Source: a virus. From it: DNA of 40,260 nt. Shown here one piece after another: positions 1 to 40,260 of the stretch. The notes beneath the pieces were generated by a model. That model was not told the DNA's origin. It ran no database searches and worked only from the letters and a program-made list of their open reading frames with translations. Location of the stretch: positions 1-40,260 of the IMG/VR virus record IMGVR_UViG_3300037367_000030; one strand, written 5' to 3'. Numbering within the stretch: position 1 is the first letter of the stretch; each line of letters starts with the position of its first letter. A program made the translations under genes and the position numbers.

Positions 1-2
1 GG

Positions 3-188
3 TCCTGCGGTAAATGCATCAGGGGCCTTCTGTGTCACAGCTGCAACGTCGGATTAGGAAACTTCCGCGATGACCCTGAGATGCTCAGAGCTGCAGTTCT
101 ATATCTCAATCGTTTCGTTGGGGACCGCGTCACCGAGGGCGGGTCGCATACGCAGACCCGACCCCCCGGCGACAAACGGTCGGACTAG
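3..188 (+). CDS. Endonuclease VII-type HNH homing endonuclease, C-terminal part (cut by window edge)
   Basis: Frame 3 is open from the left edge to a TAG at 186-188. It reads CGKCIRGLLCHSCNVGLGNF and then a helical EMLRAAVLYLNRF. This matches the C-terminal zinc-binding and dimer part of phage recombination endonuclease VII proteins, the same family as the genes at 5272 and 9879 in this window. It is the only late-region gene on the plus strand, and it ends tail to tail with capsid gene 1, overlapping its stop by 4 bp. I infer a free-standing homing endonuclease. The catalytic DHDH part must lie left of the window. Confidence 0.8.
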   Translation, partial: SCGKCIRGLLCHSCNVGLGNFRDDPEMLRAAVLYLNRFVGDRVTEGGSHTQTRPPGDKRSD

Positions 189-1159
189 TACGTGAGCGAG
201 GACACCGCGCCGTAAGGAGCGGAGAACCCGGTGCCCGTGGCAACCGCCAGCGACTGCCCGTAACGGAGCAAGAACGCGATGTAGTTGTAGCACTGGAACC
301 GGATGCCCATTGAGCCCGAGAGCACCTCTCGGAACACCTGCGTGCGGAGGTCACCGAGGAACAGCCACGCGTCATCGGCCAAGAAGGCGAGGGCGTAGTC
401 CTGACCGGACCCACCACCCGTCGTGTCGGCCGTGCCGATGTTGTCGTCGATGTAGACCGGAGCACCGAAGTTCGTCCGACCGACCAGACCTTCCGCGGGG
501 AGCGGGAGATCGACCGTCGCCGGCACGTTCCACGGACCGAAGCCATCGGCGCCGACCAGGGGACGGTCGTTGGCGTCGGGACCAGTCGCGTACCAGAACC
601 ACCGGCGACCGTGCAGCACGAAGCGGATGTTCGTCTGGTCGTAGCGGGTACGGGCGATCTGTGACGCCATGGCACCGAGCACGGTCGGGAACGTGTAGGC
701 GGCTGGGTTGGTCGCCGTCCAAGTGACGTTGTTACCCGTCCAGTTCGTATACGGATACAGGCCCTGGATGTGGCCGCCGTTGAGCTGGGCCGTGTTCAGG
801 CCGTCACCGTGGATGACCTCACCGTCGACGAACGTGTTGTAGGCCGCCATGAGGTCGGTCATGATCACCTCGTCGGTGATGCCGTTCGGCGACTGCTCGA
901 GCAACTGCAACGCGACGTCGGACTGACCAGCAGCCGTCTTGACGTTGGCCTGGACGAACGTGTCGGTCCAGTCCTGCGACACGACGCCCGCGGAATCCGC
1001 CTGCTGGTAGCCGACCGCGGTCAGCGTGGATAGCTTCGGGATGTTGATCGAGTCCGTCCCTTGCGGGAGGTCGAGCTGGCGGCACAGGCCGGCGGTGACC
1101 AGGTGGGCACGCAGACCGGGGATGTACTCGTCGGGCAACCACAACGGTGGAATGAAATA
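185..1159 (-). CDS. Major capsid protein 1, exon 2 (HK97 fold)
   Basis: This exon encodes residues 222-545 of the HK97-type capsid protein after splicing. It starts YFIPPLWLPDEY, completing the family motif DGxGGYF begun in exon 1. It continues with the E-loop and A-domain pattern (SINIPKL, QSDVALQLLEQSPNG, VLSGSMGIRFQCYN near the end). Read alone it would have to start at a GTT/GTA-rich stretch without a ribosome binding site, and its first seven codons (1160-1180) belong to the intron. Its homologue at 2265-3779 aligns throughout, for example VLSGSLGARI against VLSGSMGIRF. The protein forms the capsid shell. The exon limits are inferred from group I splicing rules and from the homologue. 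Confidence 0.9.
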   Translation of the reverse strand, partial: YFIPPLWLPDEYIPGLRAHLVTAGLCRQLDLPQGTDSINIPKLSTLTAVGYQQADSAGVVSQDWTDTFVQANVKTAAGQSDVALQLLEQSPNGITDEVIMTDLMAAYNTFVDGEVIHGDGLNTAQLNGGHIQGLYPYTNWTGNNVTWTATNPAAYTFPTVLGAMASQIARTRYDQTNIRFVLHGRRWFWYATGPDANDRPLVGADGFGPWNVPATVDLPLPAEGLVGRTNFGAPVYIDDNIGTADTTGGGSGQDYALAFLADDAWLFLGDLRTQVFREVLSGSMGIRFQCYNYIAFLLRYGQSLAVATGTGFSAPYGAVSSLTY

Positions 1160-1430
1160 CGATTTGTTACTCCGCAGCAACGCTGCGGGGTTAGGTCATT
1201 TCTGCCTAACTCTGCATCTTTTCCATTGATGCAGACCCGACTATATCTTCATCTGCCAGCGGTCCCGAGGTACACAGCCTCGGACGCTTATGGCAGAGCT
1301 TCACGTGTAGTCTGTACGGACTCTCCCTGTGCGGGTTGCCTCGGTATTCCCCTGATCATTGGCGGGGTTCACCGATACAGTGAAGTTTTCTAGCTTAGGG
1401 TCACCCCTAAGCGGCGGCCATCTCCTGAAA
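1160..1430 (-). ncRNA. Group I self-splicing intron in the capsid gene (271 nt, no ORF)
   Basis: Reading the minus strand, exon 1 ends GGCGGT (1436-1431). The intron begins TTTCAGG and soon contains GCCGCC, which pairs with the exon end through a U-G wobble, the classic P1. The intron ends in G at 1160. A perfect hairpin follows P1 (GCUUAGGG-GUGA-CCCUAAGC). The core has AAUACCGAGGCAACCC (P/Q region), GUACAGACUACACG (R) and GAAGAUAUAGUC (S), so P7 is CAGACUA with UAGUCGG. Three 3' hairpins can be read: GCAUC/GAUGC, GUUAGG/CCUAAC and CCGCAGC/GCUGCGG. Removal joins codon 221 (Gly) to Tyr in phase 0. It encodes no protein; exon 1 runs seven codons into it to a TAG. Confidence 0.93.
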
Positions 1431-2093
1431 ACCGCCGTAGCCGTCGGTCCGGTTGGGCTCGACGCGCTTTTCCACCGGGTTGTAAACGGCGCCCCGGTGG
1501 AAGGGATCGTACATCGGCTCATCGGTCGCACCGCGGCTCTCAGCCAGGGCGACCTTGCGCCGGGCCCGCTCTTCGGCGGCGGCGATCCTCTTCGGGACTT
1601 CCACCTCCATTTCGGCGCGGTGGCGGTCGAGCCGTTCGATCGACTGTGACTTCGTGGTGGAACTGAAGCTCGCACCGTCGACCATCGAGCAGGCGAGGTC
1701 CCGGAAGTACGAGACGCCGTTCATGCCTCGGCCGTTGTCACGGCGATAGGTCATCGGCTCGCTGATATCGCCGTCGGTGACGACGTCCTTGTGGGCGTCG
1801 GCAGCCTCTTGGCGTCGGCGGACGATTTCCTTTTGGTCAGCGATCCGGCGGTCGAACTCCTGAATCTCGGCTTGGCGCTGGTCGCAGTCGGCGATGAACG
1901 TCGCCTTGGCGACGTCGAACGCGTTGCGCTCTTCCTCGGTCGGGCGCTTCGTCTCGTCCGCTTCTGCTAAGCGGGTCTCGAAGACGCCGCGTTGCTCTTC
2001 GAATGCGTTGATGTCGGCCGACCATTCATCGACACGGGTCGCTCGCTGCTCGAGCAGCTTGTCTAGGAGCGTGGGCTCCAACTTGGGGGGCAT
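1431..2093 (-). CDS. Major capsid protein 1, exon 1 (N-terminal delta domain and N-arm)
   Basis: Exon 1 encodes residues 1-221. The ATG at 2093 follows AAGGAGG at good spacing. Residues 1-100 are charged and helical (coiled-coil-like), as expected for the scaffolding delta domain that the head protease removes. Then come SYFRDLACSM, an ERLDRHRAEMEVE helix and VEPNRTDGYGG, the conserved run-in to the HK97 core. Without splicing the frame gains FQEMAAA and stops. The capsid protein 2 gene has the same layout (SYFADLL, QRLNRHRDEM, VEPNVTDGTGGYF) without an intron, which supports the exon border. The spliced protein is 545 residues. Confidence 0.9.
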
Positions 2094-2115
2094 TGGCCCC
2101 TCCTTTCGGATTGGG

Positions 2116-2134
2116 GCGCGCCGGACAGGCGCGC
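2116..2134. terminator. GC-rich hairpin between the two capsid genes
   Basis: GCGCGCC and GGCGCGC form a perfect 7-bp stem around a 5-base loop, in the 171-bp gap between capsid genes 2 and 1. There is no T tract, so it may be an RNA-stability or attenuation element rather than a terminator. The gap 2094-2264 shows no other convincing gene. Confidence 0.35.
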
Positions 2135-2264
2135 AAGGGTGGGATTGCTTCCCTCGGGTGGATGCGGCGACGGGCGATGTCCACTCCGGCGTGCCGATGG
2201 GCAGGTGGTGGTGGATCTGTCGCCCGGCGTGGTCCGGCGCGTGGGTACTGCTACAGCTGGTGGA

Positions 2265-3779
2265 TCAGAATCCTGACGCCACAGTCATTCCCGTGCCCTG
2301 TATTGAATAAATCGATGCAGGGTAACGATTTGTGATGGCGGCGACGTTGGCGTGCAGGCTGATACGCGCTCCAAGGCTGCCCGAGAGAACGTCGCGCATG
2401 ACTGAGGTCTGCGGAGCGCCTTCAAGCAAAATTAGATCGCTCGGGCGCATGCAGAGAATGAAGTCCTGGTTCGCTCCCGTGCCCTGCGTCGCCTTGATGG
2501 CATCGGAGAGGAACACGGGCCAGCCGATGAGGCCACCGACTGGGTCCGGCGTAGCATCGTCAGAACCGAGGAAGAATGGGGACGGGATCCCGAACGGGCG
2601 TGAGGCGGTGTCTTCAGATGTCTGGAGCCAACTCCATCGAGCCGTACGCATCACCCAGCACTCGGGGGGCAGGTCTCGGGCGTCGCCGAGCTGGCCGGCG
2701 GCCTGACCGAAATAGGCCCACATGGCCGAGCCCGTAGGCGATGCGCTGGAGTAGGTAACGGCGGTGTCAGCGTTGAGCACGCCGAGCAACTCGTTGAAAG
2801 ACGACCCTCGGCCAGTCAACAGCGCCGTTTCCAGGTCCCGGTCGTAGTCCTCGGCCATGTCCTTGAGAAGCGCCCAGTCGAGGTGCGCGCCCTGGGGCGA
2901 CTGCTCGACCATCTGGACGGCCACGTCGGCGATGCCAGCGATGGTCACCACGTTGGAGGACCCAGCCGTGTCGGTGATGTCTGCGCTGGGGACGGGACCG
3001 TCGGGGTTGACGTGCTGGGTCCTGGTCCCGGTGCCGATAATGGGAAGGTTGATCGATGAGACACCCGGCGGCAGGACGAACCTGGGGATCAGGCCAGCCA
3101 CGACGCGCCGGGGGCGCACGGCGGTGGCGAATAATTGGTTCATCCACAGCGGGATGGTGAAGTACCCACCGGTCCCGTCGGTGACATTCGGCTCGACCCG
3201 GTATTCGAACTCGCCCGAGCGCAGACCCCGCAGGGCGCGCTGGTTGCGCTCCTCGGCGATCACCCTCATCTCGTCGCGGTGACGGTTGAGGCGCTGCTCG
3301 GCCGGGGGGTTGTTGTTCGAGGTCAGCAGGTCGGCGAAATAGGAGTGGCGCGAGTGGCGCTCGTAGGTGAGCGGCTCGGACTTGATGGCGACCGTGGGGG
3401 GCTCGGGGTTGAATCGAGCCGGTGCACGGCTCTCTTGAGGATCACGCGAGCCGAGCATCATTGCCAGCGCCCGCATATCGACTCGGCCACCGGAGCGACT
3501 CTCGAGCTTCGATGCGCCCTTCGACTCCGTGATCGGCTCATAGGTGGTCACCTGGACCACGGGCACCGGCTCACCGAGCTTGACGACGTTGCCGGCGTCG
3601 ATGGTGTAGGGCACTTCGAACGTGTCCCCGCCGAGGCTGTAGATCGCCACGGTGTCGGTCATGTCCTGCACCCAGACCCAGCAGTACGGGTCAGACGAGA
3701 TCGACTCCTCGATAGCGTCCTGGATGAGCCGCTGCATGTCGTTGTAAGTCAGCCCCGAACTGCGCAGTGTCATGCTCAT
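2265..3779 (-). CDS. Second HK97-type major (or minor) capsid protein
   Basis: 504 residues; the start ATG overlaps the protease stop (ATGA). Residues 1-90 form a distinct N-terminal domain (DPYCWVWVQDMTDTV, then VTTYEPI) often seen in actinophage capsid precursors. Residues 125-190 resemble the delta/N-arm of capsid protein 1 (SYFADLLT, QRLNRHRDEM). The HK97 core begins VEPNVTDGTGGYF and ends VLSGSLGARISLHANVAA. It is clearly homologous to the intron-containing gene downstream but only moderately similar, so this is an old duplication or a two-protein shell, not a recent copy. Both reading frames look intact. Which one is the main shell protein cannot be told from sequence. Confidence 0.88.
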   Translation of the reverse strand: MSMTLRSSGLTYNDMQRLIQDAIEESISSDPYCWVWVQDMTDTVAIYSLGGDTFEVPYTIDAGNVVKLGEPVPVVQVTTYEPITESKGASKLESRSGGRVDMRALAMMLGSRDPQESRAPARFNPEPPTVAIKSEPLTYERHSRHSYFADLLTSNNNPPAEQRLNRHRDEMRVIAEERNQRALRGLRSGEFEYRVEPNVTDGTGGYFTIPLWMNQLFATAVRPRRVVAGLIPRFVLPPGVSSINLPIIGTGTRTQHVNPDGPVPSADITDTAGSSNVVTIAGIADVAVQMVEQSPQGAHLDWALLKDMAEDYDRDLETALLTGRGSSFNELLGVLNADTAVTYSSASPTGSAMWAYFGQAAGQLGDARDLPPECWVMRTARWSWLQTSEDTASRPFGIPSPFFLGSDDATPDPVGGLIGWPVFLSDAIKATQGTGANQDFILCMRPSDLILLEGAPQTSVMRDVLSGSLGARISLHANVAAITNRYPASIYSIQGTGMTVASGF

Positions 3780-5248
3780 GCGACGTCCAATCGTGGTGCG
3801 TGCCGGAGGGCTTCGAACTGGGCCAGGCGACGGGCGATGTCGATATCGGGCTCGATGACGACGGACTTGGCTTCCTTCTCCTTCAGCGGTGACGAAAGGG
3901 TCGGCTCGAGGTCCTTCGGGTCCCCATCGGGGTCCTTGACACCCAGCACGGTCGAGACGGCTCCTTGGGCGTCGTCCAGGGCCTTGTCGATCTCTTGGAG
4001 CGAGCGGACGATCCCAGGGATGTCCGCGTCATCTGCCGTGTGGAGAGCGTCAAGGGCCGTCTGCAACTGGGCTGAGTTGGCAGCGGAGATGGACTTGCCG
4101 GCGCGGAGTTCGGTGATGAGCTGACGAACTGTGCTCAGGAGTTGATCTGAGAGTGCGCGGGCCTCTACCGAAGTAGCTGGGTTCGCCCCCCAGTTCACGA
4201 CAGAAACATCGCCCTTGTCGATGGACAATTCCGTCAAGGTCCGCTCGGTGTAGTCAGGGTTCCAGTCCTGGCGGACCGTTCGGAACGCGAAGCTGCACTC
4301 ACGGAGCAGACCCTTTTGCACCTTGCGGAATACCGCTGCGGAGTCGGGGTCGTCGGGGTCGAGTGCGGCGTCGAAGTGGAGGCCGATGTTGTCCTCCCGC
4401 AATGAGAGGCTGCCATTGACCGTGGAGGAAAGAGGAAGACCTGTGTGGTTTGACAGCAGATGGACTTGCGCTCCCTCGGCCAGACTCTTCTTGAGCGCGC
4501 CGCGCTTGACAGTCTCGTTGTAGAACCCCATGTCGTAGGGACGGTCGAAGACGCTGCCGTACCCGGAGATATGGAGCATCCCGTCGTCGGACTTGTCGGC
4601 CGTCCGGGTCTCGAGCGGCCCGTTGTCGGAATGCCTGCGCTCGAATGCAGAGCCCCGCTGCAGTAAACCTTCGGCGAACGCCTTGCGGTGCTCCAGGTCC
4701 ATGAAGCTCGCCTTGGTCTCCATCACTCCAGTACCGCCGCAATCCGGGCACTGGCGGTGCCCATCCATGATCTTCCCAGTGCCCCCACAAGTGCTGCACT
4801 CTGTAGAGTCATCGGCGGCCTTCTTCTCGTCACCAATCCCCATCTTCTTCGCCGCGGCCTTGATCGCAGGCATGGCCTTCTCGGCGATGTTGGCCTGTTC
4901 GCCACCCGCTGCGATCGCTGCCGCGGCCCGGGCGAGGGCGTTGCGGACGTGGGCAGCGTCTTGAATGGGGTAGTGACGGAGAGAACGGGGCGTCGTCTTG
5001 CCCTCTTCGTCCTTCTCGCCACCGGACTCGATATATGCGAAGTCGCTGTCGGGGAGGTCATTGATGGCCGCAGTTGACATCTCGGCGCGCCACTCTTCGT
5101 CCGTCCACAGGCGCGACTGCGTTTCCTTGGGAGCGTCGTTGTTCTCGCCAGTGCCGGTGCCTCCGCAAGTGGGGCACTCAATCTCTTGGCCGTCCAACCT
5201 GATGGTCCCCTCCCCATCACAGCGATTGCAGTTGTCACCAGCAGCCAT
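3776..5248 (-). CDS. HK97-family prohead protease with two DnaJ-like zinc modules
   Basis: 490 residues, ATG after AAGGAGG. Residues 7-28 (CNRC...CPTC) and 151-170 (CSTC...CPDC) are CxxCxGxG-type zinc modules like those of DnaJ. Between them, LPDSDFAYIE and the Ala-rich helix to about 140 resemble a small domain found next to phage proteases. From about residue 222 the U35 protease fold is clear: ISGYGSVFDRPYDMG, LLSNHTGLPL with His268, and LLRECSFAFRT with Ser319. After about 370 it is charged and helical, perhaps a scaffolding tail. The protease would cleave delta domains from the capsid proteins. It is much longer than the 200-250 residues usual for the family because of the N- and C-terminal additions. 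Confidence 0.88.
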   Translation of the reverse strand: MAAGDNCNRCDGEGTIRLDGQEIECPTCGGTGTGENNDAPKETQSRLWTDEEWRAEMSTAAINDLPDSDFAYIESGGEKDEEGKTTPRSLRHYPIQDAAHVRNALARAAAAIAAGGEQANIAEKAMPAIKAAAKKMGIGDEKKAADDSTECSTCGGTGKIMDGHRQCPDCGGTGVMETKASFMDLEHRKAFAEGLLQRGSAFERRHSDNGPLETRTADKSDDGMLHISGYGSVFDRPYDMGFYNETVKRGALKKSLAEGAQVHLLSNHTGLPLSSTVNGSLSLREDNIGLHFDAALDPDDPDSAAVFRKVQKGLLRECSFAFRTVRQDWNPDYTERTLTELSIDKGDVSVVNWGANPATSVEARALSDQLLSTVRQLITELRAGKSISAANSAQLQTALDALHTADDADIPGIVRSLQEIDKALDDAQGAVSTVLGVKDPDGDPKDLEPTLSSPLKEKEAKSVVIEPDIDIARRLAQFEALRHAPRLDVA

Positions 5249-5271
5249 AGGGGGACCTCCTTAGTTCGTCG

Positions 5272-5967
5272 CTAGGCGACGCCCAAATGTCGTTTGGCCG
5301 CGTCGCGCAGATAGGCGGCAGCTTGTTCTAGTCGTTCGGGTTCATCTTTGAAGTACCCGATGCCCGTGTTGCAGTAGATGCATAACAGAGCCCGAACGCA
5401 TTGTCCGCACGAGTTCTCGCCAGGACAGCAGGCGTGATCGTGATCGATAACGGCCGGCTCGCCCAGGCAGCCGGATACGGCACACATCCCGTTCTGGGCT
5501 AAAAGAATCGCTGTGTACCACGAATAGGTGACGTTGTGTCTTGCCAACCGACAACACAACTTGCAGGCAGTATGAACGCGACCCGTATCCGGCCGGAGAT
5601 AGAACTCATCTTTCGGGAGGGTGCGCTTGCATCCTCCACATCGCCACTGCCCCAGTCGTCTCAGTCCCTCGGCTTCCCTCCGAGATATGCGGTCCTCGCG
5701 GTAGCCCTTCCCGATCTTGGTGGTCGGGTCACCGTATTTCGCATTCCGTTGGTAGTGCTTGACGCAAAAACCCTTACCAATGGGCTTTCTGCCGCAGTCC
5801 GCCACCGCGCACACCTCGGGGCACGGCACACGGAGTAGAGGCGCATCTGGCGCTCCGTGCTTTAGGTAGCGACGGTAATGCTTGAGACACCACGTTTTGG
5901 CATGCGCAGGTCGCTCGCAACTGGTGATTGAACACACGCTTCGGCTGCCGGGGATACCCTTAGCCAT
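5272..5967 (-). CDS. Endonuclease VII-type HNH homing endonuclease
   Basis: 231 residues, ATG after GGAGGTATCG. The N-terminal half has two repeated zinc motifs (CSITSCERPAHAKTWCLKHY and CAVADCGRKPIGKGFCVKHY), then GCKRTLPKDEFY. The C-terminal half is the endonuclease VII domain: NGMCAVSGC, VIDHDHACCPGENSCGQCVR, LLCIYCNTGIGYF. Asp-His in VIDHDH would be catalytic. It lies between portal and protease, which are normally adjacent, so it is an insertion into the head operon. Its upstream region carries the hairpin leader shared with the genes at 9879 and 16453. The role as a free-standing homing enzyme is inferred. Confidence 0.87.
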   Translation of the reverse strand: MAKGIPGSRSVCSITSCERPAHAKTWCLKHYRRYLKHGAPDAPLLRVPCPEVCAVADCGRKPIGKGFCVKHYQRNAKYGDPTTKIGKGYREDRISRREAEGLRRLGQWRCGGCKRTLPKDEFYLRPDTGRVHTACKLCCRLARHNVTYSWYTAILLAQNGMCAVSGCLGEPAVIDHDHACCPGENSCGQCVRALLCIYCNTGIGYFKDEPERLEQAAAYLRDAAKRHLGVA

Positions 5968-6048
5968 CGATACCTCCTACAAGGTGTCGGTCACGGCCGG
6001 GGCAGTTCGCGCTGCGCCCGGCCACTTCTCCTCCCGTATTATAGCAGG
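5968..6048 (-). promoter_or_regulatory. HNH-gene leader: extended -10 promoter, GC hairpin and RBS (copy A)
   Basis: Minus strand: TGCTATAAT (TATAAT at 6043-6038, with an extended -10 TG) is followed by a GGCCGGG/CCCGGCC hairpin at 6023-5995, then CGTGACCGA (5995-5987) and GGAGGT before the ATG. The same order occurs at 10365 and 16930, where the stem is GCCCCGG/CCGGGGC. The bases differ but pairing is kept. The promoter call rests on the -10 box only; no good -35 is visible. Confidence 0.7.
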
Positions 6049-6062
6049 TGAAAGGGTTCTTT

Positions 6063-7295
6063 CTAGTTGGCTTTGTCCCCGCCCTGCGCGACTGCGGCGG
6101 GCATCGGCGCACTGTTCAGCGGGGCATTGAACGCGTCCCACGTGCCGTCATTAGCGTCAGGGTCAGTGACCGGAGGCAACCCTTCAGCCTCTCTCACCTC
6201 GCTATTCGACATCGCCCCGATGACCCGTGCGATCTGGTAGGCAGCCCAACGCTGAAGGGTGTCGCCCCGGAGACGCTGGGACAGGTCGAACATGACGAAC
6301 TGCTTCGATGGGAGCCACGACGTCATCAGGTCTTCCCACCGGCCGAGCCAGTTGAGGAGGGTGTTGCGGACGTAGCCCAGCTCTTGCTGCTCGATGCCGG
6401 CGCCCCAGGAGGTGTCCTTGGTGACCATGCCGATCATGTGGGGTGGGACCCGGTAGAGCATGCCCGAGATGGTCGAGGCGCTCAACTGCATCTGCTCGAG
6501 GAACTGGGCGTCGGACGCGTTGACCGTGATCGGCTTGAATGTGGCGCCGCCGGTCAGGACGGCCGGCAGGTGCGAGGCGTTGATGCCCTGGTGCGCTTCG
6601 AGCCAGGAGTTCTTGACCGCCACGGCCTCGTCGGGGTCGTAGTCGCCTTCGAGGGTGATCACCCCATCGGGCCGGGCCGAGTTGGAGAAGAACGCCCCGC
6701 CGTAGAGGTCCTGAGCCCGGGCCACGCCGAGCACATTGCGCATGTACTCGATCGGGTTGAGTCCGACGATGCTCTCGGGGACCGACAGCGCCATCGCCAT
6801 GGTCACGTTGTCGGGTGAGACCACCTGGTTCCAGTAGCGGGTCTCGATGGTCCCGTTGGGCAACCGGCGGCGCTTGGCGTGGTCGGGGTGGACGAGTTGG
6901 ACCTGGGAGGGCAGTAGATAGGGCTCGTCGCGGCCGGTGATATTCCCGAAGAGGTTGCCCCGGAGAAGCATCGAGGCGGTGCCCTGGGTGATGTAGTCGC
7001 GCTGAGTGATCTCGGGCCAGGGCTGGGCGATGACCGGCGAGGGGTCGATCTGGACCGCCGTATCAGGCCCCGTCGCTCGGTACTGACGGATGGGCAGCGT
7101 GGCGAGTGAGTCGCAGATGATCGAGACGGAGCCATAGACGGCGGCGAGCTGGAGGGCCGTGTGCTCGGAGATGACCACGCCGGCCGCTGCCGTTCCGTAA
7201 CCCTGGCCGGGAGGCGGTGGTGCCGTCGAGCCCCAGGGCTGGAGGGGGTTGGCACCGCGGGTTTCGAATTTCCGCTCGGTGGTGAGGATCTCCAT
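6063..7295 (-). CDS. Phage portal protein (HK97 family)
   Basis: 410 residues. Motifs of the SPP1/HK97 portal family: VYGSVSIICDSLATLPIR near the N-terminus, LLLRGNLFGNI, VHPDHAKRRR, then YRVPPHMIGM and SWGAGIEQQELGYVRNTLLNW before WLGRWEDLM. The protein forms the dodecameric ring at one head vertex through which the terminase pumps DNA and to which the tail joins. It follows the terminase and two small head genes, the usual order. The C-terminus is Ala/Pro rich and ends at a TAG just before the endonuclease leader. Confidence 0.93.
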   Translation of the reverse strand: MEILTTERKFETRGANPLQPWGSTAPPPPGQGYGTAAAGVVISEHTALQLAAVYGSVSIICDSLATLPIRQYRATGPDTAVQIDPSPVIAQPWPEITQRDYITQGTASMLLRGNLFGNITGRDEPYLLPSQVQLVHPDHAKRRRLPNGTIETRYWNQVVSPDNVTMAMALSVPESIVGLNPIEYMRNVLGVARAQDLYGGAFFSNSARPDGVITLEGDYDPDEAVAVKNSWLEAHQGINASHLPAVLTGGATFKPITVNASDAQFLEQMQLSASTISGMLYRVPPHMIGMVTKDTSWGAGIEQQELGYVRNTLLNWLGRWEDLMTSWLPSKQFVMFDLSQRLRGDTLQRWAAYQIARVIGAMSNSEVREAEGLPPVTDPDANDGTWDAFNAPLNSAPMPAAVAQGGDKAN

Positions 7296-7311
7296 CGGAC
7301 TCCTCGCCTAC

Positions 7312-7584
7312 CTACTCGTCGAGCTGGATGAAGGCCACGTTCTCTCTTGGGATGAACACCTCGCCAGCCATCGGTGTGGCGGAACTGCCCGGGTTCAGAT
7401 ACGCCGCGGCCCGCAGAATCACCCCGTCCTTCATCACGGTGCTGAGCGAACCCTGGATTGTGGTCCCGTCCTTGAGGTGCACGATCAGCCGCTTCTGAAT
7501 GACCGAGTCGATCCAGGTGGCCGAGTCGACGACCAGATCGGCGACTTCGCCACGGAGGGCCTCGAGGTCGGTGCGGACGGACAC
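7312..7584 (-). CDS. Small conserved head protein with SH3/LSm-like segment, unknown role
   Basis: 90 residues. The middle reads RLIVHLKDGTTIQGSLSTVM followed by KDGVILRAA, a five-strand small-barrel pattern like LSm/SH3 proteins. It then has GEVFIPRENVAFIQLDE. It sits between large terminase and portal in the packaging block, 1 bp after the gene at 7586. Small proteins with this pattern are common next to actinophage portals, but no function is known to me. The ATG start is the only one that keeps the N-terminal helix. Confidence 0.75.
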   Translation of the reverse strand: MSVRTDLEALRGEVADLVVDSATWIDSVIQKRLIVHLKDGTTIQGSLSTVMKDGVILRAAAYLNPGSSATPMAGEVFIPRENVAFIQLDE

Positions 7585-7585
7585 G

Positions 7586-7858
7586 TCAGGCCGTCGGGGC
7601 GATATTGGGGGCCACCTGGCCGGCGGGTGCTTCCACCGTCCCTGAGCCGAAGAATGGCGGGACCTCTGGTGCGCGGATCACCGAGAGGTCGAGACCCGAG
7701 AGCACCACGGGCGTGACGCCGGTGTTCGCAGCGAACTGTGCCTTGATCGCTAGGCACTCTTCGTGGTCGAGGTCCGTCTCAGTCCGCAGGACCACGATGT
7801 CGCCGGGTTGGAGCCGCAGGACCCCGATCTCGTACCGCTTGCGCAGGCGCTTGAACAC
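7586..7858 (-). CDS. Small protein of the packaging operon, unknown function
   Basis: 90 residues, starting at the GTG at 7858 after GGGAGG with 5-nt spacing, just beyond the terminase stop. It begins VFKRLRKRYEIGVLRLQPGD and has IVVLRTETDLDHEECLAIKA, which fits a compact alpha/beta protein. The last 30 residues are Pro/Gly rich. Longer readings starting further upstream would lie inside the terminase gene and are unlikely. No family recognised. Confidence 0.75.
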   Translation of the reverse strand: MFKRLRKRYEIGVLRLQPGDIVVLRTETDLDHEECLAIKAQFAANTGVTPVVLSGLDLSVIRAPEVPPFFGSGTVEAPAGQVAPNIAPTA

Positions 7859-7871
7859 GGCGACCTCCCGG

Positions 7872-9446
7872 TCAGATGTTGTTGAGGTTGATGACGCGGG
7901 CGCGGACCTTTTTGAGCTGGCTGGCCCGGTCGAACGCCATGACGGCGGCGACAGCAAGGTCGATCTTGCGCGCGGAGCCCTTGAAGTCCTTGACGATCCG
8001 GCTGCCGCGCGAGTCCGTTTTGAGCACGCAATTGCCAACATGGCGGGTGAGGTCAGGATCTCCCGAGTGGCTCATCGCCTTATTGACCGCAGCCTCATGG
8101 AATCGGGCGGTTGCGGGGATCATGCGCTCGGGACGCTGGGGATACTCGACCATGGGGATGCGCTCCCCAGCGAGCACCTGCATGGAGCGAGACCAGCGGT
8201 ACGGGTCGCAGACGACCTCTCGGACCCTCCACCGCTTGGCACACTCCCGAATGGCGTCTTCGACGTCTTCGATCGGTACGGACCAGTCCTCGGGGGCTCG
8301 TTCGGGACGAACCCACAGGCCGGCTACGTCGATGAAGGGGATCTCGCCCGTCTGGGCGACCACTAGGGCCGTGGTGTCGTTGTTGAACGACCCGTCGAAG
8401 CCGAGCACGACCTCCGCTCGGTCGGGAATGGTCCGAGCGGTGTCAGCGAGAGCTTCCCAGACATCGAACGGGATCCATTCGGCCGAGGCGGAGGTCACTT
8501 GGTTGAGGTAGAACCGCCGAGAGATGGTCTCGGGCGTTACCGGATCGAGGATCTCGGCCAGGACCCGGTTGACATCGACCCATGACGAGTCGCCACGGGC
8601 TGCGACCAGGCCAGCGCGGATCGCATCCTCGTTCCCGGAGAACTCCTCGATCGGAGGTGCCTCGGTGCTGTCGTAGTAGACGCCCTCGAGCTTGCCATTG
8701 GCGGCTTTCCACGCTTCGTAGGTCTGCTCGGCGGCCGAACCCTCACCCGGGAGGTGCGCATTGGTGATTTCCATGACCCGCGCCGCGCCGTCTCGGGACT
8801 TGCCGAGGTTCCGGCGAATGGCTTGGGACATCTCCAGGCCGTCGTTGTTGGAGAGCCAGTGGTGCGTCTCGTTGGCGATGACGAGAGTGGGACGGCCACC
8901 CTCCAGGGCACGCGGCGAGCTGGTGACCGCCTCGATTCGACCAGTCCCGCGGGCGTAGATGATCTCCTTGCCCATGTCGACGCTGTATTCGGCGATGGTG
9001 TCCTTGGAGAACAGGCCGGGGAAGAGCGTCATCGTGTTGCGGGTCTGATCTCGGCTGACGGCCGCAACTTGGATCCACGGTGCCGGGTGTTGGATCGCCA
9101 GCGGAAGCCCATTTTTCTGCCACCCACCGAACCGACAGGGCCCGCAGAGCTCCACGGCCGCCAGGGAAGCGAGGAACGGGTCCTTGCCCCAGCCCTTCAT
9201 GCGCCGAAGAACGCCGCGTCGGTGGCGAAATGCCCCCTTGGCGTCGATTTCGTACCAACGGAGCACGATGCGTGTCTGCTCGGGCGTGTACTCCCACGGT
9301 GTGCCGGCCAGAGGGCCGTCAGGTTGAAGAAGATGGTCGGCTGTCCAGAGCAAGACGTCCCAACCGAGCGTGCGATTTTCCGGCGGGACTATGTCCGGCC
9401 AGGTCCGAATGGGTTTCGTTCGGTCAAGAACCCTTGCTCGCGGCAT
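7872..9446 (-). CDS. Terminase large subunit
   Basis: 524 residues from the ATG at 9446 (GGAGAAG upstream); it overlaps the small subunit by 23 bp. The ATPase domain has RRMKGWGKDPF (residues 81-91, a modified Walker A) and RPTLVIANETHHW (185-197, Walker B with the catalytic Glu). The nuclease domain starts around LGFDGSFNNDTTALVV (Asp351) and ends with KIDLAVAAVMAFDRA. These are hallmarks of the HK97/actinophage TerL family. It packages DNA into proheads through the portal and cuts concatemers. An earlier ATG at 9503 would add 19 basic residues without a better ribosome binding site. Confidence 0.93.
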   Translation of the reverse strand: MPRARVLDRTKPIRTWPDIVPPENRTLGWDVLLWTADHLLQPDGPLAGTPWEYTPEQTRIVLRWYEIDAKGAFRHRRGVLRRMKGWGKDPFLASLAAVELCGPCRFGGWQKNGLPLAIQHPAPWIQVAAVSRDQTRNTMTLFPGLFSKDTIAEYSVDMGKEIIYARGTGRIEAVTSSPRALEGGRPTLVIANETHHWLSNNDGLEMSQAIRRNLGKSRDGAARVMEITNAHLPGEGSAAEQTYEAWKAANGKLEGVYYDSTEAPPIEEFSGNEDAIRAGLVAARGDSSWVDVNRVLAEILDPVTPETISRRFYLNQVTSASAEWIPFDVWEALADTARTIPDRAEVVLGFDGSFNNDTTALVVAQTGEIPFIDVAGLWVRPERAPEDWSVPIEDVEDAIRECAKRWRVREVVCDPYRWSRSMQVLAGERIPMVEYPQRPERMIPATARFHEAAVNKAMSHSGDPDLTRHVGNCVLKTDSRGSRIVKDFKGSARKIDLAVAAVMAFDRASQLKKVRARVINLNNI

Positions 9447-9870
9447 TTCGGTACTTCTCCATGAGATGCACCGACGCCGGCTCCGGTTGCTTCTCCCGCT
9501 CAAGTTCCAACCGGGCCCGGCGGCGGGACCCCTCGGTCGTGAGAAGCTCGGTCATGCCCGACATCACCGACGCGAACAGGACGGCGGAAAATCGCTCACC
9601 GCTGCTCAAGTTGCGGGACATTGCCTCGGCCACGTAACGGGCAGTCGCCCAGTCCGAGGCTTCGTAGAACTGGGACTGGCCGGACGCGGCGAGCGAGTTG
9701 AACCAGTCGGCGGCGATGGAGTGCCACGCGGGATCAGCCGTCAGCGTGGTGGGCGGGACCTCCGGGATCTCGCTCGAGCCCGAAGGTGCTTTTGTAATCG
9801 CGCCCGCTGGGTTCTTGTTCCTGCGTCGACGTTGGTCAGAGCGTTTCGGGATGGGACCGTCACCAGGCAT
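9424..9870 (-). CDS. Terminase small subunit
   Basis: 148 residues from the ATG at 9870 (AGGAGATCCC before it). The start MPGDGPIPKRSDQRRRRNK is the typical basic, Arg-rich N-terminus of actinophage small terminases. WHSIAADWFNSLAASGQSQFYEASDW is a widely shared stretch. The rest is helical, including a C-terminal ARLELEREK segment. It recognises the packaging start and feeds DNA to the large subunit, whose gene overlaps its 3' end. Confidence 0.85.
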   Translation of the reverse strand: MPGDGPIPKRSDQRRRRNKNPAGAITKAPSGSSEIPEVPPTTLTADPAWHSIAADWFNSLAASGQSQFYEASDWATARYVAEAMSRNLSSGERFSAVLFASVMSGMTELLTTEGSRRRARLELEREKQPEPASVHLMEKYRNAASKGS

Positions 9871-9878
9871 GGGATCTC

Positions 9879-10364
9879 CTAAACGGCCAGCGGGAACTCC
9901 CCATCGCTCTTGAATCGATTGATGTACTCCAGGAACGGACCCACCGACGTGCTCTCCAGCCAACCCACCTTGCGATTACAGGAAACACATAGGAGTGCCC
10001 GCACGCATTTCCCGCAGGTGTACCGACCCGGGCAGCAGGAATGGTCGTGATCGACCTGGAACACGTCGTACATGCCGCCGGGTTTGGTCGTGGCGCAGAT
10101 GGCGCAGCCGCCGCCCTGCCTTTTGAGCATGGCATCGAACTCCGCCAGCGTCATCCTGTAGTACTTGCGGAGCTTCAATTCTCGACGCCGCTCGGACGTG
10201 AGCGACTTGGATTGCTCCCTCTCCTGAACCCGTCGGCACTCTCGGCAGTAGGCACGCAACCCACCGGGTCGCTCAGGCGCAGGAGCGAAAGCGGCGGCTG
10301 AAAGGGACTTCCTACACCGCGAGCATTTCTTAAATCTCGCGGACGGGTGGGTAGGCTCACTCAC
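9879..10364 (-). CDS. Endonuclease VII-type HNH homing endonuclease
   Basis: 161 residues from a GTG at 10364 (GGAGG seven bases upstream). It contains a CSRCRKSLSAAAF and CRECRR zinc motif, a basic linker, then GGCAICATTKPGG, FQVDHDHSCCPG, CGKCVRALLCVSCNRKVGWL. This is the endonuclease VII core. It ends 8 bp before the small terminase start and separates that gene from the HNH gene at 10679, which in related phages lies directly beside it. It carries the shared hairpin leader, so I read it as an inserted homing endonuclease. Confidence 0.87.
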   Translation of the reverse strand: MSEPTHPSARFKKCSRCRKSLSAAAFAPAPERPGGLRAYCRECRRVQEREQSKSLTSERRRELKLRKYYRMTLAEFDAMLKRQGGGCAICATTKPGGMYDVFQVDHDHSCCPGRYTCGKCVRALLCVSCNRKVGWLESTSVGPFLEYINRFKSDGEFPLAV

Positions 10365-10440
10365 ATCGACACCTCCATGTCGGTCACGCCCCGGGTGGTT
10401 ACCGCCACGCCGGGGCACTCTTATTTTCTCACGCGGGCGT
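10365..10440 (-). promoter_or_regulatory. HNH-gene leader with GC hairpin and RBS (copy B)
   Basis: Minus strand: AAAATAAG, then the stem GCCCCGGCGTGG/CCACCCGGGGC (10416-10388), CGTGACCGA (10388-10380), GGAGGT and the GTG start. AATAAG upstream may be a -10 box. Stem bases differ from copy A but pair equally well, which supports a conserved RNA fold. Confidence 0.65.
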
Positions 10441-10618
10441 CTCAAGTTTGGCGATGTCAGGACCCGTACTGACTGCCAACACACTGGGCGGGTCGTTTAT
10501 GAAAAATCCGCTGGAAATATCGACCCGCCCCACCCGGGTATACACACATACACCCAGGTCACAGCCATATTCCCTCACCGGGACCTACCGAGGTACTGTC
10601 TCTCCCGCACTGCCAGCC

Positions 10619-10668
10619 GGTGATAGGTGAGACCACCATGGTCGGCACTCCCACCGACTGGTGATAGG
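10619..10668 (+). repeat. Short direct repeat GGTGATAGG in the gap before the endonuclease gene
   Basis: GGTGATAGGTGAG at 10619 recurs as GGTGATAGGCGAG at 10660, 41 bases apart. The gap 10441-10678 between the HNH gene and the terminase block has no gene on either strand. Because HNH and small terminase genes commonly flank the packaging site, this gap is a candidate cos region, but I could not identify cohesive ends. Confidence 0.4.
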
Positions 10669-10678
10669 CGAGTCCTAC

Positions 10679-10981
10679 CTAGGCAACGCTGACTCGTGCT
10701 CCCTTGCTCGAGTTGTGCCGACGGCAGCGACAGCACAGATTCCCTCGCTCGTCAGTTCCACCCATCGCCTTGGGAATGATGTGGTCGCAGGTCAGCGGGT
10801 TACCGGGTAATCCCGTCGTGCCACAGTCCCGGCAGCAACCTTCCTCACGGATGACTCGCTGGGACAGCTTCCGCCACTCGGATCCGTAGCCACGAGCGGT
10901 CGTCGTCCCACACTCGTCGCACAACGATCCATTCGTGGTCAACTCGCTACACCGCAAGCACGGTCGTGGCAACCGTGGCAT
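10679..10981 (-). CDS. HNH endonuclease of the packaging module
   Basis: 100 residues. N-terminal zinc motif CLRCSELTTNGSLCDEC, then GYGSEWRKLSQRVIRE, CCRDCGTTGLPGNPLTCDHI and the HNH core DHIIPKAMGGTDERGNLCC with CRRHNSSKG. This is the classical HNH protein encoded beside terminase genes in many HK97-like phages, where it assists terminase cutting. It differs from the endonuclease VII-type enzymes in the window. Its ATG overlaps the stop of the 52-residue gene upstream (TAATG). Confidence 0.88.
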   Translation of the reverse strand: MPRLPRPCLRCSELTTNGSLCDECGTTTARGYGSEWRKLSQRVIREEGCCRDCGTTGLPGNPLTCDHIIPKAMGGTDERGNLCCRCRRHNSSKGARVSVA

Positions 10982-11139
10982 TACGCCGTTTCCCCAGGTA
11001 GCGCCACCGATTCACCAGACCGCACAACCACAGCGTCATCACCGTACTCGCTCGCCAGGATCTCACGATGCGACTCGTCACTGAGCGACAGATACTCGGC
11101 TCGGGTCAGGGTCTGATCCAGTGCCAACACGTATGCCAC
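10981..11139 (-). CDS. Small acidic protein, unknown
   Basis: 52 residues if started at the GTG at 11139. It reads ALDQTLTRAEYLSLSDESHR and later EYGDDAVVVRSGESVALPG. It overlaps the HNH start by 1 base (TAATG), which argues for a real coupled gene. A second GTG at 11130 is an alternative start. No family recognised. Confidence 0.5.
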   Translation of the reverse strand: MAYVLALDQTLTRAEYLSLSDESHREILASEYGDDAVVVRSGESVALPGETA

Positions 11140-11141
11140 GG

Positions 11142-11348
11142 TCAGACCAACGCCAACGGTCGTCGTTCAGCCAGTAGTCGTTCAGCCAACTTCCGCGCGT
11201 CGCGCTTGCGCTGGTTCTCCACCATCTCCCACGACCGATCGATCTCACGACCGTGCAGATCGTAATACCGCACACACGCTGAGCAGCGATTATGCCTAAG
11301 GATCGGTCGCCAACGAGGATCGGCGTCACACACGCAGCAACGTTTCAA
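11142..11348 (-). CDS. Small zinc-binding protein, unknown
   Basis: 68 residues from a TTG at 11348 preceded by GGAGG at 5-nt spacing, which decides the start. CCVCDAD and CSACVRYYDLHG give two CxxC pairs, so it probably binds zinc. The C-terminal half is a basic helix (NQRKRDARKLAERLLAERRP). It precedes the 52-residue gene and the packaging HNH. The 141-bp stretch upstream (11349-11489) has no gene; a TTGACC lies in it but no matching -10 was found. Confidence 0.6.
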   Translation of the reverse strand: MKRCCVCDADPRWRPILRHNRCSACVRYYDLHGREIDRSWEMVENQRKRDARKLAERLLAERRPLALV

Positions 11349-11489
11349 GGTCGCCTCCGCACGCGAAAGCGCCGCCCAGTTCAGGTCAACCGATTAGGGA
11401 CCAGAACGGCGGCGAAGATTTCAGTCAGCCCAACGGGGACAAACTGGGTATCATGTGGTCCAAATTCTTAGACGATTTTTCGACCGGTG

Positions 11490-11984
11490 TCAACGATGGT
11501 TGCTTTTCAAGCCGATCGAGGCTACGAGTTCCAGCAGCTCGTCGGTAGGCGAAAACCACTCGCCGTGAAGCCGTGATGACGCAAACTGGCGATGAAACGC
11601 GTGTTCTTCAGGAAATCCGCCATCCATCGACGCCAGCACCTTGAGCGGACCACTCGCGCACTCCAAATCCTTCCGGCGCTGATTCACGTTGCCAGAAACG
11701 CCGATTTTGATCGCTCCGTCAGCTCGCTGCATGAAATACACGTATTGCGGTATCGGCATAACGAACGGCTTTTTCGGAGGTGGCGTCAGCGGTGGTGGAT
11801 CAAGTCCCTGACGCTTGTACTGAGCCAGCAACGCATCTTCAAGCGCTGCACGGTCATTCGGATGCACGATCGACCGTCTCAGTGGCATTTCGCATCTGCA
11901 CGGGTCGGTGTCGCAAACCTTGCAATACAGACTTCCCGATCGCGGTTGTTCGCGAACAATCTTCACATATCGAGGTGGCTTCAT
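11490..11984 (-). CDS. GIY-YIG superfamily protein (T5orf172/Mug113 type)
   Basis: 164 residues. The N-terminal 75 residues have CKVCDTDPCRC and a Pro-rich linker. The C-terminal domain reads YVYFMQRADGAIKIGVSGNV, NQRRKDLECASGPLKVL, then EEHAFHRQFASSRLHGEWF. That is the T5orf172 form of the GIY-YIG nuclease fold: YVYFM/IKIG at the start, conserved Arg, and a final Glu-Trp-Phe. It may be a homing or DNA-repair nuclease. It has only a weak ribosome binding site. Confidence 0.82.
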   Translation of the reverse strand: MKPPRYVKIVREQPRSGSLYCKVCDTDPCRCEMPLRRSIVHPNDRAALEDALLAQYKRQGLDPPPLTPPPKKPFVMPIPQYVYFMQRADGAIKIGVSGNVNQRRKDLECASGPLKVLASMDGGFPEEHAFHRQFASSRLHGEWFSPTDELLELVASIGLKSNHR

Positions 11985-12001
11985 TTCGCTATTTTACCAG
12001 T

Positions 12002-12169
12002 TCAGACGTCATTTTTGTCGGAATAATGCTCCACCAAGAACTGGTCGTACTCGCGAGCAACCCGAAAGACGCGGTCTCGCCACAGGTCTTTTGCCACAGG
12101 TTGCGAGATCACGGTTACCAACCGACGCCCGATTTCGACCTCAGCGCGCAATAGCTCGATTTCGTTCAT
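12002..12169 (-). CDS. Small protein, unknown
   Basis: 55 residues: MNEIELLRAEVEIGRRLVTV at the start and VAREYDQFLVEHYSDKNDV at the end, mostly helical. The ATG at 12169 lies close behind the 27-residue gene. No family recognised; the coding call rests on protein-like composition and tight gene spacing. Confidence 0.55.
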   Translation of the reverse strand: MNEIELLRAEVEIGRRLVTVISQPVAKDLWRDRVFRVAREYDQFLVEHYSDKNDV

Positions 12170-12182
12170 TTCGCTCACCCAA

Positions 12183-12266
12183 TCACCACCCCAACGGCCC
12201 GTTCGGGAGTTTCACCCACCTAGGTAGCGGGGCATTACCGCTCTTGCCATCCGTTGAGGTGGTCAT
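12183..12266 (-). CDS. Tiny protein (27 aa), unknown
   Basis: MTTSTDGKSGNAPLPRWVKL followed by PNGPLGW. Its ATG overlaps the stop of the gene upstream by ATGA, and it ends 13 bp before the next start. The length alone is no proof, so this is tentative. Confidence 0.4.
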   Translation of the reverse strand: MTTSTDGKSGNAPLPRWVKLPNGPLGW

Positions 12267-12532
12267 CGCACGTCCTCCCACCAATCCTCGTACAACTCCA
12301 GCCATGCTTTCAATGCGGCAGGAAGCGTCTCGCCTTGAGCCGTGTGCTTGCCCTGATCTGGCTCGCTGAAACCGACGTACCAGAGCATCCACGGCTTCCA
12401 CTGTCGGTCACCCGGGATCTGAGCGTTATACGAGACTACGAAGTCCTGAATCGAGTATTTGCCGTGTTTAGATTCGCAACGACGCCGCGCGGCTTCGCAC
12501 CGTTCCATGAGATCGTTGACTTCGTCGCTCAC
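12263..12532 (-). CDS. Small Trp-rich protein, unknown
   Basis: 89 residues from a GTG at 12532 that overlaps the previous stop (GTGA). It begins SDEVNDLMERCEAARRRCES and has WKPWMLWYVGFSEPDQGK and AWLELYEDWWEDVR, so it is rich in Trp and acidic residues. No family recognised. It belongs to the chain of overlapping small genes between 12.2 and 15.8 kb. Confidence 0.65.
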   Translation of the reverse strand: MSDEVNDLMERCEAARRRCESKHGKYSIQDFVVSYNAQIPGDRQWKPWMLWYVGFSEPDQGKHTAQGETLPAALKAWLELYEDWWEDVR

Positions 12533-12660
12533 GGATGCTCAACCTCGCATTCTTGGCAATTCGGATAAACCTTGCCGTGCGGACACTCCCACCTTTCCGC
12601 TTTAGAGTTCCACTTCAGTAATCGTCCATCCAGCGTCCGAAATACCTCGGTTCTGCTCAC
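12529..12660 (-). CDS. Small zinc-ribbon-like protein
   Basis: 43 residues from a GTG at 12660, overlapping neighbours on both sides by 4 bp. WECPHGKVYPNCQECE supplies Cys-His-Cys-Cys ligands for one zinc. The N-terminal half is TEVFRTLDGRLLKWNSKAER. No function known. Confidence 0.55.
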   Translation of the reverse strand: MSRTEVFRTLDGRLLKWNSKAERWECPHGKVYPNCQECEVEHP

Positions 12661-13097
12661 CCCGTCACCTCCTCACTACCCCAAGGCGTCTTTTTCGCCC
12701 GCTCCGCGCGTTTCGCTTGCGCCTTTCGCGCCCGCGCCAAATCCCCTTTGTTCGCCGGGTGCTCCAGACTTCGTTCCACCGGGTCGACACTCTGCTCGGG
12801 TTCGAGCATCATCAACGCGTCGTTGAGGTCGATCTGCGCGCCCATCAACCGATTGCGCGCGTCTTGGACCTCGCGCACCGCGTGCCGCAGCTTGACCCGG
12901 TATCGCTCGGTCGACGCCACGACATCGCCGGTCGGGTCACCGCTGCCGCCGCCACTCGTCCGTTCGGTCTGACCGCGCTTGGGCCGGCTGTACGCGTTCG
13001 GATACGCCCAGCGATACGCCTCGCGCACCATGCTCACGGTGTGCTCGATATCGCCGAGGAATTCTTCCAACAGGTCGGGTCTTGGCAGATCTGTCAT
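12657..13097 (-). CDS. Hypothetical helical protein
   Basis: 146 residues. Residues 1-30 (LLEEFLGDIEHTVSMVREAY) and 65-100 (RYRVKLRHAVREVQDARNRL) form long helices, separated by a Gly/Ser-rich loop (TSGGGSGDPTGD). The C-terminus is very basic (RARKAQAKRAERAKK). This suggests a small DNA- or protein-binding factor, but I recognise no family. Confidence 0.65.
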   Translation of the reverse strand: MTDLPRPDLLEEFLGDIEHTVSMVREAYRWAYPNAYSRPKRGQTERTSGGGSGDPTGDVVASTERYRVKLRHAVREVQDARNRLMGAQIDLNDALMMLEPEQSVDPVERSLEHPANKGDLARARKAQAKRAERAKKTPWGSEEVTG

Positions 13098-13289
13098 TTA
13101 GCTCCTCACCTGAGTTGATTCCACTGTGTGTGCCTTTCGCTCGCCTAGAATCCCGATTGCGGCCAACGCACGGGTACGAGCGATGCGGTCCGGGATTTCG
13201 GTCTCGGACCGTTTTTCGCGTTCTAGGTCACGGCTCTGGTTGACATCTGCCGGATTCGTCGTGATCATGCTCGCCGTGATAGCTGTCAT
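13098..13289 (-). CDS. Hypothetical protein
   Basis: 63 residues if started at the ATG at 13289. It reads ADVNQSRDLEREKRSETEIP and then DRIARTRALAAIGILGERKA. The last 45 residues are the only plausible coding frame in their stretch. The start is uncertain: the first 20 codons overlap the gene at 13228, an unusually long overlap, and the second ATG at 13268 is equally possible. Confidence 0.5.
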   Translation of the reverse strand: MTAITASMITTNPADVNQSRDLEREKRSETEIPDRIARTRALAAIGILGERKAHTVESTQVRS

Positions 13290-13431
13290 AAGCCACAACT
13301 CCGAATCGACATGCCCACATCGGCTGACGAGCTCGAATCGGACTCTCTTCACAAATCTGCTCTCTGTTAACGCCTGACATCTTCGACGGATCTGCGCCGC
13401 ACTTTTCGCACCGCTGCTTATCACTCCTCAT
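13228..13431 (-). CDS. Small zinc-binding protein, unknown
   Basis: 67 residues starting MRSDKQRCEKCGADPSKMSG, with later Cys and His (CEES, CRFGV, YHGEHDHDESGRC). Its ATG overlaps the preceding stop (ATGA), a strong sign for this start. The His/Asp-rich end overlaps the next gene's start, so one of the two limits may be wrong. Confidence 0.5.
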   Translation of the reverse strand: MRSDKQRCEKCGADPSKMSGVNREQICEESPIRARQPMWACRFGVVAYDSYHGEHDHDESGRCQPEP

Positions 13432-13595
13432 GACCGATACGTCGCGTAAATCCTCTCGACGTGTTCTGTCCTCGTCACGTCGCCATCGGGCCTTGATTCC
13501 AATCCGATTTTGGCACGCGCCTCGTTGAGTGTCACTAGGTCGGCGTTGACCATGCTCTCCAGCACTCTGGCGTCAAATTCGCTCAATATCCGCAT
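13428..13595 (-). CDS. Small protein, unknown
   Basis: 55 residues. MRILSEFDARVLESMVNADL, then VTLNEARAKIGLE, reads like a short helix-turn-helix of the kind used by small DNA-binding proteins. AGGA lies just before the ATG. The C-terminus has TRTEHVERIYATYRS. It is coupled to the next gene by ATGA. Confidence 0.6.
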   Translation of the reverse strand: MRILSEFDARVLESMVNADLVTLNEARAKIGLESRPDGDVTRTEHVERIYATYRS

Positions 13596-13750
13596 TTTCC
13601 TGACTCTCCTTTTCTCATTACTCCGTCGATCTCGTCCTCAATCTCCCCGTAAGGAATCTCGTTCGCCGTGACCTTGACCGTCACGCGGCCACGGTGGCAC
13701 GTGTGCGGAGTTTGGACCCAGTGGTGCACGCGGCAGTAGACGTAGGTCAC
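13583..13750 (-). CDS. Small protein, unknown
   Basis: 55 residues from a GTG at 13750 overlapping the previous stop. It starts VTYVYCRVHHWVQTPHTCHR, then GRVTVKVTANEIPYGEIEDE. The Cys/His residues could bind a metal. It overlaps the following gene by 13 bp. Confidence 0.55.
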   Translation of the reverse strand: MTYVYCRVHHWVQTPHTCHRGRVTVKVTANEIPYGEIEDEIDGVMRKGESGKCGY

Positions 13751-13947
13751 TCGATTTCCTCCTCAAACCCAATCCGCCAGTGCGTCTCCTCAACCGGCAC
13801 CATCTTGGCGAACTTGTGGCCGCAGGGCTGGACTGTCACGCGTCCAAAGTCAGCGTTCTGATCTGGGCGACCGCCGATCGACTCAAACGACGTGATCTCG
13901 CCGTTGCAGGTCGGGCACGCGTCGACGTGGGTGTTGTTGGCGGTCAT
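13747..13947 (-). CDS. Small zinc-binding protein, unknown
   Basis: 66 residues from the ATG at 13947 that overlaps the preceding stop. DACPTCNGEITSFESIGG and VQPCGHKF give a CxxC...CxH zinc site. The C-terminus is acidic (WRIGFEEEIE). An upstream ATG at 14061 would cover most of the neighbouring gene and is rejected. Confidence 0.6.
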   Translation of the reverse strand: MTANNTHVDACPTCNGEITSFESIGGRPDQNADFGRVTVQPCGHKFAKMVPVEETHWRIGFEEEIE

Positions 13948-14183
13948 CTCGGCAACTTGTGGTTTGTCGAATACGCCGCCACTTCCTCGCTCATGGGCAT
14001 CGTCACCGGCAATCCCATTTGCGTTTCGATCGCATCCACCGCCTCGCGTCGATTCGGCCACAGCCCTTCGGCAACGGCCCGATCTGCCAACGTCAGCAGG
14101 TCAGCGCTGCCATCCGTGCCGTATCTCGCTATGAGCGCTTTCAGGTAGAGAAAGCCGCGCATGATTTGGTCGCTGTCAGTCAT
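13944..14183 (-). CDS. Hypothetical helical protein
   Basis: 79 residues: MTDSDQIMRGFLYLKALIAR, then DLLTLADRAVAEGLWPNRRE and AVDAIETQMGLPVTMPMSEE. It looks all-helical and may contain a small helix-turn-helix, but no family is recognised. Coupled by ATGA on both sides. Confidence 0.6.
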   Translation of the reverse strand: MTDSDQIMRGFLYLKALIARYGTDGSADLLTLADRAVAEGLWPNRREAVDAIETQMGLPVTMPMSEEVAAYSTNHKLPR

Positions 14184-14509
14184 TGCTCCTCCTCCTCCAC
14201 TTCCTTCCCCTCAATATCAATCGCCACCTCAAACAACCACGCCGCGAACTCGCGTAACCCGCTCACCGTGAGATTGTCGCCGACAGCGCGCCACCCGTAA
14301 CCGTGCAACGCCGTTCTGACGCACGCGTGGCCTTCGGTCCTGGGCTCGCCGTGTTTGACGTGATCGAGTGTGGTGTCGTAACGGTGCGCTGGTGGTGGGT
14401 TTGGGTCGAATGGCCGCGTCCCGCCACTCGGCTCAGTCGGCGCGTAGAACCCGCGTCCCTCGACAGCGGTGTCCTTGGTTGCGCGTGGCTTGCGGCGGAA
14501 GATGCTCAT
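14180..14509 (-). CDS. Hypothetical protein
   Basis: 109 residues from the ATG at 14509 (MSIFRRKPRATKDTAVEGRG). A Pro-rich middle (FDPNPPPAHRYDTT) is followed by HACVRTALHGYGWRAVGDNL, then FAAWLFEVAIDIEG and a Glu-rich end. The start is fixed by its overlap with the upstream stop. Function unknown. Confidence 0.62.
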   Translation of the reverse strand: MSIFRRKPRATKDTAVEGRGFYAPTEPSGGTRPFDPNPPPAHRYDTTLDHVKHGEPRTEGHACVRTALHGYGWRAVGDNLTVSGLREFAAWLFEVAIDIEGKEVEEEEQ

Positions 14510-14850
14510 GGCTTTTTCACTTTCGTCCTCACTGAGTACTCGTCTGACTCGAAAAACTCCATCGCTGGTCGCAACGACCCGCAGTTGCACGTCTGCCAGC
14601 ACCGATGAATGTCGCATACATCGATATACGTGAGCGCCCATCCACCCGGTCCAGCCATGACTTCCACCACGTTCATCACGACGTCGCCGCGATATCTGAC
14701 CTCGCTCAGGTGATCGCCGAACCGGATCGAAAAGTGATTCTCAGACTTGCGCGGACCCTCTAGGACGAGTTCCGGCGTGCAGGACGGGCACCCGATGATG
14801 TGTACGCCGCTTTCCAGCGTTAGCGGAATCCACTCTCCAACGCTCACCAT
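14506..14850 (-). CDS. Hypothetical protein with scattered Cys residues
   Basis: 114 residues. GCPSCTPELVLEGPR and CDIHRCWQTCNCG could form a zinc site. In between it reads ENHFSIRFGDHLSEVRYRGD, a beta-rich pattern. It overlaps the coiled-coil gene upstream by 7 bp and the next gene by 4 bp. No family recognised. Confidence 0.62.
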   Translation of the reverse strand: MVSVGEWIPLTLESGVHIIGCPSCTPELVLEGPRKSENHFSIRFGDHLSEVRYRGDVVMNVVEVMAGPGGWALTYIDVCDIHRCWQTCNCGSLRPAMEFFESDEYSVRTKVKKP

Positions 14851-14999
14851 CCGCTCCTCAATCTCGTTTCCGACCTCTCACGTTCCAACCGCTCGACCTG
14901 GCGCGCCAAGACGGCGTTGGTAGCGCGTAGGCGCTCGTTCTCTGAGCGGAGTTGCGCGTTCTGCTCGCTCAGGAGGATGACGGTCTGGATGTGGGGCAT
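14844..14999 (-). CDS. Short coiled-coil protein
   Basis: 51 residues from the ATG at 14999. Nearly the whole protein is a heptad coiled coil (LLSEQNAQLRSENERLRATN, then LARQVERLERER). The start overlaps the upstream stop (ATGA). Such short coiled coils usually oligomerise; the role here is unknown. Confidence 0.6.
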   Translation of the reverse strand: MPHIQTVILLSEQNAQLRSENERLRATNAVLARQVERLERERSETRLRSGW

Positions 15000-15169
15000 C
15001 AGAACAACCCCGCCGTCCGCATTGCGTTGAAGCAATCGTCGCAAACGACCGCCTGCTCCTCGACCGGAATGGCGCCGAACAGGCCCACGGCCTCTGCCAG
15101 CGCCTCGTCATCGCTCCAGCCCTTCGAGAACGTGCCGTGACACGCCTCGCACGTGTAGGTACTTCCCAT
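14999..15169 (-). CDS. Small zinc-finger-like protein
   Basis: 56 residues from the ATG at 15169. YTCEACHGTFSKGWSDDEAL and VVCDDCFNAM form paired CxxC motifs around an acidic helix. This is a typical phage zinc-ribbon protein of unknown role. GGGAGGGTG upstream is a good ribosome binding site, and it also carries the stop of a possible 20-codon gene. Confidence 0.65.
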   Translation of the reverse strand: MGSTYTCEACHGTFSKGWSDDEALAEAVGLFGAIPVEEQAVVCDDCFNAMRTAGLF

Positions 15170-15231
15170 CACCCTCCCCTTCGCTCTGGTGGTTGTACTC
15201 GGTGTCGCAGCGCGGCGATGTGGTGGGTCAT
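15169..15231 (-). CDS. Possible 20-residue peptide
   Basis: MTHHIAALRHRVQPPERRGG. Its ATG overlaps the previous stop by ATGA and its stop overlaps the next start by TGATG, the coupling seen throughout this operon. It is too short to judge by composition, so treat it as tentative. Confidence 0.3.
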   Translation of the reverse strand: MTHHIAALRHRVQPPERRGG

Positions 15232-15428
15232 TGCGGGACTTCAATCGGCAAGCGGTTCGGAACCCACTCAATGGCGCCACAAATGCACTCGGCCTTGAGT
15301 GTTCCGGCGCCACCGTTGACTAGGATGGGTCCCCGCATCGCCTCGTGAGTCGACAAGACCCACTCGTGCTGGTGATGCGGGCCAGGCAGCGCCCGAAGGT
15401 GCGGAGTCGCCACGTAGGTGCCCATCAT
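15228..15428 (-). CDS. Small protein, unknown
   Basis: 66 residues. HQHEWVLSTHEAMRGPILVN and LKAECICGAIEWVPNRLPIE supply His and Cys residues that may bind zinc. Two adjacent ATGs (15428, 15425) are possible starts; the first overlaps the upstream stop. No family recognised. Confidence 0.58.
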   Translation of the reverse strand: MMGTYVATPHLRALPGPHHQHEWVLSTHEAMRGPILVNGGAGTLKAECICGAIEWVPNRLPIEVPQ

Positions 15429-15772
15429 TTGCTCACTTTCAGGTGTTCTCGTAGTTCGGCAACTCGGTCGGTGTACTCGTCATTCGGCGTAAGTGCTGGG
15501 TCGTTCGGATCGAAGAACGGGCCCTCGTCGCGCCGTTTCGGATGCTGCGCCAGGATGACCTGGGCCACGTCGTTCGCCGCTGGCCGGCGCGCACTCGTCC
15601 AGCCGCGGGCCAGCGCGTCGATGGCGTCACGCACCACGGTTGGGGAATACGTGGCAAAGAGCCGCAGGTAGGGACGACGCTCGTCGGGCGTCATCGGGTA
15701 TCCGCCGAAGCTGTTGTTGAGGTAGGAGCACGCAGCGATGCATTGCTCACTGGTACACAGCGGATCGCTCAT
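15425..15772 (-). CDS. Helicase-loader/inhibitor-like protein (tentative)
   Basis: 115 residues: CIAACSYLNNSFGGYPMTPD, then YLRLFATYSPTVVRDAIDAL, then SARRPAANDVAQVILAQHPK. The pattern YP-[10-12 residues]-L...AI..L....RRPA..DV resembles the N-terminal fold of phage replicative helicase loader/inhibitor proteins. It follows the replication-protein gene, which supports a role in recruiting the host helicase. Assignment is by pattern only. Confidence 0.55.
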   Translation of the reverse strand: MSDPLCTSEQCIAACSYLNNSFGGYPMTPDERRPYLRLFATYSPTVVRDAIDALARGWTSARRPAANDVAQVILAQHPKRRDEGPFFDPNDPALTPNDEYTDRVAELREHLKVSK

Positions 15773-15865
15773 ATCGACCTCCCACGCGCGTCACTGTTTG
15801 AGGATGAAATAATTGTCTTTGACTTAAAAGGCTCGGGTACGGGTCCGGGGTGTTTCAACACTTCA

Positions 15866-16303
15866 TCAACCTTCCTCCAACCATTCATCATGTTGGTCAA
15901 ATGTTGACGCCAACATCTCGTCACGTTGGGCATCTCGTTCGGCCTTCGCTCGGGCTCTTTTGTCGGCGAGTCGCCTCTTCTCGTCCTCCCGTTTTTTGTG
16001 GAGTTCAGCGTGGCTCGGGTTGTACTCGAGGTAGTCGTTGATGCGATATCCGCCGGGCTCGATATGCCATGCGGGGCGTTCCTGGCCAGGCTGAACGGTG
16101 GTGAGTCGTAGCACGATCTTCTTGATCGCCGCAGTGCTGTAGCCGGCGGCCAGCGATGGCAGCATGTGCTCGGGCACGAACCCATCCGTCTCCTCATCGG
16201 AGCACCAGGACGTCGCCATGAAGTGCAGGCCGACACCGTCGAGCTGGGCCGCTCGCAGCTTGGCGTTGCAGTGCGCCTTGTCGTCGCCCTTGAACCAGGC
16301 CAC
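15866..16303 (-). CDS. Phage replication-initiation-like protein, probably frameshifted near its 3' end
   Basis: 145 residues from a GTG at 16303. It begins VAWFKGDDKAHCNAKLRAAQ and has HFMATSWCSDEETDGFVPEH and GYRINDYLEYNPSHAELHKK, then a long charged helix. This is the N-terminal layout of actinophage replication-initiation (DnaD/O-like) proteins. Such proteins commonly end in a Pro/Val-rich tail. Here that tail (DEVLKHPGPVPEPFKSKT, at about 15790-15850) exists in the next frame, which stays open to 15769. I infer an indel or ribosomal frameshift near 15870-15950. If joined, the protein would end about 30 residues later, just before the helicase-loader-like gene. Confidence 0.65.
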   Translation of the reverse strand: MAWFKGDDKAHCNAKLRAAQLDGVGLHFMATSWCSDEETDGFVPEHMLPSLAAGYSTAAIKKIVLRLTTVQPGQERPAWHIEPGGYRINDYLEYNPSHAELHKKREDEKRRLADKRARAKAERDAQRDEMLASTFDQHDEWLEEG

Positions 16304-16456
16304 TCAGTCATCACCGATCCCTCTCAATGCCGAGTCGACCAGGAGGACAAGACGGACGAGTTCTTCATGCATGCCGCTGGTTGGAGAGGGTCCTGGCGTC
16401 GGGATGGCGTACCACTCACACTCGATCCGTTCGACTATTTCAGCACGGGTCGTCAT
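16304..16456 (-). CDS. Small protein, unknown
   Basis: 50 residues: MTTRAEIVERIECEWYAIPT, then PTSGMHEELVRLVLLVDSAL. The ATG at 16456 overlaps the stop of the HNH gene, and its stop abuts the replication gene's GTG. Before the HNH gene arrived, it probably followed the gene at 17241 directly. Confidence 0.6.
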   Translation of the reverse strand: MTTRAEIVERIECEWYAIPTPGPSPTSGMHEELVRLVLLVDSALRGIGDD

Positions 16457-16929
16457 TGCCACACCTGCGACTTCTTGCGCCGAAATGGGCCAGACCGTCG
16501 ATTGTTTTCCCCTTGGGGAACCGGCTCCAAGTGCTCAGGGTTGACGCACGATCGATTGCGACAGAGATGGTCGACGTGCAGACCTTCGGGAATCGGTCCC
16601 ACACACCACTCATAGGACCAGCGATAGGCGCGCGTGGTATTGAATGCGCTGTGCTCGCTTACCTGTCCGTAACCCTTGCTGAGGCTGGCCGTCCAGACCC
16701 AGCACCGACCCATTCCGGCTGCGAGGGTCCGCGGGTCCGGGAACGGCCCGTTCTTGTCCACCTTCGACCAGAAGAGGATTCCAGCTTCCTCACCATGGGC
16801 CGCGCACAGCAGCCCGATGGTATGAGGCTCGGAACAATCGACCCGACGGCAGGTCTCACGACCGCCTCTGACCACGGTAAATGACGCCCATTTGCGCGCA
16901 AGAGCAGCAGCAAGGGTATTCTCAGCCAT
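16453..16929 (-). CDS. HNH homing endonuclease (HNH_3 type)
   Basis: 158 residues from the ATG at 16929 (AAGGAGG upstream). It reads FWSKVDKNGPFPDPRTLAAG, CWVWTASLSKGYGQV, RAYRWSYEWCVGPIPEGLHV, then DHLCRNRSCVNPEHLEPVPQ and GENNRR. This is the I-HmuI-like HNH_3 fold with DH..N..N..HL core residues. An N-terminal CRRVDCSEPHTIGLLCAAHG adds a zinc motif. It carries the same hairpin leader as the endonuclease VII-type genes although the nuclease domain differs, so the leader is shared across families. Confidence 0.87.
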   Translation of the reverse strand: MAENTLAAALARKWASFTVVRGGRETCRRVDCSEPHTIGLLCAAHGEEAGILFWSKVDKNGPFPDPRTLAAGMGRCWVWTASLSKGYGQVSEHSAFNTTRAYRWSYEWCVGPIPEGLHVDHLCRNRSCVNPEHLEPVPQGENNRRSGPFRRKKSQVWQ

Positions 16930-17010
16930 CGGGACCTCCTTAGTCAGGGTTAAGGTCTCGGTCACGCCCCGGGTCGTTTGCGCGACGCCGGGGCACTTCC
17001 TTATTCCTGA
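16930..17010 (-). promoter_or_regulatory. HNH-gene leader with GC hairpin and RBS (copy C)
   Basis: Minus strand: GGAATAAGGAAGTG, then the stem GCCCCGGCGT/ACGACCCGGGGC (16994-16966), CGTGACCGA (16966-16958), a spacer, AAGGAGG and ATG. It is nearly identical to copy B in the stem and to copy A around the start. The rest of the gap to 17240 has no clear gene; a frame open from 17157 runs into the HNH gene and looks non-coding. Confidence 0.65.
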
Positions 17011-17135
17011 CTTTAGGGGATCGCGTATACGGAGTCGCGGATGCTTTATACTTCCGCCCCCCGGAGTTTCTGTGGATAGTGATAGCTGAAACGCACGCGC
17101 CAAACCCCCCAGTCGGCCCTCCCGACCGGGCCAAT

Positions 17136-17201
17136 CCACATCTCTCTCATCCATCACTCGCCCCTTTTCAGCGCTCGCTGTCGAACGCCCCCTTGCCTGA
17201 T
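17136..17201 (-). repeat. Intergenic repeat, copy 1
   Basis: Minus strand: GATCAGG, then GCGTTCGACAGCGAGCGC, AAGGGGCGAG and GAGAGAGATG. The same string with small changes occurs at 18627-18692. Both copies lie just behind a gene stop and before the next gene. The plus-strand core CTGTCGAAC is also found at 35290. A regulatory site or a remnant of an intergenic element is likely. Confidence 0.5.
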
Positions 17202-17240
17202 CGCCCTTGTCTAAATCTCGTGCCGCTGGTGCGGTGGTGG

Positions 17241-17471
17241 TTACGGCGGCGCGATTCCCGCTAGCCGCTTCCCATTCGGCAGCACGACCTCCTCAAACGG
17301 GTCGGTACGAGGATCCCCTACCCCTTGGGCGCGCAGTATCTCCGCTAGTCGCTCAGCTCCCACGCGGTCCTTGTCGTCGATGCCCTTGGTGTGGAAGTAC
17401 GCCACGCCCGAGAGTTTGTTCACGGACGGATTCGTGATCGGCTTGCCGTTGACGATGTACTGAAGTTTCAT
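17241..17471 (-). CDS. Small protein, unknown
   Basis: 76 residues, ATG after AGGAGATCCG. It reads MKLQYIVNGKPITNPSVNKL, then SGVAYFHTKGIDDKDRVGAE and EEVVLPNGKRLAGIAPP. A compact alpha/beta protein encoded 10 bp after the adenine methyltransferase gene, so probably co-transcribed with it. No family recognised. Confidence 0.65.
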   Translation of the reverse strand: MKLQYIVNGKPITNPSVNKLSGVAYFHTKGIDDKDRVGAERLAEILRAQGVGDPRTDPFEEVVLPNGKRLAGIAPP

Positions 17472-17481
17472 CGGATCTCCT

Positions 17482-18567
17482 TCATATTTGGAATAGGCGC
17501 GGGGTGTCGTCCAGCGTGTACGGCGAGCACCACAGAACCTCGCCGTGGCGATTGTCCTTGTTGCCGCCCGAACTCTCGGAGGTCTGATAGGCGACGGAGG
17601 CCGACCAGCGGATGCGCCGCCAAGTGTCGGGGATCAGGTGGTCGTGCTCGGCCGAATAGCCCGCCAACACGATCCGATAGCGGGGGTTGTCACCATTCGC
17701 CAGGCACCACTCGCGCACCTCATGGGCGATGTCGTGGTCGTCGCTGGCGTAGAGGTCGGCCGTCCTGACCTCGCCGGTATAGGGAGGATCCAAGAAGACG
17801 CCGACGCGGGAACCGAAGCTGAGCGCGCCCTTGGTCACGACGCGGGCCCAGTCGCCGGTGCAGACCCGCACGTCACGGAGACGGCTAGCGAGTTGGCCCA
17901 TGTAGGCCGCGATCCCGTCGCTGCGGTACTCGAGGTTGTTGTAGCCCGCCTTCCCCGCGTCCCCCAGGTGCGGGAGCTGGCGGTTGACACCCTTCCCCGC
18001 GTCCCCCAGGTGCGGGAGCTGGCGGTTGACACCCTGGCCCGCGGTCCCCAGGTGCGGGCGCTGGCGGTTGACACCCTTCCCCGCGTTCCCCAGGTGCGGG
18101 CGCTTGCTTCCGTCGGCCAGCCACGGGCCGTCGCCTGAGCACCATCCTGAGCCGATCCACGCGTTGACACCCCACACCCACCAGCCGGCGATGCGGGCGT
18201 CGTAGAACTCGGGGTCGAGTTCGATGCCCTCGGCCAATATCGCCCGGCCCTCATTGACGAGCCAGAGATGGCGGGCGAACAGGTCGTCCTCGTTCACGGG
18301 CCAGTCCGCATAGGCCGCCACGGCGTCAGGATCGGCCGCTAGAGCACGCCAGAAGTTGCTCAGGTAGTGATCGGCGTCATTGACCGTCTCGGCCCGCCGT
18401 GAGCCGTCCGCGAGGTCGTGGGCACGTCCTAGGAGGACGGCGAGGCTGCCGGCGAACGGCTCGACGTAGTTGTCAACGTCGCCCAGCGCGGCCCAAACCT
18501 CGGCCGCAACCTTGCGCTTGCCACCGAACCAGACGAACGGGGACTTCAGCGGCGCGGCCAGTGTCAC
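17482..18567 (-). CDS. DNA adenine (N6) methyltransferase, D12 class, with internal tandem repeat
   Basis: 361 residues from a GTG at 18567 (GGGAG seven bases upstream). Motif I is KSPFVWFGGKRKVA near the N-terminus, the SAM-binding site of Dam-like enzymes. VEPFAGSLAVLLGR follows, and the catalytic DPPY is in VGVFLDPPYTGEV. It methylates adenine in DNA, presumably to resist host restriction. In the target-recognition region, residues about 155-205 are a 14-residue repeat (RPHLGNAGKGVNRQ) in about four copies. The family normally has no such repeat. An upstream GTG at 18597 has no ribosome binding site. Confidence 0.88.
   Translation of the reverse strand: MTLAAPLKSPFVWFGGKRKVAAEVWAALGDVDNYVEPFAGSLAVLLGRAHDLADGSRRAETVNDADHYLSNFWRALAADPDAVAAYADWPVNEDDLFARHLWLVNEGRAILAEGIELDPEFYDARIAGWWVWGVNAWIGSGWCSGDGPWLADGSKRPHLGNAGKGVNRQRPHLGTAGQGVNRQLPHLGDAGKGVNRQLPHLGDAGKAGYNNLEYRSDGIAAYMGQLASRLRDVRVCTGDWARVVTKGALSFGSRVGVFLDPPYTGEVRTADLYASDDHDIAHEVREWCLANGDNPRYRIVLAGYSAEHDHLIPDTWRRIRWSASVAYQTSESSGGNKDNRHGEVLWCSPYTLDDTPRLFQI
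17957..18110. repeat. 42-bp tandem repeat inside the adenine methyltransferase gene
   Basis: Units start at 17957, 17999, 18041 and 18083, the last one partial. They begin GCGTCCCCCAGGTGCGG and differ at few positions. 42 bp is 14 codons, so copy number can change without breaking the frame. Confidence 0.92.
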
Positions 18568-18626
18568 GCCGACACTCCCATTGTGACCGCGCCCCACCCA
18601 CCCCGGTCCCTGCGGCTTCGTCCTCT

Positions 18627-18692
18627 ATCTCTCACAACGCTCGCCCCTTCTTGACTTGCGCTCCTGTCGAACGCGTCCACCTGATCGGTACT
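18627..18692 (-). repeat. Intergenic repeat, copy 2
   Basis: Minus strand: GATCAGG, GCGTTCGACAGGAGCGC, AAGGGGCGAG and GAGAGAT, matching the copy at 17136. It lies in the 170-bp gap between the cytosine and adenine methyltransferase genes. No convincing gene lies in the gap (a 38-codon frame exists). Confidence 0.5.
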
Positions 18693-18737
18693 GCGCCGCG
18701 TGTGCCGGACGCGGGTGGTGCTGGGGGTGGGTTTAGG

Positions 18738-19160
18738 TCACGGTGGTAGCAGCGCGCCCAGCACGGCCGCGGCCAACAGTGGCGGAATCGCGTTGCCGAT
18801 CTGCTCCCACTGCTTCATCTTCGTCCCTTGCACCGGGTAGTCGGAGCGGAACGACTGGAGCGTCAGCCCCTCTTCGATGGTGAGTTTGAGCGCACCGTCC
18901 TCGATCGACAATGACCGGTGCTCCTCGTCATGGTGACCGCGGAACCCGAGAGTGTCCCGACCGGTGACAGTGGTGGCCGGCACCGGCCACCACTTGGAGT
19001 CGCCATTGTCCGCGCTGGCCAGCAAGGTGGGCGCGGGTTCGGTGACCAGTCTCTCGGTCGAGTTGGGGCGCGACCCATTGCGGAACACCCACTGCCCCCC
19101 CGATTTGCCCGTCATCGTGGGCGCGGGCCTATCCATCGGAACCGTCACGGTCGCGGCCAT
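18738..19160 (-). CDS. C5-cytosine methyltransferase, C-terminal piece (motif X)
   Basis: 140 residues. It reads MDRPAPTMTGKSGGQWVFRN, TEPAPTLLASADNGDSKWWP, then LQSFRSDYPVQGTKMKQWEQ and IGNAIPPLLAAAVL. The last part is motif X (QIGNAIP), needed for SAM binding and always at the end of a C5 methyltransferase. It cannot act alone. It joins the fragment upstream if one base is gained or lost in the ten-base G tract at 19162-19171. The listed ATG is simply the first one after the tract. Confidence 0.75.
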   Translation of the reverse strand: MAATVTVPMDRPAPTMTGKSGGQWVFRNGSRPNSTERLVTEPAPTLLASADNGDSKWWPVPATTVTGRDTLGFRGHHDEEHRSLSIEDGALKLTIEEGLTLQSFRSDYPVQGTKMKQWEQIGNAIPPLLAAAVLGALLPP

Positions 19161-19290
19161 ACCCCCCCCCCGCTGCCTTGGAGTTGGTCCGGCGGTCTAC
19201 GACCCAGACGTCACTGCGGCCCTTGGACGTCAGCGTGTGCGCCGGCTCGGTGATCGGTCGGTCCTGGCGCTCCCCGTAGCGGTCAGTCAT
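19129..19290 (-). CDS. C5-cytosine methyltransferase, middle fragment
   Basis: 53 residues from an ATG that overlaps the stop of the N-terminal piece (ATGACTGA). It reads QDRPITEPAHTLTSKGRSDV, then WVVDRRTNSKAAGGG, one of the TxPAxTxT repeats typical of phage cytosine methyltransferase target-recognition regions. It runs out of frame at the G tract 19162-19171. I see it as part of one broken gene, not a separate protein. Confidence 0.55.
   Translation of the reverse strand: MTDRYGERQDRPITEPAHTLTSKGRSDVWVVDRRTNSKAAGGGYGRDRDGSDG
19162..19171. repeat. Ten-base G/C homopolymer at a frame break
   Basis: A run of ten C on the plus strand (G on the coding strand). A one-base change would fuse the middle and C-terminal methyltransferase pieces. 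Confidence 0.9.
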
Positions 19291-20122
19291 GCCCGACCCC
19301 CTGACTCGGCGCAGGGACCGTGGCAACCACGCCCCCCCCCGTGTTCTCTCGGAAGCGTGCCGCGTGGGCTATCGGCTCAGCCCCGCCAGAGTCGGTCCCA
19401 CCGCCCGTCACCGTGACGCACGGCCGTGCGTCAGCGCCCCATCCGAGCGCCTGGGCCATCGAAATCCACGGCCACCGTGTCCCAAGCAGGTCGCCACGCG
19501 GCCCTTCCCACTGCGGCTCGCCAGGAACGTACCGCTGGTGAGTCAACTCCGGTGGATGAACGGGCCCGTCCAACGTCGCCATGAGGATGGCCCTGTCCCG
19601 TGTCTGCGGCACTCCGAAGCATTCGGCGTCCAGCACGCCCGACCAGACCGAATAGCCCATCTCACGCCAGATGCGGCCGTACTGTGCCCAAAGCGTCGCC
19701 ACAGCTGGGACCTGCTCGCAGGCAACCCAGCGGGGCATGAGCTCGGCCACCCACCGGAGCGGCTCGAGAACGAGTGGCGTGCGCGGGTCGGCCCATTTGT
19801 GCAGCTCCCACGGGTCCATCCACCCGGCTCGAGCGATCTGCCTTGCCGCGCTGAGCAGGTGCGGCATCTCGTCATTGCCCGAGCCAGACCCCGCGGCCGA
19901 GAACGTCGGGCACGGTGGCGATGCGATCACCCCCGTCACGCGGCCCTTGAACGGCCACGTCGGGTACAGCGCAACATCGGCCCGGATCGTCAGGTGTCCC
20001 GCAGCCGTGCGCGTGCGGCAGGCCCAATCATCCCATTCGATGCCGATGACCGGCTCGGTATTGCCGAGCAGCCGTAGGCCCTCGTCCCAGCCACCGGGAC
20101 CGCCGAAGAGAGAGAGGATCAC
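19283..20122 (-). CDS. C5-cytosine methyltransferase, N-terminal catalytic piece
   Basis: 279 residues from a GTG at 20122. Motif I is ILSLFGGPGGWDEGL, motif IV with the catalytic Cys is VIASPPCPTFSAAG, motif VI is WVACEQVPAV, motif VIII is QTRDRAIL. After that it enters the target-recognition part (RPCVTVTGGGTDSGG) and stops after a nine-base G tract at 19332-19340. Motif X lies 600 bp further on in another frame. The enzyme would methylate cytosine in DNA. As assembled it lacks motif X, so it is inactive unless the tracts slip back in frame. Confidence 0.8.
   Translation of the reverse strand: MILSLFGGPGGWDEGLRLLGNTEPVIGIEWDDWACRTRTAAGHLTIRADVALYPTWPFKGRVTGVIASPPCPTFSAAGSGSGNDEMPHLLSAARQIARAGWMDPWELHKWADPRTPLVLEPLRWVAELMPRWVACEQVPAVATLWAQYGRIWREMGYSVWSGVLDAECFGVPQTRDRAILMATLDGPVHPPELTHQRYVPGEPQWEGPRGDLLGTRWPWISMAQALGWGADARPCVTVTGGGTDSGGAEPIAHAARFRENTGGGVVATVPAPSQGVGHD
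19332..19340. repeat. Nine-base G/C homopolymer at a frame break
   Basis: A run of nine C on the plus strand, within the codons for ENTGGG of the N-terminal methyltransferase piece. A slip here joins that frame to the middle fragment. Confidence 0.9.
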
Positions 20123-20133
20123 GCTCCCACCCC

Positions 20134-20163
20134 TTGACGGGTGTATATACACCGTGCTACAGT
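20134..20163 (+). promoter_or_regulatory. Promoter with palindromic operator, driving a leaderless mRNA
   Basis: TTGACG (20134-20139), an 18-bp spacer, TACAGT (20158-20163), then ATG at 20170, so transcription should start at or next to the start codon. The spacer holds a perfect 14-bp palindrome GGTGTATATACACC (20140-20153), well placed for a repressor. It faces away from the cytosine methyltransferase gene. Confidence 0.75.
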
Positions 20164-20169
20164 AGACCC

Positions 20170-20373
20170 ATGACAAAGACTCTGTACGACATCGAAGTTG
20201 GCGACAAGGTGGCCCGCAAAGGTGGCACCACTTTTGAGCGGCCCTTTGAAGTGACCAAAGTCGACCGGATGCCCGATGGTGGCGTCATCGTGGTCTACCT
20301 GGAGGGCGGTCGCTTCTGGCCCTTCGATGGTCAGGTCTCCCGCGCCAAGGCGACTGAGATCGAAGTTGCCTAA
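20170..20373 (+). CDS. Small beta-rich protein, unknown
   Basis: 67 residues: MTKTLYDIEVGDKVARKGGT, FERPFEVTKVDRMPDGGVIV and VYLEGGRFWPFDGQVSRAKA. The repeated short strands suggest a small SH3-like barrel. There is no ribosome binding site; the promoter places the transcript start at the ATG, so the mRNA is leaderless. It is one of the few plus-strand genes outside the integration island. Function unknown. Confidence 0.75.
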   Translation: MTKTLYDIEVGDKVARKGGTTFERPFEVTKVDRMPDGGVIVVYLEGGRFWPFDGQVSRAKATEIEVA

Positions 20374-20527
20374 CCAGCCGAAGACGCCGCTGCGGTCCGT
20401 GCGCGTGCCCGACGACGTGTGGGAGGCCGCGAAGGAGCGGGCCGCGGCCGAGGGGGTGAAGGTCTCCGCGGTCATCGTGGCCGCGCTGCGGCGGTACGGG
20501 CGGGTCACCCCTCCTCCAGCCCGCTGA
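20366..20527 (+). CDS. Ribbon-helix-helix DNA-binding protein (possible autorepressor)
   Basis: 53 residues from a TTG at 20366 overlapping the upstream gene by 8 bp. TPLRSVRVPDDVWEAAKERA, then AAEGVKVSAVIVAALRRYGR, is a CopG/Arc-type ribbon-helix-helix fold: a beta strand with alternating Arg/Val and two helices. Such proteins bind palindromes as dimers of dimers, so GGTGTATATACACC upstream is a good candidate target. Its 3' end overlaps the convergent gene at 20505 by 23 bp. Confidence 0.7.
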   Translation: MPNQPKTPLRSVRVPDDVWEAAKERAAAEGVKVSAVIVAALRRYGRVTPPPAR

Positions 20528-20714
20528 GCGCCACCAGCGCGTCCGCCAGCACCTCATGCGCGCACGGCTCGCTGTCGTGGTGATTGAGGCACCAGCCCGA
20601 TATCACGCGGCACGGGCTGACGCACTCCCTCGCCGCCTCAGCCACGGCCACCAGCGCCCGATCTCGGCGAGCGGCGGCGGCGATGAGGTCGAGGACGAAG
20701 GCGTCGACGGTCAC
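20505..20714 (-). CDS. Small helical protein, unknown
   Basis: 69 residues from a GTG at 20714 overlapping the upstream stop. VDAFVLDLIAAAARRDRALV, then VAEAARECVSPCRVISGWCL and HEVLADALVALSGLEEG. Four Cys/His residues in the middle may bind zinc. It ends the leftward early operon. No family recognised. Confidence 0.62.
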   Translation of the reverse strand: MTVDAFVLDLIAAAARRDRALVAVAEAARECVSPCRVISGWCLNHHDSEPCAHEVLADALVALSGLEEG

Positions 20715-21136
20715 AACACCTCCGCAATCCGCTGGCTCGCGTCCCGGTTCCCGTCGGCGTCCTCGTTGTAGCCGAGGCGCTCAGCCCCGGCCTCACACGG
20801 CAGGCACCACGTCGAGCCGTCGACCAGGCGCACGGCAGCGGGGGCGCCGCAGGACTCGCAGGTGGTGGGGTCAGCCACCCGCACGCACGTACACGGGTAG
20901 GAATACGCCAATACGCCTGGCGTCTGAGACGGTGGGAGGCCAGGGTGGTTCCTCCCGGGCTTACTCCCTGAGAAGGAGGACCCGCCCCGATAGCGGTTCA
21001 CCATGGCCGTACAGGCGTATTTCCCATCGTGTTCTACGTGGGCAACGGCATCATGCCCACACTCGGTACAAGCGTTCGGACCCCACCAATATTTCGTGGA
21101 GAACGGGAAGCTCTCGTTTTCACCACCCACCTTCAC
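20711..21136 (-). CDS. Zinc-binding hypothetical protein
   Basis: 141 residues from a GTG at 21136. It has two zinc modules: ACTECGHDAVAHVEHDGKYA and, near the end, TTCESCGAPAAVRLVDGSTW with CLPCEAGAERLGY. Between them is an ordinary linker. It overlaps the transglycosylase-like gene by 17 bp. Longer starts further upstream would lie inside that gene. Function unknown. Confidence 0.62.
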   Translation of the reverse strand: MKVGGENESFPFSTKYWWGPNACTECGHDAVAHVEHDGKYACTAMVNRYRGGSSFSGSKPGRNHPGLPPSQTPGVLAYSYPCTCVRVADPTTCESCGAPAAVRLVDGSTWCLPCEAGAERLGYNEDADGNRDASQRIAEVL

Positions 21137-21749
21137 ACCGCCCCTCGTCCGGCGGATGACCCTCGATCGCCATCCCGATCGCCACCTGTTCGTCCCACGT
21201 CGCTCCCGCTGGCGAGGACGCGTACCGCAACCCTCCGAACTGCACCCACGATTGCTCGTAAATCCCGAAATACCCGAACCGGGCATCGTTGCGCCCGCCT
21301 TCTTCGCATCTCGCCGTCATCGCCCACGGCCCGCTGTTCGCATCCGAGCTGTCGCTCCCCGATGGGCCACCCGGTAGCGTCGGCGTGGGGGTCGGGGATG
21401 GCGCGGGGACCTGTGTAGTCGTAGTCGTCGTCGGGGCAATCGCCGGGACCGTAGTGCTCGTCGTCGTAGCCGTCGACGGGGCTGCCGGCGTCGAAGGCGA
21501 GGGCGACGCGGCGGAAACTCGCGGCCACAGCCAACGGGTCGACGTACCGAGGCCCGCGGTCGTAAGCCCCGCCACTGGCCGCGCAGCCGCACTCGCACTT
21601 CGCGTCGAAGGTAAGGGAGCGAGTGCTACTGCCCTCGCTGACGGTGTCTCGGTGAATGTGGCCGCAGGACTTGCACTCTGGCGCAGGGTCCACAAGAGAC
21701 CGCACGCGGCCAGTAGCAGGAGTGCCAGCGCCCTCGGGCGGGCCCTCAC
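21120..21749 (-). CDS. Secreted transglycosylase/Rpf-like protein (signal peptide, Thr/Pro linker, catalytic domain)
   Basis: 209 residues from a GTG at 21749 (overlaps the upstream stop as GTGA; GGAGG eight bases before). RARPRALALLLLAACGLLW is a signal peptide with a lipobox-like LAAC. A Ser/Thr/Pro linker follows (TTTTTTQVPAPSPTPTPT). The C-terminal 75 residues, PWAMTARCEEGGRNDARFGY, FGIYEQSWVQFGGLRYA, resemble the resuscitation-promoting-factor/lysozyme-like fold, with Glu of CEEGG as the likely catalytic residue. It would cut peptidoglycan outside the membrane, for lysis or cell-wall remodelling. Another frame through the first half also looks coding (see 21133-21753), so the N-terminal part is less sure than the domain. 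Confidence 0.7.
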   Translation of the reverse strand: MRARPRALALLLLAACGLLWTLRQSASPAATFTETPSARAVALAPLPSTRSASAAARPVAGLTTAGLGTSTRWLWPRVSAASPSPSTPAAPSTATTTSTTVPAIAPTTTTTTQVPAPSPTPTPTLPGGPSGSDSSDANSGPWAMTARCEEGGRNDARFGYFGIYEQSWVQFGGLRYASSPAGATWDEQVAIGMAIEGHPPDEGRCEGGW

Positions 21750-21753
21750 TCAC
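21133..21753 (-). CDS. Alternative overlapping frame with zinc-finger-like N-terminus
   Basis: 206 codons from a GTG at 21753, one base out of frame with the transglycosylase-like gene over its whole length and sharing its ribosome binding site (GGAGG, four bases). Its first half looks natural: CKSCGHIHRDTVSEGSSTRS, CECGC, then DPLAVAASFRRVALAFDAGS, with mostly G/C third positions. The second half turns Arg-rich and looks like a shadow. It could be a dual-coding gene, half of a frameshifted gene, or an artefact of GC-rich codons. Confidence 0.28.
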   Translation of the reverse strand: MSEGPPEGAGTPATGRVRSLVDPAPECKSCGHIHRDTVSEGSSTRSLTFDAKCECGCAASGGAYDRGPRYVDPLAVAASFRRVALAFDAGSPVDGYDDEHYGPGDCPDDDYDYTGPRAIPDPHADATGWPIGERQLGCEQRAVGDDGEMRRRRAQRCPVRVFRDLRAIVGAVRRVAVRVLASGSDVGRTGGDRDGDRGSSAGRGAV

Positions 21754-21835
21754 TGGGCCTCCAAAGAACGGAGGAGACCCTACGCGGCGAGCGGTCCCGG
21801 TTCAGATACTTCGTCTGGCGAGGTGTGGGTTTCAT
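21746..21835 (-). CDS. Tiny basic protein (29 aa)
   Basis: MKPTPRQTKYLNRDRSPRRV then SSVLWRPSE. AAGGA before the ATG and ATGA overlap with the previous stop support it. No known function. Confidence 0.45.
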   Translation of the reverse strand: MKPTPRQTKYLNRDRSPRRVSSVLWRPSE

Positions 21836-22008
21836 GGGCAGTCCTTTCGATACGGCCGCAGGTGCAGCCGTCTCAGTTGCTTCCAGTAGGGCCTCGGCGG
21901 AGTCGTCATGCCATCGCCGTGGGTCAGCAGGTACTCGCGGCCACACGGGCAGCGGTAGCGCGCCCACAGCGGCGTGAGCGAGTACGAAGGTTTGTCGCAG
22001 CCGCCCAT
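21832..22008 (-). CDS. Small Cys-containing protein, unknown
   Basis: 58 residues: MGGCDKPSYSLTPLWARYRC, PCGREYLLTHGDGMTT, then WKQLRRLHLRPYRKDCP. The CxCG pair and other Cys may bind zinc. It starts at TAATG with the upstream stop and is coupled to the tiny gene that follows. Confidence 0.58.
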   Translation of the reverse strand: MGGCDKPSYSLTPLWARYRCPCGREYLLTHGDGMTTPPRPYWKQLRRLHLRPYRKDCP

Positions 22009-22361
22009 TACGACGCCCTCAGCAGTTCACGCGGCGGTCGAGCTGGCCCGTCAGGGAAGTGACACCCACCGCGCCGCCCGGTCACGCAATCTGACGCCCA
22101 GCGGCCCTTGACGTGGTCGGGGCCGAGCGGATCCGCGGCGTTGGCGGTAGCCCAGCAGGACCAGCACGGATGCCGATCGCCCTTCTTCGCAAGGAATAGG
22201 GCTTGCCAAACGGCGGCCGGGGGCGCGTGACGACGCTCGGGCGAGTGCATGTGCCCGTCGCGGTCCATCCACATGCCCTCCATCGGGTAGCCGGCCTCGG
22301 TGATGCCGACGTTGAAGCGGGCTACGAAGACGGCATTGCGGTGGCGATCCTCGGGCGTCAT
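22008..22361 (-). CDS. Hypothetical protein
   Basis: 117 residues from the ATG at 22361 (ATGA overlap). MTPEDRHRNAVFVARFNVGI, then MEGMWMDRDGHMHSPERRHA and KGDRHPCWSCWATANAADPL, with a CxxC and a later CVTGRRGGC. An ATG nine codons earlier is possible but lies inside the upstream gene. Function unknown. Confidence 0.62.
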   Translation of the reverse strand: MTPEDRHRNAVFVARFNVGITEAGYPMEGMWMDRDGHMHSPERRHAPPAAVWQALFLAKKGDRHPCWSCWATANAADPLGPDHVKGRWASDCVTGRRGGCHFPDGPARPPRELLRAS

Positions 22362-22570
22362 TGTTCGGCCGCCGTCGTTTGCTTCCATTCGGCCCGGCGC
22401 AGGTCACGCTGTAGCTGTCGGATAGCTCGCCTCGCCCGTCGTTGCGCCTTGCGGTGGCTGTCGGCCGTACCGCTGGCCTTGCCGCCCTCGCACTCAACGG
22501 TCCAGTCGTGCCAGTAACAGGGGCCGCCGACCGAGCACGGGCCTGGGCGCGCGGTGATTTTGATCTTCAC
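22358..22570 (-). CDS. Hypothetical basic protein
   Basis: 70 residues from a GTG at 22570 that overlaps the previous stop (GTGA). VKIKITARPGPCSVGGPCYW, HDWTVECEGGKASGTADSHR, then a basic helix KAQRRARRAIRQLQRDLRRA. It may bind nucleic acid. The same kind of junction with the upstream gene recurs at 24309. Confidence 0.6.
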   Translation of the reverse strand: MKIKITARPGPCSVGGPCYWHDWTVECEGGKASGTADSHRKAQRRARRAIRQLQRDLRRAEWKQTTAAEQ

Positions 22571-22836
22571 AGCCACACCTCGCGTCCGTTCGGCACACCC
22601 TCGGCCGTCGTCGTCGCCCGGTAGCCCGCGCACAGGTCGCAGCTCGCGCACCACTCGCCCTTGCCGCGCCTGTCCGCCAGCCAGAAATCGGGGTGGTAGC
22701 TCCCGTGGTTCTCGGCGAAGGTCGCGACGGCGGCCTCTATCTCCCGCAGCCGCAGGATCTCGGCGCGGCTCTCACGCACAAGGTCGACGAGTTCGGCGTT
22801 CTCGCGCACCAGGCGCTCGGCGAGTTGGATGTTCAC
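22567..22836 (-). CDS. Hypothetical coiled-coil/zinc protein
   Basis: 89 residues. A coiled-coil N-terminus (QLAERLVRENAELVDLVRES, then EILRLREIEAAVATFAENHG) is followed by WCASCDLCAGYRATTTAEGV and PNGREVWL. The end is nearly the same as that of the gene at 24309 (VPNEREVWL), and a 31-bp DNA repeat covers both gene ends. The two proteins share a C-terminal module. Confidence 0.62.
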   Translation of the reverse strand: MNIQLAERLVRENAELVDLVRESRAEILRLREIEAAVATFAENHGSYHPDFWLADRRGKGEWCASCDLCAGYRATTTAEGVPNGREVWL

Positions 22837-23132
22837 GACTTCCCCTCATACGCGGCCCGCGCCACGCCCGAGATCGCCAGCAACCGGTCCCGGTTCTCGT
22901 CGCCCAACACCTGGCGGTTGATCCGGTGCGCGACCCATGACGTGGTGGAGTCGACTTCGACGAGCCAGTCGCGCGAGACGGGGATTTGGTCGACCGGCCA
23001 GTCGGCGCCATTTAGTGCCGCCTCCGCCAGCTCGCGGAACGTCGGAACCGTGCCATCGTCGGCGCACGCCCGGACCAGCGCGACTATGGCGAGTTCGGCG
23101 CGGCCGACCACCCCTGCGAGAATCTCGCTCAC
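22833..23132 (-). CDS. Hypothetical protein
   Basis: 99 residues from a GTG at 23132 overlapping the upstream stop. SEILAGVVGRAELAIVALVR, TFRELAEAALNGADWPVDQI, DWLVEVDSTTSWVAHRINRQ, then VLGDENRDRLLAISGVARAA. Composition is that of a normal helical protein. No family recognised. Confidence 0.62.
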   Translation of the reverse strand: MSEILAGVVGRAELAIVALVRACADDGTVPTFRELAEAALNGADWPVDQIPVSRDWLVEVDSTTSWVAHRINRQVLGDENRDRLLAISGVARAAYEGKS

Positions 23133-23803
23133 GGTGCTTCCCGGTTAGTGGTGTGCGCGGTGAGGTAGGACTTGAGCGTGTCTGCTTGCCATTCGCGTTC
23201 CGCATCCGCAGCCCACGCCGCAGCCCACGCCGCAGCCCTCGCCGCATCCCCCTCCGCAGCCCCCGCCGCAGCCCCCGCCGCAGCCCACGCCGCAGCCCTC
23301 GCCGCAGCCCTCGCCGCAGCCCACGCCGCAGCCCCCGCCGCAGCCCTCGCCGCATCCCTCGCCGCATCCCTCGCCGCATCGTCGATCTTGCCGTTGGCAA
23401 AATCTCTGGCCGCTTGGATAGCCTGCGCTGGTCTTTGGTCGTCAGGTAGAACCTTGTAGAAGATCGGTAGGACGTGCTCGGCGCAGTCGGCCGCGAACAG
23501 ACGCAGGTCGCGCTCGGAGAGGTGGAGCTGGCGAATCAGCCGTGCTTGAGCGAAGGCTGTCTTGCCCGAGCCATCCGAATGCGCCGCGCCCTTACCTTCG
23601 GCGAGGTAGATGGTGCAGTCGTGCCGCAACCACTCAGCGAGTGAGTACAACTCGACCAGGTGATATCCACGCTCGCAGCACTTGACCTTACCTATCTGGT
23701 CCATCCATTTGCCGGGACGCTTGCCCGTGGGCGTGTGCCAGGTTCCTTTGCCGCCGTGGATCGACTCGGCGTTGGGTCCAAGGACCTTGTAGAACTCGCT
23801 CAC
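23129..23803 (-). CDS. Hypothetical protein with a long (AAxA)n alanine repeat
   Basis: 224 residues from a GTG at 23803. The N-terminal 135 residues are a globular domain (MSEFYKVLGPNAESIHGGKG, WMDQIGKVKCCERGYHLVEL, IYLAEGKGAAHSDGSGKTAF). Phage proteins with this kind of domain are known but without assigned function. Residues about 140-200 are a four-residue repeat, AARA/AAWA/AAGA, encoded by a 12-bp tandem DNA repeat, which would make one long amphipathic or rod-like helix. It ends HTTNREAP, nearly the same as the next gene upstream. Confidence 0.7.
   Translation of the reverse strand: MSEFYKVLGPNAESIHGGKGTWHTPTGKRPGKWMDQIGKVKCCERGYHLVELYSLAEWLRHDCTIYLAEGKGAAHSDGSGKTAFAQARLIRQLHLSERDLRLFAADCAEHVLPIFYKVLPDDQRPAQAIQAARDFANGKIDDAARDAARDAARAAAGAAAWAAARAAARAAAWAAAGAAAGAAEGDAARAAAWAAAWAADAEREWQADTLKSYLTAHTTNREAP
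23211..23382. repeat. 12-bp tandem repeat coding for the alanine-rich helix
   Basis: About fourteen units of CGCCGCAGCCCW on the plus strand, with variants in one or two bases. Twelve bp is four codons, so gains and losses keep the frame. Confidence 0.9.
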
Positions 23804-24312
23804 GTTCCCTCCTCGTTCGGTGCTTCCCGGTTAGTGGTGGACGCGGGGGCGAGATTCTTAACTGCCTGATGGCGGTCCTCGTCTGTCGGCCCCCAACACG
23901 GCCCGTCGTAGCCCTCGGAACAACGGTGGATGCGGCGTGCCTCGGCGTCAATCGCCGCCCCAGACGGCCCCGGGACGATGCAGTTGCAAGCTGACCGACC
24001 ATTCGTGAGCACGAGGGCACACGCTGGATTGTGAGTTATTTTGCCCATCTGGTCGTGAAAATGGAACACCCATTTCGTGATGACGTTGGACGTGTAGGCG
24101 TTCGTGCCCGATGTCGGGTACACGGTCGCCCACGGCACGCCGTAGCTCAGCTCTCGGCGGTTGCAGATGAACGGGAAGGGCGTCAGCCGCCAATACCACG
24201 CACAGCGCGCGTGGCCCGGCACGGTGCCAACCATCCCGAATCCGAGCCGCCGATGGGCGAACTCGTCTATGGCGTCACCGACGCGCCAACGCAACCCTCG
24301 GCGCTCGTTCAC
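23800..24312 (-). CDS. Hypothetical protein
   Basis: 170 residues from a GTG at 24312 overlapping the previous stop. VNERRGLRWRVGDAIDEFAH, CAWYWRLTPFPFICNRRELS, then CALVLTNGRSACNCIVPGPS and CSEGYDGPCWGPTDEDRHQA. The Trp/Tyr/Cys content suggests a folded domain. It ends STTNREAPNEEGT; the TTNREAP string and 22 bp of DNA are shared with the gene at 23129. No family recognised. Confidence 0.62.
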   Translation of the reverse strand: MNERRGLRWRVGDAIDEFAHRRLGFGMVGTVPGHARCAWYWRLTPFPFICNRRELSYGVPWATVYPTSGTNAYTSNVITKWVFHFHDQMGKITHNPACALVLTNGRSACNCIVPGPSGAAIDAEARRIHRCSEGYDGPCWGPTDEDRHQAVKNLAPASTTNREAPNEEGT

Positions 24313-25061
24313 AGCCACACCTCGCGCTCATTCGGCACGTCGACCCCCACCCGCGTCGTGATCCCTTCACCGTCGAGCACGCAGCGGAACAGGAACCCGC
24401 ACGCGTCGCAGCGCCATATCTTGTCCGGCCCGCTCTCCTGGTCGATGCCCGAGGCGGAATGGTGCTCACAGTCGAAATCAGCCAGCGGACCCGTTTCCGG
24501 CCCCTGCTGGGACTCCGCGATGGGACGCGGCCCAGGGACTTCTCCTTCGGCGGGATCAGCGCCTACTCCCGGGGTGTGGAATTCTCGGTAGGCGGCGAGG
24601 GCGGTCACCACGTCGCCGAAAGCGGTAAGGGCCTTCTGTGCGGCATCGGTGCAGACCTGGCACGTACCGAACGCGTGACTCTTCGGGCCGAAGTGCTCAG
24701 GGCACTCGCCCGCGTCCATCGCATCTTCCGCCGCCGCAACCACGCGCTCCGCCGCCGCCAGGCGCTCCCGTAACACGATGTTGCCTGACTCGGCATCATT
24801 GGCATACCGCAGCATGTGCCGAGCGATGTGGATGACCTCCAACATGCGGGTACGACTCGGAGCCGGGGTCGACATACCGCCCGTTTCAGAGTTGCGATAG
24901 GGCGTGAGACGTGCGACCTCATCGTCCAGGCGAGCCATGATCGCTTCACGGTCAGGCGTCAACGGCGGCAACAGGTTGTCCACCCGCTCCCGCAACTCGG
25001 CGATGACCTCGTCCTTCTCCGCGTTCTCGGCGGTGAGACGGGCGATGAACTGGTGCATCAT
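24309..25061 (-). CDS. Hypothetical coiled-coil/zinc protein
   Basis: 250 residues from the ATG at 25061, which overlaps the upstream stop. Residues 1-60 form a coiled coil (LTAENAEKDEVIAELRERVD). The middle has VLRERLAAAERVVAAAEDAM and CPEHFGPKSHAFGTCQVCTD. The last 60 residues have DFDCEHHSASG and WRCDACGFLFRCVLDGEGIT, then VPNEREVWL, shared with the gene at 22567. It may be a DNA- or nucleotide-binding accessory protein; this is a guess from the zinc motifs only. Confidence 0.66.
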   Translation of the reverse strand: MMHQFIARLTAENAEKDEVIAELRERVDNLLPPLTPDREAIMARLDDEVARLTPYRNSETGGMSTPAPSRTRMLEVIHIARHMLRYANDAESGNIVLRERLAAAERVVAAAEDAMDAGECPEHFGPKSHAFGTCQVCTDAAQKALTAFGDVVTALAAYREFHTPGVGADPAEGEVPGPRPIAESQQGPETGPLADFDCEHHSASGIDQESGPDKIWRCDACGFLFRCVLDGEGITTRVGVDVPNEREVWL

Positions 25062-25336
25062 GCGGGGGCCTCGGGCACGTACCGCCGCCACACGCCCTTG
25101 TCGTCGCAATGGTGGTACGCGGTGGGGGCTGGGCCGTACATGGCGGAGTGATGCTGCGGGTCGAATAGCGGGAGGGCCGCGGCGAGGGCTGCGGCGGCAT
25201 CCTTTCGGCAGGCGCACCCGGTGGTATCAAGCGTCTCGCACGTGGGCCATAGCGCCGCGCACCCAGGCTCCCGAACGGCTATCTCACGCGCCGCCTTCTC
25301 GACCAGCTCTGCGGGGATCTCGGGGGCGTCAGCCAC
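25058..25336 (-). CDS. Hypothetical protein
   Basis: 92 residues from a GTG at 25336. VADAPEIPAELVEKAAREIA, CAALWPTCETLDTTGCACRK, then DAAAALAAALPLFDPQHHSA. A short helical protein with several Cys. The start overlaps the upstream stop by 8 bp (GTGGCTGA). No family recognised. Confidence 0.6.
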   Translation of the reverse strand: MADAPEIPAELVEKAAREIAVREPGCAALWPTCETLDTTGCACRKDAAAALAAALPLFDPQHHSAMYGPAPTAYHHCDDKGVWRRYVPEAPA

Positions 25337-25631
25337 GGTGCACCACCATGATCTCAACCAGCGGCGGCTCTGGCGCGCGGCGCAGCCCTTTGCACACCGC
25401 GAGCGAGGAGTCGTCGCACTCGGCCACGTCTCCGCAGACCTGACGGCACGCGCAGCGCTTGCTCACCCGGTCCAACTCCCCCTCCGTCATCTCGTCCTCA
25501 CCGAGATAGAGCACCTCGGCGATCCGATCCCGCAGCGCATTGATGCACGCGGTGGGCGACCATTCGTGCTCGGGGTCCTCGGGGCAATAGCGGTGGTACG
25601 GCATGGCGCACATGGAGCAGGGGTCTGTCAC
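25329..25631 (-). CDS. Small Cys-rich protein, unknown
   Basis: 100 residues from a GTG at 25631. PCSMCAMPYHRYCPEDPEHE gives a zinc site; then ALRDRIAEVLYLGEDEMTEG and SKRCACRQVCGDVAECDDSS. Many Cys and acidic residues. Coupled to the next gene. Function unknown. Confidence 0.62.
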   Translation of the reverse strand: MTDPCSMCAMPYHRYCPEDPEHEWSPTACINALRDRIAEVLYLGEDEMTEGELDRVSKRCACRQVCGDVAECDDSSLAVCKGLRRAPEPPLVEIMVVHRG

Positions 25632-25834
25632 GCGAGGTCCCTCGCGTCGATGAACTCATGGGCGTCCCGGTCCCGCATCACCTTGTGCAGCTCGATGCCG
25701 TCGAAGCGACGAGCGACCACCAGGGCGGCGTTCTGGAGCGACGTGGCGAGGACCGTCACGCTGATGTTCCTGCGCCAGTTGCGGCCCTCCTCGGGCGGCA
25801 GGGTGCCTTCTACGTGCCAGACGTGGGCGCTCAC
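25628..25834 (-). CDS. Small protein, unknown
   Basis: 68 residues from a GTG at 25834. SAHVWHVEGTLPPEEGRNWR, RNISVTVLATSLQNAALVVA, then RRFDGIELHKVMRDRDAHEF. A beta-beta-alpha arrangement like small regulatory or modulator proteins. Similar short proteins occur in actinophages, but I know no function. Confidence 0.62.
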   Translation of the reverse strand: MSAHVWHVEGTLPPEEGRNWRRNISVTVLATSLQNAALVVARRFDGIELHKVMRDRDAHEFIDARDLA

Positions 25835-26064
25835 GACCGCTTGTCCTCGTCCACGCGCTCAAGGGCGTCCCAGAACGCAGTGTCACCGTGCCCGCAGACA
25901 TACGTGATGCGGTGCGCCTCGGCCACCAGCGCCTCCAGGTCACGCATGTACCGCAGCACCAGTTCCTCCATCGCCACGTCATCGTCGTAGTGCGACGGCG
26001 CGCCTTGCATGAGGGAGTTGAGCCAGTTCGTGTAGTCGTCGTGGTCGTCCCAGACGGTGCTCAC
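25831..26064 (-). CDS. Small acidic protein, unknown
   Basis: 77 residues from a GTG at 26064, which overlaps the stop of the membrane protein gene. VSTVWDDHDDYTNWLNSLMQ, YDDDVAMEELVLRYMRDLEA, then LVAEAHRITYVCGHGDTAFW. Acidic and helical. An upstream GTG at 26085 would overlap the neighbour further and is less likely. Confidence 0.6.
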   Translation of the reverse strand: MSTVWDDHDDYTNWLNSLMQGAPSHYDDDVAMEELVLRYMRDLEALVAEAHRITYVCGHGDTAFWDALERVDEDKRS

Positions 26065-26201
26065 CGCACCCGCCCCGTCCCCCACCCGCGTCTCCGCTTC
26101 CGCCGACGCCGCATGAGCGCGGCGCTACCGTCCACCAGCAAGTACGCGCTGAGGCAGCAGAGGGCGAGGATGATGATGGCGTGGGCTTCGGGGATGGTCA
26201 T
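26061..26201 (-). CDS. Small membrane protein
   Basis: 46 residues. AHAIIILALCCLSAYLLVDG is a single membrane segment, followed by a strongly basic tail (RRRRKRRRG). By the positive-inside rule the tail would face the cytoplasm. The ATG overlaps the previous stop (ATGA). No lysis gene cassette surrounds it, so a holin role is not supported. Confidence 0.6.
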   Translation of the reverse strand: MTIPEAHAIIILALCCLSAYLLVDGSAALMRRRRKRRRGWGTGRVR

Positions 26202-26374
26202 CGGATCACCCCGAACTGCCGCGGCCACGCCATCGACTCAACGCCGTTGTCGAGCCGAACCGTGATCACACCCGACATCTCTTGCTTGTCGATCACCTCG
26301 CCGCTGTAGCCAACCCACGGGTGTGCGCCCCTGAGATACACGCGGTCGCCGATTGCAACCTTCACGGCGCCCAT
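26198..26374 (-). CDS. Small KOW/SH3-like protein
   Basis: 58 residues: MGAVKVAIGDRVYLRGAHPW, VGYSGEVIDKQEMSG, then VITVRLDNGVESMAWPRQFG. The IGDRV...GY.GEV....V.V.LDNG pattern is that of a KOW/SH3 barrel. It may bind RNA, DNA or protein. Coupled to neighbours on both sides. Confidence 0.62.
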   Translation of the reverse strand: MGAVKVAIGDRVYLRGAHPWVGYSGEVIDKQEMSGVITVRLDNGVESMAWPRQFGVIR

Positions 26375-26694
26375 CAGAACGGCTCCGCGTCATCGTCAAG
26401 GTCGTCACCGTCGCCTACGTCGCACGCGTCCAAAAACGCCGGGTCCAGCTCGGGCACCGAATGGGCCGCGGGCCACGCCCACGCGGCGACCTTCTCGGCC
26501 TCCTCCTGCGAGCACGGCCGGATGGCGAAGATGGCCTGGGGCGCGTAGTACTCGGTCAGCGGCTCGGCACCGGAGAAGTTGGCGCGGCTCGGGTGCTCGA
26601 TACGGAGCAGGGTGGCACCGCCGATCTGGGCGTCGGAGATGACGCCGGCGCGGGTGCGGCGGCCCATGATTTCGACGGTGGCGTAGAGGGTCAT
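26374..26694 (-). CDS. Conserved phage protein, unknown
   Basis: 106 residues. MTLYATVEIMGRRTRAGVIS, DAQIGGATLLRIEHPSRANF, then YYAPQAIFAIRPCSQEEAEK and an acidic tail (GDGDDLDDDAEPF). The N-terminal stretch is a recurring pattern in actinophage early regions. It directly follows recT (TGATG overlap), so it may be linked to recombination. The function is not known to me. Confidence 0.7.
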   Translation of the reverse strand: MTLYATVEIMGRRTRAGVISDAQIGGATLLRIEHPSRANFSGAEPLTEYYAPQAIFAIRPCSQEEAEKVAAWAWPAAHSVPELDPAFLDACDVGDGDDLDDDAEPF

Positions 26695-27557
26695 CAGACC
26701 GTCTCGGTGAGCGGTACGGACCCGTCCACGATCTCAGCGTCGGCGATTTCCCCCGTCTCCTGATCGGCATCCGGGACGACCTCACCGTCGATGTAGTCCA
26801 CCTGCTCGACCTCGATGCGGTCAGCCGTCACGCCGCGGCTCACGGTGCCATCCATGTCAAGCTGACGGGCGACCTCCGACGTCAGCGGCAGGTACGGCTG
26901 CATGACACGGATGCACGTCTTGCACGCCATCGCGTCGTAGTCGGTGACCCACGGGCCGTTCCCCGACGACTTCGACCGCTTGCGGTGGTCGTCCACGTCG
27001 GACTTGGACAGCACCACGAAGTAGGAGCCACCACCCTTGAACTGGGCCACGCCGTAGTAGGCGATGGTTGCGCCCCGATCCCCGTCCAGCGTCGGCGTGT
27101 GCTCCAACTTGGCGTTGAGGCCGTAGGAGAACTCGAAATGATCGTTCGCCTTGACGGCCCGGGCCTCAATGGAGAGCAGGCGGTCAGAGCGCCACGCCAG
27201 ATCGATGATGCCCTTGTACCCGATGATGAGTTGGGCCTTGTTGCCATACGGCACCAGATAGGCGTGGCCGAGAGGGCCCAGTTCCAACCCCAGCGACGAG
27301 GCGGTCATAAGGCCGCCCAGGATCGTGATGGGGTCGCACTTGGCCAGGGCCGGCGTCTGCTTGCATACCGTGATGGCTGCACGCACGAACGCCTCGGCGT
27401 TGCCCTTGAGATGGGTCGGGAGTGCCCGCTCTATCTCGCTCTGCTGCTGGCTGATCTGCATGGCCAGCGTCGGCTTGCGGGGCGCTCTGGCGGCCTCTAC
27501 GGCCGTCGAGGCCCGGTCTGCCAGTCCCTCGCGGGTTGAGTTGGTTGTTGTCGTCAT
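26694..27557 (-). CDS. recT: RecT-family single-strand annealing protein
   Basis: 287 residues. QISQQQSEIERALPTHLKGN, RAAITVCKQTPALAKCDPIT, ILGGLMTASSLGLELGPLGH, AYLVPYGNKAQLIIGYKGII is the RecT core, with the conserved AYLVPYG and IGYKG. It anneals single strands during recombination with the exonuclease encoded just upstream. The C-terminus is acidic (DADQETGEIADAEIVDGSV), as in many annealing proteins, and may bind host single-strand binding partners. Its start overlaps the exonuclease stop (ATGA). Confidence 0.93.
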   Translation of the reverse strand: MTTTTNSTREGLADRASTAVEAARAPRKPTLAMQISQQQSEIERALPTHLKGNAEAFVRAAITVCKQTPALAKCDPITILGGLMTASSLGLELGPLGHAYLVPYGNKAQLIIGYKGIIDLAWRSDRLLSIEARAVKANDHFEFSYGLNAKLEHTPTLDGDRGATIAYYGVAQFKGGGSYFVVLSKSDVDDHRKRSKSSGNGPWVTDYDAMACKTCIRVMQPYLPLTSEVARQLDMDGTVSRGVTADRIEVEQVDYIDGEVVPDADQETGEIADAEIVDGSVPLTETV

Positions 27558-28453
27558 GCTGCACTTCCGTTCTCGGAGAAGCGGAACGTCCGGTTCCCCG
27601 CCTTGTTCGTCTTGTAGGTAGCAACCTTGATGCCATCGAGAGTGAGTACCTGGGCGTCGTCGGCCGCAATCATGAGGATCTGACGCACCCGCTCGATCTC
27701 CTTCTCGGCGTCCTTCTTGCGGGCGTTGTTCACGTTGCGCGCCTCGATCAGTTCCTTGGCGTCGGCGGGCAGCTCGAGCTCCTTGCCCTCCTCCTCGGCC
27801 AGATAGATGGCACGGATGGCCTGCATGGCGTCGTCGGAGCCGTCAGGGTCGGGAGGATTGCCCGCCAGCACGTTGGCCCAGAACTCGGCCTCACGGTCGA
27901 TGAGCAGGTCGGCGACCTTTTGGTCCCAGCGCACGATGAAGTACCGCGGCTCTGAGCAGCCGAACATGACCGGGAACACGCACTCGCGACGGTCAGCCAC
28001 GATCATTAGGTGAATCGCCTGGAAGGAATACTGGTCGGGGATTCCATTTTCCCAGCGCTTCTCGTCCATCGAATGAGCCGTCTTGGCCTCAATGACCCGG
28101 GTCGGGGTCAGCCCGTCAGGGTTGGCCAGCATGTGCGGGTACTGGCGTGAGCGGATCATCAGATTCCGTTGCATCGGTCCGATGTCGTCCTGGCGCTCGG
28201 CGTGGTCGAGGATCACTGGCTCTAAGGCGAGCCGCCAGTCGTAGAAGTCACGCTTGGACTCGTCCTCGGGGTCGTACAGCCCGGCCTTCTCCGCGTGCAC
28301 GGCATAGCTGGACTTCCACGGGGACAACTCCATGACGGCCGCCGCGTCCGATGAGCCGAGGCCCTGGAGGCGAAGCGCCAGCCACTCGGGGCGCGGCAGC
28401 TTGGTCGTGTCCTCCGCGATGACCTCGTACGGGAGGGTGATGGTCGAGGTCAT
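27554..28453 (-). CDS. YqaJ-family phage exonuclease
   Basis: 299 residues. LPRPEWLALRLQGLGSSDAA is the family start motif (R..G.GSSD). Then ALEPVILDHAE gives the Glu ligand, and PHMLANPDGLTPTRVIEAKT holds the D-(10-15)-ExK nuclease motif. It degrades one strand of DNA ends to make single strands for RecT, whose gene follows with a 4-bp overlap. The C-terminal third is a charged helix (DAEKEIERVRQILMIAADDA). Confidence 0.92.
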   Translation of the reverse strand: MTSTITLPYEVIAEDTTKLPRPEWLALRLQGLGSSDAAAVMELSPWKSSYAVHAEKAGLYDPEDESKRDFYDWRLALEPVILDHAERQDDIGPMQRNLMIRSRQYPHMLANPDGLTPTRVIEAKTAHSMDEKRWENGIPDQYSFQAIHLMIVADRRECVFPVMFGCSEPRYFIVRWDQKVADLLIDREAEFWANVLAGNPPDPDGSDDAMQAIRAIYLAEEEGKELELPADAKELIEARNVNNARKKDAEKEIERVRQILMIAADDAQVLTLDGIKVATYKTNKAGNRTFRFSENGSAA

Positions 28454-28659
28454 GCCTTCGCCTCCTTCGCAGGTCCCCCGCCCAGCACGCTGTCAATGCA
28501 CGCGGCGCAGATGTGCTCGGGCTTGCTCTCGCTCGGCCGGATGAACCACCCGTCAGCCTCGGCCACCTTGCGCGCCTCGGTGAAGTTCGTCTCGGGGGGC
28601 GACTCGTTATCGCAGCCTGCGCGGTCGCAGGCGTATGAGCACTGCTGGATCTTGGTCAT
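28450..28659 (-). CDS. Small zinc-finger-like protein
   Basis: 69 residues from the ATG at 28659 (ATGA overlap). CSYACDRAGCDNESPPETNF, EARKVAEADGWFIRPSESKP, then HICAACIDSVLGG. Paired Cys at both ends suggest one zinc. Found upstream of the exonuclease gene; role unknown. Confidence 0.65.
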   Translation of the reverse strand: MTKIQQCSYACDRAGCDNESPPETNFTEARKVAEADGWFIRPSESKPEHICAACIDSVLGGGPAKEAKA

Positions 28660-29129
28660 CGTTCGGCCCTCCATTCCTCAAGCGCCTCGGGCGGGACAAT
28701 GGGCTTTCGCCCTTCGTGCTCACCACGGCTCTCGGCTTTCAGGCCGAGTCCATCAGCGCCCATCGTGAAGTACACGCCCTGCTGACTCAGGACGTCCTCC
28801 ATGTTGCGCGCAGCGAATCCCCACTCATAGTCATCACCCATATGGACGTCGACCGACTGGACTTCGCCGCTGTAGAGCTGCGAATAGGAGGTGAACTTGT
28901 CCTCTCCCTCACCGTTCCACTTCTTGGTCCACGTCGGCTCCCAGTCCATGAGCTTGTCGATCAGGTCGTCGTAAACGGCCTTCGCGAGCGGGCCGCGGTG
29001 GTCCATGCGCTCCTCGGGCTTGGGCCACTCCACGGGCAGGGCAACGGCCATCGTGATCGTGACCGGGACGAGCTGGTATTCCGTGCCGTCCTCGGCGGTG
29101 AACGTCTCGGTCGCTTGGGTGGCGCTCAT
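28656..29129 (-). CDS. Hypothetical protein of the recombination operon
   Basis: 157 residues. MSATQATETFTAEDGTEYQL, VPVTITMAVALPVEWPKPEE, AVYDDLIDKLMDWEPTWTKK, then VQSVDVHMGDDYEWGFAARN. Acidic, Trp-rich. It starts with ATGA-type overlap and stands two genes before the exonuclease, so it may be an accessory to it. No family recognised. Confidence 0.66.
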   Translation of the reverse strand: MSATQATETFTAEDGTEYQLVPVTITMAVALPVEWPKPEERMDHRGPLAKAVYDDLIDKLMDWEPTWTKKWNGEGEDKFTSYSQLYSGEVQSVDVHMGDDYEWGFAARNMEDVLSQQGVYFTMGADGLGLKAESRGEHEGRKPIVPPEALEEWRAER

Positions 29130-29509
29130 TGCGCCTCCCCCAGCAACCCCTCGACGTCGAACTCTTCGACCAGGCCCGGCACGGTCCGCTTGTTGGCGAG
29201 GGCCAACCGGGCACTCAGGGTGATGCCGTGGGAGCCGAAGCTACGCGTGACGGTGACGTTGTCGGGACCGTCCTTGCGTTCGTAGGGGGCGATGGCCCGG
29301 GCCACGGTGGCGACGAACTCTTTGGCATCCATCTCGGGGTTGGCACGGTGCCAGTCGTAGAGGTACAGGTGAATGCCTACGGTCGAGTCGGCGATGAGCG
29401 GGTGCGCTTCGACGAAGTCGATGAGCGCGCGGGCATCGGCGATCCATTTGGCGCGGGCTTCTTCGGGGGTTGGCTTGGCGGGTGTGTCCACTTCGGTTAG
29501 TGCTGTCAT
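29126..29509 (-). CDS. Hypothetical protein
   Basis: 127 residues from the ATG at 29509 (GAAGGAA upstream). AKWIADARALIDFVEAHPLI, ADSTVGIHLYLYDWHRANPE, FVATVARAIAPYERKDGPDN, then EFDVEGLLGEAQ. Actinophage proteins with this kind of DFL..HP.L......... layout occur in early regions, without known function. It is the first gene after the inserted HNH gene; a hairpin pair lies between them. Confidence 0.65.
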   Translation of the reverse strand: MTALTEVDTPAKPTPEEARAKWIADARALIDFVEAHPLIADSTVGIHLYLYDWHRANPEMDAKEFVATVARAIAPYERKDGPDNVTVTRSFGSHGITLSARLALANKRTVPGLVEEFDVEGLLGEAQ

Positions 29510-29526
29510 AGCTATGATTCCTTCAC

Positions 29527-29570
29527 GCGCCCATAGCCCGGGCGCCTTGGCCGAGACGCCGTTACGTCTC
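29527..29570. terminator. Two hairpins between the HNH gene and the next gene
   Basis: GAGACG/CGTCTC with a 6-base loop (29553-29570) covers the HNH stop codon. GCGCCC/GGGCGC (29527-29545) follows. Neither has a T tract. They may limit read-through or protect the mRNA. Confidence 0.45.
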
Positions 29571-30122
29571 GTTGTCGAAGTGGACCGCCGAACGGGCCTC
29601 GGACGGTCCAACGGGAAGCACACGCGTGTCGGACACGAATGCCTCCCGCTCGACCGCCAGGTGCATGCGGTGCTGCTCCCCAGCTCGGCGCCCGTTCTCT
29701 TCCGGCGTCACTGGTTCAAGATGAACGGGGTTGCAGCACCGCCGGTGAAGACAGTCGGCGCCTCCAGCGCAAAACGGATCGTGGGTGTGACACAGGTGAT
29801 CCAGGTCGAGCCCCTCAGGAATCGGGCCAACAAGATGCAGATATCCCCACCGGTGCGCCCCGACCTCGTACTCATTGCGTACAACGAACCGTCCATAGCC
29901 CTTCGTCAGCGGGTCCGTCCAAGGCCAGCACTCGTCAGGCCCACGCTTGTCGACCTTCGACCACCACCGCACCTCATCGTCGTTGTAGACGCGCTTTCGG
30001 ATGAGAGGGTCACCATTCCTGCGCCACCGGTGATAGTGACTCATGCACCAGTCACGACACCTGCGCGGCTTCTCGCAACCGTCGATGCTGCACTTGAGTC
30101 CCTTGTATCGTGGACGGGTCAC
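29562..30122 (-). CDS. HNH homing endonuclease (HNH_3 type)
   Basis: 186 residues from a GTG at 30122 (GGAGGT six bases before). The N-terminal zinc motif CSIDGCEKPRRCRDWCMSHY is followed by VRWWSKVDKRGPDECWPWTD, GYGRFVVRNEYEVGAHRWGY, GPIPEGLDLDHLCHTHDPFC and CCNPVHLEPVTPEENGRR. These are the HNH_3 hallmarks DH..N..HL. It is coupled by GTGA to the gene before it and lacks the hairpin leader of the other three. An insertion in the early operon. Confidence 0.87.
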   Translation of the reverse strand: MTRPRYKGLKCSIDGCEKPRRCRDWCMSHYHRWRRNGDPLIRKRVYNDDEVRWWSKVDKRGPDECWPWTDPLTKGYGRFVVRNEYEVGAHRWGYLHLVGPIPEGLDLDHLCHTHDPFCAGGADCLHRRCCNPVHLEPVTPEENGRRAGEQHRMHLAVEREAFVSDTRVLPVGPSEARSAVHFDNET

Positions 30123-30388
30123 CGCTGTACCTCCGCACGGGCCGCGGTTACCCCAGAAGTGGTGCGAGCCAGCTGCTCCGCCTTGACGACGAGGTCGTAC
30201 TCGTCCTGGCTCAACTCGCGATCCCAACCGAGCCAGCCGCCGCCGTTCTCGGTCCCCTGCAACCCGACCTCGCTCAGCGCGATCCACATACGCTCTTGGT
30301 CGGTGTCGTGCTCAGTGAGGTAGACCTCGCCCACGGTGCCGTCTGGCGCCCAATCGTGCGGCGTGAACGGGCGCTCGTCGATGCTCAC
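30119..30388 (-). CDS. Small acidic protein, unknown
   Basis: 89 residues from a GTG at 30388 (GTGA overlap). VSIDERPFTPHDWAPDGTVG, EVYLTEHDTDQERMWIALSE, then GWLGWDRELSQDEYDLVVKA. The W.D.EL....Y..L pattern looks like a small folded domain. Its stop overlaps the start of the HNH gene. No function known. Confidence 0.6.
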   Translation of the reverse strand: MSIDERPFTPHDWAPDGTVGEVYLTEHDTDQERMWIALSEVGLQGTENGGGWLGWDRELSQDEYDLVVKAEQLARTTSGVTAARAEVQR

Positions 30389-30645
30389 GCCGTCGCCCAC
30401 CTCCGCATAGATCGCTCTGTGAGGTCACTCTCGCAATCGGGGCAAAAATCGCAGTACCCGCGCCCGTGGCCCAGGTTCCATCCGAGCCACTCCAAGTCCT
30501 CCTCCAGCTCGTCGGCGGACTCGTACGCGTCACTCACCCTGTCGCACCTGCTGCACTCCACCGTGAACGAGAGCGGGTCCTGGGCGCAGCGGCAGGGCGC
30601 GTGGAGGCAAACGGGGCAGGGGGTGGGGATGCGGTAGATGGTCAC
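30385..30645 (-). CDS. Small zinc-finger protein, unknown
   Basis: 86 residues from a GTG at 30645. PCPVCLHAPCRCAQDPLSFT, VECSRCDRVSDAYESADELE, EDLEWLGWNLGHGRGYCDFC, then PDCESDL. Four CxxC/CxC pairs suggest two zinc sites. Overlaps neighbours by 4 bp. Function unknown. Confidence 0.64.
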   Translation of the reverse strand: MTIYRIPTPCPVCLHAPCRCAQDPLSFTVECSRCDRVSDAYESADELEEDLEWLGWNLGHGRGYCDFCPDCESDLTERSMRRWATA

Positions 30646-31148
30646 AGCGACGCCTCCTTCTTCCGTCGCACGCCGCAGTTGCAGCACTCTTCGTGCAGGT
30701 CGGATTCAAGTGGTATGGCGCGGTCCGAAACGACGCGGCAGAAGCAGTGCTCGCACGCGGAGGGGACGAAGCGGAAGCCGTACGCGGGCATGGGTGCCGG
30801 CGTACCAGGGGTGACGTTGGAGTTACACATTGAGGGCGTCAGGTGGTCCCAGCACCGACAGTGAGGACAAGACTGGTCGCCGGGGTCTGACGAGCCCACG
30901 GGCGTCCCGGCCCAGTTCGTCAGACCCCGGCAGTCGTCACGCGCACTCTGGTAACGGGGGGGACCGTCCACAGCAGAGGCAACGTGAGCGAATCCGAGAG
31001 AGTCAGGAAGGCGGTCGAGCGTGGCGGGTCGCTCGTTACTCGCCCGGGCGCCGTCGCCGGTGGCCCACTCTCTCAGAACTTGTGTGATGCGCGACCAGTG
31101 GCCGGACAGGCCGGCGCGACAGGGGCGCAGGACGCGGGCGTCAGGCAT
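30642..31148 (-). CDS. Cys-rich hypothetical protein
   Basis: 168 residues. The second half is Cys rich (DQSCPHCRCWDHLTPSMC, SACEHCFCRVVSDRAIPL, EECCNCGVRRKK), suggesting several zinc sites. The first half (LSGHWSRITQVLREWATGDG, RLPDSLGFAHVASAVDGPPR) is less typical and may be partly non-coding or start later. The ATG at 31148 overlaps the upstream gene by 8 bp. Confidence 0.55.
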   Translation of the reverse strand: MPDARVLRPCRAGLSGHWSRITQVLREWATGDGARASNERPATLDRLPDSLGFAHVASAVDGPPRYQSARDDCRGLTNWAGTPVGSSDPGDQSCPHCRCWDHLTPSMCNSNVTPGTPAPMPAYGFRFVPSACEHCFCRVVSDRAIPLESDLHEECCNCGVRRKKEASL

Positions 31149-31302
31149 GGCACTCCCCCGCGAACGTCGTGCCGAAGTGGCTGGCCAGCTCGTCCTCGGT
31201 CATGGTGAAGTCGCGGCGGATGACGATGACCCGCACCGGGCGCGCCACCTGGCGGACGTCCTTGCCGGGGTTGCCTGTGCCGATACCGGGGCGGTGGCTC
31301 AC
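31141..31302 (-). CDS. Small protein, unknown
   Basis: 53 residues from a GTG at 31302: VSHRPGIGTGNPGKDVRQVA, then RPVRVIVIRRDFTMTEDELA and SHFGTTFAGECHA. The overlap with the previous stop (GTGA) supports the start. A beta strand followed by a helix; function unknown. Confidence 0.58.
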   Translation of the reverse strand: MSHRPGIGTGNPGKDVRQVARPVRVIVIRRDFTMTEDELASHFGTTFAGECHA

Positions 31303-31442
31303 TTGCCCTCCCGCCATACGCGGATGCCGCGGCCGATGGTGAGGGTGAATGGCGTGACGGGAGCGTCAGCCGTCTCGGTGTCGGTACGGCGACGGCCCTT
31401 TGGAGCGGTGGGAGCGGTTGTGGGGTAACCGAGGAAAGTCAT
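31299..31442 (-). CDS. Small Thr/Pro-rich protein
   Basis: 47 residues: MTFLGYPTTAPTAPKGRRRT, DTETADAPVTPFTLTIGRGI, RVWREGK. Short and basic. Its ATG overlaps the upstream stop by ATGA. No function known. Confidence 0.5.
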   Translation of the reverse strand: MTFLGYPTTAPTAPKGRRRTDTETADAPVTPFTLTIGRGIRVWREGK

Positions 31443-31783
31443 GCTGCCCTCCGTGTGCGGGTCTCGAACAGCCCGCGCAGTTCGGCGTGGCGCTCCATGA
31501 GGAGTCGGGCCAGCGGCGCGGTGTAGCTATTGTCCAGACGCCAGGGGACGGGACCGCCGTTGTCGACCGAGGCGGACGCGCGGACCTGCTCGAACAGCGC
31601 CTTCATCGAGAGCCGGCGTGACCCGGTACGGGCCGCGGCAAGGGCGAGGCGCGTGATGTGCTCGACCAGGTGGCCGTTGGCCGCGACCCACAGCGGGAAG
31701 CGTTCGGCGAGGGGGAGCTTGCGGACGTCGACCGGGAGTTCGACGGGGGGACGCAGCGCGTCGAAGAGGGTGGGGGCGGTCAT
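31439..31783 (-). CDS. Conserved phage protein, unknown
   Basis: 114 residues. MTAPTLFDALRPPVELPVDV, ERFPLWVAANGHLVEHITRL, ALAAARTGSRRLSMKALFEQ, then NSYTAPLARLLMERHAELRG. The N..Y...L...... .A.L pattern is common in small actinophage immunity-region proteins, often next to regulators. It directly follows the excisionase-like gene. Function unknown. Confidence 0.68.
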   Translation of the reverse strand: MTAPTLFDALRPPVELPVDVRKLPLAERFPLWVAANGHLVEHITRLALAAARTGSRRLSMKALFEQVRASASVDNGGPVPWRLDNSYTAPLARLLMERHAELRGLFETRTRRAA

Positions 31784-31980
31784 GACTTCCGCCCCCGCAG
31801 ATACTCGGCGAAGTCGTCATCGAGGATGCGGTGCGCTCCGCGCAGCTTGCTCGAGCGGAGCTTCTTGTCTCGGATGTCGCGCTTGATCGTGGAGACTGAG
31901 ATCCCGGCCGCGCCTTCGCCCTTGGTGGCGTCGGAGGCTTCCTTGATGGTGAAGAGACGGGGGATGCGGGTGACGGTCAC
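31780..31980 (-). CDS. Excisionase-like helix-turn-helix protein
   Basis: 66 residues from a GTG at 31980. RLFTIKEASDATKGEGAAGI, then SVSTIKRDIRDKKLRSSKLR and GAHRILDDDFAEYLRGRKS. This is the MerR-like winged helix of phage excisionases and HTH_17 proteins: IKEAS at the turn, KLRSSKL wing, HRI and DDDF. It follows the XRE-type regulator in the early operon, where an excisionase would be expressed on induction. Direct evidence for excision is lacking. Confidence 0.75.
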   Translation of the reverse strand: MTVTRIPRLFTIKEASDATKGEGAAGISVSTIKRDIRDKKLRSSKLRGAHRILDDDFAEYLRGRKS

Positions 31981-32234
31981 GCGTCGGCCATCCGCTCATC
32001 GGGCATCGGCGGCGTGACGAACGGGAGGTTGACGAACTCAGCGACCGTCTTGCCGTACGCACCCGCGAGCAGAACCAGATTCTCGTAGGACGGGGTCTGG
32101 TCCCCCGACTCCCATCGCGAAATGGTGGCCTGAGGCTTGCCGATCTGCTTGGCCAACCGCCCCTGAGTCCCGTAGATCTTGATCCGGTTCTCCTTGATGC
32201 GATCTGCGATCTGTTTCTTGATGTCCTCGACCAC
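31977..32234 (-). CDS. XRE-family transcription regulator (Cro-like)
   Basis: 85 residues from a GTG at 32234. IADRIKENRIKIYGTQGRLA, KQIGKPQATISRWESGDQTP, SYENLVLLAGAYGKTVAEFV is a classic HTH_3 domain. As the first gene of the leftward early operon, with its own promoter overlapped by a palindrome, it resembles Cro or a repressor. The start is chosen because the -10 box ends seven bases before this GTG. Upstream ATGs at 32240 and 32261 are less likely as they precede the transcript start. Confidence 0.78.
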   Translation of the reverse strand: MVEDIKKQIADRIKENRIKIYGTQGRLAKQIGKPQATISRWESGDQTPSYENLVLLAGAYGKTVAEFVNLPFVTPPMPDERMADA

Positions 32235-32270
32235 AAACATAAGCATATGCGTATGCACCATAAAAGACAA
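32235..32270 (-). promoter_or_regulatory. Early leftward promoter with overlapping operator
   Basis: Minus strand: TTGTCT (32270-32265), a 17-bp spacer, TATGCT (32247-32242), then seven bases to the GTG of the regulator gene. The inverted repeat GCATA-CGCA-TATGC covers the end of the spacer and the -10 box, an ideal operator position. The mRNA should be leaderless. Confidence 0.75.
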
Positions 32271-32276
32271 CCCCAC

Positions 32277-32692
32277 TTGACCAGGGGATCTCTCCCAAAA
32301 TGACCCCCGCTACGCCACCATAGGGAATGGCCGGCGCCCCGACGACGCGCCCGGTGAAGATGCGCTGGAGTATCTGGGTGCTGTCCTGGCCGCCGAGGCC
32401 CTTTTGGCTCTGCGCGCTTATTCCGAAGTTGCCCACGGTCGCGAAGCCTAGTTCGGCGACTAGGTCTACGACAAGGACGACGTGCTCCTCTATGTCGGGG
32501 TCGCGCGTCCTTCGGCGAGCTGGGCCTGCGGCGTAGCCCGCGTCTATTCTCACGACTAGATTTCGCCCGCGTTCTGCTGCGGCTTCGCGGCGACGCCCCG
32601 AAAAAGCCCAGTTCACGACCCATACGGACCTACCCGGTACCACAGTGATCTAGGACTCAGCAGAATCCCGCCTACAGGCCGACTCACCGTCA
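32277..32692. other. Control region between divergent units, no confident gene
   Basis: About 415 bp. A minus-strand frame open from 32643 contains protein-like pieces (EEHVVLVVDLVAELGFATVG) but runs through the early promoter and the whole regulator gene, and uses rare ATA/CTA/AGA codons. A plus-strand frame from about 32327 reads like its complement. An inverted repeat CCTAGT-TCGGCG-ACTAGG lies at 32447-32464. No CI-like repressor gene is visible here. Confidence 0.5.
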
Positions 32693-32698
32693 TATACT
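32693..32698 (+). promoter_or_regulatory. -10 box of the integration-island promoter
   Basis: TATACT, six bases before the ATG at 32705, again predicting a leaderless transcript. No good -35 box is visible 17 bp upstream, so an activator may be needed. Confidence 0.55.
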
Positions 32699-32704
32699 GG
32701 AAGG

Positions 32705-33214
32705 ATGGACAATCTGGAGCTTAGCCGGTCTAGTCTGAGTCTAATAATCGGATCTAGCGGCCCGCGATGGCTGACCATCGCCGAAGCAGCCGAAGTGGCT
32801 GGTGAGACTGAGGATCGCATTCGGGCCGAGATCAAAGCGGGGCGGCTTCGGGCAGAACGGGTCACTCAGAAGACGACGAGAGTCAAGCCTTCGGCCGTGA
32901 CCAGGTGGATCAAAGACGGCCGGGGAAGAGAGCGCATCGGAGTGGGCGAGCTCTTCGAGTTGCCTGCCGTCTATCGCATCTATGGCCGGGCCGACAAGCT
33001 CCTCTATGTCGGGTCGACCGGGAATCTCGGCGCCCGAATGAACGGCCACTCCAAGCAGTCACCGTGGTGGCCGAAGGCGCGCTACATCACCATCGAACGA
33101 TTCGCCACCCGATTCGATGCGTACAAAGCGGAGGGCGAGGTCATCCGCGCCGAGAAGCCCACGCACAACGTGACCAATGTCTACTGGGGGTCCCGTCTGG
33201 ACCGCACGTCTTGA
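32705..33214 (+). CDS. Helix-turn-helix/GIY-YIG nuclease fusion
   Basis: 169 residues. Residues 15-65 are an excisionase/MerR-like helix-turn-helix (PRWLTIAEAAEVAGETEDRI, GRLRAERVTQKTTRVKPSAV). Residues 85-160 are a GIY-YIG nuclease: VYRIYGRADKLLYVGSTGNL, then GARMNGHSKQSPWWPKA, FATRFDAYKAEGEVIRAEKP with the conserved Glu, and THNVTN. It precedes the integrase gene and overlaps its start. Role could be regulation, homing or excision control; the fusion is unusual. Start from the leaderless promoter. Confidence 0.82.
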   Translation: MDNLELSRSSLSLIIGSSGPRWLTIAEAAEVAGETEDRIRAEIKAGRLRAERVTQKTTRVKPSAVTRWIKDGRGRERIGVGELFELPAVYRIYGRADKLLYVGSTGNLGARMNGHSKQSPWWPKARYITIERFATRFDAYKAEGEVIRAEKPTHNVTNVYWGSRLDRTS

Positions 33215-34350
33215 CCCGCACCTACGGTACGGGGACCTATTCGCGGGTCCGGCCGGGCGTCTGGCGGTTTCGGGTGTCCGCCAAGGACCCGATCACCGAT
33301 AAGCCCATCCAAGTGTCCAAGACGGTCCATCTCCCTGTCCGCACCGGGAAGAAGGACCTCGAAAAGGTGCTCGGGGCGTTCAGGTCCGAGATCGAGGGGC
33401 GGCGCGCCAGCGGCGCGGCGATGACGTTCGGCAGAGTACTGACCGATTGGCTGGCCGACCTCGAGCGCGAGGGGCGCGCCAAGACGACGCTGGAGACCTA
33501 TGGCTACCACATCGAGGGCAAGATCCGGCCGGCGCTCGGCGACCTCCCGCTGGAGAAGATCGACCCGGCGCGGATCCGGGCGTTCATGGGGTCATTGGGC
33601 GGCTCGGTCCGCACTCAGCGCCTCACCCACGCCATCCTGCGTGGCGCTCTCTCCTTCGCCGTGGTGAGCGACTGGATCGCCACCAACCCCGCCTCACGGG
33701 TCAAGGCGCCGAGGGTGAACGAGGAAGAGACCGAGGCGCTCACCCCGGAGCAGATCGCCACGCTCATCACGGCTGGCAGCCGCCAGGACCCGGTGCTCGG
33801 CGTCACCATCGCTCTCACCGCGGCCGTCGGCTGTAGGCGTGGCGAAGCGGTCGGACTGAAATGGAGCGACGTCGACTGGGACGCCGAGACGATCAGAATC
33901 GAGCGGGCCTGGGTGACCGGCACCGGCGGCCAGCACCTCACCACGACCAAGACGAAGGAGAAGCGGACTGTCTCCCTTCGGGGCTACGGGATGACCGTCC
34001 TGCGGGAATGGCACGCCCACCAGACTGCCCGCTACGGCGAGCTCGGCCCCTGGCTCCTGAGCGACAGCGACGGCTCGGAACCGCTCTCGGCCAGGTGGGT
34101 CACGATGACCTTCACGGCCCTGTGCAGGGCCAACGGGATTGAGGACACGCACTATCACGACGTTCGCCATTTTGCCTCGACTCAGCTCCAGGACAAGACC
34201 GATGCCAAGACGGCGGCCAGCCGGCTGGGCCACTCGCCCAAGGTCATGCTGGAGACCTACGCCCACGCCATCGCCGAGCGGGATGCCCTCGCTGCGGTGG
34301 CTCTGGGCGACGTGATCGCTAAGGCGCTTGCGGCGCCGAAGGAGAAGTGA
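33211..34350 (+). CDS. int: Tyrosine-family phage integrase
   Basis: 379 residues from a TTG at 33211 that overlaps the upstream stop (TTGA). The N-terminal arm-binding domain (GVWRFRVSAKDPITDKPIQV) and a core-binding SAM-like domain (FGRVLTDWLADLEREGRAKT) precede the catalytic domain. Active-site residues: Arg in AAVGCRRGEAVGLKW (about 210), His-x-x-Arg in HYHDVRH (316, 319), His in LGHSPKV (341) and Tyr350 in METYAHA. It integrates and excises phage DNA. A longer frame to 32905 lies inside the GIY-YIG gene. attP was not identified. Confidence 0.92.
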   Translation: MTRTYGTGTYSRVRPGVWRFRVSAKDPITDKPIQVSKTVHLPVRTGKKDLEKVLGAFRSEIEGRRASGAAMTFGRVLTDWLADLEREGRAKTTLETYGYHIEGKIRPALGDLPLEKIDPARIRAFMGSLGGSVRTQRLTHAILRGALSFAVVSDWIATNPASRVKAPRVNEEETEALTPEQIATLITAGSRQDPVLGVTIALTAAVGCRRGEAVGLKWSDVDWDAETIRIERAWVTGTGGQHLTTTKTKEKRTVSLRGYGMTVLREWHAHQTARYGELGPWLLSDSDGSEPLSARWVTMTFTALCRANGIEDTHYHDVRHFASTQLQDKTDAKTAASRLGHSPKVMLETYAHAIAERDALAAVALGDVIAKALAAPKEK

Positions 34351-34853
34351 TGACCAAGAATCGCAATCTCGACCTGAACCCGGAATCTGTCGTCTACTTC
34401 ATACGAAGGGAGGTGGATGGCCTGATCAAGATCGGGACGACCATCAACGTGAAGAGGCGCATGAGCTGGCTGGCAAACGGCGCGGGACCAACTAACCCAC
34501 AACCAAGGAGAAGAGACATGAGCAACGATCCCACCATTGACGATTTGCGCGAGGGCGCCCCTACTAAGGAGCGGGAAATGGACGAGAACGTGTTTCAACG
34601 GCTGGTTAGTCCGAACGGGTTCGACGGCCGAGGCCCAGTGCCCGAGAAGGTGACCGAAGCATCCAAGCTCATCGCTCGGCTGCGAGTGAAGTTCGTTCAT
34701 CAATGGACGCCGGGGATGGAGCACAAGCTGACCACCACCGAGTTGCAGCAGCTATTCGACGCCGCCGCCGTGCAGGCCGAGTGGATACGTGAGCTGTACG
34801 AAGCCGTTCACGCCCCCACCATTCCCACCCCTGAGTCCAAGGAGCTGAAATGA
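34350..34853 (+). CDS. Hypothetical protein with truncated GIY-YIG (T5orf172) N-terminus
   Basis: 167 residues from the ATG at 34350 (AAGGAGAAG upstream). Residues 13-50 (SVVYFIRREVDGLIKIGTTI, NVKRRMSWLANGAGP) match the first third of a T5orf172 domain; the rest of the domain is missing. A second ribosome binding site (AAGGAGAAG) and ATG at 34518 start a 111-residue in-frame product, MSNDPTIDDLREGAP..., ending PTPESKELK. I infer that a nuclease gene was cut by a deletion that fused its start to a downstream gene. The 111-residue form may be the functional protein. Confidence 0.65.
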   Translation: MTKNRNLDLNPESVVYFIRREVDGLIKIGTTINVKRRMSWLANGAGPTNPQPRRRDMSNDPTIDDLREGAPTKEREMDENVFQRLVSPNGFDGRGPVPEKVTEASKLIARLRVKFVHQWTPGMEHKLTTTELQQLFDAAAVQAEWIRELYEAVHAPTIPTPESKELK

Positions 34854-34857
34854 GCGA
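34837..34857 (+). repeat. 21-bp direct repeat at gene starts, copy 1
   Basis: CCAAGGAGCTGAAATGAGCG plus A occurs here at the start of the 91-residue gene and again, identical, at 35126-35146. It contains the ribosome binding site and start codon. Confidence 0.9.
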
Positions 34858-35125
34858 AAAATGGATGCCGCGTTACTTGGTGACAAAGGCGCCCGGCGTC
34901 GGTGGAGAGCCGATTCCAGCGGATGAGCCGGTGTTGGTCATTCGTGCCCAGGACGAACTGTCGTTGCTCATGCTCGACCAGTACCTCCTTCTCTATCGCA
35001 CGTTCTACGAGCACTTCGGGACTGGCGCCGACTGGCGCGTGATCGAGGATCTACAGGCTCACCGCGACGAGCTTGAGCGCTGGCAGTCGGATAACCCGGA
35101 CAGTGTGAAGAAGGCCGATAGGTGA
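34850..35125 (+). CDS. Hypothetical protein
   Basis: 91 residues from the ATG at 34850 (AAGGAGCTGAA before it; ATGA overlap). MSEKWMPRYLVTKAPGVGGE, DEPVLVIRAQDELSLLMLDQ, YLLLYRTFYEHFGTGADWRV, then DLQAHRDELERWQ. Helical and acidic. It ends the plus-strand island. No family recognised. Confidence 0.66.
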   Translation: MSEKWMPRYLVTKAPGVGGEPIPADEPVLVIRAQDELSLLMLDQYLLLYRTFYEHFGTGADWRVIEDLQAHRDELERWQSDNPDSVKKADR

Positions 35126-35146
35126 CCAAGGAGCTGAAATGAGCGA
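35126..35146 (+). repeat. 21-bp direct repeat at gene starts, copy 2
   Basis: Identical to 34837-34857. The start codon it carries (35139) runs only five codons to a TAG, so this copy looks like the remnant of a lost gene. Confidence 0.9.
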
Positions 35147-35148
35147 CG

Positions 35149-35223
35149 ATGCCTAGCAAGGGCCGGCCAATTCTCACCGTCCGCCTCTCACCCGAGAGCA
35201 CGAAAACGCCCCCACCGAAGTGA
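35149..35223 (+). CDS. Possible 24-residue peptide or gene remnant
   Basis: MPSKGRPILTVRLSPESTKT then PPPK. The RPILTVRLSPE string recalls the beta strand that opens ribbon-helix-helix proteins, but the helices are missing. It overlaps the repeat remnant. Probably the stub of a deleted gene. Confidence 0.25.
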   Translation: MPSKGRPILTVRLSPESTKTPPPK

Positions 35224-35327
35224 GGGCGCACGTGGGATAGGTCGGGCGGTGCAGACCCGTTTGAAAAGTCGTGCTCTGTACGTGCTAGCTGTCGAACACG
35301 TAGCAATCTCTCGGCCGCCTACCGCGA

Positions 35328-35353
35328 CCGGTTACTCAGGGGGATTTAACCGG
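35328..35353. terminator. Inverted repeat between convergent integration island and tail fibre
   Basis: CCGGTTA and TAACCGG, 12 bases apart, just after the two converging units; ATTTTGTT follows on the plus strand. It fits a bidirectional terminator. The gap 35224-35366 has no gene, and attP may lie in it, since it is the only intergenic space near the integrase; no core site could be named. Confidence 0.5.
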
Positions 35354-35366
35354 CATTTTGTTGCCA

Positions 35367-38300
35367 TCACACCAGCCCGATTAAGAACGGCATGTTCTGA
35401 CTCTCCGTGATGGAGGAGATGGTGGAGGGCATGGACGACCCCGTGAAACCGCCTATGAGGGGTGGGATGCTATTGATGGGCCAGTAGCCGCTCGGTAATT
35501 CCATCACGCCGGCCGAGTTGAGGCCGATGTATCTGCCCACCGTGACGGTGGTGTTGTCGGCGCTGAAAGCGAGAGCCAATTCTTGACCAGCGGTAACCGT
35601 CAACCCAGGATTGGCGATGGTGTTCCAGGCGTTCGCCGTGAACCCGGAGGCAGCGAGGAGACCGGAGCTGTAGAGCTGGGTATAGACGCCTGCCGTCGTA
35701 GCTCCGACATCATAAACGCCGACCGCCACGTTCCCTGAGAGAGTGCCGAGATACACTGCAACGCTGGTCAGCGTCCCACTGCTCGGCACAATGACACGCC
35801 AAAGATACGTGTCGTTCGCTGCTGCCAATGCTGCCGCAGTGCTGTTAATCCATACCCCCAACGGACTGGTAACCAAACCCGGCACACCCTGTAGTCCGGA
35901 CTGCGATGAGCTGGCCACCAGTGGGACCGTGGGAATCAAGAGGACTGTCGGTTGGCCCGACATGACGACGCCCACTGGTTGCAGTCCTGCGGTAACCGGT
36001 TTCAACGAGCCAACGGCAGGCATCACGGCCGTCCCTACTGCGGGACTCCCGGACAGAACCGGGTCAGTGACCATCCCGCTCATAAGAACGATCATCTGGC
36101 CACCGGTCTGCGTGGCCGTGGCCATACCCGCGTAGGTTCCCCCAGCGAATGCCTCGACTGTGAACGGGGCAGATGGCACCCATTGCACGGGTTCAAGATT
36201 GGTGACTGTCCCCGATACGGCGCAGATCATCCCCTGGAGCTGGCTGACAGTTGGAGTCAGGGACTCCGCAAAAGCCACTCCGGCGAGATTGCTGCTGCTA
36301 TCGAACCAGGTAGCGGCGCTACTCGGTTGTGAGCTTATCCAGGTGCTCGATGTTGTCCCGGCGGCACGGGCACGGAGATACCCCACCGACCCAAACCCAG
36401 ACGACAGGATCAGCGTAAGACCAGTCGCCGCCTGTAGATCAACGGCGTAAGACGACGGACAACCAGGAATACCGTCGAGGGCATAGTCGCCATCGCTGAC
36501 GAGAAAGAAGGTGGTGGCTACTATCGAAGATCCACCGTAGGTATGGTACGACAGGTCCGCGAACAGCCCATTGACAACCTGGAACGCCAGGCCCTCTGGA
36601 ACCGGTACAGATACGCTGTCGAATGCTGGACCGCCGCGAACGATCTGAAATCGGGAGGTGCTATCCATCGTGGGGCTGCCGCTAACCGTGAGCGTCCCGG
36701 CATCTCCATTGTCAGAGGCGATCGAGAAAACGTCGCCAGCCCCGGTTCCTTCTATGATCAAAACGTCTAGCAGCCCGCCGTATTGTCCCTGCGGTTGCTC
36801 ACCCTCACCGCTCGGGAAGTGCGTGTTGTCCCAAGTGAACCCGTTGGCGACGGTGATGACGCTTCCCGAGGCCGACCCTCCCCAATAGATCTCGATGACC
36901 GACGTACTGCTGAGCGTCAAGGCACTCGCCAAGGTGAGCACCGGATTCTGCCCTACCGTGTTCGCCGTTATCTCTGCCTGGGCTCCAGCCCCGGTGCCCG
37001 ACACGACGTAGGCGTACTTGCCTGCCCAGCAGTTAGTGGCGTTCGTGGGCAGATACGGCCCAGCCAGGGTCGGGGTGGTCGTCGAGGTCGAGGTGGCGGG
37101 AAGGTAGACATCGAGCTGCATGTTGGCCGGGAAGCCGGTCACCATGTCCCAGTAGTCCACTCCCACCATGCCGTAGAGGGCGTTGGTGATCTCGGTAGCA
37201 CCGCCCCCGATCTCGCCAGCCCACACTTGGGGGCCACCCGAGAACCCGGCGAAAAGGGCGCCGCCAGAGAGGGATATCACTTCCAGGCTGCCCTGGGTGC
37301 CAGGGTTCTGCTCGAAATAGTCAATGGCACAACCACACCAGACATTGCTGAGAGTCACTCTGTCGGCACGCACATGGTTCCCCGGCATCGACAGTCCAAA
37401 GAAGAAGTTCTGGGCCGAACAACGCACGCAATCCATTTCGGACAGATTCGGACCTCGCAGGCGGGAGGTTCCGGGGCACGGCATGTAGCCCGTACCTGCT
37501 GCACCCGTGACCCCAGCGACCATCCCATACGAAGGCGAGACTCCGTAAAAACTAAGATCCTCATATCTGCCGTGGTTATTGCCGTTATGGGCTGGATATG
37601 TTGGAAGAAAGTCCCAACTCAGCCCAAGATAGGGGTACGTAGCGGCGTAGCCGGTGCCTTGGTAATGCCCACGATGCACGAAAGACCCACCGAGCGGTGG
37701 CAGGCCGTAACCGAAGTACCAATAGCCAGGGGGAGCTTGCACGGTCGCCCCAGAAAGACCAAGCGTCAGGATTTCCGAATAGAGACTCCAGATCGTCTTG
37801 TAGTTGACATCGACAGCTACCGAAATTGTTTCGGTCCCGGTGGCCGTCGCGTTTTGTGAAAGCGTGATCGTATTGATGAACGACAATCCTGGGCCAAGAC
37901 CTGCCACACCCTTGTAGGTCAGCCCCTGGATGTAGGTCCCCCCGGCGATCCCGGTTCCCGACAGGCCCAGTCCCCAACTAAGGGCTGGGATGTTCCCCAC
38001 CACCGTTGCAGTAGGCGAGCTTGATGTAAGTTCCAACGAAATCGAGATCGAGGCGGCGACAGGCGAGGTGGCCGAGCTGAGGCCCGTTATCGGAAAGACG
38101 CCGCCCTGCGTGTCGCCACCGGAGTTGACAGCCGCCACGCCGGACGGTTGTCCGACCTCGGACGTGGCAACAAACGTGCCCGAAAATGCCATCGACCACG
38201 TCTGCGCCGTCGTGTCGATCGTGATGCCAGCGGTGGGCGTCGTGAGCACCCAGACCTGGAGCGCGTGCACGGTCCCGTTCTGGATCTCGATGGAGCGGCC

Positions 38301-39719
38301 CTTGATGACGGCGCCGCTGGCGAACTCGGTGGGGCGGGTCCACGACCCCGACGCGGCGGTCCACAGTCCGGCACCCACTGTGTTGCTCAGGTCGACGACG
38401 AGGTCACCGGCGTTCAGCGTGTAGCCGTCGATGGTCTGGAGGCCCGACTTGGTCAGCGCGGTGGTCGAGGCGCACGCGGCCGGGGTGAGGACCGGGACGT
38501 GGATATTGGCGCGGGAGGAGCCGGCGTCGGCGACGTCGGAGAGGTTGGACGCCTTGGCGAGTTTGAGGTTCCCCACCGTGGTCGCGGTGCCAACGGGGTC
38601 CGACGCGGCCTCGGCGGCCGCCTGAGCGGCACTCGCCGCGCCTGCAGCATCGAACGCCGAGGATGCCTGCGTGGCCGCTGACCCGAGTCCGAGGTTCGTC
38701 CGGGCCGTGGCAGTCGACTCCAGGCCCGCGAGATTGTTGGCCGCGACTATTTCGTTGACGATGGCCGTGACGTTGGCCGTGTCTGCCAACGTCGGGCTGG
38801 GGTAGGTGCCGGTCAGGTCACCGCCGGCAGTGGCGCCGGTCCACGTCTGAGGCCCGGGCAGCACGTAGAGGTTGGTCCCATCAGGACTCCACGCTTCAAT
38901 GATGCTTATGGCATCGGGCGAGAGCGGGATCGTGACCGCCGTGCTGTTGATCTCCAGCGTCCAGTCCCCGGTCCCGTTCTGCTGGAGCAAGAACACGATC
39001 GAGCACCCGGCGGTAAGCCCGGTGACGGTGATGTTGCAGTTGGCCGTGAGTACCCCGGCGAACCACGTATTGATTCCCTCCAGCGCAAGGGTGTGACTGG
39101 CCCCAAGGTTGCCCGCGACGTTGATGGCGGGGATGGGTTCGAACAGGGTGCCCGACAGCGTGTCGAGCGCCGCCGTCACTGCCGCATCCAGCTCGGCCGC
39201 GGTCACATAGCCGTAGAGCGCCTCTTCAGGTAGAGCCGGGGCCACCGTCGCCAGATCGAGCACGCCCACAGGCGTCTGCCCCGCCAGGTTCGTGACCGCC
39301 GTCCCCGGCGTCGGCCATACTCCCCCGGTCTTGGCCTGGTAGACGATCTGGTTCTCAGTGTCGAGATACCACTGCCCGTTGGTCCCTGTGCCCCCCGAGG
39401 GCGCGCCCGTCCCCGTGAGCAGCGTGGCCAGGTTGAGGTGCGAGACGACCACGTCCATGGTCGTGGTCGGCGCGCCGAGTACCTGGGTCGTGACGACCGT
39501 GTACGTCCCCGCGGGCTGCGTGGTCGAGTCGTCGTTGGCGGGCCAGACGATGGCGACTGTTCCCTCGGCATCGAGGGCGGCCGTGGCGGACTGCGCCGGG
39601 GTGATGGTGGTTTCGCCGTCGCTGATGACCTGGGAAAGGGCGAGCGTGATCTGGCCGTGGGCGGGGACCGCACCCACTGATTGCAATTTTGCGAACACGA
39701 GAACCGGCGAGAATGACAA
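35367..39719 (-). CDS. Large tail fibre/receptor-binding protein
   Basis: 1450 residues from a TTG at 39719 (GGAG six bases before). N-terminal region: VFAKLQSVGAVPAHGQITLA, a baseplate-attachment type beta domain. Residues about 100-150 have NGQWYLDTENQIVYQAKTGG. Around 290-380 is the fibre-shaft pattern ATAGGDLTGTYPSPTL, then ATARTNLGLGSAATQ and an Ala-rich helix. From about 620 a pectin-lyase-like beta-helix begins (GATVQAPPGYWYFGYGLPPL). The last 200 residues have a jelly-roll look (SGTLTSVAVYLGTLSGNVAV). It probably binds or degrades the host surface. Confidence 0.85.
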   Translation of the reverse strand: MSFSPVLVFAKLQSVGAVPAHGQITLALSQVISDGETTITPAQSATAALDAEGTVAIVWPANDDSTTQPAGTYTVVTTQVLGAPTTTMDVVVSHLNLATLLTGTGAPSGGTGTNGQWYLDTENQIVYQAKTGGVWPTPGTAVTNLAGQTPVGVLDLATVAPALPEEALYGYVTAAELDAAVTAALDTLSGTLFEPIPAINVAGNLGASHTLALEGINTWFAGVLTANCNITVTGLTAGCSIVFLLQQNGTGDWTLEINSTAVTIPLSPDAISIIEAWSPDGTNLYVLPGPQTWTGATAGGDLTGTYPSPTLADTANVTAIVNEIVAANNLAGLESTATARTNLGLGSAATQASSAFDAAGAASAAQAAAEAASDPVGTATTVGNLKLAKASNLSDVADAGSSRANIHVPVLTPAACASTTALTKSGLQTIDGYTLNAGDLVVDLSNTVGAGLWTAASGSWTRPTEFASGAVIKGRSIEIQNGTVHALQVWVLTTPTAGITIDTTAQTWSMAFSGTFVATSEVGQPSGVAAVNSGGDTQGGVFPITGLSSATSPVAASISISLELTSSSPTATVVGNIPALSWGLGLSGTGIAGGTYIQGLTYKGVAGLGPGLSFINTITLSQNATATGTETISVAVDVNYKTIWSLYSEILTLGLSGATVQAPPGYWYFGYGLPPLGGSFVHRGHYQGTGYAATYPYLGLSWDFLPTYPAHNGNNHGRYEDLSFYGVSPSYGMVAGVTGAAGTGYMPCPGTSRLRGPNLSEMDCVRCSAQNFFFGLSMPGNHVRADRVTLSNVWCGCAIDYFEQNPGTQGSLEVISLSGGALFAGFSGGPQVWAGEIGGGATEITNALYGMVGVDYWDMVTGFPANMQLDVYLPATSTSTTTPTLAGPYLPTNATNCWAGKYAYVVSGTGAGAQAEITANTVGQNPVLTLASALTLSSTSVIEIYWGGSASGSVITVANGFTWDNTHFPSGEGEQPQGQYGGLLDVLIIEGTGAGDVFSIASDNGDAGTLTVSGSPTMDSTSRFQIVRGGPAFDSVSVPVPEGLAFQVVNGLFADLSYHTYGGSSIVATTFFLVSDGDYALDGIPGCPSSYAVDLQAATGLTLILSSGFGSVGYLRARAAGTTSSTWISSQPSSAATWFDSSSNLAGVAFAESLTPTVSQLQGMICAVSGTVTNLEPVQWVPSAPFTVEAFAGGTYAGMATATQTGGQMIVLMSGMVTDPVLSGSPAVGTAVMPAVGSLKPVTAGLQPVGVVMSGQPTVLLIPTVPLVASSSQSGLQGVPGLVTSPLGVWINSTAAALAAANDTYLWRVIVPSSGTLTSVAVYLGTLSGNVAVGVYDVGATTAGVYTQLYSSGLLAASGFTANAWNTIANPGLTVTAGQELALAFSADNTTVTVGRYIGLNSAGVMELPSGYWPINSIPPLIGGFTGSSMPSTISSITESQNMPFLIGLV

Positions 39720-39743
39720 GTCGGTCTCCTTACTGAACGAGGC

Positions 39744-40259
39744 TCATGGCAGCGGCAACGGGTTTGTCACCCGAGAGAGCAGCGAGTTGAGGCCAAACTC
39801 AACATTGCCATATTCAACGATGGCGGTTCCCAGTGTGGTGGAGCGATAGATGCCACGCTTGAAATAAGGCCCGATACCGTCACCGGTATATCCCATGTTC
39901 ACGGGACCATTCGAGGCGTAGGAGAACACTTCAGTCCCGTTGACGTACATGTCCATTTGTCCGAGGGCGTTCCCGCTGTTGTCAAACTGGAGGCGGTAGA
40001 CAAAACGATTCCACACGTCGTACGGATAGGTGCCGAGCGTGTAGGGAAGCGTGACCGTTGGACTCAATTCGTTCCCGCCGCGCAGGACGACAGCGAATGA
40101 ACCATCCGTGTAGAGCTCTTGGTTCCACGGCGGGCTCCCAGCCGTATCAGCAGGTGGGGCGTGCATCTGGCCGATGACCATGAACGAGTCAGACCAGACC
40201 GTCGCACCGGGCCAGTGGATCGCTGGCGTCGTACTGTTGTAGCCCCTGGTCACTGTCAT
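39744..40259 (-). CDS. Tail protein with polysaccharide-lyase-like C-terminal domain (cut by window edge)
   Basis: 171 residues are visible; the frame is open at the right edge, so the true start is likely outside. It reads HWPGATVWSDSFMVIGQMHA, QELYTDGSFAVVLRGGNE, WNRFVYRLQFDNSGNALGQM and DMYVNGTEVFSYASNGPVNM, then YFKRGIYRS. The WN.FVY...W/Q...G.. .MYVNG pattern is that of jelly-roll polysaccharide (heparin-type) lyases. It would help the phage through a host glycan layer. It lies just upstream of the fibre gene, 24 bp away. Confidence 0.78.
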   Translation of the reverse strand: MTVTRGYNSTTPAIHWPGATVWSDSFMVIGQMHAPPADTAGSPPWNQELYTDGSFAVVLRGGNELSPTVTLPYTLGTYPYDVWNRFVYRLQFDNSGNALGQMDMYVNGTEVFSYASNGPVNMGYTGDGIGPYFKRGIYRSTTLGTAIVEYGNVEFGLNSLLSRVTNPLPLP

Positions 40260-40260
40260 G

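Follow-up and report, generated by a model that had tools for sequence, protein, structure and literature searches.

Gene order at the capsid locus

The window analysed here is a linear IMG/VR record of 40,260 bp, taken over its whole length. On its minus strand it encodes, in this order, a terminase, a portal protein, an Endonuclease_7-type protein, an S78 protease and two capsid proteins, MCP1 and MCP2. The features of the locus are as follows.

7872-9503, minus strand: terminase large subunit (phrog_9, E 2e-88)
6063-7295, minus strand: portal protein (phrog_12, E 3e-67)
5272-5967, minus strand: Endonuclease_7-type gene flanking the capsid region
3776-5248, minus strand: prohead protease, Peptidase_S78 (PF04586, E 4e-30)
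2265-3779, minus strand: MCP1, HK97-fold capsid protein of 504 aa in a single open frame (PHROG match, predicted fold)
3447-3779, minus strand: MCP1 N-terminus with alpha/beta domain and linker (about aa 1-111; the folded portion is about aa 12-67, by pLDDT)
1431-2093, minus strand: MCP2 exon 1, 221 codons ending GGC GGT; coiled-coil-like segment, pro-region and first presumed-mature residues
1431-1437, minus strand: P1 helix of the intron, exonic half, CGGCGGU (sequence; exon/intron covariation across homologues)
1160-1430, minus strand: group I intron of 271 nt with no endonuclease gene inside (RF00028, LittleE homology, covariation)
1412-1418, minus strand: internal guide side of P1 within the intron, GCCGCCG, giving a U.G at the splice site (sequence)
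185-1159, minus strand: MCP2 exon 2, 324 codons and stop; nearly the whole mature HK97-fold core
3-188, plus strand: Endonuclease_7-type gene, incomplete at the window start and just past MCP2, flanking the capsid region

The first-pass annotation had described two complete HK97-type capsid genes in tandem. Their tandem arrangement and HK97 type both hold, but the gene at 185-2093 is interrupted by the 271-nt group I intron. MCP1 in the window begins at a start codon that overlaps the stop of the protease gene and is preceded by a weak ribosome site. The N-terminal part of the S78 protease (3776-5248, minus strand) contains DnaJ-type CxxCxGxG zinc motifs; a CxxCxGxG-like motif lies ahead of MCP1 in contig L060. 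The two Endonuclease_7-type genes of the window share 57% identity over 35 aa, a relative of them sits directly downstream of the capsid gene in contig L088, and the two may act as free-standing homing endonucleases. At the opposite end of the record, positions 39744-40259 (minus strand) encode a polysaccharide lyase or alginate lyase-like domain, adjoined by a 1450-aa ORF (35367-39719) without any family match.

A group I intron in the MCP2 gene

Exon 1 (2093-1431) and exon 2 (1159-185) of MCP2 are separated by the intron (1430-1160). The frame that opens at 2093 ends at 1407 (..GYGGFQEMAAA, then a stop), and the capsid sequence picks up in another frame at YFIPPLW. Taking out 1430-1160 produces one 545-aa frame, and no other removal restores such a frame. 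Consistent with this, spliced MCP2 aligns with MCP1 across the junction (VEPNRTDGYGG/YFIPPLW against VEPNVTDGTGGYFTIPLW), in intronless relatives the match to exon 1 gives way to that to exon 2 precisely where splicing is predicted, and the spliced product has exactly the frame and length of those relatives. An intein or a sequencing frameshift as the cause of the interruption was rejected on account of the in-frame stops, the group I fold and the existence of intron relatives.

The 5' splice site falls after the U at 1431 and the last intron base is the G at 1160. In a 601-nt search, RF00028 matched 1440-1212 over its full length with 42.3 bits (E 2e-9), a score under the curated cut-off of 50 bits, which is why a default whole-window Rfam scan missed the intron. 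The predicted fold has helices in canonical P1-P9 order with the P3/P7 pseudoknot, the P7 pairs having been placed manually, and comprises 68 pairs. In an alignment of six introns, one from a tail gene and five from capsid genes, 95.6% of cells are paired and 23 pairs show changes in both partners, a number reached by none of 500 shuffles. P7 shows an A-U/G-C exchange. Sliding the partners of the pairs destroys the fit. P1 covaries with the host exon, CGGUGGU pairing with GCCACCG in LittleE and L088, the L088 row of this alignment being a little misaligned towards the 5' end.

The capsid gene of LittleE contains an intron (8845-9652) at the same codon boundary, GGT/TAC (GG/Y in the protein), and its core is 77% identical to the MCP2 intron over 207 nt (E 6e-36). 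RT-PCR, together with the N-terminal sequence of the capsid protein, established that the LittleE intron is spliced (PMC3706429). A Baka-type tail intron, which matches the MCP2 intron from base 37 through its final base, is likewise spliced as judged by RT-PCR (PMC3706429). From these data we infer that the MCP2 intron very likely folds and splices itself out in this phage to give full-length MCP2.

Under a contrary reading the second gene is just broken, by frameshift or other damage, and MCP1 alone is made. Stops do interrupt the frame and splicing of the window copy is inferred; yet what interrupts the gene is a group I intron whose structure covaries and whose splice-site features are intact, its homologue at the same site is proven to splice, and the joined exons agree with intronless relatives in frame and length. 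We regard a broken gene as scarcely credible. Read on into the intron, the MCP2 frame ends after seven codons, and an unspliced message would then give a free scaffold segment; that such a segment is made we raise solely as a possibility.

Capsid-gene introns at the GG/Y site were further found in contigs L081, L084/L089 and L088 by pattern and homology searches, bringing to five the distinct capsid genes with an intron at this site, window and LittleE included. The introns of LittleE, L088 and L089 hold a related endonuclease gene on the opposite strand, whereas those of the window and L081 (281 nt) hold none, and neither the window nor L081 yielded a convincing LittleE-type endonuclease relative. 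The 808-nt LittleE intron differs from that of the window in this cargo and also in its setting, as it interrupts the sole capsid gene of its phage and the window intron one of two. By blastn the L081 and window introns are 83% identical; an Rfam scan of L081 returned no intron match. The L081 portal gene (2061-4076) contains an intein with a LAGLIDADG domain, on the same contig that bears the capsid intron.

Identity to the window is 69-81% in the intron cores and 49-59% in the exons, and this better conservation of introns than of their host exons shows that the intron has moved horizontally to the GG/Y site. Group I introns in capsid genes are already known; what is new is one intron family repeatedly occupying one capsid site. 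A mobile RNA element thus keeps taking a single codon boundary, near the mature N-terminus of a highly expressed and essential gene, in distant phages. Capsid genes with such introns are easily taken, wrongly, for complete genes or for broken ones.

Relation and conservation of MCP1 and MCP2

MCP1 and spliced MCP2 share 33% identity over 433 aa (E 2e-48), in agreement with the initial description of the two proteins as clearly but distantly related. Each protein hits PHROG 2263, 'major head protein' (E 6e-24 and 5e-29); against PF05065, with a cut-off of 24.2, MCP2 scores above at 26.9 and MCP1 just below at 22.9. The MCP1 model matches HK97 gp5 (1ohg) with a Foldseek E of 2e-12 and a Z of 18.7 over 243 residues (rmsd 3.9). 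The corresponding values for MCP2 are 5e-14 and 19.0 over 250 residues (rmsd 3.7), its fold having been predicted on the window-encoded stretches rather than the spliced whole, with the scaffold segment outside the model. Mean pLDDT is only 71 for MCP1 and 74 for MCP2, so that confidence in the folds is moderate. These matches bear out the full HK97 core proposed for both proteins, and by predicted fold, sequence relation and position beside portal and protease both classify as HK97-fold major capsid proteins. A duplicated-gene assembly artefact was rejected, given the 33% identity and the presence of the pair in 36 other contigs.

Ahead of the core, MCP2 has a charged N-terminal segment, coiled-coil-like as judged from sequence, followed by a pro-region (EPLTY..SYFRDL..RLxRH), the same architecture as in single capsid proteins. 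In Omega the capsid protein carries a 155-aa N-terminal scaffold domain that is cleaved off, and the mature LittleE protein starts DLDRNNGTGGYAVP, as determined by N-terminal sequencing (PMC3706429). Alignment to this mature N-terminus suggests cleavage of MCP1 as well as MCP2 close to the ExRVxPN..GGY region, and both are presumably processed by the S78 prohead protease.

All 30 of the MCP1 members listed are without the coiled-coil-like segment and retain the shared pro-region. In the window and a few relatives the MCP1 N-terminus instead carries the small alpha/beta domain, modelled with a pLDDT of about 83 over aa 11-70 and followed by a low-confidence linker. The processed N-terminal region first ascribed to both proteins is therefore common to them in its pro-region, but not in what precedes it. 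The alpha/beta domain is fused to MCP1 in some relatives and is a free-standing small ORF in others, lying between portal and protease in L023 (2860-3102), L065, L067 (4688-4912) and L072 (6001-6264). Weak matches link it to PHROG 760 and to part of a head protease family.

Profile typing, together with scans by alignments of MCP1 and of MCP2, identified MCP1 followed by MCP2, in the same order, in 36 further IMG/VR contigs, all retrieved by way of the capsid genes themselves. Several of these are near-identical, and clustering leaves 22 distinct pairs, window included. Beyond the 36, five contigs end before the MCP2 position and one starts past MCP1. No degraded MCP1 was seen among the pair contigs. 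In L004 (7887-8091) MCP2 has no normal C-terminal end and runs into unrelated sequence, which would reflect a deletion or an assembly fault. The search for other genomes with the same pair, proposed at the outset, was thus fruitful, and the refuting condition named beside it, degradation of one gene in relatives, did not hold.

Across the 22 pairs, MCP1 distances are correlated with those of MCP2 (Mantel r 0.80, p 0.0001). In the usable pairs dN is lower than dS for both genes, indicating purifying selection; the L064 MCP1 rows were left out of this comparison for their wrong start frame. In a tree of the capsid core MCP1 is split from MCP2 and the single capsid proteins with support of 100/100, and MCP2 forms its own clade (99.9/100); the tree is unrooted, and MCP1 may have arisen by duplication or by acquisition. 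Together, the conservation, the agreeing distances and the purifying selection support an old, co-inherited pair in which both halves are functional.

Each of 57 related cultured mycobacteriophage records gave one capsid match, including when divergent members served as query, and the annotations inspected place one capsid gene after the protease. The closest comparisons are Omegavirus (cluster J: Baka, Omega, LittleE), Typhavirus and Bippervirus, whose capsid proteins are about 33-39% identical to MCP2 exon 2. These phages share with the window the portal-protease-capsid order and the MCP2-style scaffold-like N-terminal architecture, but they have a single capsid gene and no MCP1, and the window does not fit the Omegavirus-type single-capsid module. 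The relatives suggest an actinobacterial host for the phage. MCP1 as a single query found no match among viral contigs, where the MCP1 alignment did find relatives. No prophage or host relative was found in genome contigs with either alignment, in a search for exact conserved patterns, and a plasmid search gave just four distant single matches. In the open-access literature we found no description of such a capsid pair in this phage group. HK97 capsid proteins as such are already known; what is new is a conserved lineage with two capsid genes, of which the searched collections contain no cultured member.

A possible two-protein shell

HK97-type phages mostly make both hexamers and pentamers from one protein, and a division of labour between shell paralogues is known from few systems, T4 among them. 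The T4 capsid contains 930 copies of gp23 and 55 copies of gp24 (PMC9026906), and so, like the window, T4 has two HK97-type capsid proteins in one phage, gp24 being the minority. T4 differs in belonging to an unrelated phage group and in using separate scaffold proteins, and any likeness of MCP1 to gp24 at the vertex is by analogy. A second precedent is the Family 2B encapsulin of Streptomyces lydicus, which has two components, the first of them unable to assemble alone (PMC12407261). Here too two HK97-fold shell proteins are encoded together, and encapsulin 9bje ranks with the closest structures to the MCP1 model (Z 18.8). The encapsulin is a cellular compartment, however, whereas the window has terminase, portal and prohead protease directly upstream and so does not encode an encapsulin. 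Divided labour thus exists for the HK97 fold, and neither precedent demonstrates it in this phage.

Given these comparisons we favour, at odds of slightly better than even (about 0.55), a two-protein HK97 shell in which MCP2 supplies the bulk and MCP1 is a minor subunit, perhaps occupying the vertices. The MCP2 intron would fold and splice itself out, joining GYGG to YFIPP and giving full-length MCP2, which, with its N-terminal scaffold segment, would form most of the shell. MCP1, with the same core and presumed maturation region and without a scaffold segment, would be a minority component of the shell, forming in the simplest case the vertex pentamers, as T4 gp24 does beside gp23. MCP2 scaffold segments would guide MCP1 assembly and the common protease would trim both. 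The original suggestion of a two-protein shell or special vertex subunit gains from the conserved order, the purifying selection and the agreeing trees; the sequence bears no mark that would assign MCP1 to the vertices, and its role may lie there, in mixed capsomers or elsewhere.

Expression signals differ between the two genes. Ribosome-site pairing is stronger for MCP2 (mean -8.9 against -7.5, p 0.026; in the window -12.4 against -3.3), and C-ending codons are commoner (0.88 against 0.80 in MCP1, p 0.0002), differences that are modest and come from contigs some of which are near copies. The stronger ribosome site and more biased codons suggest higher expression of MCP2. The MCP2 ribosome site often lies inside a hairpin-like CCC-GAAA-GGG motif (2094-2115, minus strand, in the window and in the leaders of many relatives), which might regulate MCP2 translation.

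Both proteins could instead be bulk subunits mixed within capsomers, at a fixed or variable ratio, as in the S. lydicus encapsulin. Such mixing is documented in HK97-fold shells (PMC12407261), and the MCP1 and MCP2 cores are alike in length and fold. We nevertheless consider it unlikely in view of the absence of a scaffold segment from all MCP1 members listed and the expression signals favouring MCP2; 33% identity also seems low for free exchange inside a capsomer. A place for MCP1 outside the shell lattice, as a related structural protein around the portal, inside the capsid or decorating it, appears less probable again. The extra domain at the MCP1 N-terminus, seen in the window and in certain relatives, and the position of the gene between protease and MCP2, would suit such a role, but the complete HK97 core with its conserved fold elements, kept under purifying selection, points to lattice contacts. 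Use of MCP1 and MCP2 as alternatives, giving two particle kinds such as two head sizes according to splicing or translation, would draw on an unspliced message encoding the scaffold segment only. The genes are adjacent on one strand and tightly co-inherited, and the intron is absent from most members of the MCP1-MCP2 family, making this alternative a very poor prospect.

Extended beyond the window, the two-protein shell becomes a more tentative model, one we think doubtful as a whole. In it a widespread uncultured lineage would have an obligatory two-component capsid, with MCP2 providing the hexamers and the scaffold for both proteins and scaffold-less MCP1 the vertices, while a capsid-site-specific intron family spreads among these and single-capsid phages. 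The pair family offers many natural pairs for such questions, and single-capsid relatives are already cultured for comparison.

In six contigs (L048, L049, L052, L060, L063 and L066) an MCP1-type gene precedes the protease and no MCP2 is in reach, which indicates that MCP1-type proteins may also function without MCP2. In L060 and L066 a small, charged, helical-looking gene lies between capsid and protease, and perhaps encodes a separate scaffold.

Follow-up and report, generated by a model that had tools for sequence, protein, structure and literature searches.

An ORF-less group I intron akin to those of BAKA and LittleE in a phage major capsid gene, and its relatives in the capsid genes of uncultured phages

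The interrupted capsid gene and its surroundings

The stretch of DNA we analyzed, hereafter the window, is an IMG/VR virus record of 40,260 bases. On its minus strand, two coding segments of one capsid gene are separated by 271 nt. Exon 1 (1431–2093; 221 aa) begins with an ATG at 2093 and is homologous to intact relatives, and exon 2 (185–1159; 324 aa), which starts with YFIPP, matches Pfam Phage_capsid (3.8e-6) and the major head protein family PHROG 2263 (5.4e-29). Read without splicing, the locus gives two frames, one of 228 aa (2093–1407) and another that ends at 185, which both resemble parts of one capsid gene. Joining 2093–1431 to 1159–185 produces an open frame of 545 aa with DGYGGYFIPP spanning the junction. 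An earlier note on this DNA had proposed that splicing in frame yields a 545-residue HK97 capsid protein, and at the sequence level the joined frame, together with its Phage_capsid and PHROG 2263 matches, supports the proposal. The insertion is in phase 0, after the codon GGT (Gly221), and eight IMG/VR contigs that encode relatives of exon 2 all have a gene that is continuous at the homologous codon. By analogy with LittleE, whose capsid has the mature N-terminus DLDRNNGTGGYAVP (PMC3706429), exon 1 would mostly correspond to the N-terminal part cut off by the head protease.

Upstream lies a paralogous capsid gene of 504 aa (2265–3779, minus strand; PHROG 2263, 5.6e-24), which has the motif DGTGGYF and no intron, and which is 33% identical to the spliced protein over 433 aa. 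The two HK97-type genes, about 33% identical, thus stand in tandem on the minus strand (2265–3779 and 185–2093). Seven IMG/VR relatives (L004, L006-L011) keep the tandem pair with an orthologue for each, whereas the cluster J mycobacteriophage MiaZeal has a single capsid gene. Elsewhere in the window, the presence of a tyrosine-integrase-like gene (32905–34350, plus strand; phrog_1, 1.6e-58) suggests that the phage is probably temperate, and a frame at 17482–18597 (minus strand) holds in its middle tandem repeats of about PHLGNAGKGVNRQ. A search for the host through relatives returned no capsid or intron match in bacterial genome contigs, and none in plasmids.

Structure of the intron and its probable splicing

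The sequence between the exons, from 1430 down to 1160 of the minus strand, is a real group I intron of a known kind, and it had been correctly placed: the coordinates, the exact splice sites (GGCGGT at the end of exon 1, AAATCG at the end of the intron), the P1 pairing and the terminal G read in the earlier note were borne out to the base. Its identification as a group I intron was confirmed by a match to the Rfam model RF00028 (1440–1212, E 2.6e-9), by P1 and P10, and by covariation in 54 relatives, and its description as ORF-less also stands, the 271 nt being filled by structure. The MFE z-score of the folded intron is −6.0. In the Rfam check suggested in the note, the match covers the entire model, but at 42.3 bits it falls short of the gathering score of 50, and because of this a default Rfam scan of the window does not report the intron. 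The introns of LittleE and BAKA, proven by RT-PCR, score lower than the window intron (30.7 and 28.6, respectively), and an RF00028 scan of six contigs with close relatives of the window intron (L027-L032) gave no matches at E 0.01. A score under the cut-off, together with the empty scan of these six contigs, implies that the intron family is easily missed.

The elements of the intron can be followed along the minus strand. In P1, a helix of 7 bp, the end of exon 1 (CGGCGGU) pairs with the internal guide sequence GCCGCCG (1412–1418), the last pair being the U·G at the 5′ splice site; in P10, GAGAUG (1419–1424) forms 6 bp with UAUUUC, the first six bases of exon 2. When the 5′ segment of the intron was shuffled 20,000 times, the combined P1 and P10 score was reached in 25 cases. 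Both helices occur at equivalent places in LittleE, BAKA and L022, whose exon sequences differ. The P2 hairpin (1394–1411) shows compensatory changes in relatives at all seven of its pairs, and P3, formed by CUUCAC (1380–1385) and GUGAAG (1299–1304), at five of six. The P4-P5-P6 domain (1318–1375) was assigned from the RF00028 match and the alignment of relatives, the 5′ strand of P7 (CAGAC with a bulged A, 1310–1314) from covariation at the pair beside the bulge, the P8 stem-loop (1252–1298) from the RF00028 match and the predicted fold, and J8/7 with the 3′ strand of P7 (UGAAGAUAUAGUCG, 1238–1251) again from RF00028. Hairpins P9, P9.1 and P9.2 follow (1172–1235), with compensatory changes at six of eight pairs in P9 and at six of six in P9.1, P9.2 being left out of the count. 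The intron closes with GUAACAAAUCG (1160–1170), which includes the terminal G. GUAACA is invariant in the 54-sequence alignment; family members end in GTAACAA or in GTAACAG, and both were used for length calls.

In the alignment of the 54 relatives, paired cells amount to 97.8%, and both partners change in 26 of 43 pairs, although the rows are related by descent and the covariation counts are therefore not independent events. None of 500 shuffles attained the observed values, and slid versions of the alignment pair at 34–41%. Covariation was found in P2, P3, P6, P7, P9 and P9.1. The P7 pair beside the bulge, for example, is GC in 49 relatives, CG in three and AU in two, and the third pair of P6 is GC in 27, CG in 24, AU in two and unpaired in one. 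P4 and P5 are invariant because our search pattern fixed their letters, so they lend no independent support. Taken together, the window intron has a P3-P9 core with a bulged P7, a P1 with the U·G pair, a terminal G and a P10; its exons join in one frame, and intron-free alleles exist. P7.1 and P7.2 are marks of group I subgroup IA; only five bases separate the 5′ strand of P7 from the 3′ strand of P3 in the window intron, so these elements seem to be absent.

We consider it very probable that an uncultured tailed phage carries here, in a major capsid gene, a self-splicing group I intron of the kind known from BAKA and LittleE. The most likely mechanism is the usual group I splicing, in two steps, of the late capsid transcript. 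The intron would fold in this transcript, and P1 would form between the GGCGGU that ends exon 1 and the internal guide. Guanosine would attack after the U at the 5′ splice site, and the freed exon 1 would attack after the terminal G with the help of P10, leaving ligated exons that encode the 545-aa capsid protein. An early in-frame stop would keep ribosomes out of the core in the meantime.

An intron family in capsid genes and the readings it allows

We scanned IMG/VR with a pattern for the intron core, one without any information on capsid genes, and obtained 78 contigs with about 88 introns; since the pattern demands particular P4/P5 letters, these sample one part of intron diversity. Addition of the window, LittleE, BAKA and L022 gave 92 intron rows, some of which are IMG/VR copies of known mycobacteriophages, in 62 clusters at 92% identity. 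At least 56 of the 62 clusters adjoin major-capsid coding sequence, as judged by adjacency to reference proteins, a share that can be inflated by the preference of IMG/VR for contigs with hallmark genes; 23 clusters have capsid homology on both sides. Of the other six clusters, two interrupt major tail genes and two have no assignment, the remaining two being sited in a minor tail gene and a portal gene, respectively. Consistent with this, PHROG assigned 51 flanking fragments mainly to major head proteins (phrog_1357, 23; phrog_10, 21; phrog_2263, 8; plus phrog_752 and phrog_29), a minor tail protein and a portal being the exceptions, and Pfam assigned the flanks to Phage_capsid (19), Phage_capsid_4 (19) and Phage_capsid_3 (16), with overlaps among them. 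The interrupted capsid genes represent five or more PHROG MCP families, and the introns lie in them at over a dozen positions, the position labels having been set by eye from translations and being less firm than the family counts. No ORF was found in 55 of the 62 clusters. These results describe a single family of compact group I introns, most of them ORF-less, which occupies the major capsid genes of many uncultured, unrelated phages and has entered them at new positions again and again.

The earlier note had thought it unusual to find such an intron in a capsid gene of a high-GC phage and without its own endonuclease. This found no support, as both LittleE and BAKA provide precedents (PMC3706429) and the wider family is largely capsid-sited and ORF-less. 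The intron kind itself has been known since the mycobacteriophage work of 2013; what is new is the scale of the family and its concentration in capsid genes, and the latter is the part worth following. This opens two questions to testing: what draws these introns to capsid genes, and by what means they still move when they lack an endonuclease. There is also a practical side, as capsid genes with these introns look broken or split and the Rfam default cut-off passed over the window intron. Two introns lie close together in what is apparently one capsid gene in L029, L060, L061, L065, L072, L077, L096 and L097, and the non-capsid members include introns in major tail protein genes and a portal gene (L037 at 11426 and L062 at 3918, oriented; L069 at 2260).

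In the tree, the introns of the window, L027, L032, BAKA, LittleE and L022 form one clade (support 99/97). All of them occupy the GG|Y capsid site except that of BAKA, which is nested among capsid-site introns. The next branches hold introns at a GG|Y site of another MCP family (phrog_10), and many deeper forks are without support. L040 and L078 pair (100/97); their introns interrupt genes of two MCP families at a site of the same type, which suggests intron transfer between capsid families. The window and L027 introns branch outside the subclade that holds the endonuclease-bearing introns of their group, so that of the window may have lacked an endonuclease from the start. A LAGLIDADG motif occurs in five of the 62 clusters and is absent from the window intron, which thus has no endonuclease gene of its own as a mobile intron would. 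The LAGLIDADG-bearing introns (L081, L040, L032, L012, L022) are all in phrog_2263 capsid genes, the family of the window.

Endonuclease VII-type HNH genes lie in the window at 5272–5967, between the portal and protease genes, and at 9879–10484 (both minus strand), and are possible free-standing homing endonucleases. With further HNH endonuclease genes at 16453–17157, 29562–30287 and 10679–10981 (minus strand), there are at least five in 40 kb. As a source of mobility, free-standing HNH/endonuclease VII genes showed no family-wide association, HNH-like genes being found within about 3 kb in only five of the 41 clusters for which enough context was available. Co-conversion was considered for the exon DNA that flanks the intron, and rejected: the five codons after the splice site have a low GC3 (0.4, rank 0.03), but windows of 8 and 10 codons and codon identity to L006 gave nothing convincing. 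The window intron probably arrived from the equivalent site in the capsid gene of a different phage, and homing with the enzyme supplied in trans would be one route by which an intron without an endonuclease could spread.

The early stop mentioned above is a UAG at the boundary between P1 and P2 (1407–1409, minus strand), in the frame of exon 1; unspliced read-through would end there in ...GGFQEMAAA*. Such stops are a known feature of many group I introns, and the halting of the ribosome before the core is an accepted idea (PMC3984707). With the frame of exon 1 chosen by codon bias, which could be called in 51 clusters, the first stop of the upstream coding frame precedes the catalytic core in 49. 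For 42 of the 51 coding frames this first stop lies upstream of the P4 anchor by 20–45 nt, compared with 20 of 102 for the other two frames. In-frame tails end in Ala-Ala before the stop in 25 of the 51 clusters. As the guide GCCGCC itself encodes Ala-Ala, no separate selection need be invoked for these tails, and their reading as ssrA-like degrons is speculation only.

Could the locus instead be a broken or split gene, with the exons as two genes, exon 2 starting from a TTG at 1180 inside the intron and the paralogue at 2265–3779 making the head? A TTG-started frame of 331 aa does exist (185–1180), and the second capsid gene upstream is intact. Nevertheless, TTG 1180 falls in the P9.2 hairpin, relatives keep both capsid genes, the RNA between the exons is a covarying group I structure, and the two frames meet precisely at a codon that is uninterrupted in eight relatives, all of which makes a split gene extremely improbable. 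We find it scarcely credible, too, that the intron is a degenerate copy, once active, that has lost splicing in the window phage. Its core helices, P1, P10 and terminal G are all intact and the exons are open and conserved, as fits a working gene; and while the lack of an endonuclease and the Rfam score below the gathering cut-off would suit degeneration, that score exceeds those of two introns known to splice.

Ordinary two-step splicing, which we prefer over both, might also serve an extra role, if the intron gated capsid production or if unspliced RNA gave a truncated protein that is useful or short-lived. The capsid concentration of the clusters would fit such a role, as would the position of the end of exon 1 in the window, near the LittleE capsid cleavage point, and the somewhat ssrA-tag-like Ala-Ala tails. 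However, these tails translate the conserved guide and pairing alone can explain them, in other members the stop comes immediately or the tail has another ending, introns inserted at other places of the capsid gene miss the cleavage boundary, and an early in-frame stop is common to many group I introns. We regard an extra role as unlikely. It is likewise doubtful that the capsid concentration is adaptive for phage or intron, with splicing, coupled to translation through the stop codon, that times or limits capsid production, and with a truncated read-through protein (C-terminal tail EMAAA in the window) that is functional or rapidly degraded.

Comparison with known introns

The annotated DNA nearest to the window intron is that of cluster J mycobacteriophages. 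Pope et al. (2013) described an endonuclease-bearing intron in the capsid gene of LittleE and an ORF-less intron of 265 nt in a minor tail gene of BAKA, and proved the splicing of both by RT-PCR (PMC3706429); for the window intron, we infer splicing from structure, kinship and intact alleles. The LittleE intron belongs to the same sequence family (77% identity over 75% of the window intron) and interrupts a homologous capsid gene at the identical GG|Y codon position and phase. It measures 808 nt by the boundaries derived here (about 820 in PMC3706429) against 271 nt in the window, the extra length being due to a homing-endonuclease gene encoded on the opposite strand. The BAKA/Optimus intron is ORF-less like that of the window, to which it is 76.9% identical over 87% of the length and up to the last base; it shares the GGCGGT target, but its host is a minor tail gene. 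The insertion sites are GGCGGT|TAT in the window, GGTGGT|TAC in LittleE and GGCGGT|AAA in BAKA. The window intron thus joins the BAKA/LittleE family both by sequence kinship (77% identity, clade support 99/97) and by insertion after GGT in a virion structural gene. Compared with RF00028 (Intron_gpI), it shows all the core elements and a full-length match, but its score stays under the curated cut-off. Group I introns, several per gene, are also present in the MCP genes of crAss-like phages (Yutin et al., 2021; PMC7886860). These resemble the window intron in their location, a likeness drawn from their description, but they were found mainly via endonuclease domains, and polymerase and primase genes are hit as well (PMC7886860).
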